A stretch of 64,000 nt of DNA, taken from Rhizobiaceae bacterium. GTDB lineage: Bacteria > Pseudomonadota > Alphaproteobacteria > Rhizobiales > Rhizobiaceae. This document shows, piece after piece, positions 1 to 64,000 of this stretch. Location of the stretch: contig JAEPNK010000001.1 of the NCBI GenBank assembly GCA_017643495.1, forward strand, positions 477,623 to 541,622. The letters are read 5' to 3'. The position numbers and the translations under genes were made by a program. The notes beneath the pieces are model-generated. The model worked only from the letters and a program-made list of their open reading frames with translations. It made no database searches and was not told the DNA's origin. Numbering within the stretch: position 1 is the first letter of the stretch; each line of letters starts with the position of its first letter.

Positions 1-2
1 AA

Positions 3-407
3 GCATTGGTAGACCTGTATCCTGACAAGGATGAAGAACGGCCAAAACATGCTGCTGACCGCCTTGTCGGGAGCTATGGCTGTTCGATCATCAAGCTGGG
101 CGGCCTTCCTCCACTGGTTGCCTACCAGGCCTTCCGTTGTGAAATTCATTCCGGCAAGGACGGCCTCATCATTGAAAAGACAACCGGATCACAACAGTTT
201 TACGGCAGGCTCATCGCTTCGGGAAACGGGTTTGCCTATGCGGGTACGCTTCGTTACCAGGATGAAACAACAACACCCTATGGGAATGGCCCGGAACGTG
301 ACCAGGCCGGCTGTCTTGCCGTGGTCTCTCCACACAAACTGGTTCTGGAGCTTCCCTATCCGCATTATGAGGCAATTCACGACATTGTCGTGCTGAAACG
401 CCGATAG
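3..407 (+). CDS. DUF4893 domain protein, C-terminal part (5' truncated by window edge)
   Basis: The reading frame is open to the left edge, so the true start lies outside the window and only about 134 C-terminal residues are seen. They match the C-terminal pattern I know from DUF4893 proteins: a Cys-x-Ile-Lys-Leu-Gly stretch, then a Thr-Gly-Ser-Gln...Gly-Arg-Leu segment, a YG-x-x-PERDxAG stretch, and a closing LxLPxPxxEAxxDIxxL strand. Members are usually small exported proteins of unknown function in alphaproteobacteria. The signal peptide expected at the N-terminus cannot be checked here. The gene converges on the AEC permease gene with about 20 bases between them. The family call is from recalled pattern and the function is unknown. 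Confidence 0.6.
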   Translation, partial: ALVDLYPDKDEERPKHAADRLVGSYGCSIIKLGGLPPLVAYQAFRCEIHSGKDGLIIEKTTGSQQFYGRLIASGNGFAYAGTLRYQDETTTPYGNGPERDQAGCLAVVSPHKLVLELPYPHYEAIHDIVVLKRR

Positions 408-427
408 TTGTCATTCCAAGTACACGT

Positions 428-1366
428 TCACAGGCTCTGCATGAACAACAACCAGCCTGAAATCGTGAACACCGAAAGAATGTTTGCGATAACCAGTACA
501 GAAGCGGACAAACCCTGCGCCCGTTTGTAGAGATTGGCAAAAATATAGACATTCATCCCTGGAGGCATGGCAGCAAGAACAGTTGCGGCCTGAACAAACA
601 GCATGTCGAGACCGAAGACATGATAACTCAGCACAAATGCTATCAGCGGATGAATGAACAAGGACAACACCGAAACCATCAGGGCTTCAGACAGTTCAGA
701 ACTGATTCGGTAGCGGTTGAGAACAATGCCGATGCCAACCAGCGATACGGGAATTGCAGTGACCCGGATCATGTCCAGTGCCCGCTCCAGAGGAATGAAC
801 AACTCCAGGCCGGTCAGGTTCAGTGCAATACCGGTCAATATTCCGAACATCAGGGGATTGGCCATTACGGCGGACATTGCAGCCCGTACTGTCTCCCCAA
901 AGCCCCGCCCGTCCTGACGCGCAAACTCCATCGTGACCATGCCAAGCGTATAAAGTGATGAAGCATGAAGTGCGATGATGCCAAACACGGGCGCGAGAAT
1001 GGCGTCGCCAAATGCAAGCTGTACGACCGGAATACCGATCAGCACCGAATTGGAGAACACGGCACAAAACCCGACCGCAACCGATTCCCCGGGGCGCCGT
1101 TTCCAGAAAATGCGTGAGAGCACGATACCGAGAATGAAGCAGGTCACCGCACCGGTATAGAAACTCACAAGCATCGGCACCTGGAAGGCCTTGCTGAAAT
1201 CCAGTCGGTACATGGCCAGAAACAATAGCACCGGCACGCCGACACGCAGCGCATATGCATTGAGCGCATCAGCCACACTGTCAGGAAGGTATTTGAACCT
1301 TCCGATGAGATAACTGGCACCAAGAATGAAGAAAACGGGGAAGACGGTGAAAAAGACAGATAGCAA
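428..1366 (-). CDS. AEC family transporter (auxin efflux carrier fold permease)
   Basis: The 312-residue protein is hydrophobic throughout, with about ten membrane segments in two halves. The second half carries an NxxxFA/NLY-like region and the AAMPPGMN motif typical of AEC (Auxin Efflux Carrier) permeases. Characterised bacterial members export or import organic acids such as malate or malonate, but the substrate cannot be read from sequence. The frame has no ATG or GTG near the start. A TTG at 1366 begins the first membrane segment and is the only reasonable start before an upstream in-frame stop. It is divergent from sdhC, with about 225 bases between them, and converges on the DUF4893 gene. 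Length is normal for the family. Confidence 0.85.
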   Translation of the reverse strand: MLSVFFTVFPVFFILGASYLIGRFKYLPDSVADALNAYALRVGVPVLLFLAMYRLDFSKAFQVPMLVSFYTGAVTCFILGIVLSRIFWKRRPGESVAVGFCAVFSNSVLIGIPVVQLAFGDAILAPVFGIIALHASSLYTLGMVTMEFARQDGRGFGETVRAAMSAVMANPLMFGILTGIALNLTGLELFIPLERALDMIRVTAIPVSLVGIGIVLNRYRISSELSEALMVSVLSLFIHPLIAFVLSYHVFGLDMLFVQAATVLAAMPPGMNVYIFANLYKRAQGLSASVLVIANILSVFTISGWLLFMQSL

Positions 1367-1493
1367 GGTGGAAAATCCGGTCGCAAGAGAGCAAGTGACT
1401 GCAGCATCGCAAGAATACAGCCATTATGTGCAGAATGGGAAGGCCTGCGGCGATATTCACGCTACCCATCATGTTTCAAATGCGTTACAGACT

Positions 1494-1522
1494 TTGACGA
1501 TCCCGACTGCTCGTTCTATGTA
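1494..1522 (+). promoter_or_regulatory. Candidate sigma-70-type promoter for the sdh operon
   Basis: TTGACG (1494-1499) and TATGTA (1517-1522) are separated by 17 bases. They lie about 70 bases before the sdhC ATG at 1593 in the only sizeable gap upstream of the operon. The match to the -35/-10 consensus is reasonable, but transcription from here is inferred. Confidence 0.45.
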
Positions 1523-1592
1523 GGTTTTCAAAGGTACAGGGGGTTTGTACCGCAAGCCCGGAACGGCGCTTGAAAAACGCAAGGATTTAACA

Positions 1593-1991
1593 ATGGCTAA
1601 TGTCGAGCTGCAGGACCGACGTCCGCTTTCGCCACACCTCTCCGTATACAGGCTGATCCCAACCATGGTCGCCTCCATCATGCACCGGATAACCGGAGCC
1701 GCCCTTTACTTCGGGACGCTTCTTTTTGTCTGGTGGATTTTTTCCGCAGCTGTCTCACCGCAATATTTTGAATTCGCCAATAGCATATATGGCTCCATAC
1801 CGGGCCAGATAGTTCTGTTCGGCTACACTTGGGCGCTGATGCACCACCTCGCAGGCGGACTGCGCCACTTCATGTGGGACACGGGTCGCGGTTTCGACAA
1901 GCATTTCTCGACAAAACTTGCATGGGCCACATGGGGCTTTTCAATCAGTGCGACTATCCTCATCTGGATCATCGCCTACGCAGTCCGATAG
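1593..1991 (+). CDS. sdhC: Succinate dehydrogenase cytochrome b556 subunit
   Basis: This is a membrane anchor of complex II and helps carry electrons from succinate to ubiquinone in the inner membrane. The 132-residue protein begins with the family hallmark RPLSPHLSVYR, then SxxHRxTG, three membrane helices, and the HHLxxGxRHFxxD motif containing the haem-ligand histidine. The frame is open further upstream, but the ATG at 1593 is preceded by AAGGA at a 7-base spacing and matches the usual MA-x-V-x-x-RPLSPHL start. It is the first gene of sdhCDA-x-B, 12 bases before sdhD. Expression probably comes from the TTGACG/TATGTA pair upstream. Confidence 0.95.
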   Translation: MANVELQDRRPLSPHLSVYRLIPTMVASIMHRITGAALYFGTLLFVWWIFSAAVSPQYFEFANSIYGSIPGQIVLFGYTWALMHHLAGGLRHFMWDTGRGFDKHFSTKLAWATWGFSISATILIWIIAYAVR

Positions 1992-2003
1992 GAGATTACA
2001 GTC

Positions 2004-2384
2004 ATGGATATGAGGACACCACTCGGCAAGGTGCGCGGGCTTGGATCTGCAAAAGAGGGTACCGACCATTTCTGGCGCCAGCGACTGACAGCACTGGCCA
2101 ATGTCCCACTGATAATCTTTTTCATCTGGCTTGTCGTTTATTTGAATGGCAAAAGCCACGGCGAAGTGGTTGCAACCCTTTCATCACCGCTTGTGGCACT
2201 CGGATTGCTGGCGGTCATTTTCTCCGTTTGCTTTCACATGAAGTTGGGCATGCAGGTAATCATTGAGGACTATGTCCATGGCGAAGGGGCGAAAATCACC
2301 CTCGTTGTACTGAACATTTTCTTTTGCACGGCAGTCGCGCTGGCCAGCGCATTCGCCGTTCTGAAACTCGGGTTTGGAGGCTAA
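2004..2384 (+). CDS. sdhD: Succinate dehydrogenase hydrophobic membrane anchor subunit
   Basis: This is the second membrane anchor of succinate dehydrogenase, pairing with SdhC to hold the flavoprotein and iron-sulfur subunits and form the quinone site. The 126-residue protein has an N-terminal MRTPLGxVRGLGSAxEGTxHFWxQR segment, which is characteristic of alphaproteobacterial SdhD, and three membrane helices. [15 protein letters not shown] contains the conserved His and Asp-Tyr of the haem/quinone pocket. The ATG at 2004 follows AGGAGA with good spacing. It ends one base before the sdhA start, indicating translational coupling. Confidence 0.95.
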
Positions 2385-2385
2385 C

Positions 2386-4245
2386 TTGGCAGGTTCGAAG
2401 AAAGCAAACGGCAAGGCAAATGGCGCTTCCGCAAACGGAAAGACCTATGAATTTGTCGATCATTACCATGATGTGGTGGTCGTGGGCGCCGGCGGGGCCG
2501 GCCTCAGGGCAACGCTCGGCATGGCTGAACAGGGCCTTTCCACCGCCTGTGTAACCAAGGTTTTTCCGACCCGTTCCCACACGGTTGCTGCCCAGGGCGG
2601 CATTGCTGCATCGCTTGGCAATATGGGGCCTGATCACTGGCAATGGCATCTCTATGATACCGTCAAGGGGTCAGACTGGCTCGGCGACCTCGACGCGATG
2701 GAATATCTGGCACGCGAGGCCCCTGAAGCGGTTTATGAGCTTGAACATTACGGTGTTCCTTTCTCCCGCACCGAGGATGGTAAAATCTATCAGCGCCCGT
2801 TTGGCGGACACACGACCGAGTTTGGCGAGGGCCCGCCGGTACAGCGGACCTGTGCCGCGGCTGACCGCACGGGCCATGCAATTCTGCACACACTTTATGG
2901 CCAATCCCTGCGTCACAATGCCGAATTCTATATCGAGTATTTCGCCATTGACCTGATCATGACACCGGATGGCACCTGTACCGGAGTGATTGCATGGAAC
3001 CTCGATGATGGCACCATCCACCGGTTCAACGCCAAGATGGTGGTCCTTGCCACAGGTGGTTACGGACGGGCATATTTCTCTGCCACTTCCGCCCACACAT
3101 GCACCGGCGACGGCAATGCAATGGTTGCAAGGGCAGGTCTGCCACTTCAGGACATGGAGTTTGTCCAGTTTCACCCAACCGGTATTTACGGGGCAGGCTG
3201 CCTGATTACCGAAGGTGCCCGGGGCGAAGGTGGTTATCTCACAAACTCTGAAGGCGAACGCTTCATGGAACGCTACGCCCCCACCTACAAGGATCTTGCG
3301 TCCCGTGATGTGGTTTCACGCTGCATGACCATGGAAATCCGCGAAGGAAGGGGTGTTGGTGCCAAGGGCGACCACATACACCTGCACCTGAACCATCTGC
3401 CTCCGGAAACCCTTGCCCAGCGTCTGCCGGGTATTTCCGAATCAGCCCGTATCTTTGCCGGTGTCGACGTCAACCGTGAACCGATCCCGGTTCTTCCGAC
3501 AGTCCACTACAACATGGGTGGTATTCCGACCAATTACTGGGGTGAGGTCCTCGCCCCCACCAAGGATGATCCCGACCGGATCGCCCCCGGTCTCATGGCG
3601 GTGGGAGAAGCTGCCTCCACCTCGGTCCATGGCGCCAACCGTCTTGGCTCCAACTCCCTGATCGACCTCGTGGTCTTTGGGCGTGCCGCTGCAATCCGGG
3701 CAGGGAAGACTGTTGACAGAAACAGCTCCATTCCAACCCCTAATGCTGAATCATGCGAGAAGGTCATGGAACGCTTTGATCGCCTGCGTCATGCGAACGG
3801 CGCCGCTCCCACAGCCGGCATTCGCGACGAGATGCAGCGGATAATGCAGGAAGATGCGGCAGTTTTCCGTACGGATGAAACCCTCAAACAGGGCTGTGAG
3901 CGCATGGATGAAGCCTGGAAAAAGCTTCCTGACATCAAGGTCACAGACCGTTCCATGATCTGGAATTCCGATCTTGTCGAGACGCTGGAACTTGAAAACC
4001 TCATGGCATGTGCGATCACCACCGTTTACAGCGCGGAAGCCCGCAAAGAGAGCCGGGGTGCCCATGCACATGAAGATTACAAGAAACGGGATGACAAGAA
4101 GTGGCGCAAGCACACGCTTTCAACGGTTGATGAAAACGGCAAGGTAACCCTTACCTACCGTGGCGTTAAAACCGATCCCCTTCTCTCGCATAATGAGGGC
4201 GGGATTGATCTCAAGAGGATTGAGCCAAAGGAACGGGTTTACTAG
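2386..4245 (+). CDS. sdhA: Succinate dehydrogenase flavoprotein subunit
   Basis: This is the catalytic subunit of complex II. It oxidises succinate to fumarate with covalently bound FAD on the cytoplasmic face of the membrane. A Rossmann GAGGAGLRA motif lies near residue 35. The [10 protein letters not shown] motif gives the flavin-linked histidine at about residue 65. [16 protein letters not shown] and [15 protein letters not shown] supply substrate and FAD contacts. I chose the TTG at 2386 because GGAGG sits 5 bases upstream and sdhD stops at 2384. A TTG at 2374 would place the start inside sdhD and ignore this ribosome site. Length (619 residues) is slightly above the usual ~600 because of a Lys/Ala/Asn/Gly-rich N-terminal tail before the conserved YEFVDHxHD. 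Confidence 0.95.
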
Positions 4246-4250
4246 GGCAC

Positions 4251-4547
4251 ATGGAACAGGCACTCGTTTTCACGCTCGCAATTTCGGTTGGCCTTTGCTA
4301 CCTGATCGGCCGCTTTCTGCCGAACCTCTACCTGGTTCTCGCAGCAGTGGTGATCTTGCAGGTCGGCGGTTTTGTCTGGGTCGTGGAAACCGGTGGTGTT
4401 TTCAACTCCTACTCACTCGTCAATTGCGCAATTATCGCAACAGTAACTTTCCTCTGGTTTCTGGTGGCTGCCCAGTTTCACCTGTGGACCCATTCAAAAG
4501 ACCCTGCTGCGGGTATGAAAAAAGACAAAGGCTTGGATAATGGTTGA
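4251..4547 (+). CDS. Small three-helix membrane protein of unknown function inside the sdh operon
   Basis: The 98-residue protein starts five bases after sdhA and overlaps the first 8 bases of sdhB, so it is locked into the operon. It has three hydrophobic segments (about residues 3-22, 27-46 and 54-80), a short WxxxxxH stretch at the end of the third, and a charged Lys/Asp-rich tail. I do not recognise a named domain. The position and membrane nature suggest a role in assembly, stability or regulation of succinate dehydrogenase, but this is inference. It does not look like SdhE, which is small, soluble and carries an RGxxE motif. Coding is supported by tight spacing and overlap on both sides. 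Confidence 0.85.
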
Positions 4548-5319
4548 ACTCGCTCTTCCCAAGAATTCACAAATTACCGAAGGCAAGACTTGGCCAAAAC
4601 CGGAAGGTGCCACAAATCTGCGTGAATACCGGATTTACCGGTGGAATCCGGACACGGGCGAAAATCCGTCCATCGACACATACTATGTCAACATGGACGA
4701 TTGTGGCCCAATGGTTCTGGATGGTCTGCTCTGGATCAAGAACAATATTGATCCGACATTGACCCTGCGTCGTTCCTGTCGTGAAGGGATTTGCGGTTCC
4801 TGTGCAATGAACATTGACGGAACCAATACACTCGCGTGCACCAAGGGATCGGATGAAGTTGACGGTGCCGTGAAAGTGTATCCCCTGCCGCACATGAAAG
4901 TGGTCAAGGACCTTGTTCCTGACATGAACAATTTCTACGCGCAGCACCGCTCCATACAGCCCTGGCTGCAAACCGTGTCAAACGAACCGCGCACCGAATG
5001 GCTTCAATCCGAGGCAGACCGTGAAAAACTGGACGGCCTTTATGAGTGCATTCTTTGTGCATGCTGCTCGACATCATGCCCGTCTTACTGGTGGAATGGT
5101 GACCGGTATCTGGGGCCGGCAGTCCTGCTGCAAGCCTATCGCTGGCTTATCGACAGCCGTGACGAGGCAACCGGTGAACGACTGGATGATCTGGAAGATC
5201 CGTTCCGCCTCTATCGCTGCCACACCATCATGAACTGTGCGCAGGCTTGTCCGAAGGACCTCAATCCGGCAAAGGCCATTGCGGAAATCAAGAAAATGAT
5301 GGTCGAGCGCCGCGTCTAG
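4540..5319 (+). CDS. sdhB: Succinate dehydrogenase iron-sulfur subunit
   Basis: This subunit passes electrons from the flavin of SdhA to the quinone site through three iron-sulfur clusters. The 259-residue protein shows the [2Fe-2S] motif [15 protein letters not shown]...C (from about residue 80), the [4Fe-4S] motif [13 protein letters not shown], and the [3Fe-4S] motif [17 protein letters not shown] near the C-terminus. All ligand cysteines are present. The ATG at 4540 lies inside the end of the preceding small membrane gene. It closes the operon; no strong intrinsic terminator is visible in the 99 bases to the next gene. Confidence 0.96.
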
Positions 5320-5418
5320 ACGGTTTTATCCTGTCTGAAACAGTTTCGGCCGGTCTTGCGCATGCCGGAATCGCCATCCATGATTGCCTCTTTTGACCAG
5401 GATTTGGAGGAATCGCAC

Positions 5419-5820
5419 ATGGCCCCGGATATACGACCGGAAAAGAAATCACCACGCGAAGGCGTGGTCATCAAGGCTGCGGATGGCGCACTGAGGGGCG
5501 GCGACTGGAAAGGCAGCATATCTGCCGATGCACTCGATACCGGTGCTTTCATGATTTTTGTTTCTGCAGATGAGCCCGGGAAGGGGCCGGACTGGCATGT
5601 TCATCCCTATGACGAGTTGTTCATCATCACCAAGGGCCGGGCCCGCTTCAAGGTAGGAGACAAAAGTTTTGAGGTGGAAGAAGGTGACGTTGTAATGGGC
5701 CCCGCCAATGTTCCGCACAAATACAAGAATTGCGGCACTGGTCCGCTCCAGAGCATTGACATCCATCTCAGCCGGGAATGGATCCAGACAGATTTGCAAG
5801 ACCCCGAAGCTCAAGCCTGA
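5419..5820 (+). CDS. Cupin domain protein
   Basis: This 133-residue single-domain beta-barrel protein has one cupin fold: WHVHPYDELFIITKGRARF supplies the HxH...E metal-ligand motif and VPHKYKNCG the second histidine motif. Such proteins bind a divalent metal and act as small enzymes (isomerases, dioxygenases) or sensors, and the substrate cannot be deduced. I chose the ATG at 5419 because GGAGG lies 9 bases upstream. An in-frame ATG at 5356 lacks a ribosome site and adds residues unlike the family. It stands alone after sdhB on the same strand and converges with the leucine dehydrogenase gene. Confidence 0.8.
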   Translation: MAPDIRPEKKSPREGVVIKAADGALRGGDWKGSISADALDTGAFMIFVSADEPGKGPDWHVHPYDELFIITKGRARFKVGDKSFEVEEGDVVMGPANVPHKYKNCGTGPLQSIDIHLSREWIQTDLQDPEAQA

Positions 5821-5874
5821 ATACGGTTTGTATTTCCGGCCTAACGCCGCCTCATGGCTGACGGTGCTGCAGGT

Positions 5875-6927
5875 TCAGGAAGCGGAAGGCATATCTATTC
5901 TGGCCAGCGCCATTGCGTCGGCAATTTCCGATGTTGGTCGTCCTTCTTTTGCAGACTGTTCAAGAATTGACTTGATCGTGTCGAACAGTCCCTCAATCCG
6001 GGCAATGGACCTTTCCCGGGAGGGTGTTTCGAAAATCAGGGCTGAACCGCCAATGACACCACCCGCGTTCACAACATAGTCGGGTACATAGGTAATGCCG
6101 CGCTTCTGCAGGATTGCCCCATGTTCAGGCTTTTCAAGCTGGTTGTTGGCAAGGCCGCAAATTGCCTGCGCCCTGATTTCAGGCAAACTTTTATCATTGA
6201 TGATCGCGCCCATCGCACAAGGGGCAAATACATCCACTTCCTGTGCATGTACCGTCTCGGGAGAAACGGGCTGCGCGCCATATTTCTCAACCGCTTCACG
6301 TACCGGCTGTTCGCGTACATCAGCAACAACGAGCTCGGCACCAGCCTGGTTGAGGCGGTGCGCCAGGTCAGCACCGGTTCCCCCCAGACCCTGAATTGCG
6401 ACCCGCACACCTTTAAGGTCCCTGCGGTTCCAAAGGTGATCCGAAACCGCCTGGATGCCAACAAAACCGCCCAGTGCCGTGAAGGATGCAGGGCTGAAGC
6501 CTTCCTCGTAATGACTGGCCCGGCAAAAAACATAGTCGCAGTTTTCAGCAAGAATATCAGCGTCTTCGGGGCTGACACCGATGTCGATTGCAGTCCAGTA
6601 CTGCCCGCCAAGGTCTTGTACATGCCTGGAAAAGGCCCGCAACAATTCCGGTTTCCTGGATGAATGGGAATCAGCAATGATTACACATTTTCCTCCACCA
6701 AGCGGTAATCCAGCAACGGCATTCTTGTAACTCATACCCCGCGACAGGCGTAAAACATCGGTCAGTGCTTCCTGCGTGGACTCATACGGGTACATACGGC
6801 AGCCGCCAGCTGCCGACCCAAGTGCGGTTGAATGTATGGCTATGATGCCCTTCAGGCCGGTTTTTCGGTCTGTGCAGAACAGGATTTTCTCGTGATTGTC
6901 AAAATCCGGGTGTTCGAATATCTGCAT
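5875..6927 (-). CDS. Leucine dehydrogenase-type Glu/Leu/Phe/Val dehydrogenase
   Basis: This enzyme reversibly deaminates branched-chain amino acids to 2-oxo acids with NAD+. The 350-residue protein has the N-terminal substrate domain with GLKGIIAIHSTALGSAAGGCRMYPY and LPLGGGKCVI (catalytic lysine), then a Rossmann domain with GLGGTGADLAH, and CGLANNQLE and YVVNAGGVI, all typical of the leucine/phenylalanine dehydrogenase branch rather than the longer glutamate enzymes. The ATG at 6927 follows GGAGGAG with about 9 bases of spacing. The open frame to 6969 lacks support. It is transcribed alone and may link amino-acid catabolism to the TCA genes nearby, which is inference. Confidence 0.88.
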   Translation of the reverse strand: MQIFEHPDFDNHEKILFCTDRKTGLKGIIAIHSTALGSAAGGCRMYPYESTQEALTDVLRLSRGMSYKNAVAGLPLGGGKCVIIADSHSSRKPELLRAFSRHVQDLGGQYWTAIDIGVSPEDADILAENCDYVFCRASHYEEGFSPASFTALGGFVGIQAVSDHLWNRRDLKGVRVAIQGLGGTGADLAHRLNQAGAELVVADVREQPVREAVEKYGAQPVSPETVHAQEVDVFAPCAMGAIINDKSLPEIRAQAICGLANNQLEKPEHGAILQKRGITYVPDYVVNAGGVIGGSALIFETPSRERSIARIEGLFDTIKSILEQSAKEGRPTSEIADAMALARIDMPSAS

Positions 6928-7058
6928 GTCGTCAACTCCTCCTTCACGCCCTTTCAATCTCCTTTTCAATCTAATGTTTCGTAATCATCATTGGAACACG
7001 CAACTGTGACCGACAGGACGGGTATTTGTGCCTGTTTCTTCTTTAATATTGTTCGTCA

Positions 7059-7089
7059 AGGGAACTCCATCAGGGTTCGGAGGTTCCCT
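7059..7089 (+). promoter_or_regulatory. Inverted repeat in the leader of the DUF302 gene
   Basis: AGGGAACTCC (7059-7068) pairs with GGAGGTTCCCT (7079-7089), with one bulged G, around a 10-base loop. It ends 34 bases before the DUF302 start. It has no U-tract, so a leader hairpin or protein-binding dyad fits better than a terminator. Confidence 0.4.
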
Positions 7090-7123
7090 GTTCAGGAAAA
7101 CTGATTTGCAGGGAGAGCAACCA

Positions 7124-7591
7124 ATGTCACGAACGATCTCTTTCATTCTTTCACTCGCAACCGCCCTTGTCCTTGGTGGAACAGCGCTTGCAGGACAGGC
7201 CGATGAAACCGGATGGATCGTAAAGAACAGCAAGCATTCGGTTGAAGAGACTGCAGACAAGCTTGTCAAAATCATCGAGAAGGCGCCGCCAAAGCTGTTC
7301 GCACGGATCGATCACTCAGCCGGTGCAAAGAAGGCCGGACTCGAATTGCCCCCGGCAACCATGATAATGTTCGGAGCGCCCGCCATTGGTACACCGGTCA
7401 TGCAGGGCAATATCCGGGCCGGTCTTGACCTACCGGTCCGCGTTCTGATCTGGGACGAGAACGGTCAGACAAAAATCGGGTATCTGGATCCGGAAGCCCT
7501 GAAGACGCGCTACGCCATCACGGGAGCAGACAAGGCATTTGAACAGATGACCGGCGCACTTGAAAAGTTTACATCAGGCGCAGCCAACTGA
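7124..7591 (+). CDS. Exported DUF302 domain protein
   Basis: The 155-residue protein has an N-terminal signal peptide (hydrophobic core about residues 5-20, Ala-rich cleavage zone near GTALAGQA). The DUF302 pattern follows: GWIVKxSxHSVEETAxKLxxIxE...PPKLFARIDHSAGAKKAGLELPPATMIMFGAPAIGTPVMQ, then LDLPVRVLIWDE and GYLDPxxL. DUF302 domains occur in small periplasmic proteins of unclear role, sometimes near metal or cytochrome genes. The ATG at 7124 follows GGGAGAG. The longer frame from 7028 would hide the signal peptide. No operon partner is visible. The domain call is firm and the function is unknown. Confidence 0.85.
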   Translation: MSRTISFILSLATALVLGGTALAGQADETGWIVKNSKHSVEETADKLVKIIEKAPPKLFARIDHSAGAKKAGLELPPATMIMFGAPAIGTPVMQGNIRAGLDLPVRVLIWDENGQTKIGYLDPEALKTRYAITGADKAFEQMTGALEKFTSGAAN

Positions 7592-7650
7592 CCTGAAAGC
7601 TCACGGCCACAATGAGTGACCGCAAGAAATTCAATTGCCACCAATCAAAT

Positions 7651-7665
7651 GTTCTACTAATGTTC
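7651..7665 (+). promoter_or_regulatory. Putative LexA (SOS) box, GTTC-N7-GTTC
   Basis: GTTCTACTAATGTTC is a perfect match to the direct-repeat LexA operator known from alphaproteobacteria. It ends 37 bases before the ATG of the GFA gene. The spacer TACTAAT resembles a -10 element, so repressor binding would block the promoter. Regulation is inferred from the motif alone. Confidence 0.6.
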
Positions 7666-7702
7666 TCTTTCTGGCAATGATTCATGGCGGGAGAAAAGAA
7701 CA

Positions 7703-8101
7703 ATGATCAAGGCAAGCTGTTGTTGTGGTGCGGTTCGGTTTGAGCTGCTCGCAAAACCCTCAATGATGGGAACCTGTCATTGCACGAGATGTCGAAAACT
7801 TGGTGCAAGTACGCTCGTGTTTGTCCGAAAAGATGATCTCAAATGGATTGAAGGCAAAGACAATATCCAGCGTTTCAAACCGACCGCTCCCTACAAGTAT
7901 ACACGCTGTTTTTGCAGGACCTGTGGCAGTTCGCTGGGTGAAATTCTATCTGCGGAAGACAGTTTTCCGATACCTGCCAATCTGCTTGACAGTGATCCGG
8001 GCATAAAAAACCGGTTTCATGAGTTTGTTTCTGACAAGCCGGACTGGCTGGAAATCGGCGACGATGCACCACAATACCAGGAACACCCCGAGCCTGCTTG
8101 A
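7703..8101 (+). CDS. GFA family (CENP-V/GFA) zinc-binding protein
   Basis: The 132-residue protein has the GFA cysteine pattern: C6-C7-C8 followed by GAVRF, C25-H-C27-T-R-C30-R-K, and C69-F-C71-R-T-C74-G-S. These bind two zinc ions in the glutathione-dependent formaldehyde-activating enzyme fold. Many proteins carrying the GFA label have no proven activity, so the substrate is uncertain. The ATG at 7703 follows GGGAGAA. A perfect GTTC-N7-GTTC box lies just upstream, suggesting DNA-damage control. It converges with the VTT-domain gene; a weak ACCCGG/CCGGGT hairpin (8118-8140) lies in the gap. Confidence 0.88.
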   Translation: MIKASCCCGAVRFELLAKPSMMGTCHCTRCRKLGASTLVFVRKDDLKWIEGKDNIQRFKPTAPYKYTRCFCRTCGSSLGEILSAEDSFPIPANLLDSDPGIKNRFHEFVSDKPDWLEIGDDAPQYQEHPEPA

Positions 8102-8167
8102 GACAGGGATGCCGAAAACCCGGCTAACCAGTACCCGGGTCCATTACAACGAGTTGAACCGGCAATG

Positions 8168-8827
8168 TCAGTCTCGGGCGTCGCGCCGGGATCTGCGCTG
8201 AAACATGTACCATCCGGACCACAATACAGCATATAGGGTCAATGCAGTGTATATGGCTGGCTGGGGGCTGTCCGGTGAACTGATGGAGCCTGCATATGAG
8301 GCAATCAGGACATAGGGCAAAGTGCCCATTGTGAAGTACAGGCAATAACGGTGGAACTGCATCCCCGTAGCACCAGCCATGCAGGCAGTCACTTCCGGAA
8401 TGATTGGCGCTGCACGCGACAGGACAATCATGGTTGGTCCGCTTTTGCAAAAAGCTTCGGCCATTTCCAAGCGGTCTTTTTCATTACTCAGCAACACTGA
8501 AATTGCAGCATCGCCCCATGTTCTGCTGATCGCAAATCCGCACAGGGCCGCCAGCATCATGCCGGCAAACGCGACCAGGGCTCCTGCCGGAAAACCCAGA
8601 AAAAAGCCCGCAAGGATTGTAATTGTGAGCGTTGGGACTGCAACAAAGAGATCAAGCAATAGCAGGATAATCACAGTAAGAGCCACCCAGCCCGGATCGA
8701 GCATTTGCGCCCACTCCAGCCAGCGCCTGACATTTTCAACCGTCAGAATGCCCATCACCTGTCCCAGGATGAACGTAACGGCAAAGACCGAGGCAAGAAT
8801 AAACATGATACGCAGAAGCGGCTTCAT
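8168..8827 (-). CDS. VTT domain (TVP38/TMEM64 family) membrane protein
   Basis: The 219-residue integral membrane protein has the VTT/SNARE-associated arrangement: a first helix, a LLLLLDLFVAVPTLTITILAGFFLGFPAGALVAFAG block with the Gly-rich re-entrant region, then SRAAPIIPEVTACMAGATGM and further helices. Relatives (DedA/TVP38) act in lipid flipping and envelope homeostasis, but this branch is not characterised in alphaproteobacteria as far as I know. It lies four bases downstream of the SDR gene on the same strand, so the two probably form one transcript read divergently from the Crp/Fnr gene. Confidence 0.82.
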   Translation of the reverse strand: MKPLLRIMFILASVFAVTFILGQVMGILTVENVRRWLEWAQMLDPGWVALTVIILLLLDLFVAVPTLTITILAGFFLGFPAGALVAFAGMMLAALCGFAISRTWGDAAISVLLSNEKDRLEMAEAFCKSGPTMIVLSRAAPIIPEVTACMAGATGMQFHRYCLYFTMGTLPYVLIASYAGSISSPDSPQPAIYTALTLYAVLWSGWYMFQRRSRRDARD

Positions 8828-8831
8828 TATA

Positions 8832-9563
8832 CTAACCCGCCTTCATGATTTTTCTTGCCAGACCGGGCGACAGACGGTTAACCGTGCGCAGAAGTTTGAC
8901 TTTTCCGATATCAATGACCGCCGCAGGGCTGTCCAATCCCTGTACGATTTTTGCCGCGGCTTCCTTTGCCGGCATTTTACCGGCGCCTCTGCCACGGGTC
9001 ATCTCCGTGTCAACCAAAGGCAGAAACGCCTGTTTCACACAAACATTCGTGCCCTCCAGCTGATAGGCAAGGGACTGTGAAAAAGCGTTGAGCGCACTCT
9101 TGGTAGCGCAATAAATTGCAGAGTCTGTTTTGGGGGCGATCGCCAGGCCGGAATTGACATTCAGAATGATAGAAGGTGCGGATTGAAGAAGCGAGGGCAG
9201 CAGGTGAAAGGTCAGTATGCAGACTGATGTGAAATTGGTATCGATTTCACGCCTGATCGTTTCAATTTGAAAGTCATCATCCAGAAACTGCGGTGTGTAT
9301 TGAACGGCTGCATTGTTGATCAGAATATCGATTTTTCTGCCTGCTGCGGCCATGGCGGCAGCCAGCTCTTCCACTTGCTTCAAATTTGCGAGATCAACCT
9401 CGTGAATGCGTATCCGGTCATAGGTATTGCGTACCTTATCCAGTTTGCAGGACTGACGGGCAATGATCGTAACTTCATTGTTCGCCTGGAGTTGCCTCAG
9501 CAGTTCCAGTCCGATACCCGATGTACCACCGGTTATGACTATATGCTTGCCGGCAGTTTTCAT
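8832..9563 (-). CDS. SDR family oxidoreductase (DltE-like)
   Basis: This 243-residue short-chain dehydrogenase has a cofactor loop TGGTSGIG near residue 10, NNAA, the catalytic serine in NVNSGL, and YCATKSA giving the Tyr-x-x-x-Lys pair. The spacing and the ending resemble the DltE-like SDR branch of unknown substrate. The ATG at 9563 begins MKTAGKHIVITGG and follows GGAAGAGA. Upstream in-frame codons to 9620 lack a ribosome site. It is divergent from the Crp/Fnr regulator with an 88-base gap that holds a 14-bp palindrome, and is followed immediately by the VTT gene. Confidence 0.85.
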   Translation of the reverse strand: MKTAGKHIVITGGTSGIGLELLRQLQANNEVTIIARQSCKLDKVRNTYDRIRIHEVDLANLKQVEELAAAMAAAGRKIDILINNAAVQYTPQFLDDDFQIETIRREIDTNFTSVCILTFHLLPSLLQSAPSIILNVNSGLAIAPKTDSAIYCATKSALNAFSQSLAYQLEGTNVCVKQAFLPLVDTEMTRGRGAGKMPAKEAAAKIVQGLDSPAAVIDIGKVKLLRTVNRLSPGLARKIMKAG

Positions 9564-9632
9564 TATCTCTTCCCTGGAGGCTGGTTCGAATTCTAATCTC
9601 GTACAAACTAGCCCCGGCAACAGATGTTGAAA

Positions 9633-9646
9633 TTAACCCGGGTTAA
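9633..9646. promoter_or_regulatory. Perfect 14-bp palindrome in the divergent SDR / Crp-Fnr promoter region
   Basis: TTAACCCGGGTTAA is perfectly self-complementary. It ends 5 bases before the regulator ATG at 9652 and lies 70 bases from the SDR start, so it is well placed for autorepression or joint control of the divergent pair. The TTAA spacing is 6, not 7, so it is not a CtrA box. Confidence 0.5.
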
Positions 9647-9651
9647 AACGC

Positions 9652-10179
9652 ATGAAGCTGGATGAATTTATTGCCGAGAACGGAACCGTCATCACAAAGA
9701 AGGCAGGTGACCACCTGTTCCGTCAGGGTGAACATGACCAGTCAATATACAAGGTCAAAAGCGGACTGCTCAAAGCTTATTACCTGTCAGCTGACGGCAA
9801 GGAGAATATCAAGTCCTTCATCATGCCTGGCGACAATATCGGCAGCCTCGTTTCTGCCTGGGCAGGAAAAGCCAGCACATTCAGCCTAGTCTGCCTCAAG
9901 CCTTCCATTGTTTCGGCAGTCCCATTCAGAAAACTGAATGAGGCAAGCAGGGCCGATCCCGGAATAGCGGGGGAAATTCTGGATTTCCTGCTGGCATTCG
10001 GGATGAAGAAGGAGATGCGCGAGTATGAACTGCTTTGTCTCACTGCCGAGGAAAGGTACAAACGGTTGCGCGACACTTCTCCCGAGATATTCACGCTTGT
10101 TACGCAGAACGAGATTGCCCGCTATCTTGGTATCACTCCTGTGGGTCTCAGTCGTATCAAGAAACGGCTTGCCGACTGA
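9652..10179 (+). CDS. Crp/Fnr family transcriptional regulator (short form)
   Basis: The protein has an N-terminal cyclic-nucleotide-binding beta-roll (GDHLFRQGE...IYKVKSGLLKAYYLSADGKE...MPGDNIG) and a C-terminal helix-turn-helix (VTQNEIARYLGITPVGLSRIKKRL). At 175 residues it is shorter than the usual ~220, mainly in the dimer helix and winged-helix parts. It lacks FNR cysteines, and its roll lacks an obvious cAMP-binding Arg-Ser/Thr pair, so its ligand is unknown. It probably controls the divergent SDR-VTT pair and itself through the TTAACCCGGGTTAA palindrome; this is inferred from position. Confidence 0.85.
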   Translation: MKLDEFIAENGTVITKKAGDHLFRQGEHDQSIYKVKSGLLKAYYLSADGKENIKSFIMPGDNIGSLVSAWAGKASTFSLVCLKPSIVSAVPFRKLNEASRADPGIAGEILDFLLAFGMKKEMREYELLCLTAEERYKRLRDTSPEIFTLVTQNEIARYLGITPVGLSRIKKRLAD

Positions 10180-10268
10180 TCTCTCGCAATCAGGGTATCA
10201 GCATTAATTACACAAATGGAAACCGCGACAAACTCCTTTGCCGCCGGTCAGTTATTCATGCCTCCGGT

Positions 10269-11645
10269 TTACCGGGTGATTATTTCCGGACCCATCATGA
10301 TCGTTGGAAGCCATGTCGAAATGATCGGCACATAGGTTACCAGGATCAGGAAAACGAACATGATGCAAACCCATGGTGCAGCCGCTTTCACCACATTGGT
10401 AACAGACATCCCTGCAACGCCGGCAGTTACAAAAAGGTTCAGCCCTACCGGTGGCGTAATCATGCCGATCTCCATGTTCACAACCATGATGATACCAAGG
10501 TGAATCGGGTCGATGCCAAGCTCTGTGGCAATCGGGAACACCAACGGTGCAACGATAATCAACAAGCCTGACGGCTCCATGAACTGTCCGCCAAGCAACA
10601 GGATTATATTGACCACAATCAGGAACATGATCGGACCAAGACCAGCTGCCAGCATTGCTTCGGTAATAGCCTGAGGAATTTGCTCTTCCGTCAGGACATG
10701 CTTCAAAATCAGCGCGTTTGCGATGATGAAAAGGAGCATGATGGTAAGCTTGCCTGCTTCAAACAGTGTCTTGCGGGTATCAGGATGGAACCATGCGGTT
10801 ACCAGTGCCTGGGGAGCCCGCAGCAGGGACTTGTTACGCTCATCTCCTGCTGTCGCCAGCGGACCCATGTCCCGGTAAACGAAATTGGCAATGAAAAAGG
10901 CATACATTGCAGCAACTGCAGCTGCTTCCGTGGGCGTAAAAATTCCACCGTAAATTCCGCCAAGAATGATAATGATGAGGAACAACCCCCAGAACGCATC
11001 CTTGCCGGATGAAAATATCTCGCGGAATCCTGCAAAAGGTTGCGAGGGTAGCCCCTTGACCTTGGCCCATACAAAAATGCCCATCATGAGCATCAGACCG
11101 GCAAGAATGCCCGGAAAGACGCCCGCGAGGAACATCCGCCCTACCGAAACGTCCGTGGCAGCTGCATAAACCACCATCACGATGGATGGCGGAATAAGAA
11201 TGCCCAGTGTACCGGCATTGCATATTACACCGGCAGCGAACTCTTTCTTGTATCCCACCTCGCGCATGCCTGCGATGACAATGGAACCAATCGCCACAAC
11301 GGTGGCTGGAGAGGAACCGGAAAGCGCGGCAAACATCATGCAGGCAAAGACAGAAGCAATGGCAAGACCACCGGAGAAATGGCCTACACAGGCAATTGCA
11401 AACCGGATGATCCGCCTGGCAACACCACCGGTCGACATGAAGCTCGAAGCAAGAATGAAAAACGGAATGGCCAACAGCGTGTAATGGCCGTCAAACGCCG
11501 AAAACAGTGTTTGCGCGATCGAGGCAAGCGAACCATCGGAATAGATCAGAAGAAAGATGATGCTGGACAGGCCAAGAGATATGGCAATCGGAACGCCAAT
11601 CAGCATCAGTCCGATCACCATCCCGAAAAGAAGAAGGACGGACAT
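10269..11645 (-). CDS. dctM: TRAP transporter large permease
   Basis: This is the large membrane subunit of a tripartite ATP-independent periplasmic transporter, which drives solute uptake with a sodium gradient. The 458-residue protein has about twelve membrane segments, a GVPIAISLG start, MFAALSGSSPATVVAIGSI, GILIPPSIVMVVYA, and EIGMITPPVGLNLFV near the end, all typical of DctM. A soluble insert between membrane blocks (about residues 255-300) is slightly longer than usual. Its start overlaps the stop of the small permease by one base. Gene order on the minus strand is dctP-dctQ-dctM. It converges on the Crp/Fnr gene. Confidence 0.93.
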   Translation of the reverse strand: MSVLLLFGMVIGLMLIGVPIAISLGLSSIIFLLIYSDGSLASIAQTLFSAFDGHYTLLAIPFFILASSFMSTGGVARRIIRFAIACVGHFSGGLAIASVFACMMFAALSGSSPATVVAIGSIVIAGMREVGYKKEFAAGVICNAGTLGILIPPSIVMVVYAAATDVSVGRMFLAGVFPGILAGLMLMMGIFVWAKVKGLPSQPFAGFREIFSSGKDAFWGLFLIIIILGGIYGGIFTPTEAAAVAAMYAFFIANFVYRDMGPLATAGDERNKSLLRAPQALVTAWFHPDTRKTLFEAGKLTIMLLFIIANALILKHVLTEEQIPQAITEAMLAAGLGPIMFLIVVNIILLLGGQFMEPSGLLIIVAPLVFPIATELGIDPIHLGIIMVVNMEIGMITPPVGLNLFVTAGVAGMSVTNVVKAAAPWVCIMFVFLILVTYVPIISTWLPTIMMGPEIITR

Positions 11646-12346
11646 CAGCCATTTCCTTTCGTCTGGTCATTTTCGAGGGCGGCTTCCTCCATCATTTCCT
11701 CCGCTTCGTGGCTGGCAATCAGCATGGATTGCTCACCCCTGACGATCCGCATTGATGCCTGGACGAAACGGAACAACAAAAGCCCGGTGCCAATCGGCAA
11801 TGCCATGTATGGTATGAACCGCGGAAGCTTTTCATATGCTTCGCCTTCATTGAAAACATCCTTTATCCAGGTCAGGAAAAAGGGTACCGGAACATCATCG
11901 GTTTCGTAAAAGGCCTGCGGTCGCCAACGATACTCGACCGGCTCAAGCCCCATGGGGGTCGCAATGAAATCATTGTAGAAAACCGGCAAGGGCCGGATTC
12001 CGGCAAAAGGAGCCCAGTAGTTCCATGAACCGGCAAAAAGCAGAACGGCAAACAGCACACAGGCTGCAGCAGCAGCAAGGCTGACAGGGCGCCGTATGGT
12101 GACCGGCAAGGCATTGACGACCACATCAACACCGATATGGAAGTTTTTCTTGACCCCATAAGCGGCTCCGATCAGCACCAGCCAGGCAAACAGGAAAACC
12201 GTGACTTCCAGTCCCCACAGGATGTTGTCGTTGAAAACATAGCGGGCAATGACGTTGGCAAAGGTGACGAGTGTCATTAACCCGAGCGTTACGGCGATGA
12301 ACGTCTCTTCAATGCCGTTAATGAAAGAATTGGAATCATTTTGCAT
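11645..12346 (-). CDS. dctQ: TRAP transporter small permease
   Basis: This is the small membrane subunit that joins the large permease and the binding protein. The protein has four membrane helices, with LVTFANVIARYVFNDNILWGLEVTVFLFAWLVLIGAAYGVKKNFHIGVDVVV being the classic DctQ core. At 233 residues it is longer than the usual 160-200, because a ~55-residue hydrophilic loop lies between helices three and four. The ATG at 12346 is preferred over a TTG at 12364 because GGAAG precedes it. It is separated from dctP by a ~110-base gap holding two hairpins. Confidence 0.9.
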   Translation of the reverse strand: MQNDSNSFINGIEETFIAVTLGLMTLVTFANVIARYVFNDNILWGLEVTVFLFAWLVLIGAAYGVKKNFHIGVDVVVNALPVTIRRPVSLAAAAACVLFAVLLFAGSWNYWAPFAGIRPLPVFYNDFIATPMGLEPVEYRWRPQAFYETDDVPVPFFLTWIKDVFNEGEAYEKLPRFIPYMALPIGTGLLLFRFVQASMRIVRGEQSMLIASHEAEEMMEEAALENDQTKGNG

Positions 12347-12367
12347 GGACGGCTTCCGATACAAAAA

Positions 12368-12402
12368 CGCCCTTGCTCATCCCGGCCTCCGGGGCAAGGG
12401 CG
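12368..12402 (-). terminator. Hairpin in the dctP-dctQ gap (second of two)
   Basis: CGCCCTTGC (12368-12376) pairs perfectly with GCAAGGGCG (12394-12402) over 9 bp around a 17-base loop. On the transcribed minus strand it is followed by a run containing TTTTTG, so it could act as a partial terminator giving more binding protein than permease. Confidence 0.5.
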
Positions 12403-12418
12403 CTGTTGGTCAGGAATG

Positions 12419-12447
12419 CTGCCCGGCAATCAGGAAAAGCCGGGCAG
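12419..12447 (-). terminator. Hairpin directly after dctP (first of two)
   Basis: CTGCCCGGC (12419-12427) and GCCGGGCAG (12439-12447) form a perfect 9-bp GC-rich stem with an 11-base loop, nine bases past the dctP stop. There is no U-tract. It probably stabilises the 3' end of a dctP-only message. Confidence 0.5.
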
Positions 12448-12455
12448 AAACACGA

Positions 12456-13451
12456 CTAGTTGGTAGCTTGAGCGGCATCAATCAGGTCTTTGCCGATATC
12501 GCCCTCGAACTTGGCCCATACAGGCTTGAGTGCATCAACCCATGCCTGGCGCTGTTCAGGGGTCAACTCACGTACCGTACCGCCGGATTCAACAATTTTG
12601 GCCCGGTTCTGCTGGTTTACGTTGAATGATTCCTTGTTTCGCGCCTCGGTCACTTCCTTGAGAATGGTAGCAAGCTGGTCGCGTACATCAGCATCAAGGC
12701 CGTTCCACCATTCATCCGAAGTCACGACAAGGTAGTCGATGATTCCATGGTTCGTTTCGGTAATACCGTCCTGAACCTCAAAGAACTTTTTGCCGTATAT
12801 GTTGGACCAGGTGTTCTCCTGACCGTCGATAACCTTGGTCTGAAGGCCGCCATAGACTTCCTTGAATGACATTTTCTGAGGGCTGGCTCCCAGTTGCTCG
12901 AACTGGGCTACAAGTACGTCCGAAGCCTGGACACGAAATTTCAGACCTTCTGCATCTTCCGGCTTGATCAGCGGTTTGGAAGCAGACATCTGCTTCATGC
13001 CATTGTGCCAGAAGGCCAACCCCTTGAGGCCCCGCTTGACCATTGAGTCTTTCAGAGCCTGGCCAGCGTCCGATCCCTGGAATGCATCAACCGCATCAAT
13101 GTTGGCAAACATGAACGGCAGATCAAAGATCCGGAACTTCTTTGTAAACTTCTCGAATTTGGAAAGCGAAGGCGCGGCAAGCTGCACATCACCATTCAAC
13201 AGGGCTTCGAGTACCTTGTTGTCGTCGTAGAGCGTGGAATTGGGGTAAACCTCCATGCACGCCTTGCCGTTCATTTCTTCATTGACGCGTTTGGCAAGAA
13301 GGGTTGCGGCAATACCCTTTGGATGCTTGTCCGTATTGGTGACATGGCTGAACTTGATGACGGTTTCCCCGTCATCACAGGCGGCATGCGCACCAATTGC
13401 AGTGGACACAAGCAGGCTGGCTGCAATCGCAGTAATCTTCAAAGCTCTCAT
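12456..13451 (-). CDS. dctP: TRAP transporter substrate-binding protein, C4-dicarboxylate (DctP) type
   Basis: This is the periplasmic receptor of the TRAP system. The 331-residue protein has a signal peptide (cleavage near AIGAHA-A), then IKFSHVTNTDKHPKG, LKFRVQASDVLVAQFEQLGASPQKMSFKEVYGGLQTKVIDGQENTWSNIY and later TNHGIIDYLVV. This run includes the Arg that ion-pairs with the carboxylate of the ligand and is close to the pattern of DctP receptors for malate, fumarate and succinate. Substrate choice is inference. The ATG at 13451 has GGGAGGAG upstream. It is the first gene of dctPQM, and the hairpins after it suggest higher expression of this gene. Confidence 0.92.
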   Translation of the reverse strand: MRALKITAIAASLLVSTAIGAHAACDDGETVIKFSHVTNTDKHPKGIAATLLAKRVNEEMNGKACMEVYPNSTLYDDNKVLEALLNGDVQLAAPSLSKFEKFTKKFRIFDLPFMFANIDAVDAFQGSDAGQALKDSMVKRGLKGLAFWHNGMKQMSASKPLIKPEDAEGLKFRVQASDVLVAQFEQLGASPQKMSFKEVYGGLQTKVIDGQENTWSNIYGKKFFEVQDGITETNHGIIDYLVVTSDEWWNGLDADVRDQLATILKEVTEARNKESFNVNQQNRAKIVESGGTVRELTPEQRQAWVDALKPVWAKFEGDIGKDLIDAAQATN

Positions 13452-13775
13452 GATTTCTCCTCCCAAGAGTTGCTTGAATTACAACTTCAACAATAATTAA
13501 CTCACACCCCGATTACGTGCAAGAAACGGCCATTCCGGCAATTTTTTGCCTATTTTGTAACGGACACAGCCATTTTGAGCACAGGATTGTGGTGGTATTG
13601 AACCCGTTGCCTGTATTGCATGATCTGCATTTTCAACCCGGCCGCACGGCAATAAATGGAACCACCCGGGCCCCCGACAGTTTACGAAGCGTTAACCTTG
13701 CCTTAAAGGCAGGAAGTCATAATTCAAACGGATTCGCTTTCTATCGTTACCGTTTGAATGGTGTAGGGGTATTGC
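13452..13775. other. Intergenic region between dctP and the Omp19-like lipoprotein gene
   Basis: This 324-base divergent promoter region has no supportable gene; the short open frames in it have no ribosome sites. Its one clear signal is a TTAA-N7-TTAA box at 13692-13706, listed separately. I see no repeat or RNA gene. Confidence 0.6.
13692..13706 (+). promoter_or_regulatory. Putative CtrA binding site, TTAA-N7-TTAA
   Basis: TTAACCTTGCCTTAA matches the full CtrA consensus spacing, with TTAACC as a good first half-site. It lies 70 bases before the lipoprotein ATG at 13776, where an activator could contact a promoter. CtrA is the cell-cycle response regulator of alphaproteobacteria. Binding is not shown. 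Confidence 0.5.
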
Positions 13776-14366
13776 ATGTTTCGTCAAACTTCCATCGTGT
13801 TGGTGTTCGTGGCACTGGCAGCAAGCGGTTGCACCCGCTCTTCCAACGCCCTGAGCGGTGTTTCAACACAACGACCGCCACAGGCTTTGCCGTCGGTGCC
13901 GTCAGGAAATGTACAGTCGGGACAATTGGATCCCCTGGGTCAGCCACAACCACTTGATCCCAATCAGCAAACAAACCCTGCTGACCCGGAAGCACTTGCC
14001 AACGGCACGGATTCATCCGGTGCACCAGAAGCACCGGGCACGGTGGACACGGCAAGCCTCGATCCGCAACCGGCACAGCAGGAACCCCTGACCCATGAAC
14101 CGCTTGCGGGCGCATGGAATGTCAATTCAGACAGTGCCGGCTGTCGTGCAATCCTTTCCTTCACCCAATGGTCCGGTGGCTATCGCGCAACCACATTGCG
14201 CTGTAATTCTCCTGAACTGAGCAGTGTAACAGCATGGGATATCAAGGGCGCTCAAGTCGTTCTGATTGACAGCAACGGATCACAGGTGGCAAGTTTGGGT
14301 CGTGCTGGCAGTGAACGCTATGCCGGACGCACAAGCTCCGGCAAGCCTGTAACTTTTAGCCGCTGA
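13776..14366 (+). CDS. Omp19-like outer-membrane lipoprotein with AprI/Inh protease-inhibitor domain
   Basis: The 196-residue protein has a lipoprotein signal with the lipobox LAASGC (Cys19), a Pro/Gln/Asp-rich flexible linker (about 20-108), and a C-terminal ~88-residue beta-barrel domain. That domain starts LAGAWNVNSDSAGCRAILSF and contains the two conserved Cys and Trp residues of the AprI/Inh metalloprotease-inhibitor family. Brucella Omp19 has this layout, so it is likely anchored in the outer membrane and may inhibit proteases. It stands before zapE on the same strand. A CtrA-type box lies upstream. Confidence 0.82.
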   Translation: MFRQTSIVLVFVALAASGCTRSSNALSGVSTQRPPQALPSVPSGNVQSGQLDPLGQPQPLDPNQQTNPADPEALANGTDSSGAPEAPGTVDTASLDPQPAQQEPLTHEPLAGAWNVNSDSAGCRAILSFTQWSGGYRATTLRCNSPELSSVTAWDIKGAQVVLIDSNGSQVASLGRAGSERYAGRTSSGKPVTFSR

Positions 14367-14408
14367 ACCCTCTACCATTCCGTTTGATGAAATTTCCTTG
14401 GCGTAACG

Positions 14409-15569
14409 ATGCAGATTGAAGCCGGAACGCCGGGAAAGCTCAGACAGACTTATGACCGGCGAGTTGAACAAGGTGAGATTGATGCCGATCCGGCACAATT
14501 GGAACTGATCACCATTCTGGACAGTCTGCTTGTCGATCTTGGCCGCAAACGCCTGTCGCGCAAATCCAGTTCACTGGGATGGCTGTTTGGCCGCAATAGC
14601 GGAACAGATCCCGTAAAGGGTGCCTATATCTGGGGCGATGTTGGACGCGGCAAGTCCATGATCATGGACATGTTTTTCGAACACATCCCCAACCAGCGCA
14701 AACGGCGTGCCCATTTCAATGATTTCATGACCGACGCGCAGGAACGTATTCACCACCAGCGCCAGGAATTTGAGGCAGGTCGCAGCCGCGACGAGGACCC
14801 CGTTCCGGTCGTTGGCAGGGAGCTTGCCCAGGAAGCGGCGGTCTTGTGTTTTGATGAATTCACAGTCACCGACATTGCTGATGCAATGATACTCGGACGT
14901 TTGTTCGAAACCCTGTTTGCCGAAGGTGTCACGATCGTTGCAACTTCCAATGTCGAACCGGAAAACCTCTATCGCAACGGGCTGAACCGGCAGATTTTCC
15001 TGCGCTTCATCGACATCCTCAAGGAGAATGTCGAAACATTCGAATTGTCGGCCCGTACTGACTATCGTCTTGAAAAACTTGATCAGGCGCCCGTCTATCA
15101 CACACCTCTGGGATTGCAGTCCAGACAGGCCATGGATGCAAGCTGGAAACTGTTGACCGGCAAGGAGAGTGGTGAACCGGAGACGCTTTCTATCAAGGGC
15201 CGGGAACTTGCAGTCCCCCTGACCGCATCCGGGGCAGCGCGTCTTTCGTTCGACAAGCTGTGCCGTGAAGCCCGCAGCGCCCTTGATTATCTGGCACTGG
15301 CACGCCGGTACCACACGGTTTTTATTGAAGATGTACCGCAAATGGGTCGCGACCAGCACAATGCAGCAAAACGTTTCATCCTCCTGATAGATACGCTTTA
15401 TGACAATCATGTCCGGGTAGTGATTTCAGCCGCGACTGAACCGGACAAACTCTATACGGCGACGTCAGGAACTGAGGCATTTGAATTCAAACGCACCGCC
15501 TCCCGGCTCCACGAAATGCAATCTCGTGACTATATTGCCGGGCTCACTGATGGCGATGAAAGTAATTGA
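14409..15569 (+). CDS. zapE: Cell division protein ZapE (AFG1-family ATPase)
   Basis: This P-loop ATPase was described in bacteria as a Z-ring-associated division factor and is related to mitochondrial Afg1/Lace1. The 386-residue protein has a Walker A motif GDVGRGKSM near residues 76-84, the HFNDFM stretch, a Walker B LCFDEFTVTDIADAM, a sensor ATSNVEPENLYRNGLNR, and the C-terminal ISAATEPDKLY...EFKRTASRLHEMQS ending of the family. It lies between the lipoprotein and mdh genes, an arrangement common in Hyphomicrobiales. The ATG at 14409 gives the normal length. Confidence 0.93.
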   Translation: MQIEAGTPGKLRQTYDRRVEQGEIDADPAQLELITILDSLLVDLGRKRLSRKSSSLGWLFGRNSGTDPVKGAYIWGDVGRGKSMIMDMFFEHIPNQRKRRAHFNDFMTDAQERIHHQRQEFEAGRSRDEDPVPVVGRELAQEAAVLCFDEFTVTDIADAMILGRLFETLFAEGVTIVATSNVEPENLYRNGLNRQIFLRFIDILKENVETFELSARTDYRLEKLDQAPVYHTPLGLQSRQAMDASWKLLTGKESGEPETLSIKGRELAVPLTASGAARLSFDKLCREARSALDYLALARRYHTVFIEDVPQMGRDQHNAAKRFILLIDTLYDNHVRVVISAATEPDKLYTATSGTEAFEFKRTASRLHEMQSRDYIAGLTDGDESN

Positions 15570-15655
15570 CGTTTACGTAAGCCCCTATTTCATGAAAATC
15601 TCATGTAAATTGTGACTTTGCATCTGACGTGTTTTTTGGCTAAAACCTAGCGTGA

Positions 15656-16675
<1,020 letters not shown>

Positions 16676-16682
16676 CACAATC

Positions 16683-16707
16683 AAATGCGGCCCTCGTGGC
16701 CGCATTT
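16683..16707 (+). terminator. Strong hairpin between mdh and sucA
   Basis: AAATGCGGCC (16683-16692) pairs perfectly with GGCCGCATTT (16698-16707) over 10 bp with a CTCGT loop, seven bases after the mdh stop. Only a short TTTA follows. It could terminate or protect the mdh message and separate mdh from sucA expression. Confidence 0.6.
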
Positions 16708-16741
16708 ACAATTAAAGAGCCAACAGCACCGGTCAGGACCC

Positions 16742-19717
16742 ATGGCAGAGAAAACCTCCAACGAAGAATTTGCCAACACATCTTTTCTCTATGGCGGCAA
16801 TGCCGACTATATCGAGGAGATGCATGCCCGCTATCAGGAAGACCCGTCCTCGCTCAGCGAAGACTGGCGCCAGTTCTTTGGCGAACTGAAGGATGATGCA
16901 GGGGACGTTTTGAAAAACGCCCGGGGCGCATCCTGGGAGCGGGACAATTGGCCAATTCATGCAAATGGCGAACTGGTATCCGCGCTGGACGGAAACTGGG
17001 GTGAAATCGAACGCCATATTGGCGATCGGCTGAAAGCAAAGGCTGATAGCGGCGAGATTGATCTCGACGGCGAACACGTTCAGCGGGCAACGCGTGATTC
17101 CGTTTCAGCCATCATGATGATCCGCGCCTATCGGATGCGTGGGCACCTCCATGCCAATCTCGACCCGCTGGGCATTGCCAGCGAGCATGAGACCTATAAC
17201 GAGCTGCATCCCTCGGCATACGGGTTTACCGAAGCCGATTATGACCGGAAAATCTTCATCGACCACATGCTCGGGCTCGAGTTTGCAACAATTCCGGAAA
17301 TGCTGGAAATCCTGCAAAGAACCTATTGCTCCACCATTGGCATTGAGTTCATGCATATTTCCAACCCGCAGGAAAAGGGCTGGCTTCAGGAGCGCATCGA
17401 AGGGCCCGACAAGGGCATTGCATTCACCATGGAAGGCAAAAAAGCCATCCTGCGAAAACTGATCGAGGCAGAAGGCTTCGAACAGTTTATTGATGTGAAA
17501 TACAAGGGCACAAAACGTTTTGGCCTTGATGGCGGGGAATCGCTGGTACCCGCACTGGAACAAATCATCAAGCGTGGTGGCCAGATGGGAATGAAGGAAA
17601 TCATTCTCGGCATGGCCCACCGCGGCCGCCTTAATGTTCTGGCCAACGTGATGGGCAAGCCCCATCGCGCCATCTTCCACGAATTCAAGGGCGGCTCCTT
17701 CAAGCCGGACGAAGTGGAAGGCTCCGGCGACGTGAAATATCATCTTGGCGCCTCATCCGATCGTGAATTTGACGGCAATGAAGTGCACTTGTCGCTTACT
17801 GCCAACCCCTCACACCTTGAAATTGTGAACCCGGTTGTTCTGGGAAAGGCACGCGCCAAACAGGACAAGTTCGAGGAAAAGAACGAACGGGGCTCAAGGC
17901 CGCGTGACACAGTAATGCCTCTGCTTCTTCATGGCGATGCAGCCTTTGCGGGGCAGGGCGTGGTTGCCGAATGCTTCGGTCTTTCCGGCCTGAAAGGACA
18001 TCGCACCGGCGGCTCGGTCCATTTCATCATCAACAACCAGATCGGCTTCACCACCAATCCGCGTTTCTCGCGTTCTTCGCCCTATCCGTCGGATGTTGCG
18101 AAAATGATCGAGGCACCGATTTTCCATGTGAACGGTGATGACCCTGAAGCGGTAACCTTCGCCGCGAAAGTGGCAACCGAGTTCAGGCAGCTGTTCCACA
18201 AGCCGGTCATCATCGACATGTTCTGCTATCGCCGGTTTGGCCACAATGAAGGCGATGAACCGGCCTTTACCCAGCCGAAAATGTACAAGGCCATTCGTTC
18301 ACACCCCACGACCTGCAAGATCTACAGTGACAAACTGATCGAGCAGGGTGTGATCAGCCAGGAAGATTACGAAGCCATGCGCAGTGAATGGCGCTCTTTC
18401 CTGGAAGATGAGTTCGAGGCAGGTCAGAGCTACAAGCCAAACCGGGCAGACTGGCTTGATGGTGCCTGGTCCGGTCTGAAGGAAGCCGATAACGAGGACG
18501 AGCGACGCCGCGGAAACACCGCCGTTTCACAGGAATACCTGGAAGAGATCGGTCGCAAAATCACAACCGTTCCCGAAGGGTTTACTGCCCACAAGACAAT
18601 CAAGCGGCTCATGGATACGCGCCGCAAGATGATTGATACGGGTGAAAACATCGACTGGGGCATGGGCGAGGCTTTGGCCTTCGGCACAATGGTGGCAGAC
18701 GGGCATTACGTTCGCCTGTCCGGTCAGGATGTCGAACGCGGCACCTTTTCCCAACGCCACTCCGTTCTCTATGACCAGGAAACCGAAGAACGCTACACGC
18801 CGCTCAACAACATTGCTCCGGACCAGGAAGAGTATGATGTCATCAACTCCATGCTCTCCGAGGAAGCCGTGCTTGGCTATGAATACGGCTACTCGCTGAC
18901 CCGGCCGAATGCGCTGACAATCTGGGAAGGCCAGTTCGGCGATTTCGTCAATGGTGCGCAAGTCGTGATCGACCAGTTCATTTCATCAGGCGAAAGCAAA
19001 TGGCTCCGCATGTCCGGCCTGGTCATGTTGCTGCCGCACGGCTATGAAGGTCAGGGGCCCGAGCACTCATCCGCCCGGCCGGAACGTTTCCTGCAGCTAT
19101 GTGCACAGGACAACATGCAGGTTGCCAATTGCACCACGCCAGCCAACTACTACCATATCCTGCGCAGGCAATTGAGTCGGGACTTCCGGAAACCCCTGGT
19201 CCTGTTTACCCCAAAATCACTTCTCAGACACAAGCGGGCAGTGTCGACAATCAGTGACTTCACGGGAGATTCCTCTTTCCACCGTCTCCTGTGGGACGAG
19301 GCCGAAACAGAGACCTACCAGGGACCGAAGCTTGTCGACGACAGGAAAATCCGCCGGGTCATCCTGTGTTCGGGCAAGGTTTACTACGATCTGCTTGATG
19401 AACGGGAAAAACGGGAAATCGATGATATTTACCTGCTGCGCATAGAACAGCTTTACCCCTTCCCGGCCAAGGCCCTGATCACGGAACTCAGCCGCTTCAA
19501 GAACGCGGAATGGGTATGGTGTCAGGAAGAGCCCAAGAACATGGGTTACTGGTCCTTTATCGAACCTTATCTTGAATGGGTATTTGCACATATTGAAGCA
19601 AAACACCCCCGCGCAAGATATGCAGGCCGCCCTGCGGCAGCATCACCAGCCACAGGCCTCATGTCCAAGCACCTGCAGGAACTTGAAGCCTTCCTTGAAG
19701 ACGCTCTCGGCGGTTAG
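16742..19717 (+). CDS. sucA: 2-oxoglutarate dehydrogenase E1 component
   Basis: This is the thiamine-diphosphate-dependent subunit that decarboxylates 2-oxoglutarate and passes succinyl to the lipoyl arm of SucB. The 991-residue protein has an N-terminal peptide ([25 protein letters not shown]) that binds the E2 core, then the typical [42 protein letters not shown] and [12 protein letters not shown] motifs, and the C-terminal [21 protein letters not shown] and QEEPKNMG. The ATG at 16742 begins the family N-terminus; upstream codons run into the hairpin. sucC and sucD, usually between mdh and sucA in relatives, are not here. Confidence 0.96.
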
Positions 19718-19770
19718 GACCGACCGGAACCCAAGAACACCATCCATTCAAAAGCGGAAGAGAACATCAA

Positions 19771-21279
19771 ATGTCAGGCGAAATTCGGGTACCAACCCTT
19801 GGCGAATCCGTCACTGAAGCAACAGTGGGCCAGTGGCTCAAGAAACCCGGCGATGAGGTTTCCGCCGATGAACCGGTTGTTGAGCTGGAAACCGACAAGG
19901 TCTCTGTTGAAGTACCGGCACCTCAGGCTGGTGTGTTGGGCGACATCGCCGTCAAGGAAGGTGAAACCGTCGAGGTCGGAGCACTTCTCGGTATGATTGG
20001 TGAAGGTTCCGGAAACGCCAAAAAGGCTGAATCTGCCTCTGGCGACACACCCCCATCACCTGCCCCGCAATCCGCCGACACTTCCGGGGGAACAGGAAAA
20101 ATTGTCGATATTCCGGTTCCCAGTGGCGGCGAATCCGTAACCGAAGCCGGTGTCGGCGAATGGTTCAAGAAAGTGGGTGATGCAGTTGCCGTGGATGAAG
20201 CCCTGGTTGAACTGGAAACCGACAAGGCGGCACAGGAAGTCATGTCTCCGGTTGCCGGTGTGGTAAAGGAAATCGTTGCGGAAACCGGCGATACGGTTGA
20301 AGTCGGTGCAATTCTGGCCCGCATTGAGGAAGGCGGCACTGCAAGCGCAACGCCACCCGCAAAGACAGAAGAGCCCAAGGGCAAATCGCAAGGTGACGGC
20401 AACATGCCACCTTCCCCTGCGGCACAGAAAATACTGGCTGAAAAGGGGATTGATCCGGCATCTGTTGAGGGAAGCGGCAAACGTGGCCAGGTACTCAAGC
20501 ACGATGCTCAGGCAGCAAGAACCCCAACTGCATCCGAGGCAGCTCCGGCGGCTTCCGCAAGAACCATTCCGGATGACAAGCCTCGTGAGGAGCGGGTGAA
20601 AATGACCCGCCTGCGCCAGACCATAGCGCGCCGCCTAAAGGATGCACAAAATACCGCAGCCATGCTGACCACCTTCAACGAGGTGGACATGACAGCTGTC
20701 ATGGAAATGCGCAAGAAATACAAGGAACTGTTCGAGAAGAAACACGGTGTCAAACTTGGCTTCATGGGCTTCTTCACGAAAGCGGTTTGTCATGCGCTCG
20801 CCGAAATTCCGGCAGTCAACGCAGAAATCGATGGCAACGAGATCGTTTATAAAAATTTCTGCCACATTGGCGTAGCTGTCGGCACTGACAAGGGGTTGGT
20901 TGTGCCTGTAGTGCGCGATGCAGACCAGATGTCGATTGCAGAAGTCGAGAAGGAAATTGGCAATCTCGGACGCAAGGCCCGCGATGGAGACCTTTCCATG
21001 GCAGACATGCAAGGTGGAACCTTCACCATCTCAAATGGCGGTGTCTACGGCTCCCTGATGTCAACACCCATTCTCAATGCCCCTCAATCCGGTATTCTTG
21101 GCATGCACAAGATTGACCAGCGCCCGGTAGTCGTGGACGGAGAAATTACGATCCGTCCCATGATGTATCTTGCCCTTTCCTACGATCACCGTATCGTGGA
21201 CGGCAAAGAGGCTGTTACTTTCCTGGTGCGCGTAAAGGAAAGCCTCGAAGATCCGGAAAGGCTGGTACTGGATCTCTGA
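19771..21279 (+). CDS. sucB: Dihydrolipoyllysine succinyltransferase (E2 of 2-oxoglutarate dehydrogenase) with two lipoyl domains
   Basis: This is the core of the complex and transfers succinyl from its lipoyl arm to CoA. The 502-residue protein has two tandem lipoyl domains, with target lysines in ETDKVSVEV (K43) and ETDKAAQEV (K152), joined by Ala/Pro-rich linkers. A subunit-binding domain follows ([34 protein letters not shown]), then the acyltransferase domain ending [12 protein letters not shown] with the catalytic His. Most SucB proteins have one lipoyl domain (~400-420 residues), so the extra copy explains the length. It follows sucA by 53 bases. Confidence 0.95.
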
Positions 21280-21322
21280 CAGGCAAAATCAAACCACAGC
21301 AAACTGACCCGGAGAAACCACC

Positions 21323-21736
21323 ATGTCCATTGAACTGCAATATCTGATATTCGCTGTCTTTCTGGTTATTATCCAGATGGTGTTGCAGTCCACGGCCGGA
21401 ATGTTTGCCAATGGACTGATGGGCGCAGCCGGCTCGCGGGACGACGAGGTACTGACCACGGGTATAGGCGGGCGCTTTGAGCGTGCCTATTACAACATGC
21501 TGGAAACATTTCCGGTTTTCGCAAGTCTGGTTCTGATTACCGAAGTTGCGGTTTCAGCAGGCATGATGGAACGCAGCACCCTGGCCATAACAGCCGTACA
21601 ACTCTATTTCTGGGGCCGTGTTGTCTACGTCCCGCTATACGTCATCGCCATTCCCTTTCTTCGGACAATCGCATGGCTGGTTTCAATGGTGGGCATCATC
21701 ATGCTGGCATGGCCGTTGCTTGGTCTGGTGACATGA
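21323..21736 (+). CDS. MAPEG family membrane protein
   Basis: The 137-residue protein has four membrane helices, with a GGRFERAYYNMLETFPVFASLVLI segment containing the ERAxxNxxE motif of the MAPEG family (membrane-associated eicosanoid and glutathione metabolism). Bacterial members are mostly uncharacterised, and some are microsomal-type glutathione transferases. It sits between sucB and lpd and its stop overlaps the next gene by four bases (ATGA), so it is cotranscribed with the 2-oxoglutarate dehydrogenase genes. A link to lipoyl or redox chemistry is only suggested by position. Confidence 0.85.
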   Translation: MSIELQYLIFAVFLVIIQMVLQSTAGMFANGLMGAAGSRDDEVLTTGIGGRFERAYYNMLETFPVFASLVLITEVAVSAGMMERSTLAITAVQLYFWGRVVYVPLYVIAIPFLRTIAWLVSMVGIIMLAWPLLGLVT

Positions 21737-22485
21737 CCGACATGAACAGGGTTTGCATCATAACAGGCGGCAGCCGGGGTATAGGCGCAGCTTGTGCGCG
21801 GCTGGCAGCAAAGGCTGGCTATGCCGTATGCTTTTCCTATATATCCAACCCGGACGCTGCCAGTGCTGTCGTGGCCGATATTGAGAAAGCCGGCATGCCT
21901 GCCAAGGCAATCCGTGCTGATGTCGCGCATGAAGAGGACATTCTGGCACTGTTTGATGCAGCAGCCGAAATGGGCTCGCTGAAAGGCCTGATCAACAATG
22001 CCGGCATTGTTGCCGAAGCACAGGACGTTGCCGATTATACCCGGGAACGTCTTGAAAAAATGGTGGCCATTAATCTGGTCGGCGCCATTCTTTGCGCCCG
22101 CGAGGCAGTCCGGAGAATGTCGACAAAACGTGGCGGTAATGGTGGCAGTATTGTCAACCTGTCTTCTGCCGCAGCCTATCTCGCAGCCCCGAGCCAGTAT
22201 GTGGATTACGCAGCGACAAAAGCGGCAATAGATACGTTCACCAAGGGTCTCGCGCTTGAGGTGGCTGACGAAGGTATTCGTGTGAACGCAGTTCGTCCCG
22301 GCCTGATTGAAACCGACATCCATGCAAGTGGCGGACAACCTGACCGGGTTGAGAAGCTGCAACACCTGGTACCCATGAAGCGCGGCGGCACGGCCGATGA
22401 GGTTGCCAGGGGGATTTTGTGGCTTATGAGCGAAGAAGCCTCCTATGTCACAGGCGACTCGATGAATATAACGGGAGGCAGATAA
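21733..22485 (+). CDS. SDR family oxidoreductase (glucose/ribitol-type)
   Basis: This 250-residue classical short-chain dehydrogenase has TGGSRGIGAAC cofactor loop, DV and NNAGIV motifs, serine in VNLSSAAAYL, and YVDYAATKAAID giving the Tyr-x-x-x-Lys catalytic pair. VNAVRPGLIETD and an SxxxYVTGDSMNITGG C-terminus match NAD(P)-dependent SDRs related to FabG. The substrate is unknown. The start is the ATG at 21733, which overlaps the MAPEG stop; the longer upstream frame is shadow. It is followed without a gap by the next gene, so it is within the suc transcript. Confidence 0.88.
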   Translation: MTDMNRVCIITGGSRGIGAACARLAAKAGYAVCFSYISNPDAASAVVADIEKAGMPAKAIRADVAHEEDILALFDAAAEMGSLKGLINNAGIVAEAQDVADYTRERLEKMVAINLVGAILCAREAVRRMSTKRGGNGGSIVNLSSAAAYLAAPSQYVDYAATKAAIDTFTKGLALEVADEGIRVNAVRPGLIETDIHASGGQPDRVEKLQHLVPMKRGGTADEVARGILWLMSEEASYVTGDSMNITGGR

Positions 22486-22866
22486 ATGGGCCGGCTAAAC
22501 ATCATTCTGGTTTTTGTTTCGCTCTTGTGGCCAGCGACCGCGCTGGTGATGGCACCGCAGGTGCAGGCCCAGGTGAAACAGGAAGTTTCTGCGGCATCGC
22601 TTGCAGGCAGTTACGATGTTCGCGGCCGCAACCCTGATGGCTCGGCATATTCCGGCGCATTGGAAATAGCCGTTATCGACAACGTGGCAAATTTCACATG
22701 GAACGTTGGAAATCGGGTTTACAAGGGGCAGGGCAGTTTCGTGGGAAATGTTCTGGTCGTGAACTGGGGCAATTCTGCACCTGTGATCTACACAATAGAT
22801 CTGGACGGCAACCTTTCAGGCACCTGGAGTAATGGCCAGGCAAGTGAACGGCTGACCAGAAAATAA
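22486..22866 (+). CDS. Small exported protein of unknown function (suc cluster)
   Basis: The 126-residue protein starts directly after the SDR stop. It has a signal peptide (hydrophobic residues 5-20, cleavage near QVQAQ). The mature ~95 residues read as a small beta-barrel: SLAGSYDVRGRNPDGSAYSGALEI, then NFTWNVGNRVYKGQG, LVVNWGNSAPVIYTIDLDGNLSGTWSNGQASERL. I recall similar Hyphomicrobiales proteins, sometimes labelled fibronectin-binding without clear support. No enzymatic residues stand out. It is probably periplasmic and cotranscribed with sucB-MAPEG-SDR and lpd. Confidence 0.75.
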   Translation: MGRLNIILVFVSLLWPATALVMAPQVQAQVKQEVSAASLAGSYDVRGRNPDGSAYSGALEIAVIDNVANFTWNVGNRVYKGQGSFVGNVLVVNWGNSAPVIYTIDLDGNLSGTWSNGQASERLTRK

Positions 22867-22889
22867 CGAACCAGACGGGAGTACTGGAT

Positions 22890-24290
22890 ATGGAATATGA
22901 CGTCGTAATAATTGGCTCCGGCCCGGGGGGCTATGTTTGCGCGATCAAATGCGGACAATTGGGATTGAAAACCGCCATTATCGAAAAGAATCCTACCTTT
23001 GGCGGCACCTGTCTGAACATCGGATGCATACCCTCCAAGGCGCTGCTTCATGCATCGGAAATGTTTGCCGAAGCTGAACACGGCCTTGAGGAATTTGGTG
23101 TTGAAGTAGGCAAGACCAAACTCAACCTCAAAAAAATGATGGAACACAAGGACAAGACCGTTAAGGCAAATGTCGACGGCGTTGAGTTTCTGCTCAAGAA
23201 GAACAAGGTGGATACCTATATCGGCACCGGCAGCATCCCTTCTGCGGGCAAGGTGACGGTTACGAATGACAAGGGAAAGACAGAAGAACTCGCGACCAAA
23301 AACATCGTGATTGCCACCGGGTCGGACATTGCCGGCGTACCCGGACTTGATATCGACATCGACGAGAAAACCATTGTTTCCTCGACAGGCGCACTGGAAC
23401 TTTCACAGGTTCCGAAAAAAATGATCGTTGTTGGCGGCGGTGTCATCGGCCTGGAAATGGGATCGGTATGGAACCGCCTTGGCGCGGAAGTCACGGTCGT
23501 TGAATATCTCGACAAGATTCTCGGCCCGATGGACAAGGACGTTTCCAAGCAATTTCAGCGAATGCTTGGAAAACAGGGCATGAAATTCCATCTCTCGTCA
23601 AAAGTCACCGGCGTATCAAAAACCGGCAAGGGAGCTTCTGTTACATTCGAACCTGTAAAGGGTGGTGACGAACAGACACTTGAAGCCGATATTGTTCTCA
23701 TTTCCACCGGTCGTCGCCCCTATACGGACGGGCTCGGCCTTGAAAAACTGGGTCTCGATATGGACAAGGGCCGCGTCAAAACCAGTCACTGGAAAACCAG
23801 CATGGACGGTATCTGGGCAATTGGCGATGTAACCGACGGACCAATGCTCGCCCACAAGGCGGAAGATGAAGGTGTCGCAGTGGCCGAATCCATCGCCGGT
23901 CAGGCCGGGCATGTAAATTATGATGTCATTCCCGGTGTGGTCTACACCATGCCTGAAGTGGCAAGTGTGGGGAAAACCGAAGAAGAGCTCAAGGAGGCTG
24001 GCGTAAGCTATGCTTCCGGAAAGTTCCCGTTCAGTGCCAATGGACGGGCACGGGCCATGAACCAGACGGACGGGTTCGTGAAATTTCTTGCTGACAAGGA
24101 AACCGATCGGGTACTTGGTGTTCACATTGTCGGTTTTGGCGCCGGTGACATGATCCATGAAGCAGCCGTCCTGATGGAATTTGGTGGCTCATCAGAGGAT
24201 CTGGCCCGTACTTGCCACGCTCACCCGACCCTGTCGGAAGTTGTACGGGAGGCGGCGCTTGCGACTTTTTCAAAACCGCTTCACATGTAA
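22890..24290 (+). CDS. lpd: Dihydrolipoyl dehydrogenase (E3)
   Basis: This FAD enzyme reoxidises the dihydrolipoyl arms of the 2-oxoglutarate (and possibly pyruvate) dehydrogenase complex with NAD+. The 466-residue protein has the FAD loop GSGPGGYVCAIKC, the redox disulfide CLNIGCIPSK (C41/C46), the NAD-binding VGGGVIGLEMGSVW, the AIGDV...AHKAEDEG FAD site, and HAHPTLSEVVREAAL with the catalytic His-Glu pair at the dimer interface. The ATG at 22890 follows GGGAG. As part of mdh-suc-lpd, it is best assigned to 2-oxoglutarate dehydrogenase. Confidence 0.95.
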   Translation: MEYDVVIIGSGPGGYVCAIKCGQLGLKTAIIEKNPTFGGTCLNIGCIPSKALLHASEMFAEAEHGLEEFGVEVGKTKLNLKKMMEHKDKTVKANVDGVEFLLKKNKVDTYIGTGSIPSAGKVTVTNDKGKTEELATKNIVIATGSDIAGVPGLDIDIDEKTIVSSTGALELSQVPKKMIVVGGGVIGLEMGSVWNRLGAEVTVVEYLDKILGPMDKDVSKQFQRMLGKQGMKFHLSSKVTGVSKTGKGASVTFEPVKGGDEQTLEADIVLISTGRRPYTDGLGLEKLGLDMDKGRVKTSHWKTSMDGIWAIGDVTDGPMLAHKAEDEGVAVAESIAGQAGHVNYDVIPGVVYTMPEVASVGKTEEELKEAGVSYASGKFPFSANGRARAMNQTDGFVKFLADKETDRVLGVHIVGFGAGDMIHEAAVLMEFGGSSEDLARTCHAHPTLSEVVREAALATFSKPLHM

Positions 24291-24352
24291 CCATCATCAG
24301 CCAGTTTCCAGAAATCCGTTGAATTTTCCCTTGCCAAAACTAGATAGGCAGC

Positions 24353-24829
24353 ATGCTTGAAGCACTGAAAAACTTCATCCGGGACGCAATCGAGACTCCG
24401 GAACCGGAAACCTTTCTGCATGACCGCAAGCAGCTCGCAGAAGCTGCCCTCATGTATCATGTCATCGCAGTGGATGGGGTTGTTCGTGAAAATGAACGAA
24501 TACGGCTCGCGGAGATTCTGGGCAACCAGTTTGAACTCGCGGAAAACCAGCTTCAAAACCTGCTGAGTGAAGCAAAAGAGGCCGAGCAGGAAGCAATTGA
24601 CCTTTATGCATTCACAAGCGTACTCAAACGTGGCCTGTCTTATGAAGACCGAACCTCAATCATCGAGAATTTGTGGGAAATGGTTTTCGCAGATGGTGTA
24701 ATCCACGAACTTGAAGACAATGTTGTCTGGCGGGTTGCGGAGCTTCTTGGCGTCGATTCCCGTGATCGAATGCTGTTGAAGCAAAGTGTGTGGAAACGGC
24801 AGAACAAGGAAGAAGAAAGCCCATCTTGA
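24353..24829 (+). CDS. TerB family (tellurite-resistance TerB-like) protein
   Basis: The 158-residue all-helical soluble protein has two internal helical repeats: AALMYHVIAVDGVVRENERIRLAEIL and ENLWEMVFADGVIHELEDNVVWRVAELLGV. Both carry the acidic D-G-x-(V/I)-x-E-x-E pattern of TerB, which can bind metal. Its role is not known; TerB-like proteins occur in membrane-stress and metal contexts. It overlaps the next gene by four bases (TTGA), so it is translated together with the amidotransferase. It does not sit with other ter genes, so a tellurite role is not supported. Confidence 0.85.
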   Translation: MLEALKNFIRDAIETPEPETFLHDRKQLAEAALMYHVIAVDGVVRENERIRLAEILGNQFELAENQLQNLLSEAKEAEQEAIDLYAFTSVLKRGLSYEDRTSIIENLWEMVFADGVIHELEDNVVWRVAELLGVDSRDRMLLKQSVWKRQNKEEESPS

Positions 24830-25554
24830 CTGATCTATCCAGCACCAGCCTGAAAAAGCCGCGTATACTGGCAATTCTTCATCAGGAAGGTTCAGTAACC
24901 GGCCGGGTCGGCATGCATCTTGAGCGGATGGGGTATCATATTGTCACCTGCAGGCCGGCCCTCGGCGAACCACTTCCCGAAACATTGGAGCAATATGCCG
25001 GTGCTGTGATGTTTGGCGGGCCGATGAGCGCCAATGACCCGGACGATTTCATCAAACGGGAAATAGACTGGATGGATGTGCCTCTACGGGAAAACAAGCC
25101 GTTCTTCGGTATCTGTCTTGGTGCACAAATACTTTCCAAGCATCTGGGTGGTCATGTCACCGGGCACGAACGCGAGGAGGTGGAAATCGGTTATTATCCA
25201 ATTCGCCCAACCAATGAGGGTGCACAATTGATCGACTGGCCCGGTCATGTTTACCAGTGGCATCGCGAAGGCTTTACCCTGCCAACAGACGCAACCCTTC
25301 TTGCCACGGGCGAGCAATACCCCAACCAGGCATACCGGTATGGAGAAAATGCCTGGGGCGTACAGTTTCATTCCGAAGTCAATCACTGGATGATGAATCG
25401 CTGGACGACAAAGGCATGGAGACGGTTCACCCTGCCAGGCGCGCAGAGCAGGCAAGAACATCTTGAAGGGCGCATCCGCCACGATCCGCCGGTGCGGAAA
25501 TGGCTTGAAGATTTTCTTCACCTGTGGATTGGTAACGCTGGCAAGACCGGTTAA
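24826..25554 (+). CDS. Class I glutamine amidotransferase-like protein
   Basis: The 242-residue protein has the class I amidotransferase triad: nucleophile Cys97 in FFGICLGAQIL, and His and Glu in GVQFHSEV. WHREGF and an HLERMGYHI N-terminal region are seen in the stand-alone GMP-synthase-like GATase group. The synthetase partner and substrate are unknown; some relatives are gamma-glutamyl hydrolases. I chose the TTG at 24826, which overlaps the terB stop and follows a purine-rich GAAGAAGAAAG. A GTG at 24790 is possible but lies within terB with no ribosome site. Confidence 0.82.
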   Translation: MTDLSSTSLKKPRILAILHQEGSVTGRVGMHLERMGYHIVTCRPALGEPLPETLEQYAGAVMFGGPMSANDPDDFIKREIDWMDVPLRENKPFFGICLGAQILSKHLGGHVTGHEREEVEIGYYPIRPTNEGAQLIDWPGHVYQWHREGFTLPTDATLLATGEQYPNQAYRYGENAWGVQFHSEVNHWMMNRWTTKAWRRFTLPGAQSRQEHLEGRIRHDPPVRKWLEDFLHLWIGNAGKTG

Positions 25555-25599
25555 AACATCCACCTTGATAACAGGCCAACAAGCATACAGGAGACATGA

Positions 25600-25893
25600 A
25601 TGACTGCCGTAATCACAACTCTGGTGGCCATACTCGACTTCTATTGGTGGATCGTGGTGATTTCCGCGATCTTTTCCTGGCTGTATGCCTTCAATGTCAT
25701 CAACTCATCAAACCAGTTTGTAAACCAGATCGGCAGCTTCCTGTATGCGATCACCGAACCTGTTTACAGGCCTATTCGGCGCTTCCTGCCGAATCTGGGA
25801 GGAATAGACATTTCGCCAATTATCGTGCTGTTTGCCCTGCTTTTCCTGAGAACACTGATACTGACCAGCCTTGCACCCGCATTGGTGGGCTAG
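25600..25893 (+). CDS. YggT family membrane protein
   Basis: The 97-residue protein has two membrane helices flanking the conserved YggT loop ([33 protein letters not shown]). In many bacteria YggT genes lie near division genes and members have been tied to osmotic or turgor tolerance, but the mechanism is unclear. The ATG at 25600 follows AGGAGA. It lies between the amidotransferase and an exported protein, about 45 bases after the former. Confidence 0.9.
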
Positions 25894-25897
25894 ACTG

Positions 25898-26500
25898 ATG
25901 AAACAGGCGCTCAAAACCCTGCTCGCAGCCGGAATGCTGTTTCTTGCTGCCCCGGTTGCAACAAGTGCGAATCCGCAAAGCGTCTATACAAAACTGGACC
26001 TCGAAAAGGACTGCAAGTTCACGGAAACCCATGAACAGGGCGGTAGGGCAGTATGTACTGGCTATCGCCAATGGCCTGTCCATTTTTCGGAAGGAGATCT
26101 GCGCCAGCAGGTGCGCTACGGCTTTCAGGGGAATATCAAAACCGGGTGGGAGAGTTTCGGCCAATTCAACCGGATCAATGACACGATTGAATGGCGCCTT
26201 GAAAACGGCAAACCCTACGCTACAATTTTGCGCTGGTTCATTGAAAACATGGATCCCGATACGGGTGCGGTAAGCAAGAAATATCTTGGAAACGTCCTCG
26301 TCATCTCATCAGTTGGCACAACTGAAAAGCCCGGGTCATGCATTGTCGGTTATGTAGATGCCCGTGCAAACGGAAATGCAAACCAAATTGCACGTGACGT
26401 GGCCGATACCCTGGTTCGCAAATTCATCTGCGGTCAGGATTTGCCCGCTTTTCATGGTGTTCGGGGCGAGCTTTCAGGAAACCCGACATCCCTTCGCTGA
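25898..26500 (+). CDS. Exported protein of unknown function
   Basis: The 200-residue protein has a clear signal peptide (MKQALKTLLAAGMLFLAAPVATSA). The mature part contains four cysteines (DLEKDCKF, AVCTGY, GSCIVGY, KFICGQD), suggesting two disulfides in the periplasm, and a W-rich central region (GWESFGQFNRINDTIEWRLENGKPYATILRWFIEN). I do not recognise a family with certainty; similar exported proteins occur next to YggT in Hyphomicrobiales. It starts five bases after yggT. Its 3' end overlaps the convergent DUF6314 gene by 49 bases. Confidence 0.75.
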   Translation: MKQALKTLLAAGMLFLAAPVATSANPQSVYTKLDLEKDCKFTETHEQGGRAVCTGYRQWPVHFSEGDLRQQVRYGFQGNIKTGWESFGQFNRINDTIEWRLENGKPYATILRWFIENMDPDTGAVSKKYLGNVLVISSVGTTEKPGSCIVGYVDARANGNANQIARDVADTLVRKFICGQDLPAFHGVRGELSGNPTSLR

Positions 26501-26916
26501 TAAACCGCTTCCATTTGGTAAGACTTCGCCGGGCCACGTACATGATGCTGGATCGACAGGCGATTGCCTGAAAATTCATACCAGCCCTCATAGACATCAT
26601 CTCCACAAAGGTGCGATGCGCAACCATTCCAGCTTCCGCTGCCCCCTGACAAATTGACACCATGATAAAGGCGTCTGGGGGTTTCAGGGTAAAAAATCTT
26701 CAGGGTTGCAGGCAATTCGAGAGACCAAACCCAAATCCGGCTCGCGGAAAAAACCTCTCCGCTCCCCAGGCGCATGACGCCCTTTTCCTGTAATTTCAGG
26801 CAATCATCCTGATCTCTGGTGAAAATTCCGGTGCCATGAAAATCGGAACCGTCAGAAATCTTGCGCATCAGGTTCCACTCCCCTTCAAGAGAGCAGAACC
26901 ACCCGACAAGATTCAT
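26452..26916 (-). CDS. DUF6314 family protein
   Basis: The 154-residue soluble protein opens with a FCSLEGEWNLMRKI segment. FHGTGIFT, RIWVWSLE, ATLKIFYPETPRRLYHGVNL, CGDDVYEGWYEF and VRGPAKSYQMEAVYQRR follow, which is the pattern I associate with DUF6314, a lipocalin-like barrel of unknown function. The start could be ATG 26916 or GTG 26928; neither has a clear ribosome site and I prefer the ATG. It lies about 25 bases after leuB on the same strand and may ride on the leu transcript. It overlaps the end of the convergent exported-protein gene. Confidence 0.7.
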   Translation of the reverse strand: MNLVGWFCSLEGEWNLMRKISDGSDFHGTGIFTRDQDDCLKLQEKGVMRLGSGEVFSASRIWVWSLELPATLKIFYPETPRRLYHGVNLSGGSGSWNGCASHLCGDDVYEGWYEFSGNRLSIQHHVRGPAKSYQMEAVYQRRDVGFPESSPRTP

Positions 26917-26941
26917 TCTGTCATTCACCCAAACCCGTCAT

Positions 26942-28054
26942 TCAGCCAAGCAATGCCTGCACCTCGGCAAGCACGGCGTCGCCCATTTCGGCGGTGGAAA
27001 CCTTTTGCGCACCTTCAGTCCAGATATCACCGGTACGAATGCCCTTGTCCAGAACATTGGCAATTGCCTTTTCAACGGCGTTTGCCTCGTCAATCATCTC
27101 GAATGAATAGCGCAACATCATTGCAAAGGAAGCAATCATCGCGATCGGATTGGCAATTCCCTGTCCGGCAATATCCGGGGCAGAGCCATGCACAGGCTCA
27201 TACATTGCCTTGCGTTTTCCTGTCACACCATCCGGTGCACCGAGTGAGGCGGATGGCAACATGCCCAGCGAACCGGTCAGCATGGCGGCCACATCCGACA
27301 ACATGTCACCGAACAGGTTATCCGTTACAATCACGTCAAACTGCTTCGGCCAGCGAACAAGTTGCATGCCACCTGCATCAGCCAGCATGTGTGTCAGTTC
27401 GACATCTGAATAGTTTGCCTTGTGCGTCTGGGAAACAACCTCGTTCCACAAGACGCCGGATTTCATGACATTACGTTTTTCCATGGAGCAAACGCGATTG
27501 CTGCGGGTACGCGCCAATTCAAATGCAACGCCCGAAATCCGCTCGATTTCATAAGTGTCATAAACCTGGGTATCAATCGCACGCTTCTGGCCATTGCCGA
27601 TATCGGTAATCGTTTTGGGCTCACCGAAATAGACGCCGCCTGTAAGTTCACGAACGATCAGGATGTCCAAACCCTCGACGACGTCCTTCCGCAGTGAAGA
27701 AGAATCGGCAAGTGCCGGATAGCAGATCGCAGGCCGCAGGTTTGCAAACAGGGCAAGGTCCTTTCTCAAGCGCAGCAATCCTGCTTCGGGGCGCTTCTCA
27801 TATGGGACATCATCCCATTTCGGACCGCCTACCGCACCAAACAGAACAGCATCGGCTGCAAGCGCCTTTTCCATGTCGGCATCGGAAACCGCTTCACCGT
27901 GCTCGTCATAGGCAGCACCGCCAACAAGACCGCTTTCCACTTCAAAACCGCTGGAAAGACTGGCATTCATCCAGTCCATGATTTTGGTCACTTCGGCGGT
28001 TGTTTCCGGTCCGATTCCGTCACCGGGCAAAAGGAAAATTTTTCGAGCTGGCAT
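26942..28054 (-). CDS. leuB: 3-isopropylmalate dehydrogenase
   Basis: This enzyme performs the oxidative decarboxylation of 3-isopropylmalate in leucine synthesis. The 370-residue protein begins with [18 protein letters not shown]. It has [28 protein letters not shown], the metal/substrate site VDVE-like [17 protein letters not shown] and [17 protein letters not shown], and [22 protein letters not shown] near the NAD site. Length and motifs are standard. It is 38 bases downstream of leuD on the same strand. The pairing gives two consecutive leucine-pathway steps; leuA and leuC are not in this window. Confidence 0.96.
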
Positions 28055-28092
28055 GAGACTACTTTCTTCGAAATAAACAGGGCTGGATATTG

Positions 28093-28698
28093 TCAGGCCC
28101 AGGGGCGGGCTTCGGCATTGCGTTCCTCGAATGCATCGATTTCCGAGACTTTCGCCAGCGTTTCACCGATATCATCTATGCCTTCCAGAAGGCGATGCTT
28201 GCGATCAGGATCAATGTCAAACGATATCAGTCCGCCATCCGGGCCGGATATGGTTTGGGCTTCAAGATCAACGGTCAGCTTTGCATTGGAGCCGCGTTCC
28301 GCATCATCCATCAGTTTGTCTAGCTCTTCCTGGCTGACCTTGATCGGCAGGATACCGTTCTTGAAGCAGTTATTGTAGAAAATATCGGCAAAGCTTGTTG
28401 AAATCACGCAGCGTATACCAAAGTCGAGCAATGCCCAGGGAGCATGTTCACGGGACGAGCCGCAACCGAAATTGTCACCGGCAACCAGTATCTCTGCTGC
28501 AGTATAGGCAGGCTTGTTCAGCACGAAATCCGGATTTGGCGAACCATCCTCCTGGAACCGCATCTCAGCAAAAAGCCCTTCACCCAGCCCGGTCCGCTTG
28601 ATCGTCTTGAGGTAATCCTTCGGGATGATCATGTCGGTATCGATATTGATGATCGGCAGAGGTGCTGCCACGGCGCTGAGCGTTTTGAATTTTTCCAT
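28093..28698 (-). CDS. leuD: 3-isopropylmalate dehydratase small subunit
   Basis: This is the small subunit of the LeuCD aconitase-like isomerase that converts 2- to 3-isopropylmalate. The 201-residue protein has [50 protein letters not shown] and [17 protein letters not shown], all LeuD hallmarks. The large subunit LeuC, which holds the 4Fe-4S cluster, is elsewhere. It heads a leuD-leuB(-DUF6314) unit and is divergent from the FOXRED1-like oxidase with about 120 bases between them. Confidence 0.95.
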
Positions 28699-28818
28699 TT
28701 GTGACTATCCGCATTTGCAGTTTCGAGGGTCTTACAAAGGATTCAGGTTCGTGACAAGCTTGAAAGCAATTGACAATACGAAGCTTCCTCTCCAAACGGG
28801 TTACGGGAAGGACACTGC

Positions 28819-30045
28819 ATGAAGCAACAATTCGCGACACCGCATCAAAACTCTTACGATGTCGTTATTGTGGGCGGCGCCATTTATGGCTCGTCTATTG
28901 CCTGGTGGCTCACAAACAATGAGAATTTTGATGGCACCATCCTCGTTGTCGAGCGCGATCCAAGCTATGAATTCTGCTCAACAACCCACACCAATTCCTG
29001 CATGCGCCAGCAATTTTCTGCAGAAATAAACATTCGCATTTCACAGTTTGCTGCCGAGTTTGTCCGCAATTTCCGTGAAGCCCTGGGAGGCGATGAACGC
29101 ATCCCCGATATTCCTATCCAGTCTTATGGCTATCTCTATCTTGCCGACACACCTGAATTCGCCGCACATCTGAAGGAATCACAGGCAATACAGAGCAGGC
29201 TGGGTGCTGGCACCCGGCACATGAGTAGGGACCAAATCACTGCCGAATATCCGTTTTACCAGCTCGACGACATCATTGCCGGGAACCACAACCCGGTGAA
29301 CGAGGGCTATTTTGATGGCAACTCGCTTTTTGACTGGTGGAAACGCCTCGCCCGCGAGAAAGGCGCCGAATATTGCACCAATGAAGTCGTTGGCATGGAG
29401 CTTGATGATGACCGCAGCACTGTCAACGCGGTCACGCTGGCGACCGGCGAGAGAATAAGCTGTGGCACGGTGATTAACTGCTCCGGGCCACGGGCAGTGC
29501 TTACCTCCCGCATGGCCGGCATCGAGATACCGGTCGAGCCGCGCAAGCGTTACACCTACATTTTCGACGCTGAGAAACCTCTCGAAAAGGACCTTCCGCT
29601 GACGATAGATCCGTCCGGTGTTCATGTCCGTTCCGACGGGCGCTATTATCTGGCCGGTTGTCCGCCAAGCATAACGGGAGAGGGCGATCCGGCGGTCGGC
29701 TACGATGATTTCAACGCTGACCATTCGCTGTGGGAAAACCATGTATGGCCCCTGATTGCAACGCGCATTCCCCAATTCGAGGCCATAAAACTGACCAATA
29801 TGTGGGTCGGCCACTATGCCTACAACACGCTTGACCAGAACGCGATCATCGGACCCCATCCCGAGGTTCGGAACTTCATTTTTGCAAACGGTTTTTCAGG
29901 CCACGGGCTACAACAGTCCCCGGCAATGGGCCGAGGCATTGCAGAATGGATATCGCATGGTGAATACCGCTCGCTGGATCTCTCACCTTTCGGCTTCGAC
30001 CGAATCATGAAAAACGAACCCTTCAAGGAAAAGGCAGTAATCTGA
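28819..30045 (+). CDS. FAD-dependent oxidoreductase, DAO family (FOXRED1-like)
   Basis: This 408-residue D-amino-acid-oxidase-fold protein has the N-terminal FAD loop YDVVIVGGAIYGSSIAWWL, a GxxVxxCS-like segment at INCSGPRAV, and a C-terminal GHYAYNTLDQNAIIGPHPEVRNFIFANGFSGHGLQQSPAMGRGIAEW. That last segment closely resembles the FOXRED1 branch, better known from mitochondria (complex I assembly), rather than sarcosine oxidase proper. Bacterial members oxidise unknown N-methyl or amino substrates. The ATG at 28819 follows GGAAGGA. It overlaps the next gene by one base (TGATG), so the two form an operon. Confidence 0.85.
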   Translation: MKQQFATPHQNSYDVVIVGGAIYGSSIAWWLTNNENFDGTILVVERDPSYEFCSTTHTNSCMRQQFSAEINIRISQFAAEFVRNFREALGGDERIPDIPIQSYGYLYLADTPEFAAHLKESQAIQSRLGAGTRHMSRDQITAEYPFYQLDDIIAGNHNPVNEGYFDGNSLFDWWKRLAREKGAEYCTNEVVGMELDDDRSTVNAVTLATGERISCGTVINCSGPRAVLTSRMAGIEIPVEPRKRYTYIFDAEKPLEKDLPLTIDPSGVHVRSDGRYYLAGCPPSITGEGDPAVGYDDFNADHSLWENHVWPLIATRIPQFEAIKLTNMWVGHYAYNTLDQNAIIGPHPEVRNFIFANGFSGHGLQQSPAMGRGIAEWISHGEYRSLDLSPFGFDRIMKNEPFKEKAVI

Positions 30046-30878
30046 TGAAACTTGTCCTCACCGGTGCAGCCGGCCGTCTTGGCTCCTATCTGCGTGAACC
30101 CCTGTCGAAACTGGCTGACAGCCTTGTATCTACCGACATTGCCGATGATATCGGCAAGCTGTACGAAGGCGAAACCTACATAAGGGCAGACCTTGCAAGC
30201 CTTGACGCCATGATGGAAGTAATCGAGGGGGCTGACATGGTCGTCCACTTCGGAGCCATCGTCGATGAGGGGCCGTTTGAAGAACTGCTGGGGCCGAATT
30301 TCATCGGAGCATACAATGTCTGGGAAGCTGCTTTCCGTCATGGCGCGCGACGGGTGGTCTACGCTTCATCGATCCATGCCGTCGGAATGTATCCGAAGAA
30401 CGAATTCATCGGTACAGACGTCCCTCACAGACCGGACACTTTCTATGGCCTTGCCAAATGTTTCGCTGAAGATCTTGGCCGGATGTACTGGGAAAAACGC
30501 GGAATTGAGAGCGTTCACATGCGCATTTTGTCCTGCGCCCAGGTCACCAATGCCAGGGCACTGGGATCGTGGTTGTCCTATGACGACCTTGTGCAGCTTG
30601 TCATCCGCGCGATAGAGACACCCGTCACCGGATTCAGCATTGTCTATGGCGTCTCCAACAATGACCGGGCGCCTGTTGACAATTCAAACGCAAGTTTTCT
30701 CGGTTACCGTCCGAAAGACAATGCCGAACAGTTCGCCGAAGAAATACTTGCAAAGGAACCGCGTCTGGACCCGCAGGACCCGGGTCATATGTGCCATGGC
30801 GGTCCGTTTGCATCGGTCAAACTAGGAGAAGGGGCAACTGCCAGCATGGGCATTGTTGATGACCGCAAGAAATCCTGA
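30045..30878 (+). CDS. NAD(P)-dependent oxidoreductase, uronate-dehydrogenase-like extended SDR
   Basis: This 277-residue extended SDR has TGAAGRLGSYL cofactor loop, ADLASLDAM, VHFGAIVDEGPFEELLGPNFIGAYNVWEAA, the catalytic Ser in VYASSIHAVG, and FYGLAKCFAEDLG with Tyr-x-x-x-Lys. These are close to NAD-dependent uronate dehydrogenases, which oxidise hexuronates to aldaric lactones. No uronate catabolism genes are nearby, so the substrate is uncertain and may instead be tied to the FOXRED1-like partner. It is translationally coupled to that gene. Its end is 47 bases from tRNA-Gly. Confidence 0.8.
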   Translation: MKLVLTGAAGRLGSYLREPLSKLADSLVSTDIADDIGKLYEGETYIRADLASLDAMMEVIEGADMVVHFGAIVDEGPFEELLGPNFIGAYNVWEAAFRHGARRVVYASSIHAVGMYPKNEFIGTDVPHRPDTFYGLAKCFAEDLGRMYWEKRGIESVHMRILSCAQVTNARALGSWLSYDDLVQLVIRAIETPVTGFSIVYGVSNNDRAPVDNSNASFLGYRPKDNAEQFAEEILAKEPRLDPQDPGHMCHGGPFASVKLGEGATASMGIVDDRKKS

Positions 30879-30925
30879 AGCCGTGGGCAATGAGCCTAAG
30901 CCGGAAATAGCAATGTCATGAAAAC

Positions 30926-31000
30926 TGGAGCGGGCGATGAGATTCGAACTCACGACCCTCACCTTGGCAAGGTGATGCTCTACCCCTGAGCTACGCCCGC
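30926..31000 (-). tRNA. tRNA-Gly (anticodon GCC)
   Basis: Read on the minus strand, the 7-bp acceptor stem GCGGGCG/CGCCCGC, D arm TAGCTCAGGGGTAGAGC, anticodon stem-loop ACCTTGCCAAGGT with GCC anticodon, and T arm GTCGTGAGTTCGAATCTCAT all fold normally. The discriminator is T, and the 3' CCA is encoded in the DNA (30926-30928). There is no second tRNA beside it. Confidence 0.97.
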
Positions 31001-31128
31001 TCAACTGGCGAATATGTGTGAAAACGAAAAGGGTATACGCTTTCAGGAGCCGTATATGACGCAAGAGTTTTCGAATTGCAAGCCATTAAATGCAGCTGGC
31101 TATCCGGAATCGTCTTGCAGCCCGAAAC

Positions 31129-31164
31129 CACCCCTTTCAAGACAGTTGATCTTGAACAGGGGTG
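31129..31164 (+). promoter_or_regulatory. Long inverted repeat before the prolyl-tRNA deacylase gene
   Basis: CACCCCT-T-TCAAGA (31129-31142) pairs with TCTTGA-AC-AGGGGTG (31150-31164). Thirteen base pairs in two blocks flank small bulges, with a 7-base loop. It ends 35 bases before the ATG at 31200. There is no U-tract, so it is more likely a leader hairpin or operator than a terminator. Confidence 0.45.
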
Positions 31165-31199
31165 ACTTTAGGGTCCGTCCCGACACGATACGGGAACGA

Positions 31200-31715
31200 A
31201 TGATGCCACTGACACCAGACCAGCTACTTTCCAGGCTTGACGAGCTTGGATATGAAACAACCACCCATCAGCATGAAGCAGTGTTCACCGTTGAGGAATC
31301 GGCCAAGATAAAGCAGGAAATTCCGGGCGGGCACACAAAGAACCTGTTTCTCAAGGACAAAAAGGGCAACTATTTCCTGATTGTTGCCGAAGGTGTTGCA
31401 TCAATCAAACTCAACTCTGTTCATGGTCTCATTGGTGCGAAAGGGCGGGTATCGTTCGGAAAGCCTGAAGATCTCATGGAACTGCTCGGTGTCAAGCCGG
31501 GATCGGTCACTGCATTTGCCCCGGTCAATGATAAGGATAACAGGGTGAAGGTTGTCATCGACGAAGCCTTGCTGCGATATGAACTCATCAACTGTCATCC
31601 ATTGACGAACGAGATGACAACCACCATTTCTCGTGAAAACCTGCTGGATTTCCTGGAACAGGTAGGGCATCCCCCCGCAATCATCCAGGTTTCACAAACG
31701 GAGCAAGATGCATGA
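31200..31715 (+). CDS. Prolyl-tRNA deacylase, ProXp-ala/YbaK type
   Basis: This trans-editing enzyme hydrolyses mischarged aminoacyl-tRNA-Pro, usually Ala-tRNA-Pro. The 171-residue protein is one YbaK/aa-tRNA deacylase domain: HQHEAVFTVEESAKIKQEIPGGHTKNLFLKDKKGNYFLIVAEG, then the lysine in IKLNSVHGLIGAKGRVSFGKPEDLMELLGVKPGSVTAFAPVND, and LINCHPLTNEMTTTIS, matching stand-alone ProXp-ala (PrdX). ATG 31200 (or 31203) begins the family N-terminus; the long open frame to 31014 has no homology-like content. It overlaps the CnoX gene by four bases. Confidence 0.88.
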   Translation: MMPLTPDQLLSRLDELGYETTTHQHEAVFTVEESAKIKQEIPGGHTKNLFLKDKKGNYFLIVAEGVASIKLNSVHGLIGAKGRVSFGKPEDLMELLGVKPGSVTAFAPVNDKDNRVKVVIDEALLRYELINCHPLTNEMTTTISRENLLDFLEQVGHPPAIIQVSQTEQDA

Positions 31716-32710
31716 GTAACGACGATTACGGTTTTGGCCCGGGTTCGGGCTATGGCGGCGGACAATCTGCAAATGTAACCTTTGGCGGCCAAAATCAGGG
31801 TACCGCACAAGCCGGCATGGCTTCTCCGCAAGGTTCTCCCGCTCCGGTAAAGGATATCACGACTGCGGAATTCATGACGGAAGTTGTACAGGCTTCTGCC
31901 GAAACTCCCGTTCTGGTCGATTTCTGGGCGCCCTGGTGTGGTCCATGCAAACAGCTTGCACCGGCACTTGAAGCTGCGGTTGCCGCAACCCGCGGCAAGG
32001 TCAAGCTGGTCAAAATGAACATTGACGAACATCCGGAAGTCGCCGGCCAGATGGGAGTACAATCGATTCCGGCAGTGTTTGCCTTTGTGAACGGCAAGCC
32101 CGTCGACGGCTTCATGGGTGCCAAGGCGGAAGGCGAGATTCGCGAGTTCATTGCCCGCATTGCCGGTAACAATGATGAGCCGTCCCAAATTGACCTGATG
32201 CTTGAGAAGGCTGCAGAAATGGCAGAAGCGGGACATGCGGCGGAAGCAAGCCAGATTTACGGCCAGATACTCTCCGTTGAGCCGCAAAACCTCAAGGCAA
32301 GGGCCGGAATTGGCCGGATTTACCTTGAGCAGGGAAACATGGAAGGTGTGAAGGGCGTTCTGGCTGGCCTTGATGAAAACCAAATGCAGGATGCAGAGAT
32401 TTCCGGTCTGCAAACAGCGATGGAACTGGCAGAGCAGGCAGAAGCACTGGGCGACACTTCCGGACTTGAACAGGCCGTCGAAGCAGCACCACAAGATCAT
32501 GACAAGCGTCTGGAACTGGCGGTTGCACTCAATGCCGCCAACCGTCGTGAGGAAGCCGCCGATCACCTGCTTGAAATAATCCGCCGCCAACCCGGCTGGA
32601 ACGAGGACGCAGCCCGCGTGCAGCTTCTTCAGTTTTTCGAGGCCTGGGGCATGACTGACGAAGCTACAGTAACAGCACGGCGCAAACTCTCCTCCATGCT
32701 GTTTTCCTGA
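31712..32710 (+). CDS. Thioredoxin-TPR co-chaperone, CnoX/YbbN family
   Basis: This cytoplasmic chaperedoxin protects proteins from oxidative aggregation and hands clients to DnaK or GroEL in characterised relatives. The 332-residue protein has a Gly-rich N-terminal tail (about 1-45), a thioredoxin domain with WCGPC (C76/C79, so a redox-active pair is present, unlike E. coli CnoX), and a C-terminal TPR region (about 165-330). The C-terminus EDAARVQLLQFFEAWG is typical of the family. It overlaps the deacylase gene at ATGA and is followed by a Lon-N domain gene. Confidence 0.92.
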   Translation: MSNDDYGFGPGSGYGGGQSANVTFGGQNQGTAQAGMASPQGSPAPVKDITTAEFMTEVVQASAETPVLVDFWAPWCGPCKQLAPALEAAVAATRGKVKLVKMNIDEHPEVAGQMGVQSIPAVFAFVNGKPVDGFMGAKAEGEIREFIARIAGNNDEPSQIDLMLEKAAEMAEAGHAAEASQIYGQILSVEPQNLKARAGIGRIYLEQGNMEGVKGVLAGLDENQMQDAEISGLQTAMELAEQAEALGDTSGLEQAVEAAPQDHDKRLELAVALNAANRREEAADHLLEIIRRQPGWNEDAARVQLLQFFEAWGMTDEATVTARRKLSSMLFS

Positions 32711-32839
32711 TATTTTGACCGGGATTTCAAACCGGGGTCTGGCAAGTATGACGAGTTTGCCGGGCCTGTGGCAATTTCGTGTACACTATTGAGAATCCGG
32801 ACAAAGGCACCATGTCAGGCTTGTGTGGTGAGGTTAGTC

Positions 32840-33514
32840 ATGAAAGCAGGAAACAGGCAGTACAGACAGGCATCCGACATATCGGAGACAATTCCTGTTT
32901 TTCCGCTTACCGGAGCGTTGCTGCTGCCGGGTGGCCACATGCCACTCAACATTTTCGAACCCCGTTACCTTGACATGATTGAGGACGCCATTGCCGGAGA
33001 ACGTCTCATTGGCATGATCCAACCCTGCCTCAAGGGCCGAATGCTGCATGACGATGTAACGCCCATGCTCTGTGAGGTTGGCTGTCTTGGCAGAATGACT
33101 GCATTTCAGGAAACCGGTGATGGCAGATATCTGATCAATCTCGCCGGTATATGCCGTTTTTCCATGACCGAAGAAATGATCGTCGACAGTACGTACAGGC
33201 AATGCAGAATAGAACCTTTCGAAGAAGACCTCCGTCCGCAGCCGCAAGAAGAAGCCATTGATCGCGATGCGGTGATTGCCGCGTTCCGCAAATACCTGTC
33301 TGCCAATAATATTGATGCGGACTGGAGCATGGTCATGGAGGCCGATGACCGTACCCTGGTAAATGCTCTATGCATGATGAGCCCCTATGATCCGGCCGAA
33401 AAACAGGCATTGCTCGAAGCGCGCGACTTGCGGGAACGGGCCGAAAAACTGGTTGCCATTTCAGAATTCCACATGACGGGTTGCCCGGACAGCACCCCCG
33501 GACGCATGAATTGA
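32840..33514 (+). CDS. Lon N-terminal (LON substrate-binding) domain protein
   Basis: The 224-residue protein consists of the Lon substrate-binding (PUA-like) domain alone: IPVFPLTGALLLPGGHMPLNIFEPRYLDMIEDAI, GMIQP, GCLGRMTAFQETGDGRYLINLAGICRF, then a helical tail. There is no ATPase or protease part, so it is not Lon itself. Stand-alone copies are common in alphaproteobacteria with unknown role, probably adaptor-like. The ATG at 32840 follows GGTGAGG; upstream codons to 32768 are leader. It lies between the thioredoxin and Trm112 genes. Confidence 0.9.
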   Translation: MKAGNRQYRQASDISETIPVFPLTGALLLPGGHMPLNIFEPRYLDMIEDAIAGERLIGMIQPCLKGRMLHDDVTPMLCEVGCLGRMTAFQETGDGRYLINLAGICRFSMTEEMIVDSTYRQCRIEPFEEDLRPQPQEEAIDRDAVIAAFRKYLSANNIDADWSMVMEADDRTLVNALCMMSPYDPAEKQALLEARDLRERAEKLVAISEFHMTGCPDSTPGRMN

Positions 33515-33535
33515 GGCCCCGAACCAATTGACACC

Positions 33536-33730
33536 ATGACCCCTGATCCAAAACTGCTCGACCTGCTTTCCTGTCCTCTGACCCGGGGGAGGCTCGTCTA
33601 TGACGAGGAAAACGCGGAACTGGTATCAAAACAGGCAAGACTGGCCTATCCGGTGCGGGACGGCATACCTGTCATGATTGTTTCCGAAGCCAGGGAACTT
33701 GATGAGCAGGAAATTGCCGAACTCAAATAG
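33536..33730 (+). CDS. Trm112 family protein
   Basis: The 64-residue protein matches Trm112/UPF0434: [42 protein letters not shown], ending in an acidic tail. The zinc ribbon is reduced: only one cysteine (in LSCPLT) remains, as in many bacterial members. Eukaryotic and archaeal Trm112 activate methyltransferases; bacterial roles are unclear. It lies 21 bases after the Lon-N gene and converges with ubiH. Confidence 0.92.
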
Positions 33731-33781
33731 GCGCAGTTATTGATTCTCTGAAAACTTTGTCCGGTATCATTATCCCGGTTG

Positions 33782-35029
33782 TCAGATGGCTTCACCGCGA
33801 AGGAGTTTTGGGGAAGTATTGTTTTTGCCTGAAGCCTGGTCAATGAAATAACGCTTCATGAATGGCATCCGGTCCACCATGCCGAGCCCTACATCACGCA
33901 AACCCCGCAGCAGCGGGTTGTCGTTTGAAAACAGCCGGTTCAATACGTCTGTCATCACACCCATTTGCACGGTGTCAAAACGGCGCCACATCTGGTAGCG
34001 CTCAAGAACTTCAATACTGCCGAAATCCTCTCCCAGCCGATCGGCCTCGACAATGGTTTCGGCAAGTGCGGCCGCATCCTTGAACCCGAGATTCAGGCCC
34101 TGTCCAGCAATCGGATGGATGCCATGAGCCGCGTCACCAGCCAGGGCAAATCTTGGTTTTACAAAATCCCGCGCCAGTCTCAGCCCAAGTGGAAATGCCT
34201 GCACCTTGCTGACCACGGAAACAGCGCCAAGCTTGTGGCCGAACCTTTGCTCAAGCTCCATTTCAAATACCATCTCGTCCTGGGCGAGAAGGCGGTCCGC
34301 ATCCCGGCTCCTTTCAGTCCAGACAAGCGAAGAACGGTTGCCTTTCAGGGGCAGGATGGCGAACGGTCCGGCTGGCAGGAAATGCTCTTCCGCACGTCCC
34401 TCGTGCGGACGTTCATGTTCTACGGTACAGACAATGCCTTTCTGGTCATAAGGCCAGTGAACCGTCTTTATCCCAGCAAGGTCGCGCAATCGAGAACGAA
34501 CGCCATCGCAAGCGACAAGCAGGCGGGTGTCAATGACATTGCCTGACAGAGTGCTGACTGTCATGGCCGCACCTGTATCCTCAAACCCGGTAACGCCGTC
34601 ACCGGAAATGCGTATAACGCCGTCCCTGTCAGCCTTCGCCCGCAGCGCCTTTACCAGCGAGCGGTTTTCAATCATGTAGGCAAAGGGCGCTTCTCCGTCT
34701 TCCCGGTCATTGGCAAATGTCAGGAATACCGGTCGCGTGATATCGTCTGTCCTGCTGTCAGTGACGATCATTTCACTTATCGGCTGCCCATCAGCCACCA
34801 GTTCTTGCCATAGTCCCAACAGGTCAAGCATGCGGCTTGCATCAGCTGCGATTGCCGAAGCCCGCTCATCCCTCTCGATATTCTCCTCAGGCGCAGGATC
34901 CATGACTGCAACACGGAGATGGGGAGCAGAATGCCTGATTGCCACAGCGCATGACAAACCCACATATCCACCACCCGCCACAAGAACATCGACATGGTCA
35001 GGAAGGGGCGGGCTAGGTTTTTTGGCCAT
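33782..35029 (-). CDS. UbiH/UbiF/COQ6-type ubiquinone-biosynthesis FAD hydroxylase
   Basis: This flavin monooxygenase hydroxylates the ubiquinone ring. The 415-residue protein has the FAD loop VLVAGGGYVGLSCAVAIR, the DG motif VACDGVRSRLRDLAG, and the second FAD site FALAGDAAHGIHPIAGQGLNLGFKDAAALAE with the family-specific HPIAGQGLN. Which ring position it acts on (UbiH, UbiF, UbiL or UbiM-like) cannot be set from this alone. The ATG at 35029 has GGAGG nine bases upstream. It is divergent from tesB. Confidence 0.9.
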   Translation of the reverse strand: MAKKPSPPLPDHVDVLVAGGGYVGLSCAVAIRHSAPHLRVAVMDPAPEENIERDERASAIAADASRMLDLLGLWQELVADGQPISEMIVTDSRTDDITRPVFLTFANDREDGEAPFAYMIENRSLVKALRAKADRDGVIRISGDGVTGFEDTGAAMTVSTLSGNVIDTRLLVACDGVRSRLRDLAGIKTVHWPYDQKGIVCTVEHERPHEGRAEEHFLPAGPFAILPLKGNRSSLVWTERSRDADRLLAQDEMVFEMELEQRFGHKLGAVSVVSKVQAFPLGLRLARDFVKPRFALAGDAAHGIHPIAGQGLNLGFKDAAALAETIVEADRLGEDFGSIEVLERYQMWRRFDTVQMGVMTDVLNRLFSNDNPLLRGLRDVGLGMVDRMPFMKRYFIDQASGKNNTSPKLLRGEAI

Positions 35030-35176
35030 GGTCTCTTTCCTCCGTTTCGCTATCATATACATGGAGGGGCAATGACAAAACTTCCAGAGCCATGTTGTCT
35101 CACATTCGATTATCGGCCATTAAATGACACAGCCATGCCCTGGCAGGCAACCATTGTTCAAAGGAGACTGGACCTG

Positions 35177-36070
35177 ATGTCCGATGCGGTAGCAACACTT
35201 CTCGACATACTTGATCTGGAGCGCATAGAACAGAACATCTATCGTGGCGAAAGCCCCGATGTAGGATGGCAGCGTGTGTTTGGCGGACAGGTCATCGGGC
35301 AGGCACTTGTTGCCGCCCAGCGAACCGTTGACGAAGAACGGGTGGTTCACTCCCTTCACGGGTATTTCATGCGGCCCGGAGATCCTTCTGTTCCAATCCT
35401 CTATGAAGTGGACAGAATCCGCGATGGCAGGAGCTTCACCACAAGACGCGTGGTTGCAATTCAGCATGGCAAGGCAATTTTCTCGATGTCTGCTTCCTTT
35501 CAGGTGGTTGAGCCGGGGCTTGAGCACTTTCTTGAAATGCCACAAGTGGCAGCGCCCGAAGACCTGCCAAGTGAAAAACAGCTTGCCGACCAGTTCATTG
35601 ATCGTGCCCCGGAAGGGGTTCGCCGCTATTGGGAACGGGCGAGGCCTATCGAATTGCGGCCGATTACCCTTGAACACTACATCTCGGACAAAAAGCTCGA
35701 TCCCGAGCAAAATGTCTGGTTCCGGGCAACCGGCAAACTGCCCGCTGACCCTGCTGTCCAGCAGGCCGTTCTTGCTTATGCATCAGACATGACCCTGCTT
35801 GACACCTCCCTTTTTGTACATGGCCGGGCTGTTTTTGATCCCAAACTCCAGGTCGCAAGCCTGGACCACTCCATGTGGTTCCACAGGCCCATGAACATGG
35901 AAGAATGGCACCTATACAGCCAGGACAGTCCGAATACTTCCGGAGCAAGGGGGTTTACCCGGGGAAGCATCTATACGAGAGATGGCCAGCTCGTTGCATC
36001 GGTTGCCCAGGAAGGCCTTATTCGCGAACGCGATGGTGAATACGTGAAAACCGGTGTATCCGGCGGTTGA
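35177..36070 (+). CDS. tesB: Acyl-CoA thioesterase II
   Basis: This enzyme hydrolyses medium- and long-chain acyl-CoAs in the cytoplasm. The 297-residue protein is a double hotdog: LLDILDLERIEQNIYRGESPDVGWQRVFGGQVIGQALVAAQRTV, HSLHGYFMRPGDPSVPI, the second-half ASLDHSMWFHRP (with the Asp of the catalytic network), and GARGFTRGSIYTRDGQLVASVAQEGL with the Thr/Gln. The ATG at 35177 follows AAGGAG and gives the usual length. The open frame runs to 34994 but overlaps ubiH and is not family-like. Confidence 0.95.
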   Translation: MSDAVATLLDILDLERIEQNIYRGESPDVGWQRVFGGQVIGQALVAAQRTVDEERVVHSLHGYFMRPGDPSVPILYEVDRIRDGRSFTTRRVVAIQHGKAIFSMSASFQVVEPGLEHFLEMPQVAAPEDLPSEKQLADQFIDRAPEGVRRYWERARPIELRPITLEHYISDKKLDPEQNVWFRATGKLPADPAVQQAVLAYASDMTLLDTSLFVHGRAVFDPKLQVASLDHSMWFHRPMNMEEWHLYSQDSPNTSGARGFTRGSIYTRDGQLVASVAQEGLIRERDGEYVKTGVSGG

Positions 36071-36103
36071 CGGGGATCTGCTAATTCAGTCTGGTTGTCA
36101 TAG

Positions 36104-36119
36104 TTAACAGCCAATTAAC
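36104..36119 (+). promoter_or_regulatory. Putative CtrA binding site upstream of ftsK
   Basis: TTAACAGCCAATTAAC is a full TTAA-N7-TTAAC CtrA box, about 90 bases before the ftsK ATG at 36209. CtrA controls division and cell-cycle genes in alphaproteobacteria, so ftsK is a sensible target. Binding is inferred from the match. Confidence 0.6.
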
Positions 36120-36156
36120 CTTCACGTCCTAGATTCACAGACAAGCATAATGACCA

Positions 36157-36189
36157 CCTGCCGCCAGTTATTCGGATGGCGGTTGCAGG
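36157..36189 (+). promoter_or_regulatory. Hairpin in the ftsK leader
   Basis: CCTGC-CGCCA (36157-36166) pairs with TGGCG-GTT-GCAGG (36177-36189): ten base pairs with one 3-base bulge and a 10-base loop. It lies 19 bases before the ftsK ATG and could affect translation initiation. No U-tract follows. Confidence 0.4.
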
Positions 36190-36208
36190 AGCATGTCTGG
36201 AGTGACGG

Positions 36209-38863
36209 ATGCAAATCTCTGATATCGAACCACAACGCCTCAACCCAACCGTGCGAGAGGGAATTGGCAGCCAGTTTTCAGTGCTGACCGGGCTTGGCCT
36301 GCTTGCCCTGGTTGGCATGGCATTTGCCAGTCTCTCTACATGGACTGTGTCGGACCCGAGCCTTTCCTATGCAAGCGGTGGTGCAATTTCCAACATGCTG
36401 GGTTATCCCGGCGCCGTTTTTGCAGATATGGCCATGCAGTTTCTCGGATTGGCATCTGCCGTTGCACTGGTGGCTCCTGCCCTGTGGGGATGGACAAACC
36501 TGCTTCAGCGCCCTTTGCCACCTCTCAAGTCCAGACTGGTTTTCTGGTTGTTATCCATGGTGGCAACAGCAGCAACGTTTTCCTGCCTGCCAACACCACA
36601 GGACTGGCCAATTCCGGTCGCTCTGGGTGGTGTCGTTGGAGATTTCACACTAAAGCTCCCTGCACTGCTGACCGGTCCGGTGTCAGGATGGCCTGCAGCC
36701 TTGTACGCAACGGTTTTTGCCTGCCTTACCATCTGGTTCAACGTGAAGGCCGCTGCCCTGCTGGCCGGTGACAGAAATCCGGATCTGACGATTGATGAAG
36801 ATATTGCAGACGAACTCGCAGACGAAGATGTAGACGAACCCAATTGGTTGCTGGGTGCCCTCAGTCATTACTATTTCAGCCTTCGCATGCGTTACCACGC
36901 CCGTCGTGCCCGCCAGCAGGAAGCCGATTTTGCTGCCTCTTCCACACCGGAAAGGTATCGCCCGGGTCTGGTTGCAGCTGCATTCGGAAAGATACAGAAT
37001 CTTCGGGAAGCCCTCACCCGCATACCCGATGACGGATTGGAAGATTTCACCCGGCCTGCTGCAGAACCTCATATGGCAGATCCGAATAGTCCCGAAGCAC
37101 AACCGGCTTACCCTGCCGAGCAACTTCACAATCCTGCCTACGGTGAAAACGTATATACCAGCCATGACAACCGCGCTGAACCGGACGATGACTGGGCACC
37201 ACAATCTCCTCCGCCAACAGCAAACCCGCAAGAAATGACGCCGCCCCCGGCAGCTGATACACGGGTTCAGCAAATGGCGCCGCCTCCGAAACAATCCGGT
37301 CGGGTTGTACGCGAATCCCAGCCATCACTGATTGATTCGGATGATTTCGAACTTCCTGGATTGCACATGCTGCAGAATGTGCCGGCAAGGGCAACCGGCA
37401 AGCAGTTGACGGAAGAAGCACTGGAACAGAATGCAAGATTGCTTGAAGGTGTTCTTGAAGACTTTGGCGTCAAGGGTGAGATCATCAAGGTTCACCCAGG
37501 CCCGGTTGTAACACTTTACGAACTCGAGCCTGCTCCCGGCATTAAATCCTCGCGGGTCATTGGCCTTGCGGATGACATTGCCCGCTCGATGAGTGCGATT
37601 GCCGCACGCGTGGCTGTTGTTCCCGGTCGCAACGCAATCGGAATCGAGTTGCCGAATGCGAACCGTGAAACCGTGTATCTGCGGGAAATACTGGCAAGTG
37701 AGACCTACGAAAAGTCCAAGGCAAAACTGCCGCTCATACTCGGCAAGACCATTGGCGGCGAACCGACCATTGCCGACCTTGCAAAGATGCCACACCTTCT
37801 TGTTGCCGGTACCACCGGCTCGGGCAAGTCCGTTGCCATCAACACCATGATCCTTTCAATCCTGTACCGGTTTGGTCCCGACAAGGTGAAAATGATCATG
37901 ATCGACCCGAAAATGCTGGAATTGTCCATCTATGACGGAATCCCCCATCTTCTAACACCAGTTGTAACCGATCCAAAGAAAGCTGTTGTTGCACTGAAAT
38001 GGACCGTTCGGGAGATGGAAGACCGGTACAAGAAAATGTCCAAGATCGGCGTCCGCAACATTGACGGTTTCAACAACCGGGTTGCCGAAGCTGGCCGTAA
38101 AAAGGAAACCATAAGCCGGACCATCCAGACTGGCTATGACCAGGATACGGGTGAGGCAATCTATGAGACCGAGCATCTTGAGCTCGAACCAATGCCGTAC
38201 ATCGTCGTGATAATTGACGAGATGGCCGATCTGATGATGGTCGCCGGCAAGGATATTGAGGGAACGGTCCAGCGTCTGGCACAAATGGCACGGGCAGCCG
38301 GTATTCACGTCATCATGGCAACGCAGCGTCCGTCTGTCGATGTCATTACCGGTACGATCAAGGCAAATTTCCCGACAAGGATATCCTTCCAGGTGACTTC
38401 AAAGATCGATTCGCGCACGATCCTTGGCGAACAGGGCGCCGAGCAGCTGCTCGGCATGGGCGACATGCTTTACATGGCTGGTGGCGGTCGCATTCAGCGT
38501 GTCCACGGTCCCTTTGTCGGAGATGACGAAGTGGATCAGGTCGTGAACCATCTGAAAACCCAGGGCATACCGCAATACCTTGATTCCGTTACCGAGGAAG
38601 ACGAGGAAACCGCCGGACAAACAGCTGCGGGCACTGAAGGTGGTGGCGGATTGGCTGATTCAAATGACATTTACGATCAGGCGGTTGCCATCGTTCTGTC
38701 AGACAGAAAGGTTTCAACCAGTTATATTCAGCGACGTTTGTCCATCGGATACAACAGGGCTGCATCACTGATTGAACGCATGGAGGAAGAGGGGCTTATC
38801 TCTGCCGCCAATCATGCCGGAAAACGTGAAATCCTTGTGCCGGATCCAAACGAAACCATATAA
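36209..38863 (+). CDS. ftsK: DNA translocase FtsK
   Basis: This septum-anchored motor moves the terminus region and aids dimer resolution at division. The 884-residue protein has an N-terminal membrane domain with about four helices (residues 25-200), a Pro/Ala-rich linker (~240-390), and the alpha-beta motor from ~400. The motor carries [14 protein letters not shown] (Walker A about residue 534), [33 protein letters not shown] (Walker B), and [12 protein letters not shown]. The C-terminal gamma winged helix ([31 protein letters not shown]) reads KOPS sites. A CtrA box and a hairpin precede it. It is followed by lolA. Confidence 0.96.
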
Positions 38864-38885
38864 AGCAAACAAACGAAAACGGTTG

Positions 38886-39632
38886 ATGGGTCGGCTTGAC
38901 ATGGATCACAGTGCCGCCATGAATGACGGATATCACGGCCTGAAAAGCAACATACGGAGACGATTTTTGTCCCATTCAAAAGCAATTACCCGCAGGTCGG
39001 CACTTTATCTTGCATCACTTGGTCTTGTCGCCGGACTGATGTCTCTGGGAACCTCTTTCAGCGGAGTTGAAAAGCCTGCACTGGCAAACGAGCGAACAAA
39101 GGCAATTTCTGCAATCAGCAACCATTTTCGCAATGTACCAACGATGAAGGGTGAATTTGTGCAGTTTGGCCCGAAGGGCGAACAGACAGGCGGTACATTT
39201 TACATAGAACGCCCCGGAAAACTTCGCCTTGATTATGAAGACCCTTCACCCTTGCTGCTGATTTCAAACGGCAAGACACTGGCAGTTCGTAACGCCAAGC
39301 TGAAAACATGGAATTATTATCCGCTCGACAAGACACCGCTCAGCCTTCTGTTGAGTAACCGGATCGATATTGATGACAAGTCCATTCGCTCAGTGCAGAC
39401 CAGCAATGACATGACAACGGTTGTTATGGGCGACAAAACTGTCTTCGGGGATGCAGAAATTACCCTTCTGTTTGATCCTGTCAGCGAAGACCTGCGGCAA
39501 TGGACGGTAAAGGATGCGCAGGGCAAGGAGACATCTGTCCTGATCCTCAACGTCGAAAAGAATATTTCCCTTTCCGATGATTTGTTCAAGATATCGAATC
39601 GCTCCAAAAACCGCCGCAAGACACAACCGTGA
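38886..39632 (+). CDS. lolA: Outer-membrane lipoprotein carrier LolA
   Basis: This periplasmic carrier moves lipoproteins from LolCDE to the outer membrane. The 248-residue protein has an unusually long N-terminal region before its hydrophobic stretch. TRRSALYLASLGLVAGLMSLG there contains a twin-arginine-like motif, and cleavage is likely near PALANE. The mature domain shows FVQFGPKGEQTGGTFYIERPGKLRLDYEDPSPLLLISNGKTL, the standard LolA barrel. The start is uncertain: ATG 38886 and ATG 38901 are both possible, with weak ribosome sites. It lies 22 bases after ftsK and is likely cotranscribed. Confidence 0.88.
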   Translation: MGRLDMDHSAAMNDGYHGLKSNIRRRFLSHSKAITRRSALYLASLGLVAGLMSLGTSFSGVEKPALANERTKAISAISNHFRNVPTMKGEFVQFGPKGEQTGGTFYIERPGKLRLDYEDPSPLLLISNGKTLAVRNAKLKTWNYYPLDKTPLSLLLSNRIDIDDKSIRSVQTSNDMTTVVMGDKTVFGDAEITLLFDPVSEDLRQWTVKDAQGKETSVLILNVEKNISLSDDLFKISNRSKNRRKTQP

Positions 39633-39646
39633 CCCGGATTGTCCGC

Positions 39647-39663
39647 TATCCTGCGTCAGGATA
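39647..39663 (+). other. Perfect short hairpin after lolA
   Basis: TATCCTG and CAGGATA form a perfect 7-bp stem around CGT, 15 bases past the lolA stop. No U-run follows, so termination is doubtful. Confidence 0.35.
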
Positions 39664-39758
39664 AGGTATTCAGAAAAATTCCTGTTTGCGATGAACTGCT
39701 GAGGGTTTCACCCAAACCGCTTCTCGGTTAGTTTGCCAGAAAACGATCCGGAATTCCC

Positions 39759-40562
39759 ATGCCCCTGAAAATTGCCACCTGGAATATCAACTCGGTTCGC
39801 CTGCGGATCGGGATAGTAGAACAATTTCTCTCCGAACATCAGCCCGACATACTCTGCTTGCAGGAAATCAAGTGTCAGAATGACCAGTTTCCCTACAAGA
39901 ACATTCGAAAACTTGGGTATGAGCACATCGCTGTCCACGGACAGAAGGGTTACCACGGAGTGGCCACCATATCCCGCCGGCCCTTTGTTGAATATTCAAG
40001 TCGGGATTATTGCGGCATGGGCGATACACGTCACCTGGCAACAATCACGAAAGCGGGCGGAAAACCGCTTTGCATTCACAATTTTTATGTTCCTGCAGGG
40101 GGTGATGAGCCCGATCCGGCAATCAATCCGAAATTTGCCCACAAATTGCAGTTTCTGGAAGAAATGCTGGAACTTTCGGCAAACGCCAACGGCATGGACA
40201 ACATCCTTGTGGGCGATCTCAATATTGCACCCCATGAGAATGATGTGTGGTCACACAAGCAATTGCTGAAAGTTGTCAGCCATACGCCTGTGGAAACAGA
40301 ATTTCTTGACCGCATACGCGATCAGGGAAACTGGCACGATCTTGTACGTGCGAAGATCCCTGTCGATGAAAAGCTGTTCAGCTGGTGGAGCTATCGGGCG
40401 CGCGACTGGGATGCATCAGACAAGGGTCGACGTCTCGACCATATCTGGTCATCGGCTGAACTGGCCGCCAGCCTGTCGGATATCACAATAATCCGGGACG
40501 CGCGGGGCTGGGAAAAACCGTCCGATCACGTACCCTGCATCGCGGTTTTTGATCTCGACTGA
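39759..40562 (+). CDS. xthA: Exodeoxyribonuclease III
   Basis: This AP endonuclease/3'-exonuclease of base-excision repair has the endonuclease-exonuclease-phosphatase fold. The 267-residue protein has IATWNINSVRLR, LCLQEIKCQ (metal Glu36), YHGVATISR, VGDLNIAPHENDVW, WSYRARDWDASDKGRRLDHIWSS and the final SDHVPC with the catalytic Asp-His. All active-site motifs are intact. It converges with the cyclic-nucleotide-binding gene; a hairpin overlaps its stop. Confidence 0.95.
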   Translation: MPLKIATWNINSVRLRIGIVEQFLSEHQPDILCLQEIKCQNDQFPYKNIRKLGYEHIAVHGQKGYHGVATISRRPFVEYSSRDYCGMGDTRHLATITKAGGKPLCIHNFYVPAGGDEPDPAINPKFAHKLQFLEEMLELSANANGMDNILVGDLNIAPHENDVWSHKQLLKVVSHTPVETEFLDRIRDQGNWHDLVRAKIPVDEKLFSWWSYRARDWDASDKGRRLDHIWSSAELAASLSDITIIRDARGWEKPSDHVPCIAVFDLD

Positions 40563-40581
40563 CCGGCCAGCGAACCGGTCA
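40560..40581. terminator. Hairpin between convergent xthA and cyclic-nucleotide-binding genes
   Basis: TGACCGG (40560-40566, including the xthA stop) pairs perfectly with CCGGTCA (40575-40581). It sits exactly in the 31-base convergent gap. There is no U-tract on either side, so it is at best a weak bidirectional terminator. Confidence 0.4.
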
Positions 40582-40593
40582 TCACTGGGAAAA

Positions 40594-41049
40594 TCAGCCT
40601 GAAAGCTTTGCCTGGATTTCAGGTAATTGCCGGAGAAACTTGCTCACATCTCTTGAAATCCGGCGGTGCAGATCAATGGCGAGGTCAGGATACTCGGACA
40701 AGACACGATGCATGGTGGTTCGGGGAATCTTGAGAAGACTGCAGTTTTCCTTGACCGTTGCCGTATAGGTCCGGACGGTTTCGGAAATCAGGGCCAGTTC
40801 TCCAAGCATTGCGCCGGGACCGTGGTCAGCCTTGTGAACCGGTTCACCATCCTGCCGGATACTGACAGATATCAGGCCGGACAGCACAAGATAGCCGCTG
40901 TCACTCTTTTGCCCCTCATAGAATATGTCATATCCCTTCGAAAAGGAGAGTTGCTGACTGCCAAATGCCAGCAACCGGAGATGATCCCGGTCAAAGCCGG
41001 ACAGCAACTCGACTTGTTGAAGGGCATTTATATCCTGCTCAAGCGACAA
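40594..41049 (-). CDS. Cyclic-nucleotide-binding domain protein
   Basis: The 151-residue protein is one cNMP-binding beta-roll without a DNA-binding domain: LLSGFDRDHLRLLAFGSQQLSFSKGYDIFYEGQKSDSGYLVLSGLISVSI, PGAMLGELALISETVRTYTATV, then a C-terminal helix. The E-L-A-L-I-S-E-T-V-R-T-Y phosphate-binding cassette has the Glu and Arg expected for a cyclic-nucleotide ligand. The start is a TTG at 41049 with GGAGG five bases upstream next to a run of eight T. It lies just downstream of the OmpR-type regulator on the same strand. I recall the same pairing in Brucella (OtpR and a cAMP-binding subunit). Confidence 0.88.
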   Translation of the reverse strand: MSLEQDINALQQVELLSGFDRDHLRLLAFGSQQLSFSKGYDIFYEGQKSDSGYLVLSGLISVSIRQDGEPVHKADHGPGAMLGELALISETVRTYTATVKENCSLLKIPRTTMHRVLSEYPDLAIDLHRRISRDVSKFLRQLPEIQAKLSG

Positions 41050-41143
41050 AAAAACCTCCGCAATCCGGTCAATGACATCTGGGGCATGCTGTCATGCAGC
41101 AATTGCCCGGCTACCTCTCAAACGAACGCGCCGGGCATCCTGG

Positions 41144-41827
41144 TCACGGAAGCAGTTTATACCCCCCGCCCTCGGTTACAAGCAAACGTGCATTTGAGGG
41201 GTCGGTTTCGATTTTCTGTCTCAACCGGTAAATGTGCGTCTCGAGTGTGTGGGTGGTTACACCGGAATTGTAACCCCAGACCTCTGCAAGCAATTCATCA
41301 CGACCAATAACCTTCTGTTCTGCCCGATAAAGGTATTTGACAATCGCCGTTTCCTTTTCCGTCAGACGAACCTTGTTGCCATCCTCTTCCGTGAGCAGTT
41401 TCTGGGATGGCCTGAACGTATATTGCCCGACAGAAAAGACGGCATCCTCGCTTTGTTCGTGGGTACGCAACTGGGCCCGCATGCGCGCAAGCAAAACGGC
41501 AAACCGGAAAGGTTTGGTAACATAGTCATTAGCCCCCGCTTCCAGCCCGAGGATGGTGTCGGAATCCGTATCGTGCCCGGTCAGCATAAGGATAGGCGCC
41601 TTGAAACCGCCCTTGCGAAGAAGCTTGACTGCTTCCCGCCCATCCATGTCGGGAAGGCCCACATCCATGACCAAAAGGTCAACATGTTCAGAGCGTGCCC
41701 GGTTGACCCCTTTTGTGGCACTTGATTCAGTCACAACCGTAAACTCGTCATAAAGAGCCAGTTGTTCTACCAGTGCATCACGCAGATCATCATCATCATC
41801 TACAATGAGAATATTACGGGCAGCCAT
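41144..41827 (-). CDS. OmpR/PhoB-family response regulator (CenR/OtpR-like)
   Basis: This two-domain transcription factor has a receiver (phospho-acceptor Asp55 in LLVMDVGLPDMDG, acidic pocket at 10-12, conserved Lys105 in YVTKPFRF) and a C-terminal winged-helix (LTEKETAIVKYLYRAEQKVIGRDELLAEVWGYNSGVTTHTLETHIYRLRQKIE). Its sequence and the pairing with a cAMP-binding-domain gene suggest the CenR/OtpR regulator of envelope functions in Caulobacter and Brucella. This is by recollection, so no symbol is given. No histidine kinase is adjacent. The divergent L,D-transpeptidase gene is a plausible target. Confidence 0.88.
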   Translation of the reverse strand: MAARNILIVDDDDDLRDALVEQLALYDEFTVVTESSATKGVNRARSEHVDLLVMDVGLPDMDGREAVKLLRKGGFKAPILMLTGHDTDSDTILGLEAGANDYVTKPFRFAVLLARMRAQLRTHEQSEDAVFSVGQYTFRPSQKLLTEEDGNKVRLTEKETAIVKYLYRAEQKVIGRDELLAEVWGYNSGVTTHTLETHIYRLRQKIETDPSNARLLVTEGGGYKLLP

Positions 41828-41923
41828 TTTAACACCTTGTTTTGTTTAGAAAGCGAATATCTAGGCGTATTGTCTTCGATTGTAAGGCAATTGCAATGAG
41901 AAACACATTCATGTGATTAATTG

Positions 41924-42487
41924 ATGGAAAACGTGAATTCTGCCAACAGGCCCAACCGACCAATGCTTGACCATATACATGTTCGCCACCGTCCGGGTGG
42001 ACTGCCCCATCAGGGGCTGTTAAGCGCGGCCGGTCGCACGATACATTGCTGTTTGGGCCGTTCCGGCATACATCCGCTCAAGCGGGAGGGCGATGGCGTC
42101 ACGCCATCCGGCAGTTATAACCTGCTGTTCGGGTTTTTCAGAAAATCCGGCGTTGGTTTGTTGCCATCAATGCTGCCCATGAGCAGGATCAACAGGGAAA
42201 GCGGCTGGTGTGATGATCCGGCCAATGCCAATTACAACCGCTTCGTCAAACTGCCTTTTTCCGCCAGTCATGAAAAAATGATGCGGGACGACCGCCTTTA
42301 TGACATTTGCATTGTAATGGATCACAATATTCTTCCCCGCAAACGCAATGCAGGAAGTGCAATCTTCTTTCACCAGACCCGCGAGAACAGGGGGCCGACA
42401 GAGGGATGTGTGGCAATTGATCCCGATGAAATGCGGCGGCTGCTTCCGGTTCTCTCGACCTTTACCACCATGCACATTCACCCGTGA
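41924..42487 (+). CDS. L,D-transpeptidase (YkuD) family protein
   Basis: The 187-residue protein has the YkuD catalytic region: the metal-free His150 in AIFFHQTRENRGPTEGCVAI with nucleophile Cys162. The usual HGC is EGC here, as in the short L,D-TPase branch of alphaproteobacteria. GVTPSGSYNLLFGFFR is the conserved substrate-side loop. There is no obvious signal peptide or membrane helix, so export is unexplained and the real start could lie elsewhere. ATG 41924 is chosen over TTG 41921. It is divergent from the OmpR-like regulator. Confidence 0.83.
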   Translation: MENVNSANRPNRPMLDHIHVRHRPGGLPHQGLLSAAGRTIHCCLGRSGIHPLKREGDGVTPSGSYNLLFGFFRKSGVGLLPSMLPMSRINRESGWCDDPANANYNRFVKLPFSASHEKMMRDDRLYDICIVMDHNILPRKRNAGSAIFFHQTRENRGPTEGCVAIDPDEMRRLLPVLSTFTTMHIHP

Positions 42488-42528
42488 TATACGGTATTGT
42501 TTGCAGCAAATGCGGACCGGATTATTTC

Positions 42529-43191
42529 TTAGCGCGCGCCAAAAATTGCGCTTCCAACCCGCACATGGGTCGCGCCAAACTCCGTCGCGGTAAGGTAATC
42601 ACCCGACATTCCCATTGAAAGCGAGGGCAAACCTGCCTCCCGAGCAAGCTTGCGCAACAATGCAAAGTGCGGGCCGGGATTTTCATCAAACGGGGGAATG
42701 CACATCAGTCCTTCAATTTCCAGACCGGCTTCATCGCGGCAGAACTGGACGAAATCAACTCCTTCTAGAGGATCAATGCCTGCTTTCTGGGCTTCCGATC
42801 CGGTATTGATCTGAACAAAGAGCTTCAGCTGCTTTTCCTGTCTCTTCATTTCACGGGCAATCGACCGGGCAATCTTCTCCCGGTCAATGGTCTGGATGCA
42901 ATCAAACAGCGCCACAGCATCGCTGGTCTTGTTTGATTGTAACGGGCCAATCAGGTGAAGTTCGATGTCAGGCGTTTCCGACTTCAGTTCCGGCCATTTT
43001 CCCTGGGCCTCCTGCACCCGGTTTTCACCAAAGATCCGGCAACCGGCATCGATAACCGGGCGGATTGTGTCGGCGTCAAATGTCTTGCTTACGGTGATCA
43101 GGGAGGGTATCTCGCACCCGTGCGAATCTGCATGCTGCTCAATATCGGCAAGTACTTGCAGATAGTTGGAACCGGGATCGGCTTTTTCCAT
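42529..43191 (-). CDS. YggS family PLP-binding homeostasis protein
   Basis: This 220-residue single-domain TIM-barrel PLP protein of the PLPBP family keeps pyridoxal phosphate balanced. It has the PLP lysine in [53 protein letters not shown] and [34 protein letters not shown], all canonical. It is divergent from leuS across about 100 bases and convergent with the L,D-transpeptidase gene. Confidence 0.94.
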
Positions 43192-43295
43192 ATCGGTTTC
43201 ACCTCACGTCACAGTTGACCCCTTCCCCAAATTCTGGTGAAGGTTCCCGGACACATAACCCAGACGCACTTGTTTTCAAACAGAAACCATCACTC

Positions 43296-45923
43296 ATGAC
43301 CACTGAACGTTACAATCCCCGTGAAGCGGAACCCCGCTGGCAAAAAGCATGGGATGAAAGGAAACTATTCGAAATAGACACGGATTCCGATGACGGAAAA
43401 CCGGCCTATTACGTGCTGGAAATGTTTCCCTATCCATCCGGCCGGATCCATATGGGACACGTCCGGAATTACACAATGGGTGACGTGATCGCCCGATACA
43501 AGCGGGCAAAGGGTTATGAAGTGCTCCATCCGATGGGCTGGGATGCATTTGGAATGCCTGCTGAAAATGCGGCAATGCAGAACAAGACCCACCCCAAGGG
43601 CTGGACCTACGACAATATCGCCGCCATGCGCGACCAGCTTAAGAGCATGGGCCTGGCGCTGGACTGGTCACGTGAGTTCGCAACCTGCGATGTGGATTAT
43701 TACGCACAGCAGCAAAAACTGTTTCTCGATTTTCTGGAAGCAGGTCTTGTCTATCGCAAGAATGCAAAGGTCAATTGGGACCCGGTAGACATGACCGTAC
43801 TTGCCAATGAGCAGGTAATTGACGGGAGGGGATGGCGTTCCGGCGCCGAAGTCGAGCAACGTGAGCTTACCCAGTGGTTTTTCCGGATATCCGATTTCAG
43901 CGAGGAACTGCTCGAGGCGCTGGACACCCTTGACGGCTGGCCGGCAAAAGTCCGCCTGATGCAGGCAAACTGGATCGGCAAAAGCCGTGGTTTGCAAATG
44001 AAGTTCGATCTCGTCGAGGCATTTGGCGAGTTTGACGGGTTTGATATCTACACCACCCGCCCGGACACGCTGGCCGGTGCAAGTTTCATGGCGATTGCAC
44101 CGGAGCATCCGCTTGCCCTTGCCCTGGCAAAGGAAAACGGGGATCTGGCGAAGTTCAGCTCTGATGTTCGCAAGTCCGGCACCTCCGCTGAAGAACTCGA
44201 ACGGGCGGAAAAACTTGGGTTTGATACAGGTCTGAAAGTACGACACCCGCTGGATGACAGCCGGACCTTGCCGGTCTATGTCGCAAATTTCATTTTGATG
44301 GATTACGGAACCGGCGCGATTTTCGGTTGTCCGGCACATGACCAGCGGGACCATGACTTCGCCAGCAAATATGGCCTTCCGATCATTGCCACCTTTGTCC
44401 CGCAGGACTGTGAACAGGACGCGGATGAATTCGTCGCAACCGAACCTTTCGTCCCGCAGAAATCTGAAACGGTCAAATGGATCAACCAGCCGGCAGGTGT
44501 TGAAGTGGCAACGGGACAGGAAGCCATCGATGCAACCATTGACTGGGCAGAAGAGCAAAAAACTGGCGAAGGCCAGGTGCAATACCGCCTGCGCGACTGG
44601 GGTATTTCACGCCAGCGCTACTGGGGCTGCCCGATACCGGTTGTTCATTGCGAAGCCTGCGGTGTGGTTCCGGAAAAAGCCGAAAATCTTCCTGTAAAAC
44701 TGCCAGACGATGTAAGCTTCGATACACCGGGAAATCCACTGGACCGCCACCCCACTTGGCGCAATACCGATTGTCCGGCCTGTGGCAAACCTGCCCTTCG
44801 TGAAACAGACACCATGGACACGTTTGTGGATTCATCCTGGTATTTTGCCCGCTTCATAACACCCCACAATGACAAACCGACCGTCCCTGCACTCGCCAAT
44901 CGCTGGTTACCTGTTGACCAGTACATAGGCGGTATTGAACACGCCATCCTTCACTTGCTCTATTCCCGCTTCTTTGCCCGGGCAATGTCCATTACCGGTC
45001 ACATGGAAATCAAAGAGCCGTTCCGTGGCCTGTTTACCCAGGGAATGGTGGTTCATGAAACCTATCAGCGCAAGGACGGTCAGTGGCTTCAGCCATCGGA
45101 GATCATACTCAGCGGTGAGGGAAATGACCGCAGTGCCAGACATGCCGAAACCGGTGAAGATGTACGCATTGGCGGCATTGAAAAAATGTCGAAATCCAAA
45201 CGCAATACGGTTGATCCGGCTGATATCATTGAAACTTATGGAGCGGACACAGCGCGCTGGTTCATGCTTTCTGATTCACCGCCTGAGCGTGATGTAGAGT
45301 GGACGGATGCCGGTGCTGAAGGAGCCCATCGCTTTATCCAGCGTCTCTGGCGTCTGGTCAACAACTGGACAGACACCCTCAAGGATGTAGCGCTGCCTGT
45401 GCAGGATAACTCTGATCCTGATGCAATTGCCATACGCAAGGTAACCCATAAAACCCTGAAAGCGGTTGGCGAGGATATCGAAAAACTGGCATTCAATCGT
45501 GCCATCGCCAGGATATACGAGTTCCTCAATTCACTTTCTTCCGTCAAAAACGAAGGCAATGCTCCCACCAGTCGCCAGATGATGGCCGCAATGAAGGAAG
45601 GAATTCAGGTTCTGGTGCAATGTTTTGCCCCCGTCATGCCGCACCTTGCTGAAGAATGCTGGAAAGCACTCGGTCATGACACGCTGGTTGCAGAAACACA
45701 CTGGCCAGAATTCGATCCTGCACTGGCAACGGATGACGTCATTACATTGCCAGTACAGATCAACGGCAAGAAGCGGGCAGACCTTGAAATTTCTGCTAAT
45801 GCGGACGCCGGGGAAATTGAGGCTGCAACTCTGGCCCTTGATGTGGTAATGAAACATCTTGAAGGGCGGCAGCCCAGGAAAATCATCGTCGTACCAAAGA
45901 GAATTGTGAATGTCGTTGTTTAG
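43296..45923 (+). CDS. leuS: Leucyl-tRNA synthetase
   Basis: This class I synthetase charges tRNA-Leu. The 875-residue protein has the HMGH signature (residues 52-55) in [19 protein letters not shown], a CP1 editing domain ([42 protein letters not shown]), two CxxC-type zinc elements ([15 protein letters not shown]), KMSKS (630-634) in [15 protein letters not shown], and the C-terminal anticodon domain. The ATG at 43296 begins the family N-terminus; upstream codons to 43215 are leader. Its end overlaps lptE by 14 bases. Confidence 0.97.
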
Positions 45924-46458
45924 TTTCACACCGATTGTTGCCAGTGCGGGATTTCGTGTTTTGGCGGTGTTGTCCGGGCTTTTGTTCCTGTCAGCCTGCC
46001 AGTTTCAGCCGCTTCACGGTCCGGGCAGCAATACGTATGGTGCTTCAGGCAGCAAACTCTCGGCGATCGAGGTTTCGCAAGCCTATAACCGGGTCGGCCA
46101 GCAGGTTCGAAACCATCTGGTTTTCCTTTTCACCGGCGGAAATCCAAGCCCGCAAAAAACCCATGAAGCCCGCATCCGTGTGAAATACAACAACAACGTT
46201 CTTGCTGCGATCAATGATCCTGCCATACAGGATTCTTCGGCCGGTATTGTAACGGTTAGCGTCAGTTATGACCTGATTGACAAGACGACAGGAAAGTCGA
46301 TTGCTACAGGCAGCAGACAAGCCAAGGCATCCTATGACCGGACGGGGCAGGTATTTGCCAATGAACGCGCAGAAAGGGATGCAGAAGACAGGGCAGCACG
46401 GGAAGCTGCGGAAGCACTGCGACTTGCGATAGCTGCCGATATGGAGAAATTCAGCTGA
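45910..46458 (+). CDS. lptE: LPS-assembly lipoprotein LptE
   Basis: This outer-membrane lipoprotein plugs the LptD barrel for lipopolysaccharide insertion. The 182-residue protein has a lipoprotein signal ending LLFLSAC (Cys30), then FQPLHGP, a hallmark of alphaproteobacterial Lpt[31 protein letters not shown] and a C-terminal helical [27 protein letters not shown] follow. It overlaps the end of leuS and is followed by holA, the standard leuS-lptE-holA order. Confidence 0.9.
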
Positions 46459-46531
46459 ACGGAATGCAACAAGCTGGTTTCTCCTGCCTGTTATCCAGGC
46501 TGTGTAACCATGTCTTTCGGCAGGCAACATC

Positions 46532-47575
46532 ATGGCAAGCCTGAAGCCAAGGGAAATTGACCGTTTCATTAGTGCGCCGGAATTTTCACGGCCGGTAATC
46601 TTGTTATATGGACCCGATGCCGGTCTTGTGAGTGAAAGGGCCGATCGAATAGCCGAAAAATCGGGGGTAGACCTCGCCGACCCTTTTGCCCTTTTCCGGA
46701 TGGATGCAGATGATGCGGCCAGCGATTCTGCCCGCATAGCTGACGAAGCGCACACCATAGGCATGTTTGGTGGCAAACGCCTGATCAGGATTTCCGGGAC
46801 GACGCGACGGGATTTGCTCAAGGCAATAAAACCTGTACTGGAAACACCTCCCGAGGATTCGATCATTCTGATAGAAGCCGGAGAACTCGCAAAATCTGCT
46901 GCACTCAGGAAAAACCTCGAAAAACATCCGGCTGCACTGTGCATACCCTGTTACCAGGACAATGATGCTGCCATCGACCAGCTCATCGACGAAGAGCTTG
47001 TGCAACATGGTCTGACAGTCGATCGCGAAACCAGACAGTCATTGAAAGCAATGCTGGGCGAAAACCGCATGATCTCGCGTGGCGAATTGGCGAAACTCGC
47101 ACTTTATTGCCACGGTACAGACAAGGTGACGATGGCGGCAGTTGAAGAAATTGTCGGCGATGCTTCGAGACTGGTTATTGATGATGTGGTGGATGCAGCA
47201 GCAACCGGCCAGATTGCCAGGCTTCAGAAAATTTTGCCCAAGGCGTTGCAGTCCGGCAATCGCCCGGACATGATTCTTGCCGCGACGCTCAGACATTTCC
47301 AGATGCTTCAGGGAGCAAGGGCAAAGATAGAAAAACACCGCCAAAATCCGGGAGCTGTCATTGCCGGACTCAGGCCGCCAGTTCATTTCTCCCGAAAAGA
47401 CAAGGTAATTGCCGCGTTAAGCATTTGGCCCGGCAGCAGAATAGGCAGGGCCCTCACTCGCATCGACAAGGCAATGCTTGATGCCCGCGCAAACGACAGT
47501 GCCGGTGAGGCACTTGCCGGCACCGCACTTCTTGCAATTGCCATGGAAGCAGAGCGATTGAAATCTCTTAAGTAG
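46532..47575 (+). CDS. holA: DNA polymerase III delta subunit
   Basis: This clamp-loader subunit opens the sliding clamp during replication. The 347-residue protein has ILLYGPDAGLVSERADRIAE at its degenerate P-loop domain and a lid domain (SALRKNLEKHPAALCIPCYQDND, LGENRMISRGELAKLALY). A C-terminal collar follows (LDARANDSAGEALAGTALLAIA). It lies 73 bases after lptE and meets parB tail to tail with five bases between. Confidence 0.93.
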   Translation: MASLKPREIDRFISAPEFSRPVILLYGPDAGLVSERADRIAEKSGVDLADPFALFRMDADDAASDSARIADEAHTIGMFGGKRLIRISGTTRRDLLKAIKPVLETPPEDSIILIEAGELAKSAALRKNLEKHPAALCIPCYQDNDAAIDQLIDEELVQHGLTVDRETRQSLKAMLGENRMISRGELAKLALYCHGTDKVTMAAVEEIVGDASRLVIDDVVDAAATGQIARLQKILPKALQSGNRPDMILAATLRHFQMLQGARAKIEKHRQNPGAVIAGLRPPVHFSRKDKVIAALSIWPGSRIGRALTRIDKAMLDARANDSAGEALAGTALLAIAMEAERLKSLK

Positions 47576-47580
47576 TTGAT

Positions 47581-48528
47581 TTATAAAGACTTACCAAGTC
47601 TTCGTTCCAGTTCGTCCAGCTGCTCGAGAGACTTGTATTGAATGCGCAATTCGCCCTTTCCGCTATCCTTGTGGCGAAGGTCTATTTTCAGGCCAAGCGC
47701 TTCTTCTATTCGCTGTTCGAAAGAGCGAATGTCGGCAGATTTTTCAGTTTTGCGCGAGCCTGCTACAGGTTTTCCGGCCTGTTCGGATGGGTTTTGGGCA
47801 AGCGCTTCTGCCTGACGTACTGACAACCCTTCGGCAAGGATTCGCCTTGCAAGACCTTCCGGATCGTCAGCTGTTACCAGCGTTCGCGCATGACCGGCTG
47901 AAAGCTCTCCATTGCTGACAAGTTTCTGCACGGAAGGAGGCAATTTCAATAGGCGCAACGTATTTGCAACATGGGACCGGCTCTTGCCGATAACCTGGGC
48001 CAGGTCATTTTGGCTGTAATCGTATTCATCAATCAGTTGCTGATAGCCCTGGGCCTCTTCAAGTGAATTGAGGTCAGCCCGCTGGACATTCTCGATGATC
48101 GCAAGTTCCAGCGCCTGCTTGTCCCCGACTTCGCGAATGACAATCGGCACGGAATGAAGAGCAGCCCGTTGTGCAGAACGCCAACGGCGCTCACCTGCAA
48201 TGATCTCATATTCAGCACCGCCCAGATCTTCTCCCCTGACAGGACGCACCAGAATCGGCTGGACGATACCATGCTCGCGAATCGAGTCGGTCAGTTCCTG
48301 CAAGTCACTGTCAGAAAAATGCCTGCGCGGATTGTTGGGGTTCGCCCTGATTTTCTCAATCGGTACGATGCGTTCACCCCGGACAATTTCCGCAGGTTCA
48401 TCCTTTCCGGAAGGGGAGCTGCCAGCGTTGTCAGAAGTACCTCCGCCGGAAGGGAGGGGTTTGTCGAGATCCCCCATGAGTGCAGCAAGTCCGCGACCAA
48501 GGCGTTTTTTGGAATTTTCATCCGACAT
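47581..48528 (-). CDS. parB: Chromosome-partitioning protein ParB
   Basis: This CTP-dependent clamp loads at parS and spreads to guide origin segregation. The 315-residue protein has an N-terminal LGRGLAALMGD box, the CTP/arginine-rich GERRWRSAQRA, ENVQRADLNSLEEAQGY, and the helix-turn-helix YSQNDLAQVIGKSRSHVANTLRLLKLP that reads parS. A C-terminal dimer domain follows (KGELRIQYKSLEQLDELERRL). Four candidate parS sites lie within 5 kb upstream on the chromosome. It follows parA by 67 bases. Confidence 0.97.
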   Translation of the reverse strand: MSDENSKKRLGRGLAALMGDLDKPLPSGGGTSDNAGSSPSGKDEPAEIVRGERIVPIEKIRANPNNPRRHFSDSDLQELTDSIREHGIVQPILVRPVRGEDLGGAEYEIIAGERRWRSAQRAALHSVPIVIREVGDKQALELAIIENVQRADLNSLEEAQGYQQLIDEYDYSQNDLAQVIGKSRSHVANTLRLLKLPPSVQKLVSNGELSAGHARTLVTADDPEGLARRILAEGLSVRQAEALAQNPSEQAGKPVAGSRKTEKSADIRSFEQRIEEALGLKIDLRHKDSGKGELRIQYKSLEQLDELERRLGKSL

Positions 48529-48595
48529 CGGTTTTACTCATCATTGTTTATTACACTGCCGAATCAATCGTTGGGAAAATGGCGCACCTGGTTGA

Positions 48596-49384
48596 TCAGG
48601 CTGCCATCAGCTTCTTTTCCCGCTTGATTACTTCTGCAGCCAGTTCAAGATAGGCTTGGCTTCCCGGACATTGCAGATCATAGAGCAATACCGGTTTTCC
48701 GTAGGAGGGCGCTTCCGATATCCGGACATTTCTGGGAATAACCGTATCATAGACCTTCTCGCCCAGAAATTCACGAACATCCTCGACTACCTGGCTTGCC
48801 AGATTATTGCGCTTGTCAAACATGGTCATGACCACGCCATGAATGTGCAAATCCGGATTGAGGTTCTCCCTGACCTGGTCAACGGTCTGCAATAGTTGGC
48901 TAAGACCTTCCAGGGCAAAAAACTCACATTGAAGAGGCACAAGAATGGAATCGGCTGCTGCAAGGGAATTCAGGGTCAACAGATTCAGGGATGGTGGGCA
49001 ATCGATAAGAATATAGTCGAGCTCCAGTTCCGGGTTCCTGTAATCCGCAATTGCTTTCTTCAACTTGTATGCCCGGTCAGGCTGGCCGGAGATTTCCATC
49101 TCAACCCCCAACAAATCCAGTGTGGATGGAGCCAGATAAAGCCTCGGGACCGCAGTCGGCATGATCGCTTCAGCCAGCCTCGCTTCACCGGTCAGCAGAT
49201 CATAGGTAGAAACATTGCGGTCGTCCCGATCAATACCAAGACCGGTACTCGCATTGCCTTGCGGGTCAAGGTCAACAACCAGGGCATTCTTGCCAATGGC
49301 AGCCAGCGCTGTAGCGAGATTGATCGCTGTCGTCGTCTTGCCGACGCCGCCTTTCTGGTTTGCAATGGTAATGACGCGAGGCAT
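48596..49384 (-). CDS. parA: Chromosome-partitioning ATPase ParA
   Basis: This deviant Walker ATPase binds DNA and pulls ParB-parS complexes. The 262-residue protein starts ITIANQKGGVGKTTTAINLATALAA with the signature lysine, has VVDLDPQGNASTGLG, IDCPPSLNLLTLNSL and the Walker B. It has no N-terminal HTH, as in chromosomal ParA (Soj) rather than plasmid type Ia. It lies five bases after rsmG and precedes parB, the usual chromosomal order. Confidence 0.97.
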   Translation of the reverse strand: MPRVITIANQKGGVGKTTTAINLATALAAIGKNALVVDLDPQGNASTGLGIDRDDRNVSTYDLLTGEARLAEAIMPTAVPRLYLAPSTLDLLGVEMEISGQPDRAYKLKKAIADYRNPELELDYILIDCPPSLNLLTLNSLAAADSILVPLQCEFFALEGLSQLLQTVDQVRENLNPDLHIHGVVMTMFDKRNNLASQVVEDVREFLGEKVYDTVIPRNVRISEAPSYGKPVLLYDLQCPGSQAYLELAAEVIKREKKLMAA

Positions 49385-49389
49385 GGGTT

Positions 49390-50040
49390 TCAGCGCTGCT
49401 TTGTTTCGGGTTTCAGGTTTCGCACTTCCAGCAGAACGGAGTCAGGCGAAACCCTGCTCTCATGCTCTACCAGATCGAAAGACCACGTTCCATTGCATTT
49501 TGCCACTTCCTGACGATATTCACGACCTTTGTGGAAGAGCCCGACAGCCCCATCGCTCAGCCACGGCGCCGACAGTTCCAGAAGCAGTGGAAGTTCGGCG
49601 AGTGCCCGGGCTGTGACAACCTGCGGGGTTTCAATATCCCACGCTGCTACTTCAATTCGTGATGATACAACGCGGGCCTCACTGCCCATCTGGCGGATTA
49701 CCTGCCGAAGAAAAGCGCATTTTTTCTGATTGCTTTCCACCAAAGTGATTGACGCATCTTCCTGCCCAACCAGAACTGCTGCAATTACAAGGCCGGGAAA
49801 ACCACCACCACTACCGATATCCACCCATCGGGAAGCATCGGGCTTGATTGCCAGACACTGTATGCTGTCAGAGACATGTCTGGTCCAGATTTCATCCAGA
49901 GTGGATGGTGCAATCAGATTTGTTTTTTTCTGCCATGTTTGAAGACGGTCGACAAAAAGCTCTAAACGCTCAAATGTTTCACGTGAAACAGGGTATATCC
50001 GCCGGACAAATTCAAAAGCGGAATGCTTATTGCCATGCAT
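49390..50040 (-). CDS. rsmG: 16S rRNA (guanine-527-N7) methyltransferase
   Basis: This enzyme methylates G527 of 16S rRNA using SAM. The 216-residue protein has a WQKKTNLIAPST start of the core, IGSGGGFPGLVIA (SAM loop), VESNQKKCAFLRQV and VTARALAELPLLLEL. Its start overlaps the mnmG stop by one base. Codons for the VSRETF stretch near residue 18 contain a perfect parS (49975-49990), so coding and partition signals share the same bases. Confidence 0.95.
   Translation of the reverse strand: MHGNKHSAFEFVRRIYPVSRETFERLELFVDRLQTWQKKTNLIAPSTLDEIWTRHVSDSIQCLAIKPDASRWVDIGSGGGFPGLVIAAVLVGQEDASITLVESNQKKCAFLRQVIRQMGSEARVVSSRIEVAAWDIETPQVVTARALAELPLLLELSAPWLSDGAVGLFHKGREYRQEVAKCNGTWSFDLVEHESRVSPDSVLLEVRNLKPETKQR
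49975..49990. other. parS: parS site 1 (perfect, inside rsmG)
   Basis: TGTTTCACGTGAAACA is an exact 16-bp palindromic parS. It lies in codons of the N-terminal part of rsmG, encoding VSRETF, about 8.5 kb from the putative origin. Confidence 0.9.
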
Positions 50041-51947
50041 CAGATGACCCTGCTTTGTGAATCCGGTCCTGACGGAGTTTCTTTTTGCCTGTGAGTATAT
50101 TTTGCAATTCTTGTCAGCAACAAGGTAAGGGCAGCAGGCGTCATTCCGTCAATGCGCGCAGCCTGGCCAATACTCACAGGACGCACTTCCATCAACTTGT
50201 GCTTCAGCTCATTCGAAAGGCCGGGCAACTCATCAAACGGAAAGCCTTCCGGAATACGCTTTTCTTCATCCTTGCGAACCAGCATTGCATCAGCTTCCTG
50301 CCGTTTCAAATAGACGGCATAAGTTGCCTCAATCTCCAAAGGCTCGATAACTTCATCAGGAAATTGTGAAAGCTCGGGCCAGATGACACAAAGCGTTTTG
50401 ATATTGACGTCATTGTAGGAAAGCAGATCATATGCCGAGCGGCGAACACCGTCCTCATTCACCTTAAGGCCGGCTTTCCCGGCCTCATTCGGCGTAATCG
50501 TCAAGCTTTGCAGTTTTTGCCGTGCCAGCGCTTTCTCTGTTTGTCGCTTGTTGAAAAATGTCGCGCGCGCGCTACCCACAATACCTGCTTCAATACCCAG
50601 CGGTGTAAGCCGGTCATCGGCATTGTCCGCCCTTAACGACAAACGATATTCTGCTCTCGATGTGAACATGCGGTAAGGTTCGCTTACCCCTCGTGTGACC
50701 AGATCATCAATCATCACACCCAGATAGCTTTCAGTCCGACTGAAAACGGTCTCATCCATACCGGCAACAAGCCTGGCCGCATTAAGACCGGCAACAAGCC
50801 CTTGGCCGGCAGCTTCTTCGTAACCGGTGGTGCCATTGATCTGACCGGCAAGGAAAAACCCGGCGATCCTGCGACTTTCAAGGCTTGGTTTCAATTCGCG
50901 GGGATCGACATGATCATATTCGATTGCATAACCGGGCTGCAGAATCACGGCTCGTTCGAGCCCTGGTATTGTTTTCAAAAAAGCCTTCTGCACATCTTCC
51001 GGCATGGAAGTTGAAATGCCGTTTGGATAGACAGTCCGGTCTTCCAGCCCTTCCGGCTCTATGAAAATCTGATGCCCGTCCCGCTCGCCAAACTTTACGA
51101 TCTTGTCCTCAATGGAAGGACAATAGCGCGGGCCTATTCCGTCAATCTGGCCGGAATACATGGCTGACCGCTTGACATTGTCCTGAATGATCTTGTGCCC
51201 CTCAGGCGTTGTCCGGGTAATCCCGCACGATATTTGCGGATTTGTTATTGCGGCAGTCATGCTCGAAAAAGGAACTGGGATATCATCCCCCGGCTGCATT
51301 TGCAGGCTCGCCCAGTCAATCGTCGCGGTATCAAGTCGCGGTGGCGTTCCGGTTTTCAGTCGTGCCAGTCTGAATTTTGCCCTTTCCAGTGTAACGGAAA
51401 GTCCATTGCTGGGATCCTCGCCCATCCGGCCGGCCGGTATCATCCGGTCCCCGATATGAATAAGCCCCCTGAGGAAAGTACCCGTTGTCAACACAACAGC
51501 GCCGCAAGACAAAACCGTACCATCGGCAAGCACAACGCCCGTCACCCGGTCGTTATTAACCTCGAGGTCCTCTACGGCCGCTTCAACAACTTCTAACCCC
51601 TGAACACTTGCAATCTCCTCCTGCATCGCTTCGCGATAGAGTTTGCGATCGGCCTGGGCGCGGGGCCCGCGTACAGCAGGTCCCTTGCGCCTGTTCAAAA
51701 GCCTGAACTGGATTCCACCCCTGTCAGCCACCCTGCCCATCAATCCGTCAAGTGCATCAACTTCCCGAACCAGATGACCTTTTCCCAGACCGCCAATCGC
51801 CGGATTGCACGACATCACACCAATCGTGTCCCGCTTGTGTGTCACCAAGGCAGTACGCGCACCAAACCGTGCTGCAGCCGCGGCAGCTTCGCATCCGGCA
51901 TGGCCTCCACCGACAACTATGACATCATAAGTTCGAGAATCAGGCAT
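50040..51947 (-). CDS. mnmG: tRNA uridine-5-carboxymethylaminomethyl modification enzyme MnmG (GidA)
   Basis: This FAD enzyme works with MnmE to install cmnm5 or nm5 at U34 of certain tRNAs. The 635-residue protein has the FAD loop [87 protein letters not shown] and the C-terminal MnmE-binding helices. I chose ATG 51947 by homology; a GTG at 51959 is possible. It lies between mnmE and rsmG, overlapping the latter. Confidence 0.96.
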
Positions 51948-51988
51948 ATTCTTATCCACTCAGCCCTGCAGGAGTTGAAGTTACGCTT

Positions 51989-52004
51989 TGTTTCACGTGA
52001 AACG
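51989..52004. other. parS: parS site 2 (15/16, mnmE-mnmG gap)
   Basis: TGTTTCACGTGAAACG differs from the 16-bp consensus only at the last base. It lies in the 80-base intergenic gap before mnmG, 26 bases centre to centre from site 3. Confidence 0.85.
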
Positions 52005-52014
52005 GGGTCATTTC

Positions 52015-52030
52015 TGTTTCACGTGAATCA
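52015..52030. other. parS: parS site 3 (15/16, overlaps the mnmE stop)
   Basis: TGTTTCACGTGAATCA has one mismatch to the consensus. Its last three bases are the complement of the mnmE stop codon. Confidence 0.8.
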
Positions 52031-53335
52031 TTTACCCACGCAAAACTCCGAGAATATTACATCAAGCAGATCTTCCACATCGATCCGGCCTGTAATTCTG
52101 CCAATTTCATCACTGGCAAGCCGCAGATTTTCCGCGCGCAATTCAATATCCATATTCTCACGCATTGCAAGGATCAAGTGTTCGTAACACGATTCAAGCA
52201 ATGCCCTGTGCCTAGCGCGGGTGATCAATCCGGATTCGATATTTCCAATACTGGATTGGACCCTTCCGGATATCATTTCCAGCAGGCTGTCCATCCCGTA
52301 TCCTGTTCGACTTGAAAATGATGTGCCTTCAGTGCGAAGACCATCATCATCTTTGGAAATCATGTGAACTAGATTTTCCAGATTGACGATATCGGACGGC
52401 AAAACTTCGTCAGGATGGCCAAGCCAGATAACAAGATCGGCGCTCTCTCCGCGCTGTCTTGCCCTGCGTATTCCCTCTTGTTCAATGCGATTGCCTGATT
52501 CGCGGATTCCTGCAGTATCGGAAACAATTACCGCATGACCATCAATATCCAGATGCACATCAATTACATCACGGGTCGTACCTTCCTCCTCCGTTACAAT
52601 AGCCACGTCACGACGCGCCAATGCATTCAGCAGACTGGACTTGCCCGCATTCGGTTTCCCCATCAGGGCTACTTTAAATCCTTCCCGAACAATCTCCCCT
52701 GCGCGATTGTCTGAAAGATGTTGGTGTATTTCACGTGAAACACCCCCAATCTGCGAAAAGCCGGCAGCGGATATATCCTTCGGCACGTCCTCTTCTTCGG
52801 AAAAATCCAGTTCCGCTTCGATCATGGCCCGCAAGTGTATCAGGCGTTTTCGCCAGTCATCGTATAACTTCCTCAGCTCACCCATGCTTTGAGACAATGC
52901 AAGCCGTCTTTGCGACTCGGTCTCGGAAACGATGAGGTCAGCTATTCCTTCAGCTTCAGTCAGATCCATACGACCATTTTCAAAGGCCCGCCGGGAAAAT
53001 TCACCGGCTTCGGCAATACGCACCCCCTTATGCACCAGCAAGGCATCGAGAATGGCAGATACAACAGCTTTCCCGCCATGAACCTGATATTCCAGACAGT
53101 CTTCGCCGGTGAAACTACGGGGGCCGTCAAAATGCAATACAATGCCGTTATCCAGCACTTCCCCTGTTTCCGGATGGCAGATTTGTTTGAGAACAGCCTC
53201 TCGCGATCCGGGAAGATCGCCCAGCATCGAGTTTGCAATCGAGGCAACCTCCGGACCTGATATCCTTATGACAGCTACACCGCTGGGAAGCATCCCGCTG
53301 GACAGGGCAACAATAGTCTTTCTTTCTGCTTCCAT
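52028..53335 (-). CDS. mnmE: tRNA uridine-5-carboxymethylaminomethyl modification GTPase MnmE (TrmE)
   Basis: This GTPase partners MnmG in modifying U34 of tRNA. The 435-residue protein has an N-terminal tetrahydrofolate-binding domain (TIVALSSGMLPSGVAVIRISG, SFTGEDCLEYQVHGG), a helical domain, and an inserted GTPase with GKPNAGKSSLLNAL (about residue 225), EGTTRDV and DTAGIRE. The essential C-terminal FCVGK carries the catalytic Cys. ATG 53335 begins the family N-terminus; the longer frame to 53419 overlaps the divergent yyaL. It contains parS site 4. Confidence 0.95.
   Translation of the reverse strand: MEAERKTIVALSSGMLPSGVAVIRISGPEVASIANSMLGDLPGSREAVLKQICHPETGEVLDNGIVLHFDGPRSFTGEDCLEYQVHGGKAVVSAILDALLVHKGVRIAEAGEFSRRAFENGRMDLTEAEGIADLIVSETESQRRLALSQSMGELRKLYDDWRKRLIHLRAMIEAELDFSEEEDVPKDISAAGFSQIGGVSREIHQHLSDNRAGEIVREGFKVALMGKPNAGKSSLLNALARRDVAIVTEEEGTTRDVIDVHLDIDGHAVIVSDTAGIRESGNRIEQEGIRRARQRGESADLVIWLGHPDEVLPSDIVNLENLVHMISKDDDGLRTEGTSFSSRTGYGMDSLLEMISGRVQSSIGNIESGLITRARHRALLESCYEHLILAMRENMDIELRAENLRLASDEIGRITGRIDVEDLLDVIFSEFCVGK
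52727..52742. other. parS: parS site 4 (15/16, inside mnmE)
   Basis: TATTTCACGTGAAACA matches the consensus apart from the second base. It lies in the mnmE coding region, about 700 bases from sites 2 and 3. Confidence 0.75.
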
Positions 53336-53398
53336 TGGTTTATCCGGACAACAGCGATAGGTTAGCGTAATGCGCACACAAACATGCAAAGCCGTTCT

Positions 53399-55423
53399 AT
53401 GACTCCATACAACTTTCAAAGCAACCGGCTTGGCGAAGCTTCAAGCCCATACCTCAGACAGCATGCCGACAATCCCGTACACTGGCAGGAGTGGAGCCCG
53501 GAAGTGCTTGCCCATGCCAGGGAATTGCAAAAGCCCATCCTGCTTTCAATCGGCTATGCTGCCTGCCACTGGTGCCACGTGATGGCGCATGAAAGCTTCG
53601 AGGATGCCAATACCGCCAACCTCATGAACGAGCTCTTCATCAACATAAAGGTTGACCGTGAAGAGCGTCCCGATGTGGATCAACTCTACATGGCGGCTCT
53701 CCATGCCACCGGGCAGCAGGGGGGATGGCCGCTCACCATGTTCCTCACGCCAGATGCAATACCCTATTGGGGCGGAACCTATTTCCCTCCTGAACCCAAA
53801 CACGGGTTACCATCGTTCAGCCAGGTACTTGAACATCTTGCCAATGCCTATCATTCGGGCGCGGCTGAAATTGCCCGGAACAGTCAGGCATTGCAGGATC
53901 ATCTGGTAAAACTGAATCAACCACCCATGCCTGACGACGAGCCATTTCCCGAGCTGATAACCGATTTTGCCAAGCGCACACTGGATATATATGACGAACA
54001 CAATGGCGGCCTGAAAGGCACCCAGAAATTCCCAAATTCCCCAATCCTTGAATGCTGGGCAAGACAGGCCGGCACCAAGGCCGACAGTAAGGCGGGAAAA
54101 GCATTTCTCCATACCATGGAGCAAATGTGCAGGGGCGGCATCTATGATCACCTTGCCGGTGGTATCGCCCGATACACTGTCGACGAGAAGTGGTTGGTCC
54201 CGCATTTTGAAAAAATGCTCTACGATAACGCCCATTTTCTGCACCATCTCACCTGCGCTTTCAAATTAAGCGGCAATCAAATGTTTCGAAACCGAATCGA
54301 GCAGACCGTCCAATGGGTGAGCACTGAAATGCTTTCTCCCGAGGGAGCGTTCTATTCAAGCCTGGATGCCGACAGTGAGGGCATTGAAGGGAAGTTCTAT
54401 GTCTGGAGTAATCACGAGATCCAAACCCTGCTCGGTGAAGAGCATGACGCATTTTCATCTTCCTACAATGTATCATCAGAAGGTAACTGGGAGGGTGTCA
54501 ATATCCTGAACCGTCTGGGCCAGTCTGATGATAGTTACGAAACCGAATCGATGCTGGAACCAGCACGCGAGAAATTGCTTGCCGCAAGAAACAAGCGCAT
54601 TCGTCCCGGTACTGATGACAAGGTTCTCACAGACTGGAACGGATACATGATCCGTGCCCTTGCAGAAGCAGCAACCCTGTTTGACCGTCAAGACTGGCTC
54701 GAAGCAGCTGTCACGGCTTTTCATTTCATATGCGAATCAAGCCAGAATACCCCTTGGTTAAATCACTCATGGAGAGAGGGTGTTTCAGTATTTCCGGCAA
54801 ATACCACAGACTATGCAGCGATGATAAATGCCGGTCTCTCATTGTATGAAATCACGCAAAAGAAAAAATATCTCGAAACCGTTTCACAATGGCTTGATAT
54901 TCTTGACCGGGAGCATGCCGATGGCAAAGGCGGTTTCTTCCTTACCTCTGAGCGGATCAACGACCTGATCACACGTCCTAGATGTGACCAGGATGAGGCA
55001 AATCCCGCAGGAGCTTCCCAATTGCTCGAAGCTTTGGTTCGCCACAGCCATCTGGCTGATGAGACCAGTTCACTGCAAAAGGCAGAAGCTTTGGCAAAAA
55101 ACCTCTATGCAATCTCCAAATCAAGCCCCTATGGCATGGCAGGTTTCATGAACGGACAGGATACCCTCTTCCATCATGTCCACATCTCGATCTCGGAGTT
55201 TGATACTGAAACCGGGAAAGAATTGTACAGGGCTGTACAGGATTTTCCGATTGTATCACGCACGATCACAGAGGGTAGCAACGTACCGCTTTATGAAAAC
55301 ACTGTTTCGGAAAAGCCCGGAAAAGCTTCAGCAATCGTCTGCCAGCACAAAACCTGCAGCTTGCCGACAGGCTCAACCAACGAGCTGGAAGACCTACTCT
55401 TCCAGGCAGCAAACCGACCTTGA
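53399..55423 (+). CDS. YyaL-type thioredoxin-like DUF255 / glycosidase-fold protein
   Basis: The ~674-residue protein has an N-terminal thioredoxin-like DUF255 domain (SNRLGEASSPYLRQHADNPVHWQEW, CHWCHVMAHESFED with a CxxC-like pair at residues 56-59, VDREERPDVDQLYMAA, GGWPLTMFLTPD) and an alpha/alpha six-barrel (GGIYDHLAGGIARYTVDEKWLVPHFEKMLYDNA). It is the bacterial SSP411/YyaL family (human SPATA20 relatives) of unknown function. The start may be ATG 53399 or 53384; neither has a good ribosome site. It is opposite in strand between rho and mnmE, which are usually adjacent in relatives. Confidence 0.9.
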   Translation: MTPYNFQSNRLGEASSPYLRQHADNPVHWQEWSPEVLAHARELQKPILLSIGYAACHWCHVMAHESFEDANTANLMNELFINIKVDREERPDVDQLYMAALHATGQQGGWPLTMFLTPDAIPYWGGTYFPPEPKHGLPSFSQVLEHLANAYHSGAAEIARNSQALQDHLVKLNQPPMPDDEPFPELITDFAKRTLDIYDEHNGGLKGTQKFPNSPILECWARQAGTKADSKAGKAFLHTMEQMCRGGIYDHLAGGIARYTVDEKWLVPHFEKMLYDNAHFLHHLTCAFKLSGNQMFRNRIEQTVQWVSTEMLSPEGAFYSSLDADSEGIEGKFYVWSNHEIQTLLGEEHDAFSSSYNVSSEGNWEGVNILNRLGQSDDSYETESMLEPAREKLLAARNKRIRPGTDDKVLTDWNGYMIRALAEAATLFDRQDWLEAAVTAFHFICESSQNTPWLNHSWREGVSVFPANTTDYAAMINAGLSLYEITQKKKYLETVSQWLDILDREHADGKGGFFLTSERINDLITRPRCDQDEANPAGASQLLEALVRHSHLADETSSLQKAEALAKNLYAISKSSPYGMAGFMNGQDTLFHHVHISISEFDTETGKELYRAVQDFPIVSRTITEGSNVPLYENTVSEKPGKASAIVCQHKTCSLPTGSTNELEDLLFQAANRP

Positions 55424-55434
55424 TGCAAAATACA

Positions 55435-56700
55435 TCACGTATTCATGTTGTCGAAGAAATCGCTGTTGGTTTTTGTCTGCTTCAACTTGTCGATCAGGAA
55501 TTCGATGGCATCTGTTGTACCCATGGATGAAAGAATCCGGCGAAGTACAAAAACCTTCTGAAGATCTTCCTTCGGTACCAGCAAGTCTTCCTTGCGTGTA
55601 CCCGATTTCAGAATGTCCATTGCCGGGAACACCCGTTTGTCCGCGACTTTTCTGTCCAGAACAATTTCCGAGTTGCCCGTACCCTTGAATTCCTCGAAAA
55701 TCACTTCGTCCATGCGGCTTCCCGTATCGATAAGCGCAGTAGCAACAATTGTCAGAGATCCGCCTTCCTCAATATTTCTGGCAGCACCAAAGAAGCGCTT
55801 GGGCCGTTGCAATGCATTCGCATCAACACCACCCGTCAACACCTTGCCCGAGGAAGGAACCGTGGTGTTGTACGCACGCCCAAGACGTGTGATCGAATCC
55901 AGAAGGATTACAACATCACGTCCGTGCTCAACGAGCCTTTTTGCTTTTTCTATAACCATTTCAGCTACTTGGACGTGTCTGGAAGCAGGTTCGTCAAAGG
56001 TTGAAGAAACCACTTCACCCTTCACTGAGCGTTGCATGTCTGTCACTTCTTCCGGACGCTCATCAATGAGCAGTACAATCAGATAGCTTTCCGGATGATT
56101 GGCTGTGATCGAATGCGCAATGTTTTGCAAAAGAACGGTTTTACCGGTCCGTGGCGGAGCAACAATCAAGCCACGCTGACCCTTGCCCAATGGCGCAACC
56201 AGGTCGATCACCCGACCGGACAGGTCCTTCTTGGTCGGATCATCAAGTTCCATGCGGAACCGTGATTCCGGATAAAGTGGCGTGAGGTTGTCAAAATGGA
56301 TCTTGTGCCGAATTTTTTCCGGATCCTCAAAATTGATCGTATCAACCTTGAGAAGCGCAAAATACCGTTCCCCGTCTTTGGGGCTGCGAATAGGGCCCTG
56401 GACAGTATCTCCTGTCTTCAGGGAAAATCGCCTGATTTGAGAAGGAGAAATGTAAATGTCATCTGGGCCCGGCAGGTAATTGGCGGTTGCAGAGCGCAGG
56501 AAACCAAAGCCGTCCTGCAATATTTCGACAACACCTTCGCCAATAATTTCCACGTCCTGCTCTGCGAGATTTTTCAAAATCGCGAACATCAGTTCCTGTT
56601 TGCGCATGGTACTGGCGTTTTCAACTTCAACGCTTTCCGCAAAGGCAATCAGATCGGTTGGGCTTTTAGAATTTAGCTCTTGGAGCTTCATCTGTTCCAT
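55435..56700 (-). CDS. rho: Transcription termination factor Rho
   Basis: This hexameric RNA helicase ends transcription at Rho-dependent sites. The 421-residue protein has the N-terminal Rho domain ([32 protein letters not shown]), the RNA-binding [29 protein letters not shown], Walker [40 protein letters not shown] and the R-loop. ATG 56700 is chosen because GGAAAG precedes it at 8 bases and it matches the usual MKLQEL start; the frame opens to 56736. It converges on yyaL with 11 bases between. Confidence 0.97.
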
Positions 56701-56853
56701 GAAGTCGGCTTTCCAAACTGTGATAATGAAAGGCATCCCGGAAACATGATTCTATACGGGATGTTCAGGTAGGTTGGCGCAAAACTATACTCAAATTCTG
56801 TCTTACTCAAGAAAAATTGCATGAACCCCCTTCAAGGGCCAAATGATCGGCAT

Positions 56854-57276
56854 TCAAAAAGGTTTCACAACAACCAGAATTACGATCGCAATCATCAACA
56901 GGGTCGGTCCTTCATTGGCGATTCGGTAAAACCTTGCAGAACGCAAACGTTTGTCCTCACGGAACTCGCGAACCCATCTTGCCTGAAAACCGTGAAATGC
57001 TGACATCAGGATGACAAGAAAGAATTTCGCAGCAAACCAGCCTTCCTGGTGTGCATCGATCAATACAACCAGCCACAAACCGAATATCCACGTCGCCAGC
57101 ATGGCCGGCGTCATGATAATCCTGAGAAGCCGCCGCTCCATAAGCTTGAATGTTTCTGACTGAACCGATCCAGTCTCTGCATCGAAATGATAAATGAGCA
57201 GGCGCGGCAAATACAATTGACCGGCCATCCAGCTGATAACCGAGATTATGTGAAGCGCTTTGACCCATTCATACAT
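56854..57276 (-). CDS. hemJ: Protoporphyrinogen IX oxidase HemJ
   Basis: This membrane enzyme oxidises protoporphyrinogen IX to protoporphyrin IX in haem synthesis. The 140-residue protein has four membrane helices and starts YEWVKALHIISVISWMAGQLYLPRLLIYH, with the conserved haem-ligand His (about residue 10) and Trp. W-F-G-L-W-L-V-V and a C-terminal RFYRIANEGPTLLMIAIVILVVVKPF follow, all typical of HemJ. It overlaps the hemE stop by one base, so hemE-hemJ are cotranscribed. Confidence 0.93.
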   Translation of the reverse strand: MYEWVKALHIISVISWMAGQLYLPRLLIYHFDAETGSVQSETFKLMERRLLRIIMTPAMLATWIFGLWLVVLIDAHQEGWFAAKFFLVILMSAFHGFQARWVREFREDKRLRSARFYRIANEGPTLLMIAIVILVVVKPF

Positions 57277-58295
57277 CAGCGTCCCTTCCTGACCCTTTCA
57301 ACAAGCTGTTCCACATGAGCGATCGGTGTTTGCGGTGTAATGCCATGACCAAGATTGAAAATTAGTGGCCCCGAACCGAGATTGTCGAGTATCGCGTCGA
57401 CCCCATCATTAAGGGCATCTCCACCAGCAATCAGCCTCAGCGGATCAAGCATGCCCTGAACCGGCCCTCCCTGTTGCAGCATTCTCGCCTGTTCTTCCGG
57501 CACACTCCAGTCAAGCCCGATACAGTCAACGCCGGTCCGTTCCCGGTATGTATTGTATTGCGTTCCACATCCTTTCGGGAAACCGATAATCCTTGCTCCA
57601 GGCACTTCCGACTGTACATTGGCAACAATTCTTGAAACCGGGCCAAGGCACCATTTCTCAAACTGGTCACCGCCAAGAATGCCTGCCCAAGAATCAAAGA
57701 TCTGAACCGCATCAGCACCCGCCTTCAGTTGCGCAACCAGATATTCCGAAGATGCCTCGACAAGGATATCAATCAGCTTCTCGAAAACAGCAGGCTGGCT
57801 CAAGGCAAAAAGCCTGGCAGGTGCCTGGTCAGGTGTACCCCTTCCGGCAATCATGTAAGTTGCCACAGTCCATGGAGCTCCGCAAAAACCAATCAGCGTG
57901 GTTTCATCCGGCAATTCGTTTCGCAGGCCTGAAACCGTTTCAAGTACTGGTGCAAGATGATCCAGCACATTGTCACTTTGCAGGTTTGAAATTCCGTTTG
58001 CATCAATCGGATCAAGAACCGGTCCTTCCCCTTCCCTGAATGCAACCTGTCTTCCCAGGGCATCAGGAATGACAAGGATGTCCGAAAACAGGATTGCTGC
58101 ATCAAAGCCAAACCGCCTGATCGGCTGCAATGTCACTTCAATTGCAAGTTCCGGGTTGTAACAAAGATCAAGAAACCCACCTGCCTGTTTTCTGGTTTCC
58201 TTGTACTCAGGCAGATATCGTCCGGCCTGTCTCATCAGCCAGATTGGTGGTACGGCAAGTTTTTCTCCTGCCAGAACCTTCATCACTTTTCTCAA
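57276..58295 (-). CDS. hemE: Uroporphyrinogen decarboxylase
   Basis: This enzyme decarboxylates uroporphyrinogen III to coproporphyrinogen III. The 339-residue protein has [19 protein letters not shown] with the substrate arginines, [40 protein letters not shown], and [12 protein letters not shown]. The start is ambiguous: TTG 58295 has GGAG seven bases upstream and gives the [10 protein letters not shown] seen in homologues, while ATG 58283 is four codons in. It borders the putative origin, the usual alphaproteobacterial arrangement, and is transcribed away from it. Confidence 0.95.
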
Positions 58296-58534
58296 ACCAG
58301 TTTCTCCACAACACGGGTAAAAAAGGAACTTCTATGGAAGTTTTTGATTCTTATTAGACTCTGTGAACTACGGGGATTAACGTTCTTTCACAAGTCATTC
58401 ACATTTGGCTCACTTATCCATGAATCCAACCGGTAAAAAATCCTGATTGAAGAATCTGCTAAACAACATTTTAAAGAGCCAATATTTTCAATGACTAAGA
58501 GAAGTTATAATTCTTGGATGTGCTGTGAACAGAT

Positions 58535-58543
58535 TGTGCATAA
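58535..58543 (-). promoter_or_regulatory. DnaA box, perfect (minus strand)
   Basis: TGTGCATAA is the reverse complement of TTATGCACA, a full TTATNCACA consensus. Confidence 0.7.
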
Positions 58544-58568
58544 TTTTTGAAAACTGTATTACTCCCCG

Positions 58569-58577
58569 TTATTCACA
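58569..58577 (+). promoter_or_regulatory. DnaA box, perfect
   Basis: TTATTCACA matches TTATNCACA. It lies exactly 100 bases from the next perfect box. Confidence 0.7.
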
Positions 58578-58668
58578 GCCTCGATGAAACTTCGTATACA
58601 GGTTTGTACTTGTGCGTAAGTTTCGGGAGAGCGGGCATAGTTTCAGGTTAGGCGCGTCGATGCGGATT

Positions 58669-58677
58669 TTATCCACA
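58669..58677 (+). promoter_or_regulatory. DnaA box, perfect high-affinity type
   Basis: TTATCCACA is the classic strong DnaA box. A near match TCATGCACA follows one base later. Confidence 0.75.
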
Positions 58678-58739
58678 CTCATGCACAATATGCTGCAACC
58701 AGTAATCCTCCGTTTTCGCCATGGAAAGGTGCGCCGGTC

Positions 58740-59612
58740 TTGAACAAAAGAGCCAATTTCCACCTGCACCTGATTTCCGACTCAACAGGCGAAACACTGA
58801 TCGCTGCCGCCCGTGCAGTATCTTCCCAGTACAATTCAACCCAGGCTATCGAACATATTCACCCGATGGTGAGAAACCAGCGTCATCTTGAAACGGTTAT
58901 TCGCGAAATTGAAAACCATCCGGGCATTGTGCTTTACACGATTGCAAATCAGGAAATTTCCGAAATCCTTGAAACCAGTTGCAAGGAGCTCGGCGTACCC
59001 GTGGTTTCTGTGCTTGAGCCGATTTTCCAGACTTTCCAATCCTATCTCGGTAAACCAACCAAGCGGGTCGTGGGTGCACAACATGCGCTAGACAGCGAGT
59101 ACTTCCAGCGAATTGACGCCCTGAACTTCACCATGTTGCATGATGACGGCGTAATCCCCGAAGATATCGAAGAAGCCGATATTGTACTGATAGGCATAAG
59201 CAGGACTTCGAAAACACCGACCAGCATTTACCTAGCCAATCGTGGAGTGAAAACCGCGAATATCCCCCTCGTCCCGGGTGTTGATCTTCCTTCACAGGTT
59301 TTCAGTGCCAAAAAGCCCCTGATTGTGACCTTGATAGCGTCAACAGACCGTATCCAGCAGGTTCGACAGAACCGTCTTCTTGAACTCAATGCCGGCAATT
59401 ATTCATCAGGTTATGCGGACCGTGCTTCAATTGCCGAGGAACTTGCAGCTGCAAGAAGACTTTGCAACAAACATGGCTGGCCATCAATTGACGTGTCCCG
59501 AAAGTCAATCGAGGAAACAGCTGCTGCTGTCCTTGCCTTGCGGGCAAAACATCTTGCAGCCAGAAACGAAGCTATTGATGGAACGGCTGCACAGGAAATG
59601 CCAGATAACTGA
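58740..59612 (+). CDS. Pyruvate, phosphate dikinase regulatory protein (DUF299 kinase/phosphorylase)
   Basis: This bifunctional enzyme switches PPDK on and off by ADP-dependent phosphorylation and Pi-dependent dephosphorylation. The 290-residue protein has [13 protein letters not shown] at the start, [26 protein letters not shown], the P-loop [19 protein letters not shown], and the C-terminal [27 protein letters not shown]. The start is a TTG at 58740 with GGAAAGG about ten bases upstream; no ATG is in frame nearby. It borders the origin region and begins a rightward run with maf, aroE, coaE and dnaQ. Confidence 0.93.
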
Positions 59613-59652
59613 ACAAAGGCACAACTGAAATACAAATTCTACGGGTGATCGA

Positions 59653-60246
59653 ATGAGTGAAGTAATCCTGGCCTCGGGAAGCGCGATCCGTGCGCAAATA
59701 CTGGAAAACGCGGGAATCGCTTTCAGGCAGGTTCCGGCGGAAATCGATGAACGGGCAGTGGAAGAACCCCTGACGGAATCCGGTATGGACGGGGGTGATA
59801 TCGCGATGGTGCTTGCCATTGCCAAGGCAACGGAAGTTTCTAAGCGTCATCCCGGCAGTCATGTAATTGGCAGTGACCAGACGCTATCGCTCAATGGCGA
59901 ACTTCTTCACAAGCCGGAGGACATGGAAGCGGCCCGCCGCCGGTTGCTCGCCCTTTCCGGCAAGAGCCACGAACTGAGTTGTGCCGTTGTGATCGTTTGT
60001 GATGGCGAGGTGATCTGGCAACATACGGCAGTCAGTACCATAACCTTCCGCGATCTTGATCCCGGTTTTGTGGGTAGACACCTGGCCGCTGCCGGTGATG
60101 TTGTACTATCGAGCGTCGGCGCATACCAGATTGAAGGGTTGGGCGTTCAATTGTTTGACAAGATAGAGGGAGATTTCTTTTCCATCATGGGGCTTCCGCT
60201 GCTCCCGCTCCTTGCACAAATGCGCAAACTGGAAATCATGGAATGA
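59653..60246 (+). CDS. Maf family nucleoside-triphosphate pyrophosphatase
   Basis: Members hydrolyse non-canonical or modified nucleotides. The 197-residue protein has the N-terminal ILASGSAIRAQILENAGIAF (a variant of the LASxSPRR motif, with Ala-Ile in place of Pro-Arg), GSDQTLSLNGELLHKP, SGKSHELSCAVVI, and SVGAYQIEGLGVQLFDKIEGDFFSIMGLPL. It belongs to the Maf group found between the PPDK regulator and aroE in Hyphomicrobiales. Nucleotide choice is not known. It overlaps aroE by four bases. Confidence 0.92.
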   Translation: MSEVILASGSAIRAQILENAGIAFRQVPAEIDERAVEEPLTESGMDGGDIAMVLAIAKATEVSKRHPGSHVIGSDQTLSLNGELLHKPEDMEAARRRLLALSGKSHELSCAVVIVCDGEVIWQHTAVSTITFRDLDPGFVGRHLAAAGDVVLSSVGAYQIEGLGVQLFDKIEGDFFSIMGLPLLPLLAQMRKLEIME

Positions 60247-61091
60247 CAATCCGCGCCTTCGTTGCCGGATTCCCTGTCAGGCATTCAAAGTCCCCGAAAT
60301 TGCACGGCTACTGGTTGCAACACCATTCGGTCCAAGGCTCTTATGAAGCCCTCGAACTCAGTCCGGAAAACTTACCCCGGTTTCTTGAAGCCCTAAATGA
60401 AAAACCTTCCGCGGACACATTTGTCGGAGGCAATGTTACCATTCCACACAAGGAAGCAGCCTTTCAGCTTGTCGATGAACGCGATGAAGCTGCCGAAATG
60501 ATCGGTGCCGTCAATACTGTCTGGTTGCGTGATGGCAAGCTGCACGGCAGCAATACGGATGCTTTCGGATTTTCCGGCAATCTTGATGATTTTGCACCGG
60601 CTTGGCGAAGGGGAGAAACTGCCGTCATTTTTGGTGCAGGTGGTGCCTCCAGAGCTGTGATTCACGCTGTTTTGGAAGCCGAGTACAAACAGGTACACAT
60701 CGTCAATCGCACACTTTCACGGGCCCAGTCCTTGTCTGACCGGTTTGGCGGGCGCTGTCAGGCACATGGCTGGGATGCAATTTCAGAACTTCTGGCTGAA
60801 GCCGACCTTTTGGTCAACACAACATCGATTGGAATGGCCGGAAAACCGGATACTTCCCGCCTTGCCCTGCCTTCATTGGATAAGGTGCGCAAATCTGCCA
60901 TTGTTTCCGACATCGTATATACCCCGCTGGAAACTCCCTTTCTCAGGGAGGCAATGCGTTGCGGGCTGCAAACCGTGGACGGACTTGGCATGCTGCTTCA
61001 CCAGGCAGCGCCCGGTTTTGAAATCTGGTTCGGTATAAAACCCCGGGTAACAACCGGGTTGAGACAACACATTCTGGAGGCAGATGAATGA
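60243..61091 (+). CDS. aroE: Shikimate dehydrogenase
   Basis: This enzyme reduces 3-dehydroshikimate to shikimate with NADPH in the aromatic pathway. The 282-residue protein has VAGFPVRHSKSPKLHGYWL, VGGNVTIPHKEAAF with the catalytic Lys, GAVNTVWLRDGKLHGSNTDAFGF with the Asp, and GAGGASRAVIHAVLE (NADPH loop). VNTTSIGM, DIVYTPLETPFL and GMLLHQAAPGFEIWFG follow. Both ends overlap neighbours by four bases (maf, coaE), so the run is one translational unit. Confidence 0.95.
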   Translation: MTIRAFVAGFPVRHSKSPKLHGYWLQHHSVQGSYEALELSPENLPRFLEALNEKPSADTFVGGNVTIPHKEAAFQLVDERDEAAEMIGAVNTVWLRDGKLHGSNTDAFGFSGNLDDFAPAWRRGETAVIFGAGGASRAVIHAVLEAEYKQVHIVNRTLSRAQSLSDRFGGRCQAHGWDAISELLAEADLLVNTTSIGMAGKPDTSRLALPSLDKVRKSAIVSDIVYTPLETPFLREAMRCGLQTVDGLGMLLHQAAPGFEIWFGIKPRVTTGLRQHILEADE

Positions 61092-61684
61092 TTATTGCCG
61101 GCCTTACAGGGTCGATCGGGATGGGTAAATCTACAACTGCTGCCATGTTCATTGAGCGTGGTGTGCCCGTGCATGACGCGGATGCCGTTGTTCACGCCCT
61201 CTATGAGGGCGAGGCAGCAGACAAAATCGAAGCCGAATTTCCGGGAACGGTGACAAACGGCCGGGTGGACCGTTCCATGCTTGCCAAGCATGTGGTTGGC
61301 AAGCCGGAGGCGATGAAAAAGCTTGAATCAATCGTTCATCCACTGGTTGCTGCAAAACGTGACGAGTTTCTTGCTACCCATCGAAAGAACGAAGAGCCCC
61401 TGGTCATTCTGGATATTCCGCTTCTCTTTGAAACCGGTGGTGACAGTCTGGTTGACTGGATTATCGTGGTGACAGCATCTGCTGAAACACAAAGACAGCG
61501 TGTATTGTCCCGTCCGGACATGAATCCGGAAAAATTCGAGGCAATTCTGGCGCGTCAGGTTCCCGATTCCGAAAAACGTAAACGGGCAGATTTTCTGATT
61601 GATACGGATCAGGGCATGGAAGCGGCCCACCATCAGGTTCAGCACATTATCGCCGAACTGCATCAGGCTGGAAAATCTGTGTAA
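61088..61684 (+). CDS. coaE: Dephospho-CoA kinase
   Basis: This enzyme catalyses the last step of CoA synthesis. The 198-residue protein has the P-loop GLTGSIGMGKSTTAAMF, the DADAVVHALYEGEAA substrate loop, VHPLVAAKRDEF, LDIPLLFETGGDSLVDWIIVVTA, and QRQRVLSRPDMNPEKFEAILARQ. All active-site elements are present. It overlaps aroE at ATGA and is followed by dnaQ after 50 bases. Confidence 0.95.
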   Translation: MIIAGLTGSIGMGKSTTAAMFIERGVPVHDADAVVHALYEGEAADKIEAEFPGTVTNGRVDRSMLAKHVVGKPEAMKKLESIVHPLVAAKRDEFLATHRKNEEPLVILDIPLLFETGGDSLVDWIIVVTASAETQRQRVLSRPDMNPEKFEAILARQVPDSEKRKRADFLIDTDQGMEAAHHQVQHIIAELHQAGKSV

Positions 61685-61734
61685 GCCGGGCCAGGTCCGG
61701 CGACACACCTGATTGATACGAATAGAGTGGCACC

Positions 61735-62466
61735 ATGTCTGAAGCTGTCCGAGAAATCGTATTTGATACAGAAACCACTGGTCTTAGTCCGCAAGACGGC
61801 GACCGGGTTATCGAAATTGGTGCCGTTGAACTCGTAAACCGGTTTCCGACCGGAAAGGTATTTCACCAATATCTCAATCCGGAAGGGCGCGAGGTGCACC
61901 CCGATGCCTTGCGGATACACGGCATCAGCAACGAGCAATTGCTGGACAAGCCCACATTTTCAGAAGTTGCCGATAGCTTCCTGGCCTTCTTTGGTGAAGG
62001 CATGCTTGTCGCTCACAATGCCTCTTTCGATATCGGTTTTTTGAATGCCGAACTGGCAAGGCAAGGTCATCCGCCCCTCGCCCAGTCGCGGGTGATCGAT
62101 ACACTCCAGATGGCACGTCGGAAACATCCGGGTGCCCAGAATTCACTCGATGCCTTGTGTTCGCGTTACGGTATCGACAATTCACATCGCGAAAAGCACG
62201 GCGCACTGCTCGATTCCGAAATCCTTGCCGATGTTTATATCGAACTTCTTGGTGGACGACAGACAAGCATGGTTCTTGAACCTGGCGGTGCCGGGCGGGA
62301 TGATGCGGCTCCGAGACTCGACAAGGAGGGTCTTGAGATAAGTGCCCAGCGTCCGAAGCCGCTTCCTTCCAGGCTGAGCTCGGAAGACATTGCCCGCCAT
62401 ACCGAGTTTGTTGAGAAAATTGGTGAAGATGCGATGTGGAAAAAATTGCTTAAGCCAGCCTCCTGA
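61735..62466 (+). CDS. dnaQ: DNA polymerase III epsilon (proofreading) subunit
   Basis: This is the 3'-5' exonuclease of the replicase. The 243-residue protein has the DEDDh motifs: FDTETTGLSPQDGDRVIEIGAVE (ExoI), LVAHNASFDIGFLNAEL (ExoII), and HREKHGALLDSEILADVYIEL (ExoIII with the His-Asp). A C-terminal tail (~residues 180-243) links to the polymerase alpha subunit. It ends the rightward run from the origin and is closed by a strong terminator shared with secB. Confidence 0.95.
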   Translation: MSEAVREIVFDTETTGLSPQDGDRVIEIGAVELVNRFPTGKVFHQYLNPEGREVHPDALRIHGISNEQLLDKPTFSEVADSFLAFFGEGMLVAHNASFDIGFLNAELARQGHPPLAQSRVIDTLQMARRKHPGAQNSLDALCSRYGIDNSHREKHGALLDSEILADVYIELLGGRQTSMVLEPGGAGRDDAAPRLDKEGLEISAQRPKPLPSRLSSEDIARHTEFVEKIGEDAMWKKLLKPAS

Positions 62467-62511
62467 TCCTGTATCGGATTTCAAGTCTTTCCGCAGCATG
62501 TGAGAAGATAA

Positions 62512-62537
62512 AAAAGACCGGCACAAGCCGGTCTTTT
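62512..62537. terminator. Bidirectional intrinsic terminator between dnaQ and secB
   Basis: AAAAGACCGGC (62512-62522) and GCCGGTCTTTT (62527-62537) form a perfect 11-bp stem with an ACAA loop. A-tract and T-tract lie on the two arms, so it works for both convergent genes. Confidence 0.88.
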
Positions 62538-62561
62538 CGGGGTCTGCATTTGCAAGCGTGT

Positions 62562-63056
62562 TCAGGCGTTGGCTTTTTCCTGATTGGCCTGTGCCATGCG
62601 CTGCTGAAAGAGGGCTGCAAAATCAACCGGATCAATCATTAGTGGCGGGAAGCTGCCATTGCGCGTCGCATCAGCCATGATCTGGCGGGCAAACGGGAAG
62701 AGCAGTCGCGGACACTCGATCAGCACCGCCATCTGAAGCATGTCTTGCTGCATGCCCGTCAACCGGAAAACGCCAGCATATACAAGATCTGCCTTGAAGA
62801 GGACCTCTTCTCCGTCCTTTGCGGTAGCATCGAGCTTGAGTTCAACCTCAAAATCGGTTTCCGACAGTGGTGTCGGGTTCACATTGATGTTGATGTTGAT
62901 TTCTGGAGACTTTTCACGAGGACGCAGGGAGCCGGGCGCATGTGGATTTTCAAAGGAAAGATCTTTTACATATTGCGCTAGGATGTTCATGGTTGGCGAT
63001 GCTTGTTCTTCGCCACCGGCAGCTGTGCCATCCTTCGGGGTGGTGTCTTTGGCCAT
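62562..63056 (-). CDS. secB: Protein-export chaperone SecB
   Basis: This tetrameric cytoplasmic chaperone holds preproteins unfolded for SecA. The 164-residue protein has [104 protein letters not shown], all canonical. A Lys/Thr/Gly/Glu-rich N-terminal tail precedes the core, as in other alphaproteobacterial SecB. It converges with dnaQ at the terminator and is downstream of fxsA on the same strand. Confidence 0.96.
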
Positions 63057-63171
63057 GTTGGTAAACCTGTTTCAGCAGTTTCATAGAAAAAGCGCGTATC
63101 TGCGCGTGAGGTTGCATTTGGCTAACATGTCAGGTCACTGATCACAAGAATAAGACCATCGTTTATTGTTT

Positions 63172-63669
63172 TCAGTCCTTGTCATTCTGGTGCCACGGGC
63201 TGTCCGGATTGGGTTTTTCACTGAATTCCGACGGATCGAGATCAACAACACCATCATCGCGCCGGGGCGATGCCTGTCCGCTCTGGTAATTTGTGAAGGT
63301 GGAGTGGGTTTTCACGACAACACGCGAAGCGATTGTGCTCCACAAGAATTGTCTGAAGGGTGGGAAAAAAAGCAAAAATCCGATCGAGTCCGTTACAAAC
63401 CCCGGTGTCAGCAACAAAACACCTGCAACCAGGATCATCACACCGTTGACTAGTTCACGTCCGGGCACCTGATTGTTGGCGGTTTGCGCCTGAATGCGGT
63501 TAAGCGTGGCAAATCCTTGAACCCGCAACAATATCGAGCCCAGTATCGCGGTGAAAAGTATCATGCCCAGTGTTGCCAGAATGCCAATCTCGCCGCCTAT
63601 CAGGATAAACACGGCAATTTCAAGCACTGGAATAACAAGCAGAATAAATGGTATCAGTCCGAAAGGCAT
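63172..63669 (-). CDS. fxsA: FxsA family membrane protein
   Basis: FxsA is an inner-membrane protein whose overexpression relieves phage F exclusion in E. coli; its natural role is unclear. The 165-residue protein has an N-terminal helix pair (LIPFILLVIPVLEIAVFILIGGEIGILATLGMILFTAILGSILLRVQG), PGRELVNGVMILVAGVLLLTPGFVTDSIGFLLFFPPFR, then a soluble tail rich in Asp and Pro. This is the FxsA pattern including the LRxQG stretch. It is divergent from the Tim44-like gene, the usual Hyphomicrobiales neighbourhood. Confidence 0.92.
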   Translation of the reverse strand: MPFGLIPFILLVIPVLEIAVFILIGGEIGILATLGMILFTAILGSILLRVQGFATLNRIQAQTANNQVPGRELVNGVMILVAGVLLLTPGFVTDSIGFLLFFPPFRQFLWSTIASRVVVKTHSTFTNYQSGQASPRRDDGVVDLDPSEFSEKPNPDSPWHQNDKD

Positions 63670-63839
63670 AGGCGTTCCATGATCATTGGAGTTATGGTTG
63701 CGTTTGGGTATTCATGCAATTGCATTTCGGTCTATGTAGGCATGCAAGGCGGCAATTTGAATGGCGGTCTTTGCAAGCAAGGGCGTAACCCTTATATCTA
63801 ATTCACTGACTCTTTTTTGAAAGTAATACCGGCGAAGCC

Positions 63840-64000
63840 ATGGAATCCCTTGATATCAACACCATAATCGTAATCGTTGTGGCCATCGCGGTACTGTTGA
63901 AGCTGCGATCTGTTCTCGGACAGCGAACAGGTCACCAGGAGCCGCCGGATTACCTGCGAGAGAAAAAAGAGCGTGCAGCCCGTCGCGATGAATCAGCCTC
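63840..64000 (+). CDS. Tim44/TimA-like domain protein, N-terminal part (3' truncated by window edge)
   Basis: Only about 53 residues are in the window. They show an N-terminal membrane helix (LDINTIIVIVVAIAVLLKLRSVLGQRTG) followed by a basic linker with EPPDYLREKKERAARRDE. This is the start pattern of the Tim44-domain protein (TimA) that sits opposite fxsA near secB and dnaQ in Hyphomicrobiales. The Tim44 domain itself lies beyond the edge, so the call rests on the N-terminus and context. The ATG at 63840 lies on the correct strand with about 170 bases to fxsA. Confidence 0.75.
   Translation, partial: MESLDINTIIVIVVAIAVLLKLRSVLGQRTGHQEPPDYLREKKERAARRDESA

Follow-up and report, generated by a model that had tools for sequence, protein, structure and literature searches.

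Based on the gene borders, DnaA-box content and GC skew of an intergenic region of a Rhizobiaceae bacterium, combined with comparisons to relatives and to known origins, we conclude that positions 58296-58739 of the window, i.e. the whole 64,000-nucleotide stretch analysed, very probably represent the chromosomal replication origin, of the hemE/COG1806 type known across Alphaproteobacteria. The preliminary description, which had proposed a probable oriC beside hemE, is thereby supported by a box cluster that is unique in the genome, nearby parS sites and parAB, a change in GC skew and conserved borders. As an origin, the region is ordinary and what its class leads one to expect. Its presumed unwinding module appears to be a variant of the DnaA-trio kind, and is worth testing.

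The hemE/COG1806 intergenic region

The putative origin region (oriC, without strand) occupies the 444 bp between hemE and a COG1806 gene if the TTG start of hemE is used, and 456 bp (58284-58739) if hemE starts at the inner ATG. Its left border is hemE, encoding uroporphyrinogen decarboxylase (57276-58295, minus strand; TIGR01464 above cut-off), and its right border a COG1806/DUF299 gene with a TTG start for a PpsR-like regulator (58740-59612, plus strand; NF003742 above cut-off). Transcription diverges from the gap, leftwards through hemE and rightwards through the COG1806 gene, in agreement with the preliminary description, which had both flanking genes pointing away and had also called the gap AT-rich. 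The latter is borne out by a G+C content of 40.6% (59.4% A+T) for 58284-58739 against 52.6% (47.4% A+T) for the window, and the window's lowest-G+C 456-bp stretches, scanned in 50-bp steps, overlap the gap. The COG1806 gene is followed rightward by maf, aroE, coaE, dnaQ and secB, while the genes left of hemE are taken to be rho, mnmE and mnmG, with rsmG further left beyond them. parA (48596-49384, minus strand; ParA-family matches all below their cut-offs) and parB (47581-48528, minus strand; TIGR00180 above cut-off) are located within the window, and dnaA is 218 kb distant from the gap.

GC skew was sampled on a single contig (C10, 2,050,937 bp, of a 3.74-Mb genome in 18 contigs), covering 800 kb in stretches plus the window. 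It is negative in all ten sampled 20-kb stretches left of the gap and positive in 28 of the 30 to its right. Cumulative skew over 44-64 kb of the window has its minimum at 58.5-59.5 kb; because the five 10-kb blocks covering 1-50000 hardly deviate from zero (-0.014 to +0.005), the local change stands out most from about 47 kb onward. On this one sampled contig, a sign change and a local skew minimum are hence found at the gap, as expected from the preliminary description. Four parS sites, a perfect one (TGTTTCACGTGAAACA, 49975-49990) and three with a single mismatch each (starting at 51989, 52015 and 52727), span 49975-52742, at 5.6-8.3 kb from the gap; the sites are thus nearby as previously described, with the distance given then, 6-9 kb, corrected. 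Genome-wide, five parS matches exist at up to two mismatches, the fifth (two mismatches) being about 245 kb further left. Regarding tests for this type of origin, the hemE/COG1806 borders, an unmatched box cluster, higher A+T and the (sampled) skew change are all present.

DnaA boxes and other sites in the gap

Three perfect DnaA boxes are found in the gap, TTATGCACA at 58535-58543 (minus strand), TTATTCACA at 58569-58577 (plus strand, within element B) and TTATCCACA at 58669-58677 (plus strand, within element C), along with four one-mismatch boxes, TTCTCCACA at 58302-58310 (plus strand), TCATTCACA at 58395-58403 (plus strand), TTACGCACA at 58611-58619 (minus strand) and TCATGCACA starting at 58679 (plus strand, in element C). 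Both numbers, and the exact positions of the perfect boxes, are as in the preliminary description, and so is the separation of two perfect boxes by 100 bases, since those at 58569 and 58669 start exactly that far apart. This spacing is common to relatives, being 100 in L007 and 99 in L011, L012 and L013 (measured by hand), the four same-genus relatives having the perfect right-hand box.

In the 3.74-Mb genome, 38 perfect TTATNCACA boxes occur, three of them inside 143 bp of the gap, which constitutes the sole perfect-box cluster genome-wide; the closest pair elsewhere is about 7 kb apart, and the 64-kb window contains no perfect box outside the gap. The reversed control pattern has 44 genomic occurrences, hence the box itself is not enriched genome-wide and the clustering alone is remarkable. 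First-order Markov simulations of the gap reached three perfect boxes in 0 of 3000 cases and produced a mean of 0.54 one-mismatch boxes per simulated gap.

Two of the perfect boxes belong to larger elements on the plus strand: element B (58559-58577), consisting of TTACTCCCCG and the perfect box TTATTCACA, is an inverted near-copy of element A (see below), and element C (58669-58687) is formed by the tandem boxes TTATCCACA c TCATGCACA. Of the three non-overlapping 40-bp segments with the lowest stability in the window, two (58318-58358 and 58481-58521) are located in the gap, the latter being its second AT-rich low-stability segment. GANTC sites are present at 58346, 58357, 58422 and 58452, i.e. 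four rather than the three counted previously, compared to about 0.9 expected for the gap from 129 in the window. The first two are associated with the array described below, GATTC (58346-58350) inside it and GACTC (58357-58361) at its edge. This pair (58346-58361), with a spacing of 11 bp, straddles TTATTA, and such a pair is observed in seven of the ten gaps L006-L015; in nine of these ten, TCCACA occurs within the first 30 bp from hemE, and in the window the one-mismatch box at 58302-58310 is close to the hemE start. With a consensus for IHF, two one-mismatch matches and no perfect one were detected in the gap.

Relatives and conserved blocks

For comparison, 90 loci were reduced to 70 distinct gaps, the window's own included, by leaving out 12 without hemE and 8 duplicates; from a further set of 120 loci, 105 were used, with 7 lacking hemE and 8 excluded because of their length or incomplete ends. 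Some loci are counted as other Hyphomicrobiales without a family check and a few are titled just Proteobacteria or Alphaproteobacteria. COG1806 was not matched in 36 of 114 class and 14 of 101 order genomes, and matching genomes were fetched in part. The arrangement is conserved: in 113 of the 120 further loci, hemE lies upstream of the COG1806 gene at no more than 1.5 kb, and 63 of the 70 gaps have a length of 375-463 bp. The COG1806 protein is unmatched in the same-family genomes G013, G016, G017, G022, G024, G030, G032 and G033, listed as 98-100% complete, where the origin-adjacent gene may be lost or diverged. Separately, L094, L095, L101, L110, L115 (titled Methylocapsa) and L133 possess a COG1806 gene and no hemE in about 8 kb upstream, so that these loci may have a changed origin border.

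Conservation does not extend to the perfect boxes, as 12 of the 70 gaps (own included) hold any; perfect-box conservation was consequently rejected as a key signal, and the weight that the preliminary description gave to these boxes is less well founded. When 60 relatives were searched at the DNA level, only a 25-52-bp core was recovered, within 58340-58393 of the window, and five of the 11 further same-genus genomes match it. Outside the genus, a single match, 26 bp long and corresponding to 58536-58561, is situated in G036 (C1:209023-209048), about 2.9 Mb from the COG1806 gene of that genome, and could be chance or a moved origin piece.

Alignment of ten gaps revealed three conserved blocks, A, B and C, and a block motif built from the sites in those ten gaps alone was then scored on 53 out-of-genus gaps. 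The top-scoring minus-orientation match of the element A motif falls 60-90 bp from hemE, a range chosen after inspecting the data, in 24 of the 53 (shuffle mean 4.05, maximum 9, in 100 shuffles). Element B is weak outside the genus, with 11 of 53 gaps vs a shuffle mean of 4.8 and a maximum of 12.

A three-base-periodic array beside element A

The conserved element at 58340-58379 combines a three-base-periodic array, lying on the hemE side, with a weak tandem DnaA site that follows it. The site itself, element A (58362-58379, minus strand), consists of the tandem weak DnaA-like sites TGTGAACTA and CGGGGATTA, which read TAATCCCCG TAGTTCACA on the minus strand. It is separated by the four-base spacer ACTC (58358-58361, plus strand) from the array GTT TTT GAT TCT TAT TAG (58340-58357, plus strand), which is DnaA-trio-like, is read towards the DnaA site and overlaps the low-stability segment 58318-58358. 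In the E. coli layout and the B. subtilis order, the unwinding side lies 3' of TTATCCACA, which is towards hemE here, and an opening from element A towards the gap centre was for this reason dropped.

Anchored on block A (45 of 69 gaps), T has a frequency of 0.93-0.96 at -6, -9, -12 and -15 on the hemE side and 0.31-0.82 at the positions between. In the further order set, with 27 of 56 gaps anchored, T reaches 0.81-0.93 at the same every-third places, and also 0.70 at -7 and 0.78 at -10. For the host family (26 of 28 gaps anchored, 14 after dereplication), the three triplet places have A+C frequencies of 0.11, 0.69 and 0.06 and T frequencies of 0.70, 0.30 and 0.77, i.e. a middle base that is mostly A or C (0.69; G 0.01), and T as the third base; for other Hyphomicrobiales (45 of 98 anchored, 30 dereplicated), T is at 0.37, 0.63 and 0.83. 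The T and A+C spreads are reached by 0 of 2000 shuffles for both the 14 host-family and the 30 other Hyphomicrobiales sequences, the relatedness of which makes shuffles overstate independence. The other orders (22 of 49 gaps anchored) display no fixed register (T spread reached by 203 and A+C by 631 of 2000 shuffles). Homology between the arrays of the host family and of other families may be in either of two registers.

Sister orders hold TAG and other TNG runs in the corresponding hemE-side region, as detected by anchor-free counting within 10-140 bp of hemE. For runs of at least four triplets, other orders have 9 of 47 gaps vs 0.38 by shuffle, and other Hyphomicrobiales 4 of 102 gaps vs 0.12. 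At a length of at least three, runs in other orders (19 of 47 gaps) have a middle base of A 0.32, T 0.36 and G 0.32, and those in the Hyphomicrobiales order set (10 of 102 gaps) have T at 0.70. In the genus, TNG runs occur in 0 of 10 gaps.

Comparison with known origins

The Caulobacter and Rickettsia origins are likewise flanked by hemE and COG1806 according to the available text of PMC1914354, in accordance with the earlier claim that hemE-adjacent origins are known. In Hyphomonas neptunium, marker frequency peaks near hemE and parAB is about 7 kb away (passages of PMC6650430), and parAB is likewise near the origin here. The Caulobacter crescentus origin, Cori, shares with the present region its borders, a similar length (404 bp, as given in PMC1914354), an A+T content above that of the genome and several DnaA sites, and the two oppositely directed G-boxes described for Cori (available text of PMC10797057) may be compared with the inverted elements A and B. 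In contrast to the five CtrA sites of Cori (PMC1914354), no perfect TTAA-N7-TTAA is present in the gap, which has one such site with one mismatch at 58460. A CcnA-like RNA, as reported for Cori in passages of PMC8959179, was also considered and not retained, as no Rfam family is matched at threshold across 57000-60000, a result limited to the RNAs that Rfam contains. The oriC of S. meliloti showed no transcription in the part of PMC2245857 available.

The presumed unwinding module can further be related to the BUS (DnaA boxes, short spacer, DnaA-trios). The published rule, in the available text of PMC8287927, allows at most two box mismatches and asks for three or more NAN triplets in succession within 16 bp; counted by hand, TAGTTCACA has three mismatches to TTATCCACA, and TAG and TAT are followed by TCT and GAT, giving two consecutive NAN triplets, so the module falls outside this rule. 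Nevertheless, the BUS is resembled in the succession of a DnaA site, a four-base spacer and a three-base-periodic array with an AT-rich segment adjoining, and in TAG as the array triplet nearest the DnaA site. Unlike in the BUS, T mostly replaces G at the third place in the host family, the DnaA of which carries Trp at the presumed N187 and Ala at the presumed I190 position.

A short likeness is also seen to the E. coli oriC segment that we take to be the right 13-mer and R1, where CTTATTAG likewise lies beside the nearest DnaA site and methylation sites are flanking, GATC there, with two straddling TTATTAG, and GANTC here. The spacer, the methylation system and the remainder are different. 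The E. coli segment used for this comparison is matched in 4796 of 5426 genomes, and the likeness may be convergent or due to chance.

DnaA residues and possible re-coding of the array

DnaA was collected from the loci with the best profile scores rather than as a random draw; 83 of 89 loci gave a protein, and the remaining six (L310, L329, L339, L346, L347 and L349) were read directly. The equivalents of B. subtilis N187, I190, R202 and E228 are presumed placements in our alignment. At the positions so taken for N187 and I190, host-family DnaA has Trp and Ala in 33 of 33 cases (28 of 28 and five read directly). Other Hyphomicrobiales have Tyr (20), Ser (3) or Phe (3) at the former and Val (21), Ala (3) or Ile (2) at the latter (26 proteins), and other orders Tyr (26), Phe (2) or His (1) and Ile (25) or Val (4), respectively (29 proteins). 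A one-residue loss just after G-K/Q of the QFxxG(K) segment is present in 54 of 54 Hyphomicrobiales proteins and in 0 of 29 from other orders, totals that the directly read proteins bring to 59 of 59 and 0 of 30, and the sixth directly read DnaA, from another order, has Tyr and Val and no one-residue gap. At the presumed R202 and E228 positions, all 83 proteins have Lys and Glu, respectively, so that within the class the trio contacts have not all changed. Hyphomicrobiales DnaA scores lower on Pfam PF00308 than most other alphaproteobacterial orders listed.

B. subtilis DnaA contacts the middle base of the trio through Asn187 and the trio G through Arg202 and Glu228, with Ile190 and Ile193 flanking the third base; at the middle place A or C works in vitro and in vivo and G or T less well, and the I190A variant is defective in single-strand binding (available text of PMC10721633). 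Against this background, it is conceivable that in Hyphomicrobiales, most strongly in the host family, the single-strand code of the origin and the reading site of DnaA changed together, i.e. a natural re-coding. On the code side, 5'-TAG would have been replaced by a T-periodic array, with TTG runs in some families and [T/G]-[A/C]-T in the host family; on the DnaA side, the change would be the residue loss together with the host-family Trp and Ala in place of Asn187 and Ile190 of trio binding. As the DnaA differences are at clade level, with very few independent events, this co-adaptation of array and DnaA is put forward as a hypothesis.

Alternatively, the array may be an ordinary DnaA-trio array under neutral drift, read by a DnaA that tolerates A or C at the middle place, which would make co-adaptation unnecessary; this reading, too, we hold only tentatively. 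It is compatible with the host-family middle base, which is A or C at a frequency of 0.69 and G at 0.01, and with the acceptance of C for A by B. subtilis both in vitro and in vivo (PMC10721633). However, the middle base in other Hyphomicrobiales is mostly T in either register, which B. subtilis tolerates poorly, and the host family has T at the third place, where B. subtilis captures G. The replacements at the presumed N187 and I190 equivalents likewise speak against drift.

Specificity of the three-base period

The period beside element A could also belong to a hemE promoter, a leader peptide or base composition, which we consider less likely than not. The array is indeed T-rich and within 65 bp of hemE, and the genus alone lacks the period unless anchored, with an absent anchor-free lag-3 autocorrelation of T (-0.01). 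Such autocorrelation amounts to a modest 0.06 in other Hyphomicrobiales (shuffle maximum 0.015), where lag 1 is equally 0.06, and to 0.04 in other orders (shuffle maximum 0.021). Stricter dereplication, leaving six host-family sequences, weakens the T signal (reached by 19 of 1000 shuffles; A+C by 0 of 1000), and weaker signals are detected on the other side of site A, for A (8 of 1000 in the host family, 2 of 1000 in other Hyphomicrobiales) and T (92 and 24 of 1000, respectively), as well as for A beside element B in the host family (13 of 1000). Yet the period stays in register with site A while the distance from A to hemE varies between 59 and 113 bp through all three phases, and it is therefore not in one hemE reading frame. 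Moreover, a control region 60 bp away gives no signal, and the TAG and other TNG runs of sister orders are found in the same region.

Discussion

That the gap is merely a divergent promoter for hemE and the COG1806 gene, with DnaA as transcription factor and the origin elsewhere, is highly improbable, as the skew change, the parS cluster and the sole perfect-box cluster coincide at the gap, even though the gap does separate two divergent genes and DnaA has a further role as transcriptional regulator in Caulobacter (abstract of PMC3193534).

For the region as an origin, we propose the following working model. DnaA-ATP would fill the boxes in elements B and C and the individual ones lying between them. 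Element A, with its weak tandem site, would serve to load DnaA onto the hemE-side periodic array (58340-58357). Stretching of the array strand by DnaA would then open the AT-rich DNA beside hemE and permit helicase entry, after which ParAB, through the parS sites 6-8 kb away, would move the sister origins. DnaA binding, the site and direction of unwinding and any control through GANTC methylation are here what we infer from the arrangement of the sites.

In open-licence PMC, no report of a DnaA-trio in Rhizobiales was found, an earlier report elsewhere being possible, and among the matches listed there for the DnaA-trio with Caulobacter or Alphaproteobacteria, PMC5043019 alone names all of these, its trio passages concerning Epsilonproteobacteria. 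According to the available text of PMC8287927, 15% of searched origins are without a DnaA-trio, and deviant trios are suspected. If the array reading proposed here is true, it would offer a natural series, from TAG over TTG to T-periodic arrays, with accompanying changes in DnaA. Recognition of single-stranded origin DNA by the initiator would thereby become testable, and the series would help to explain origins without a detectable DnaA-trio.
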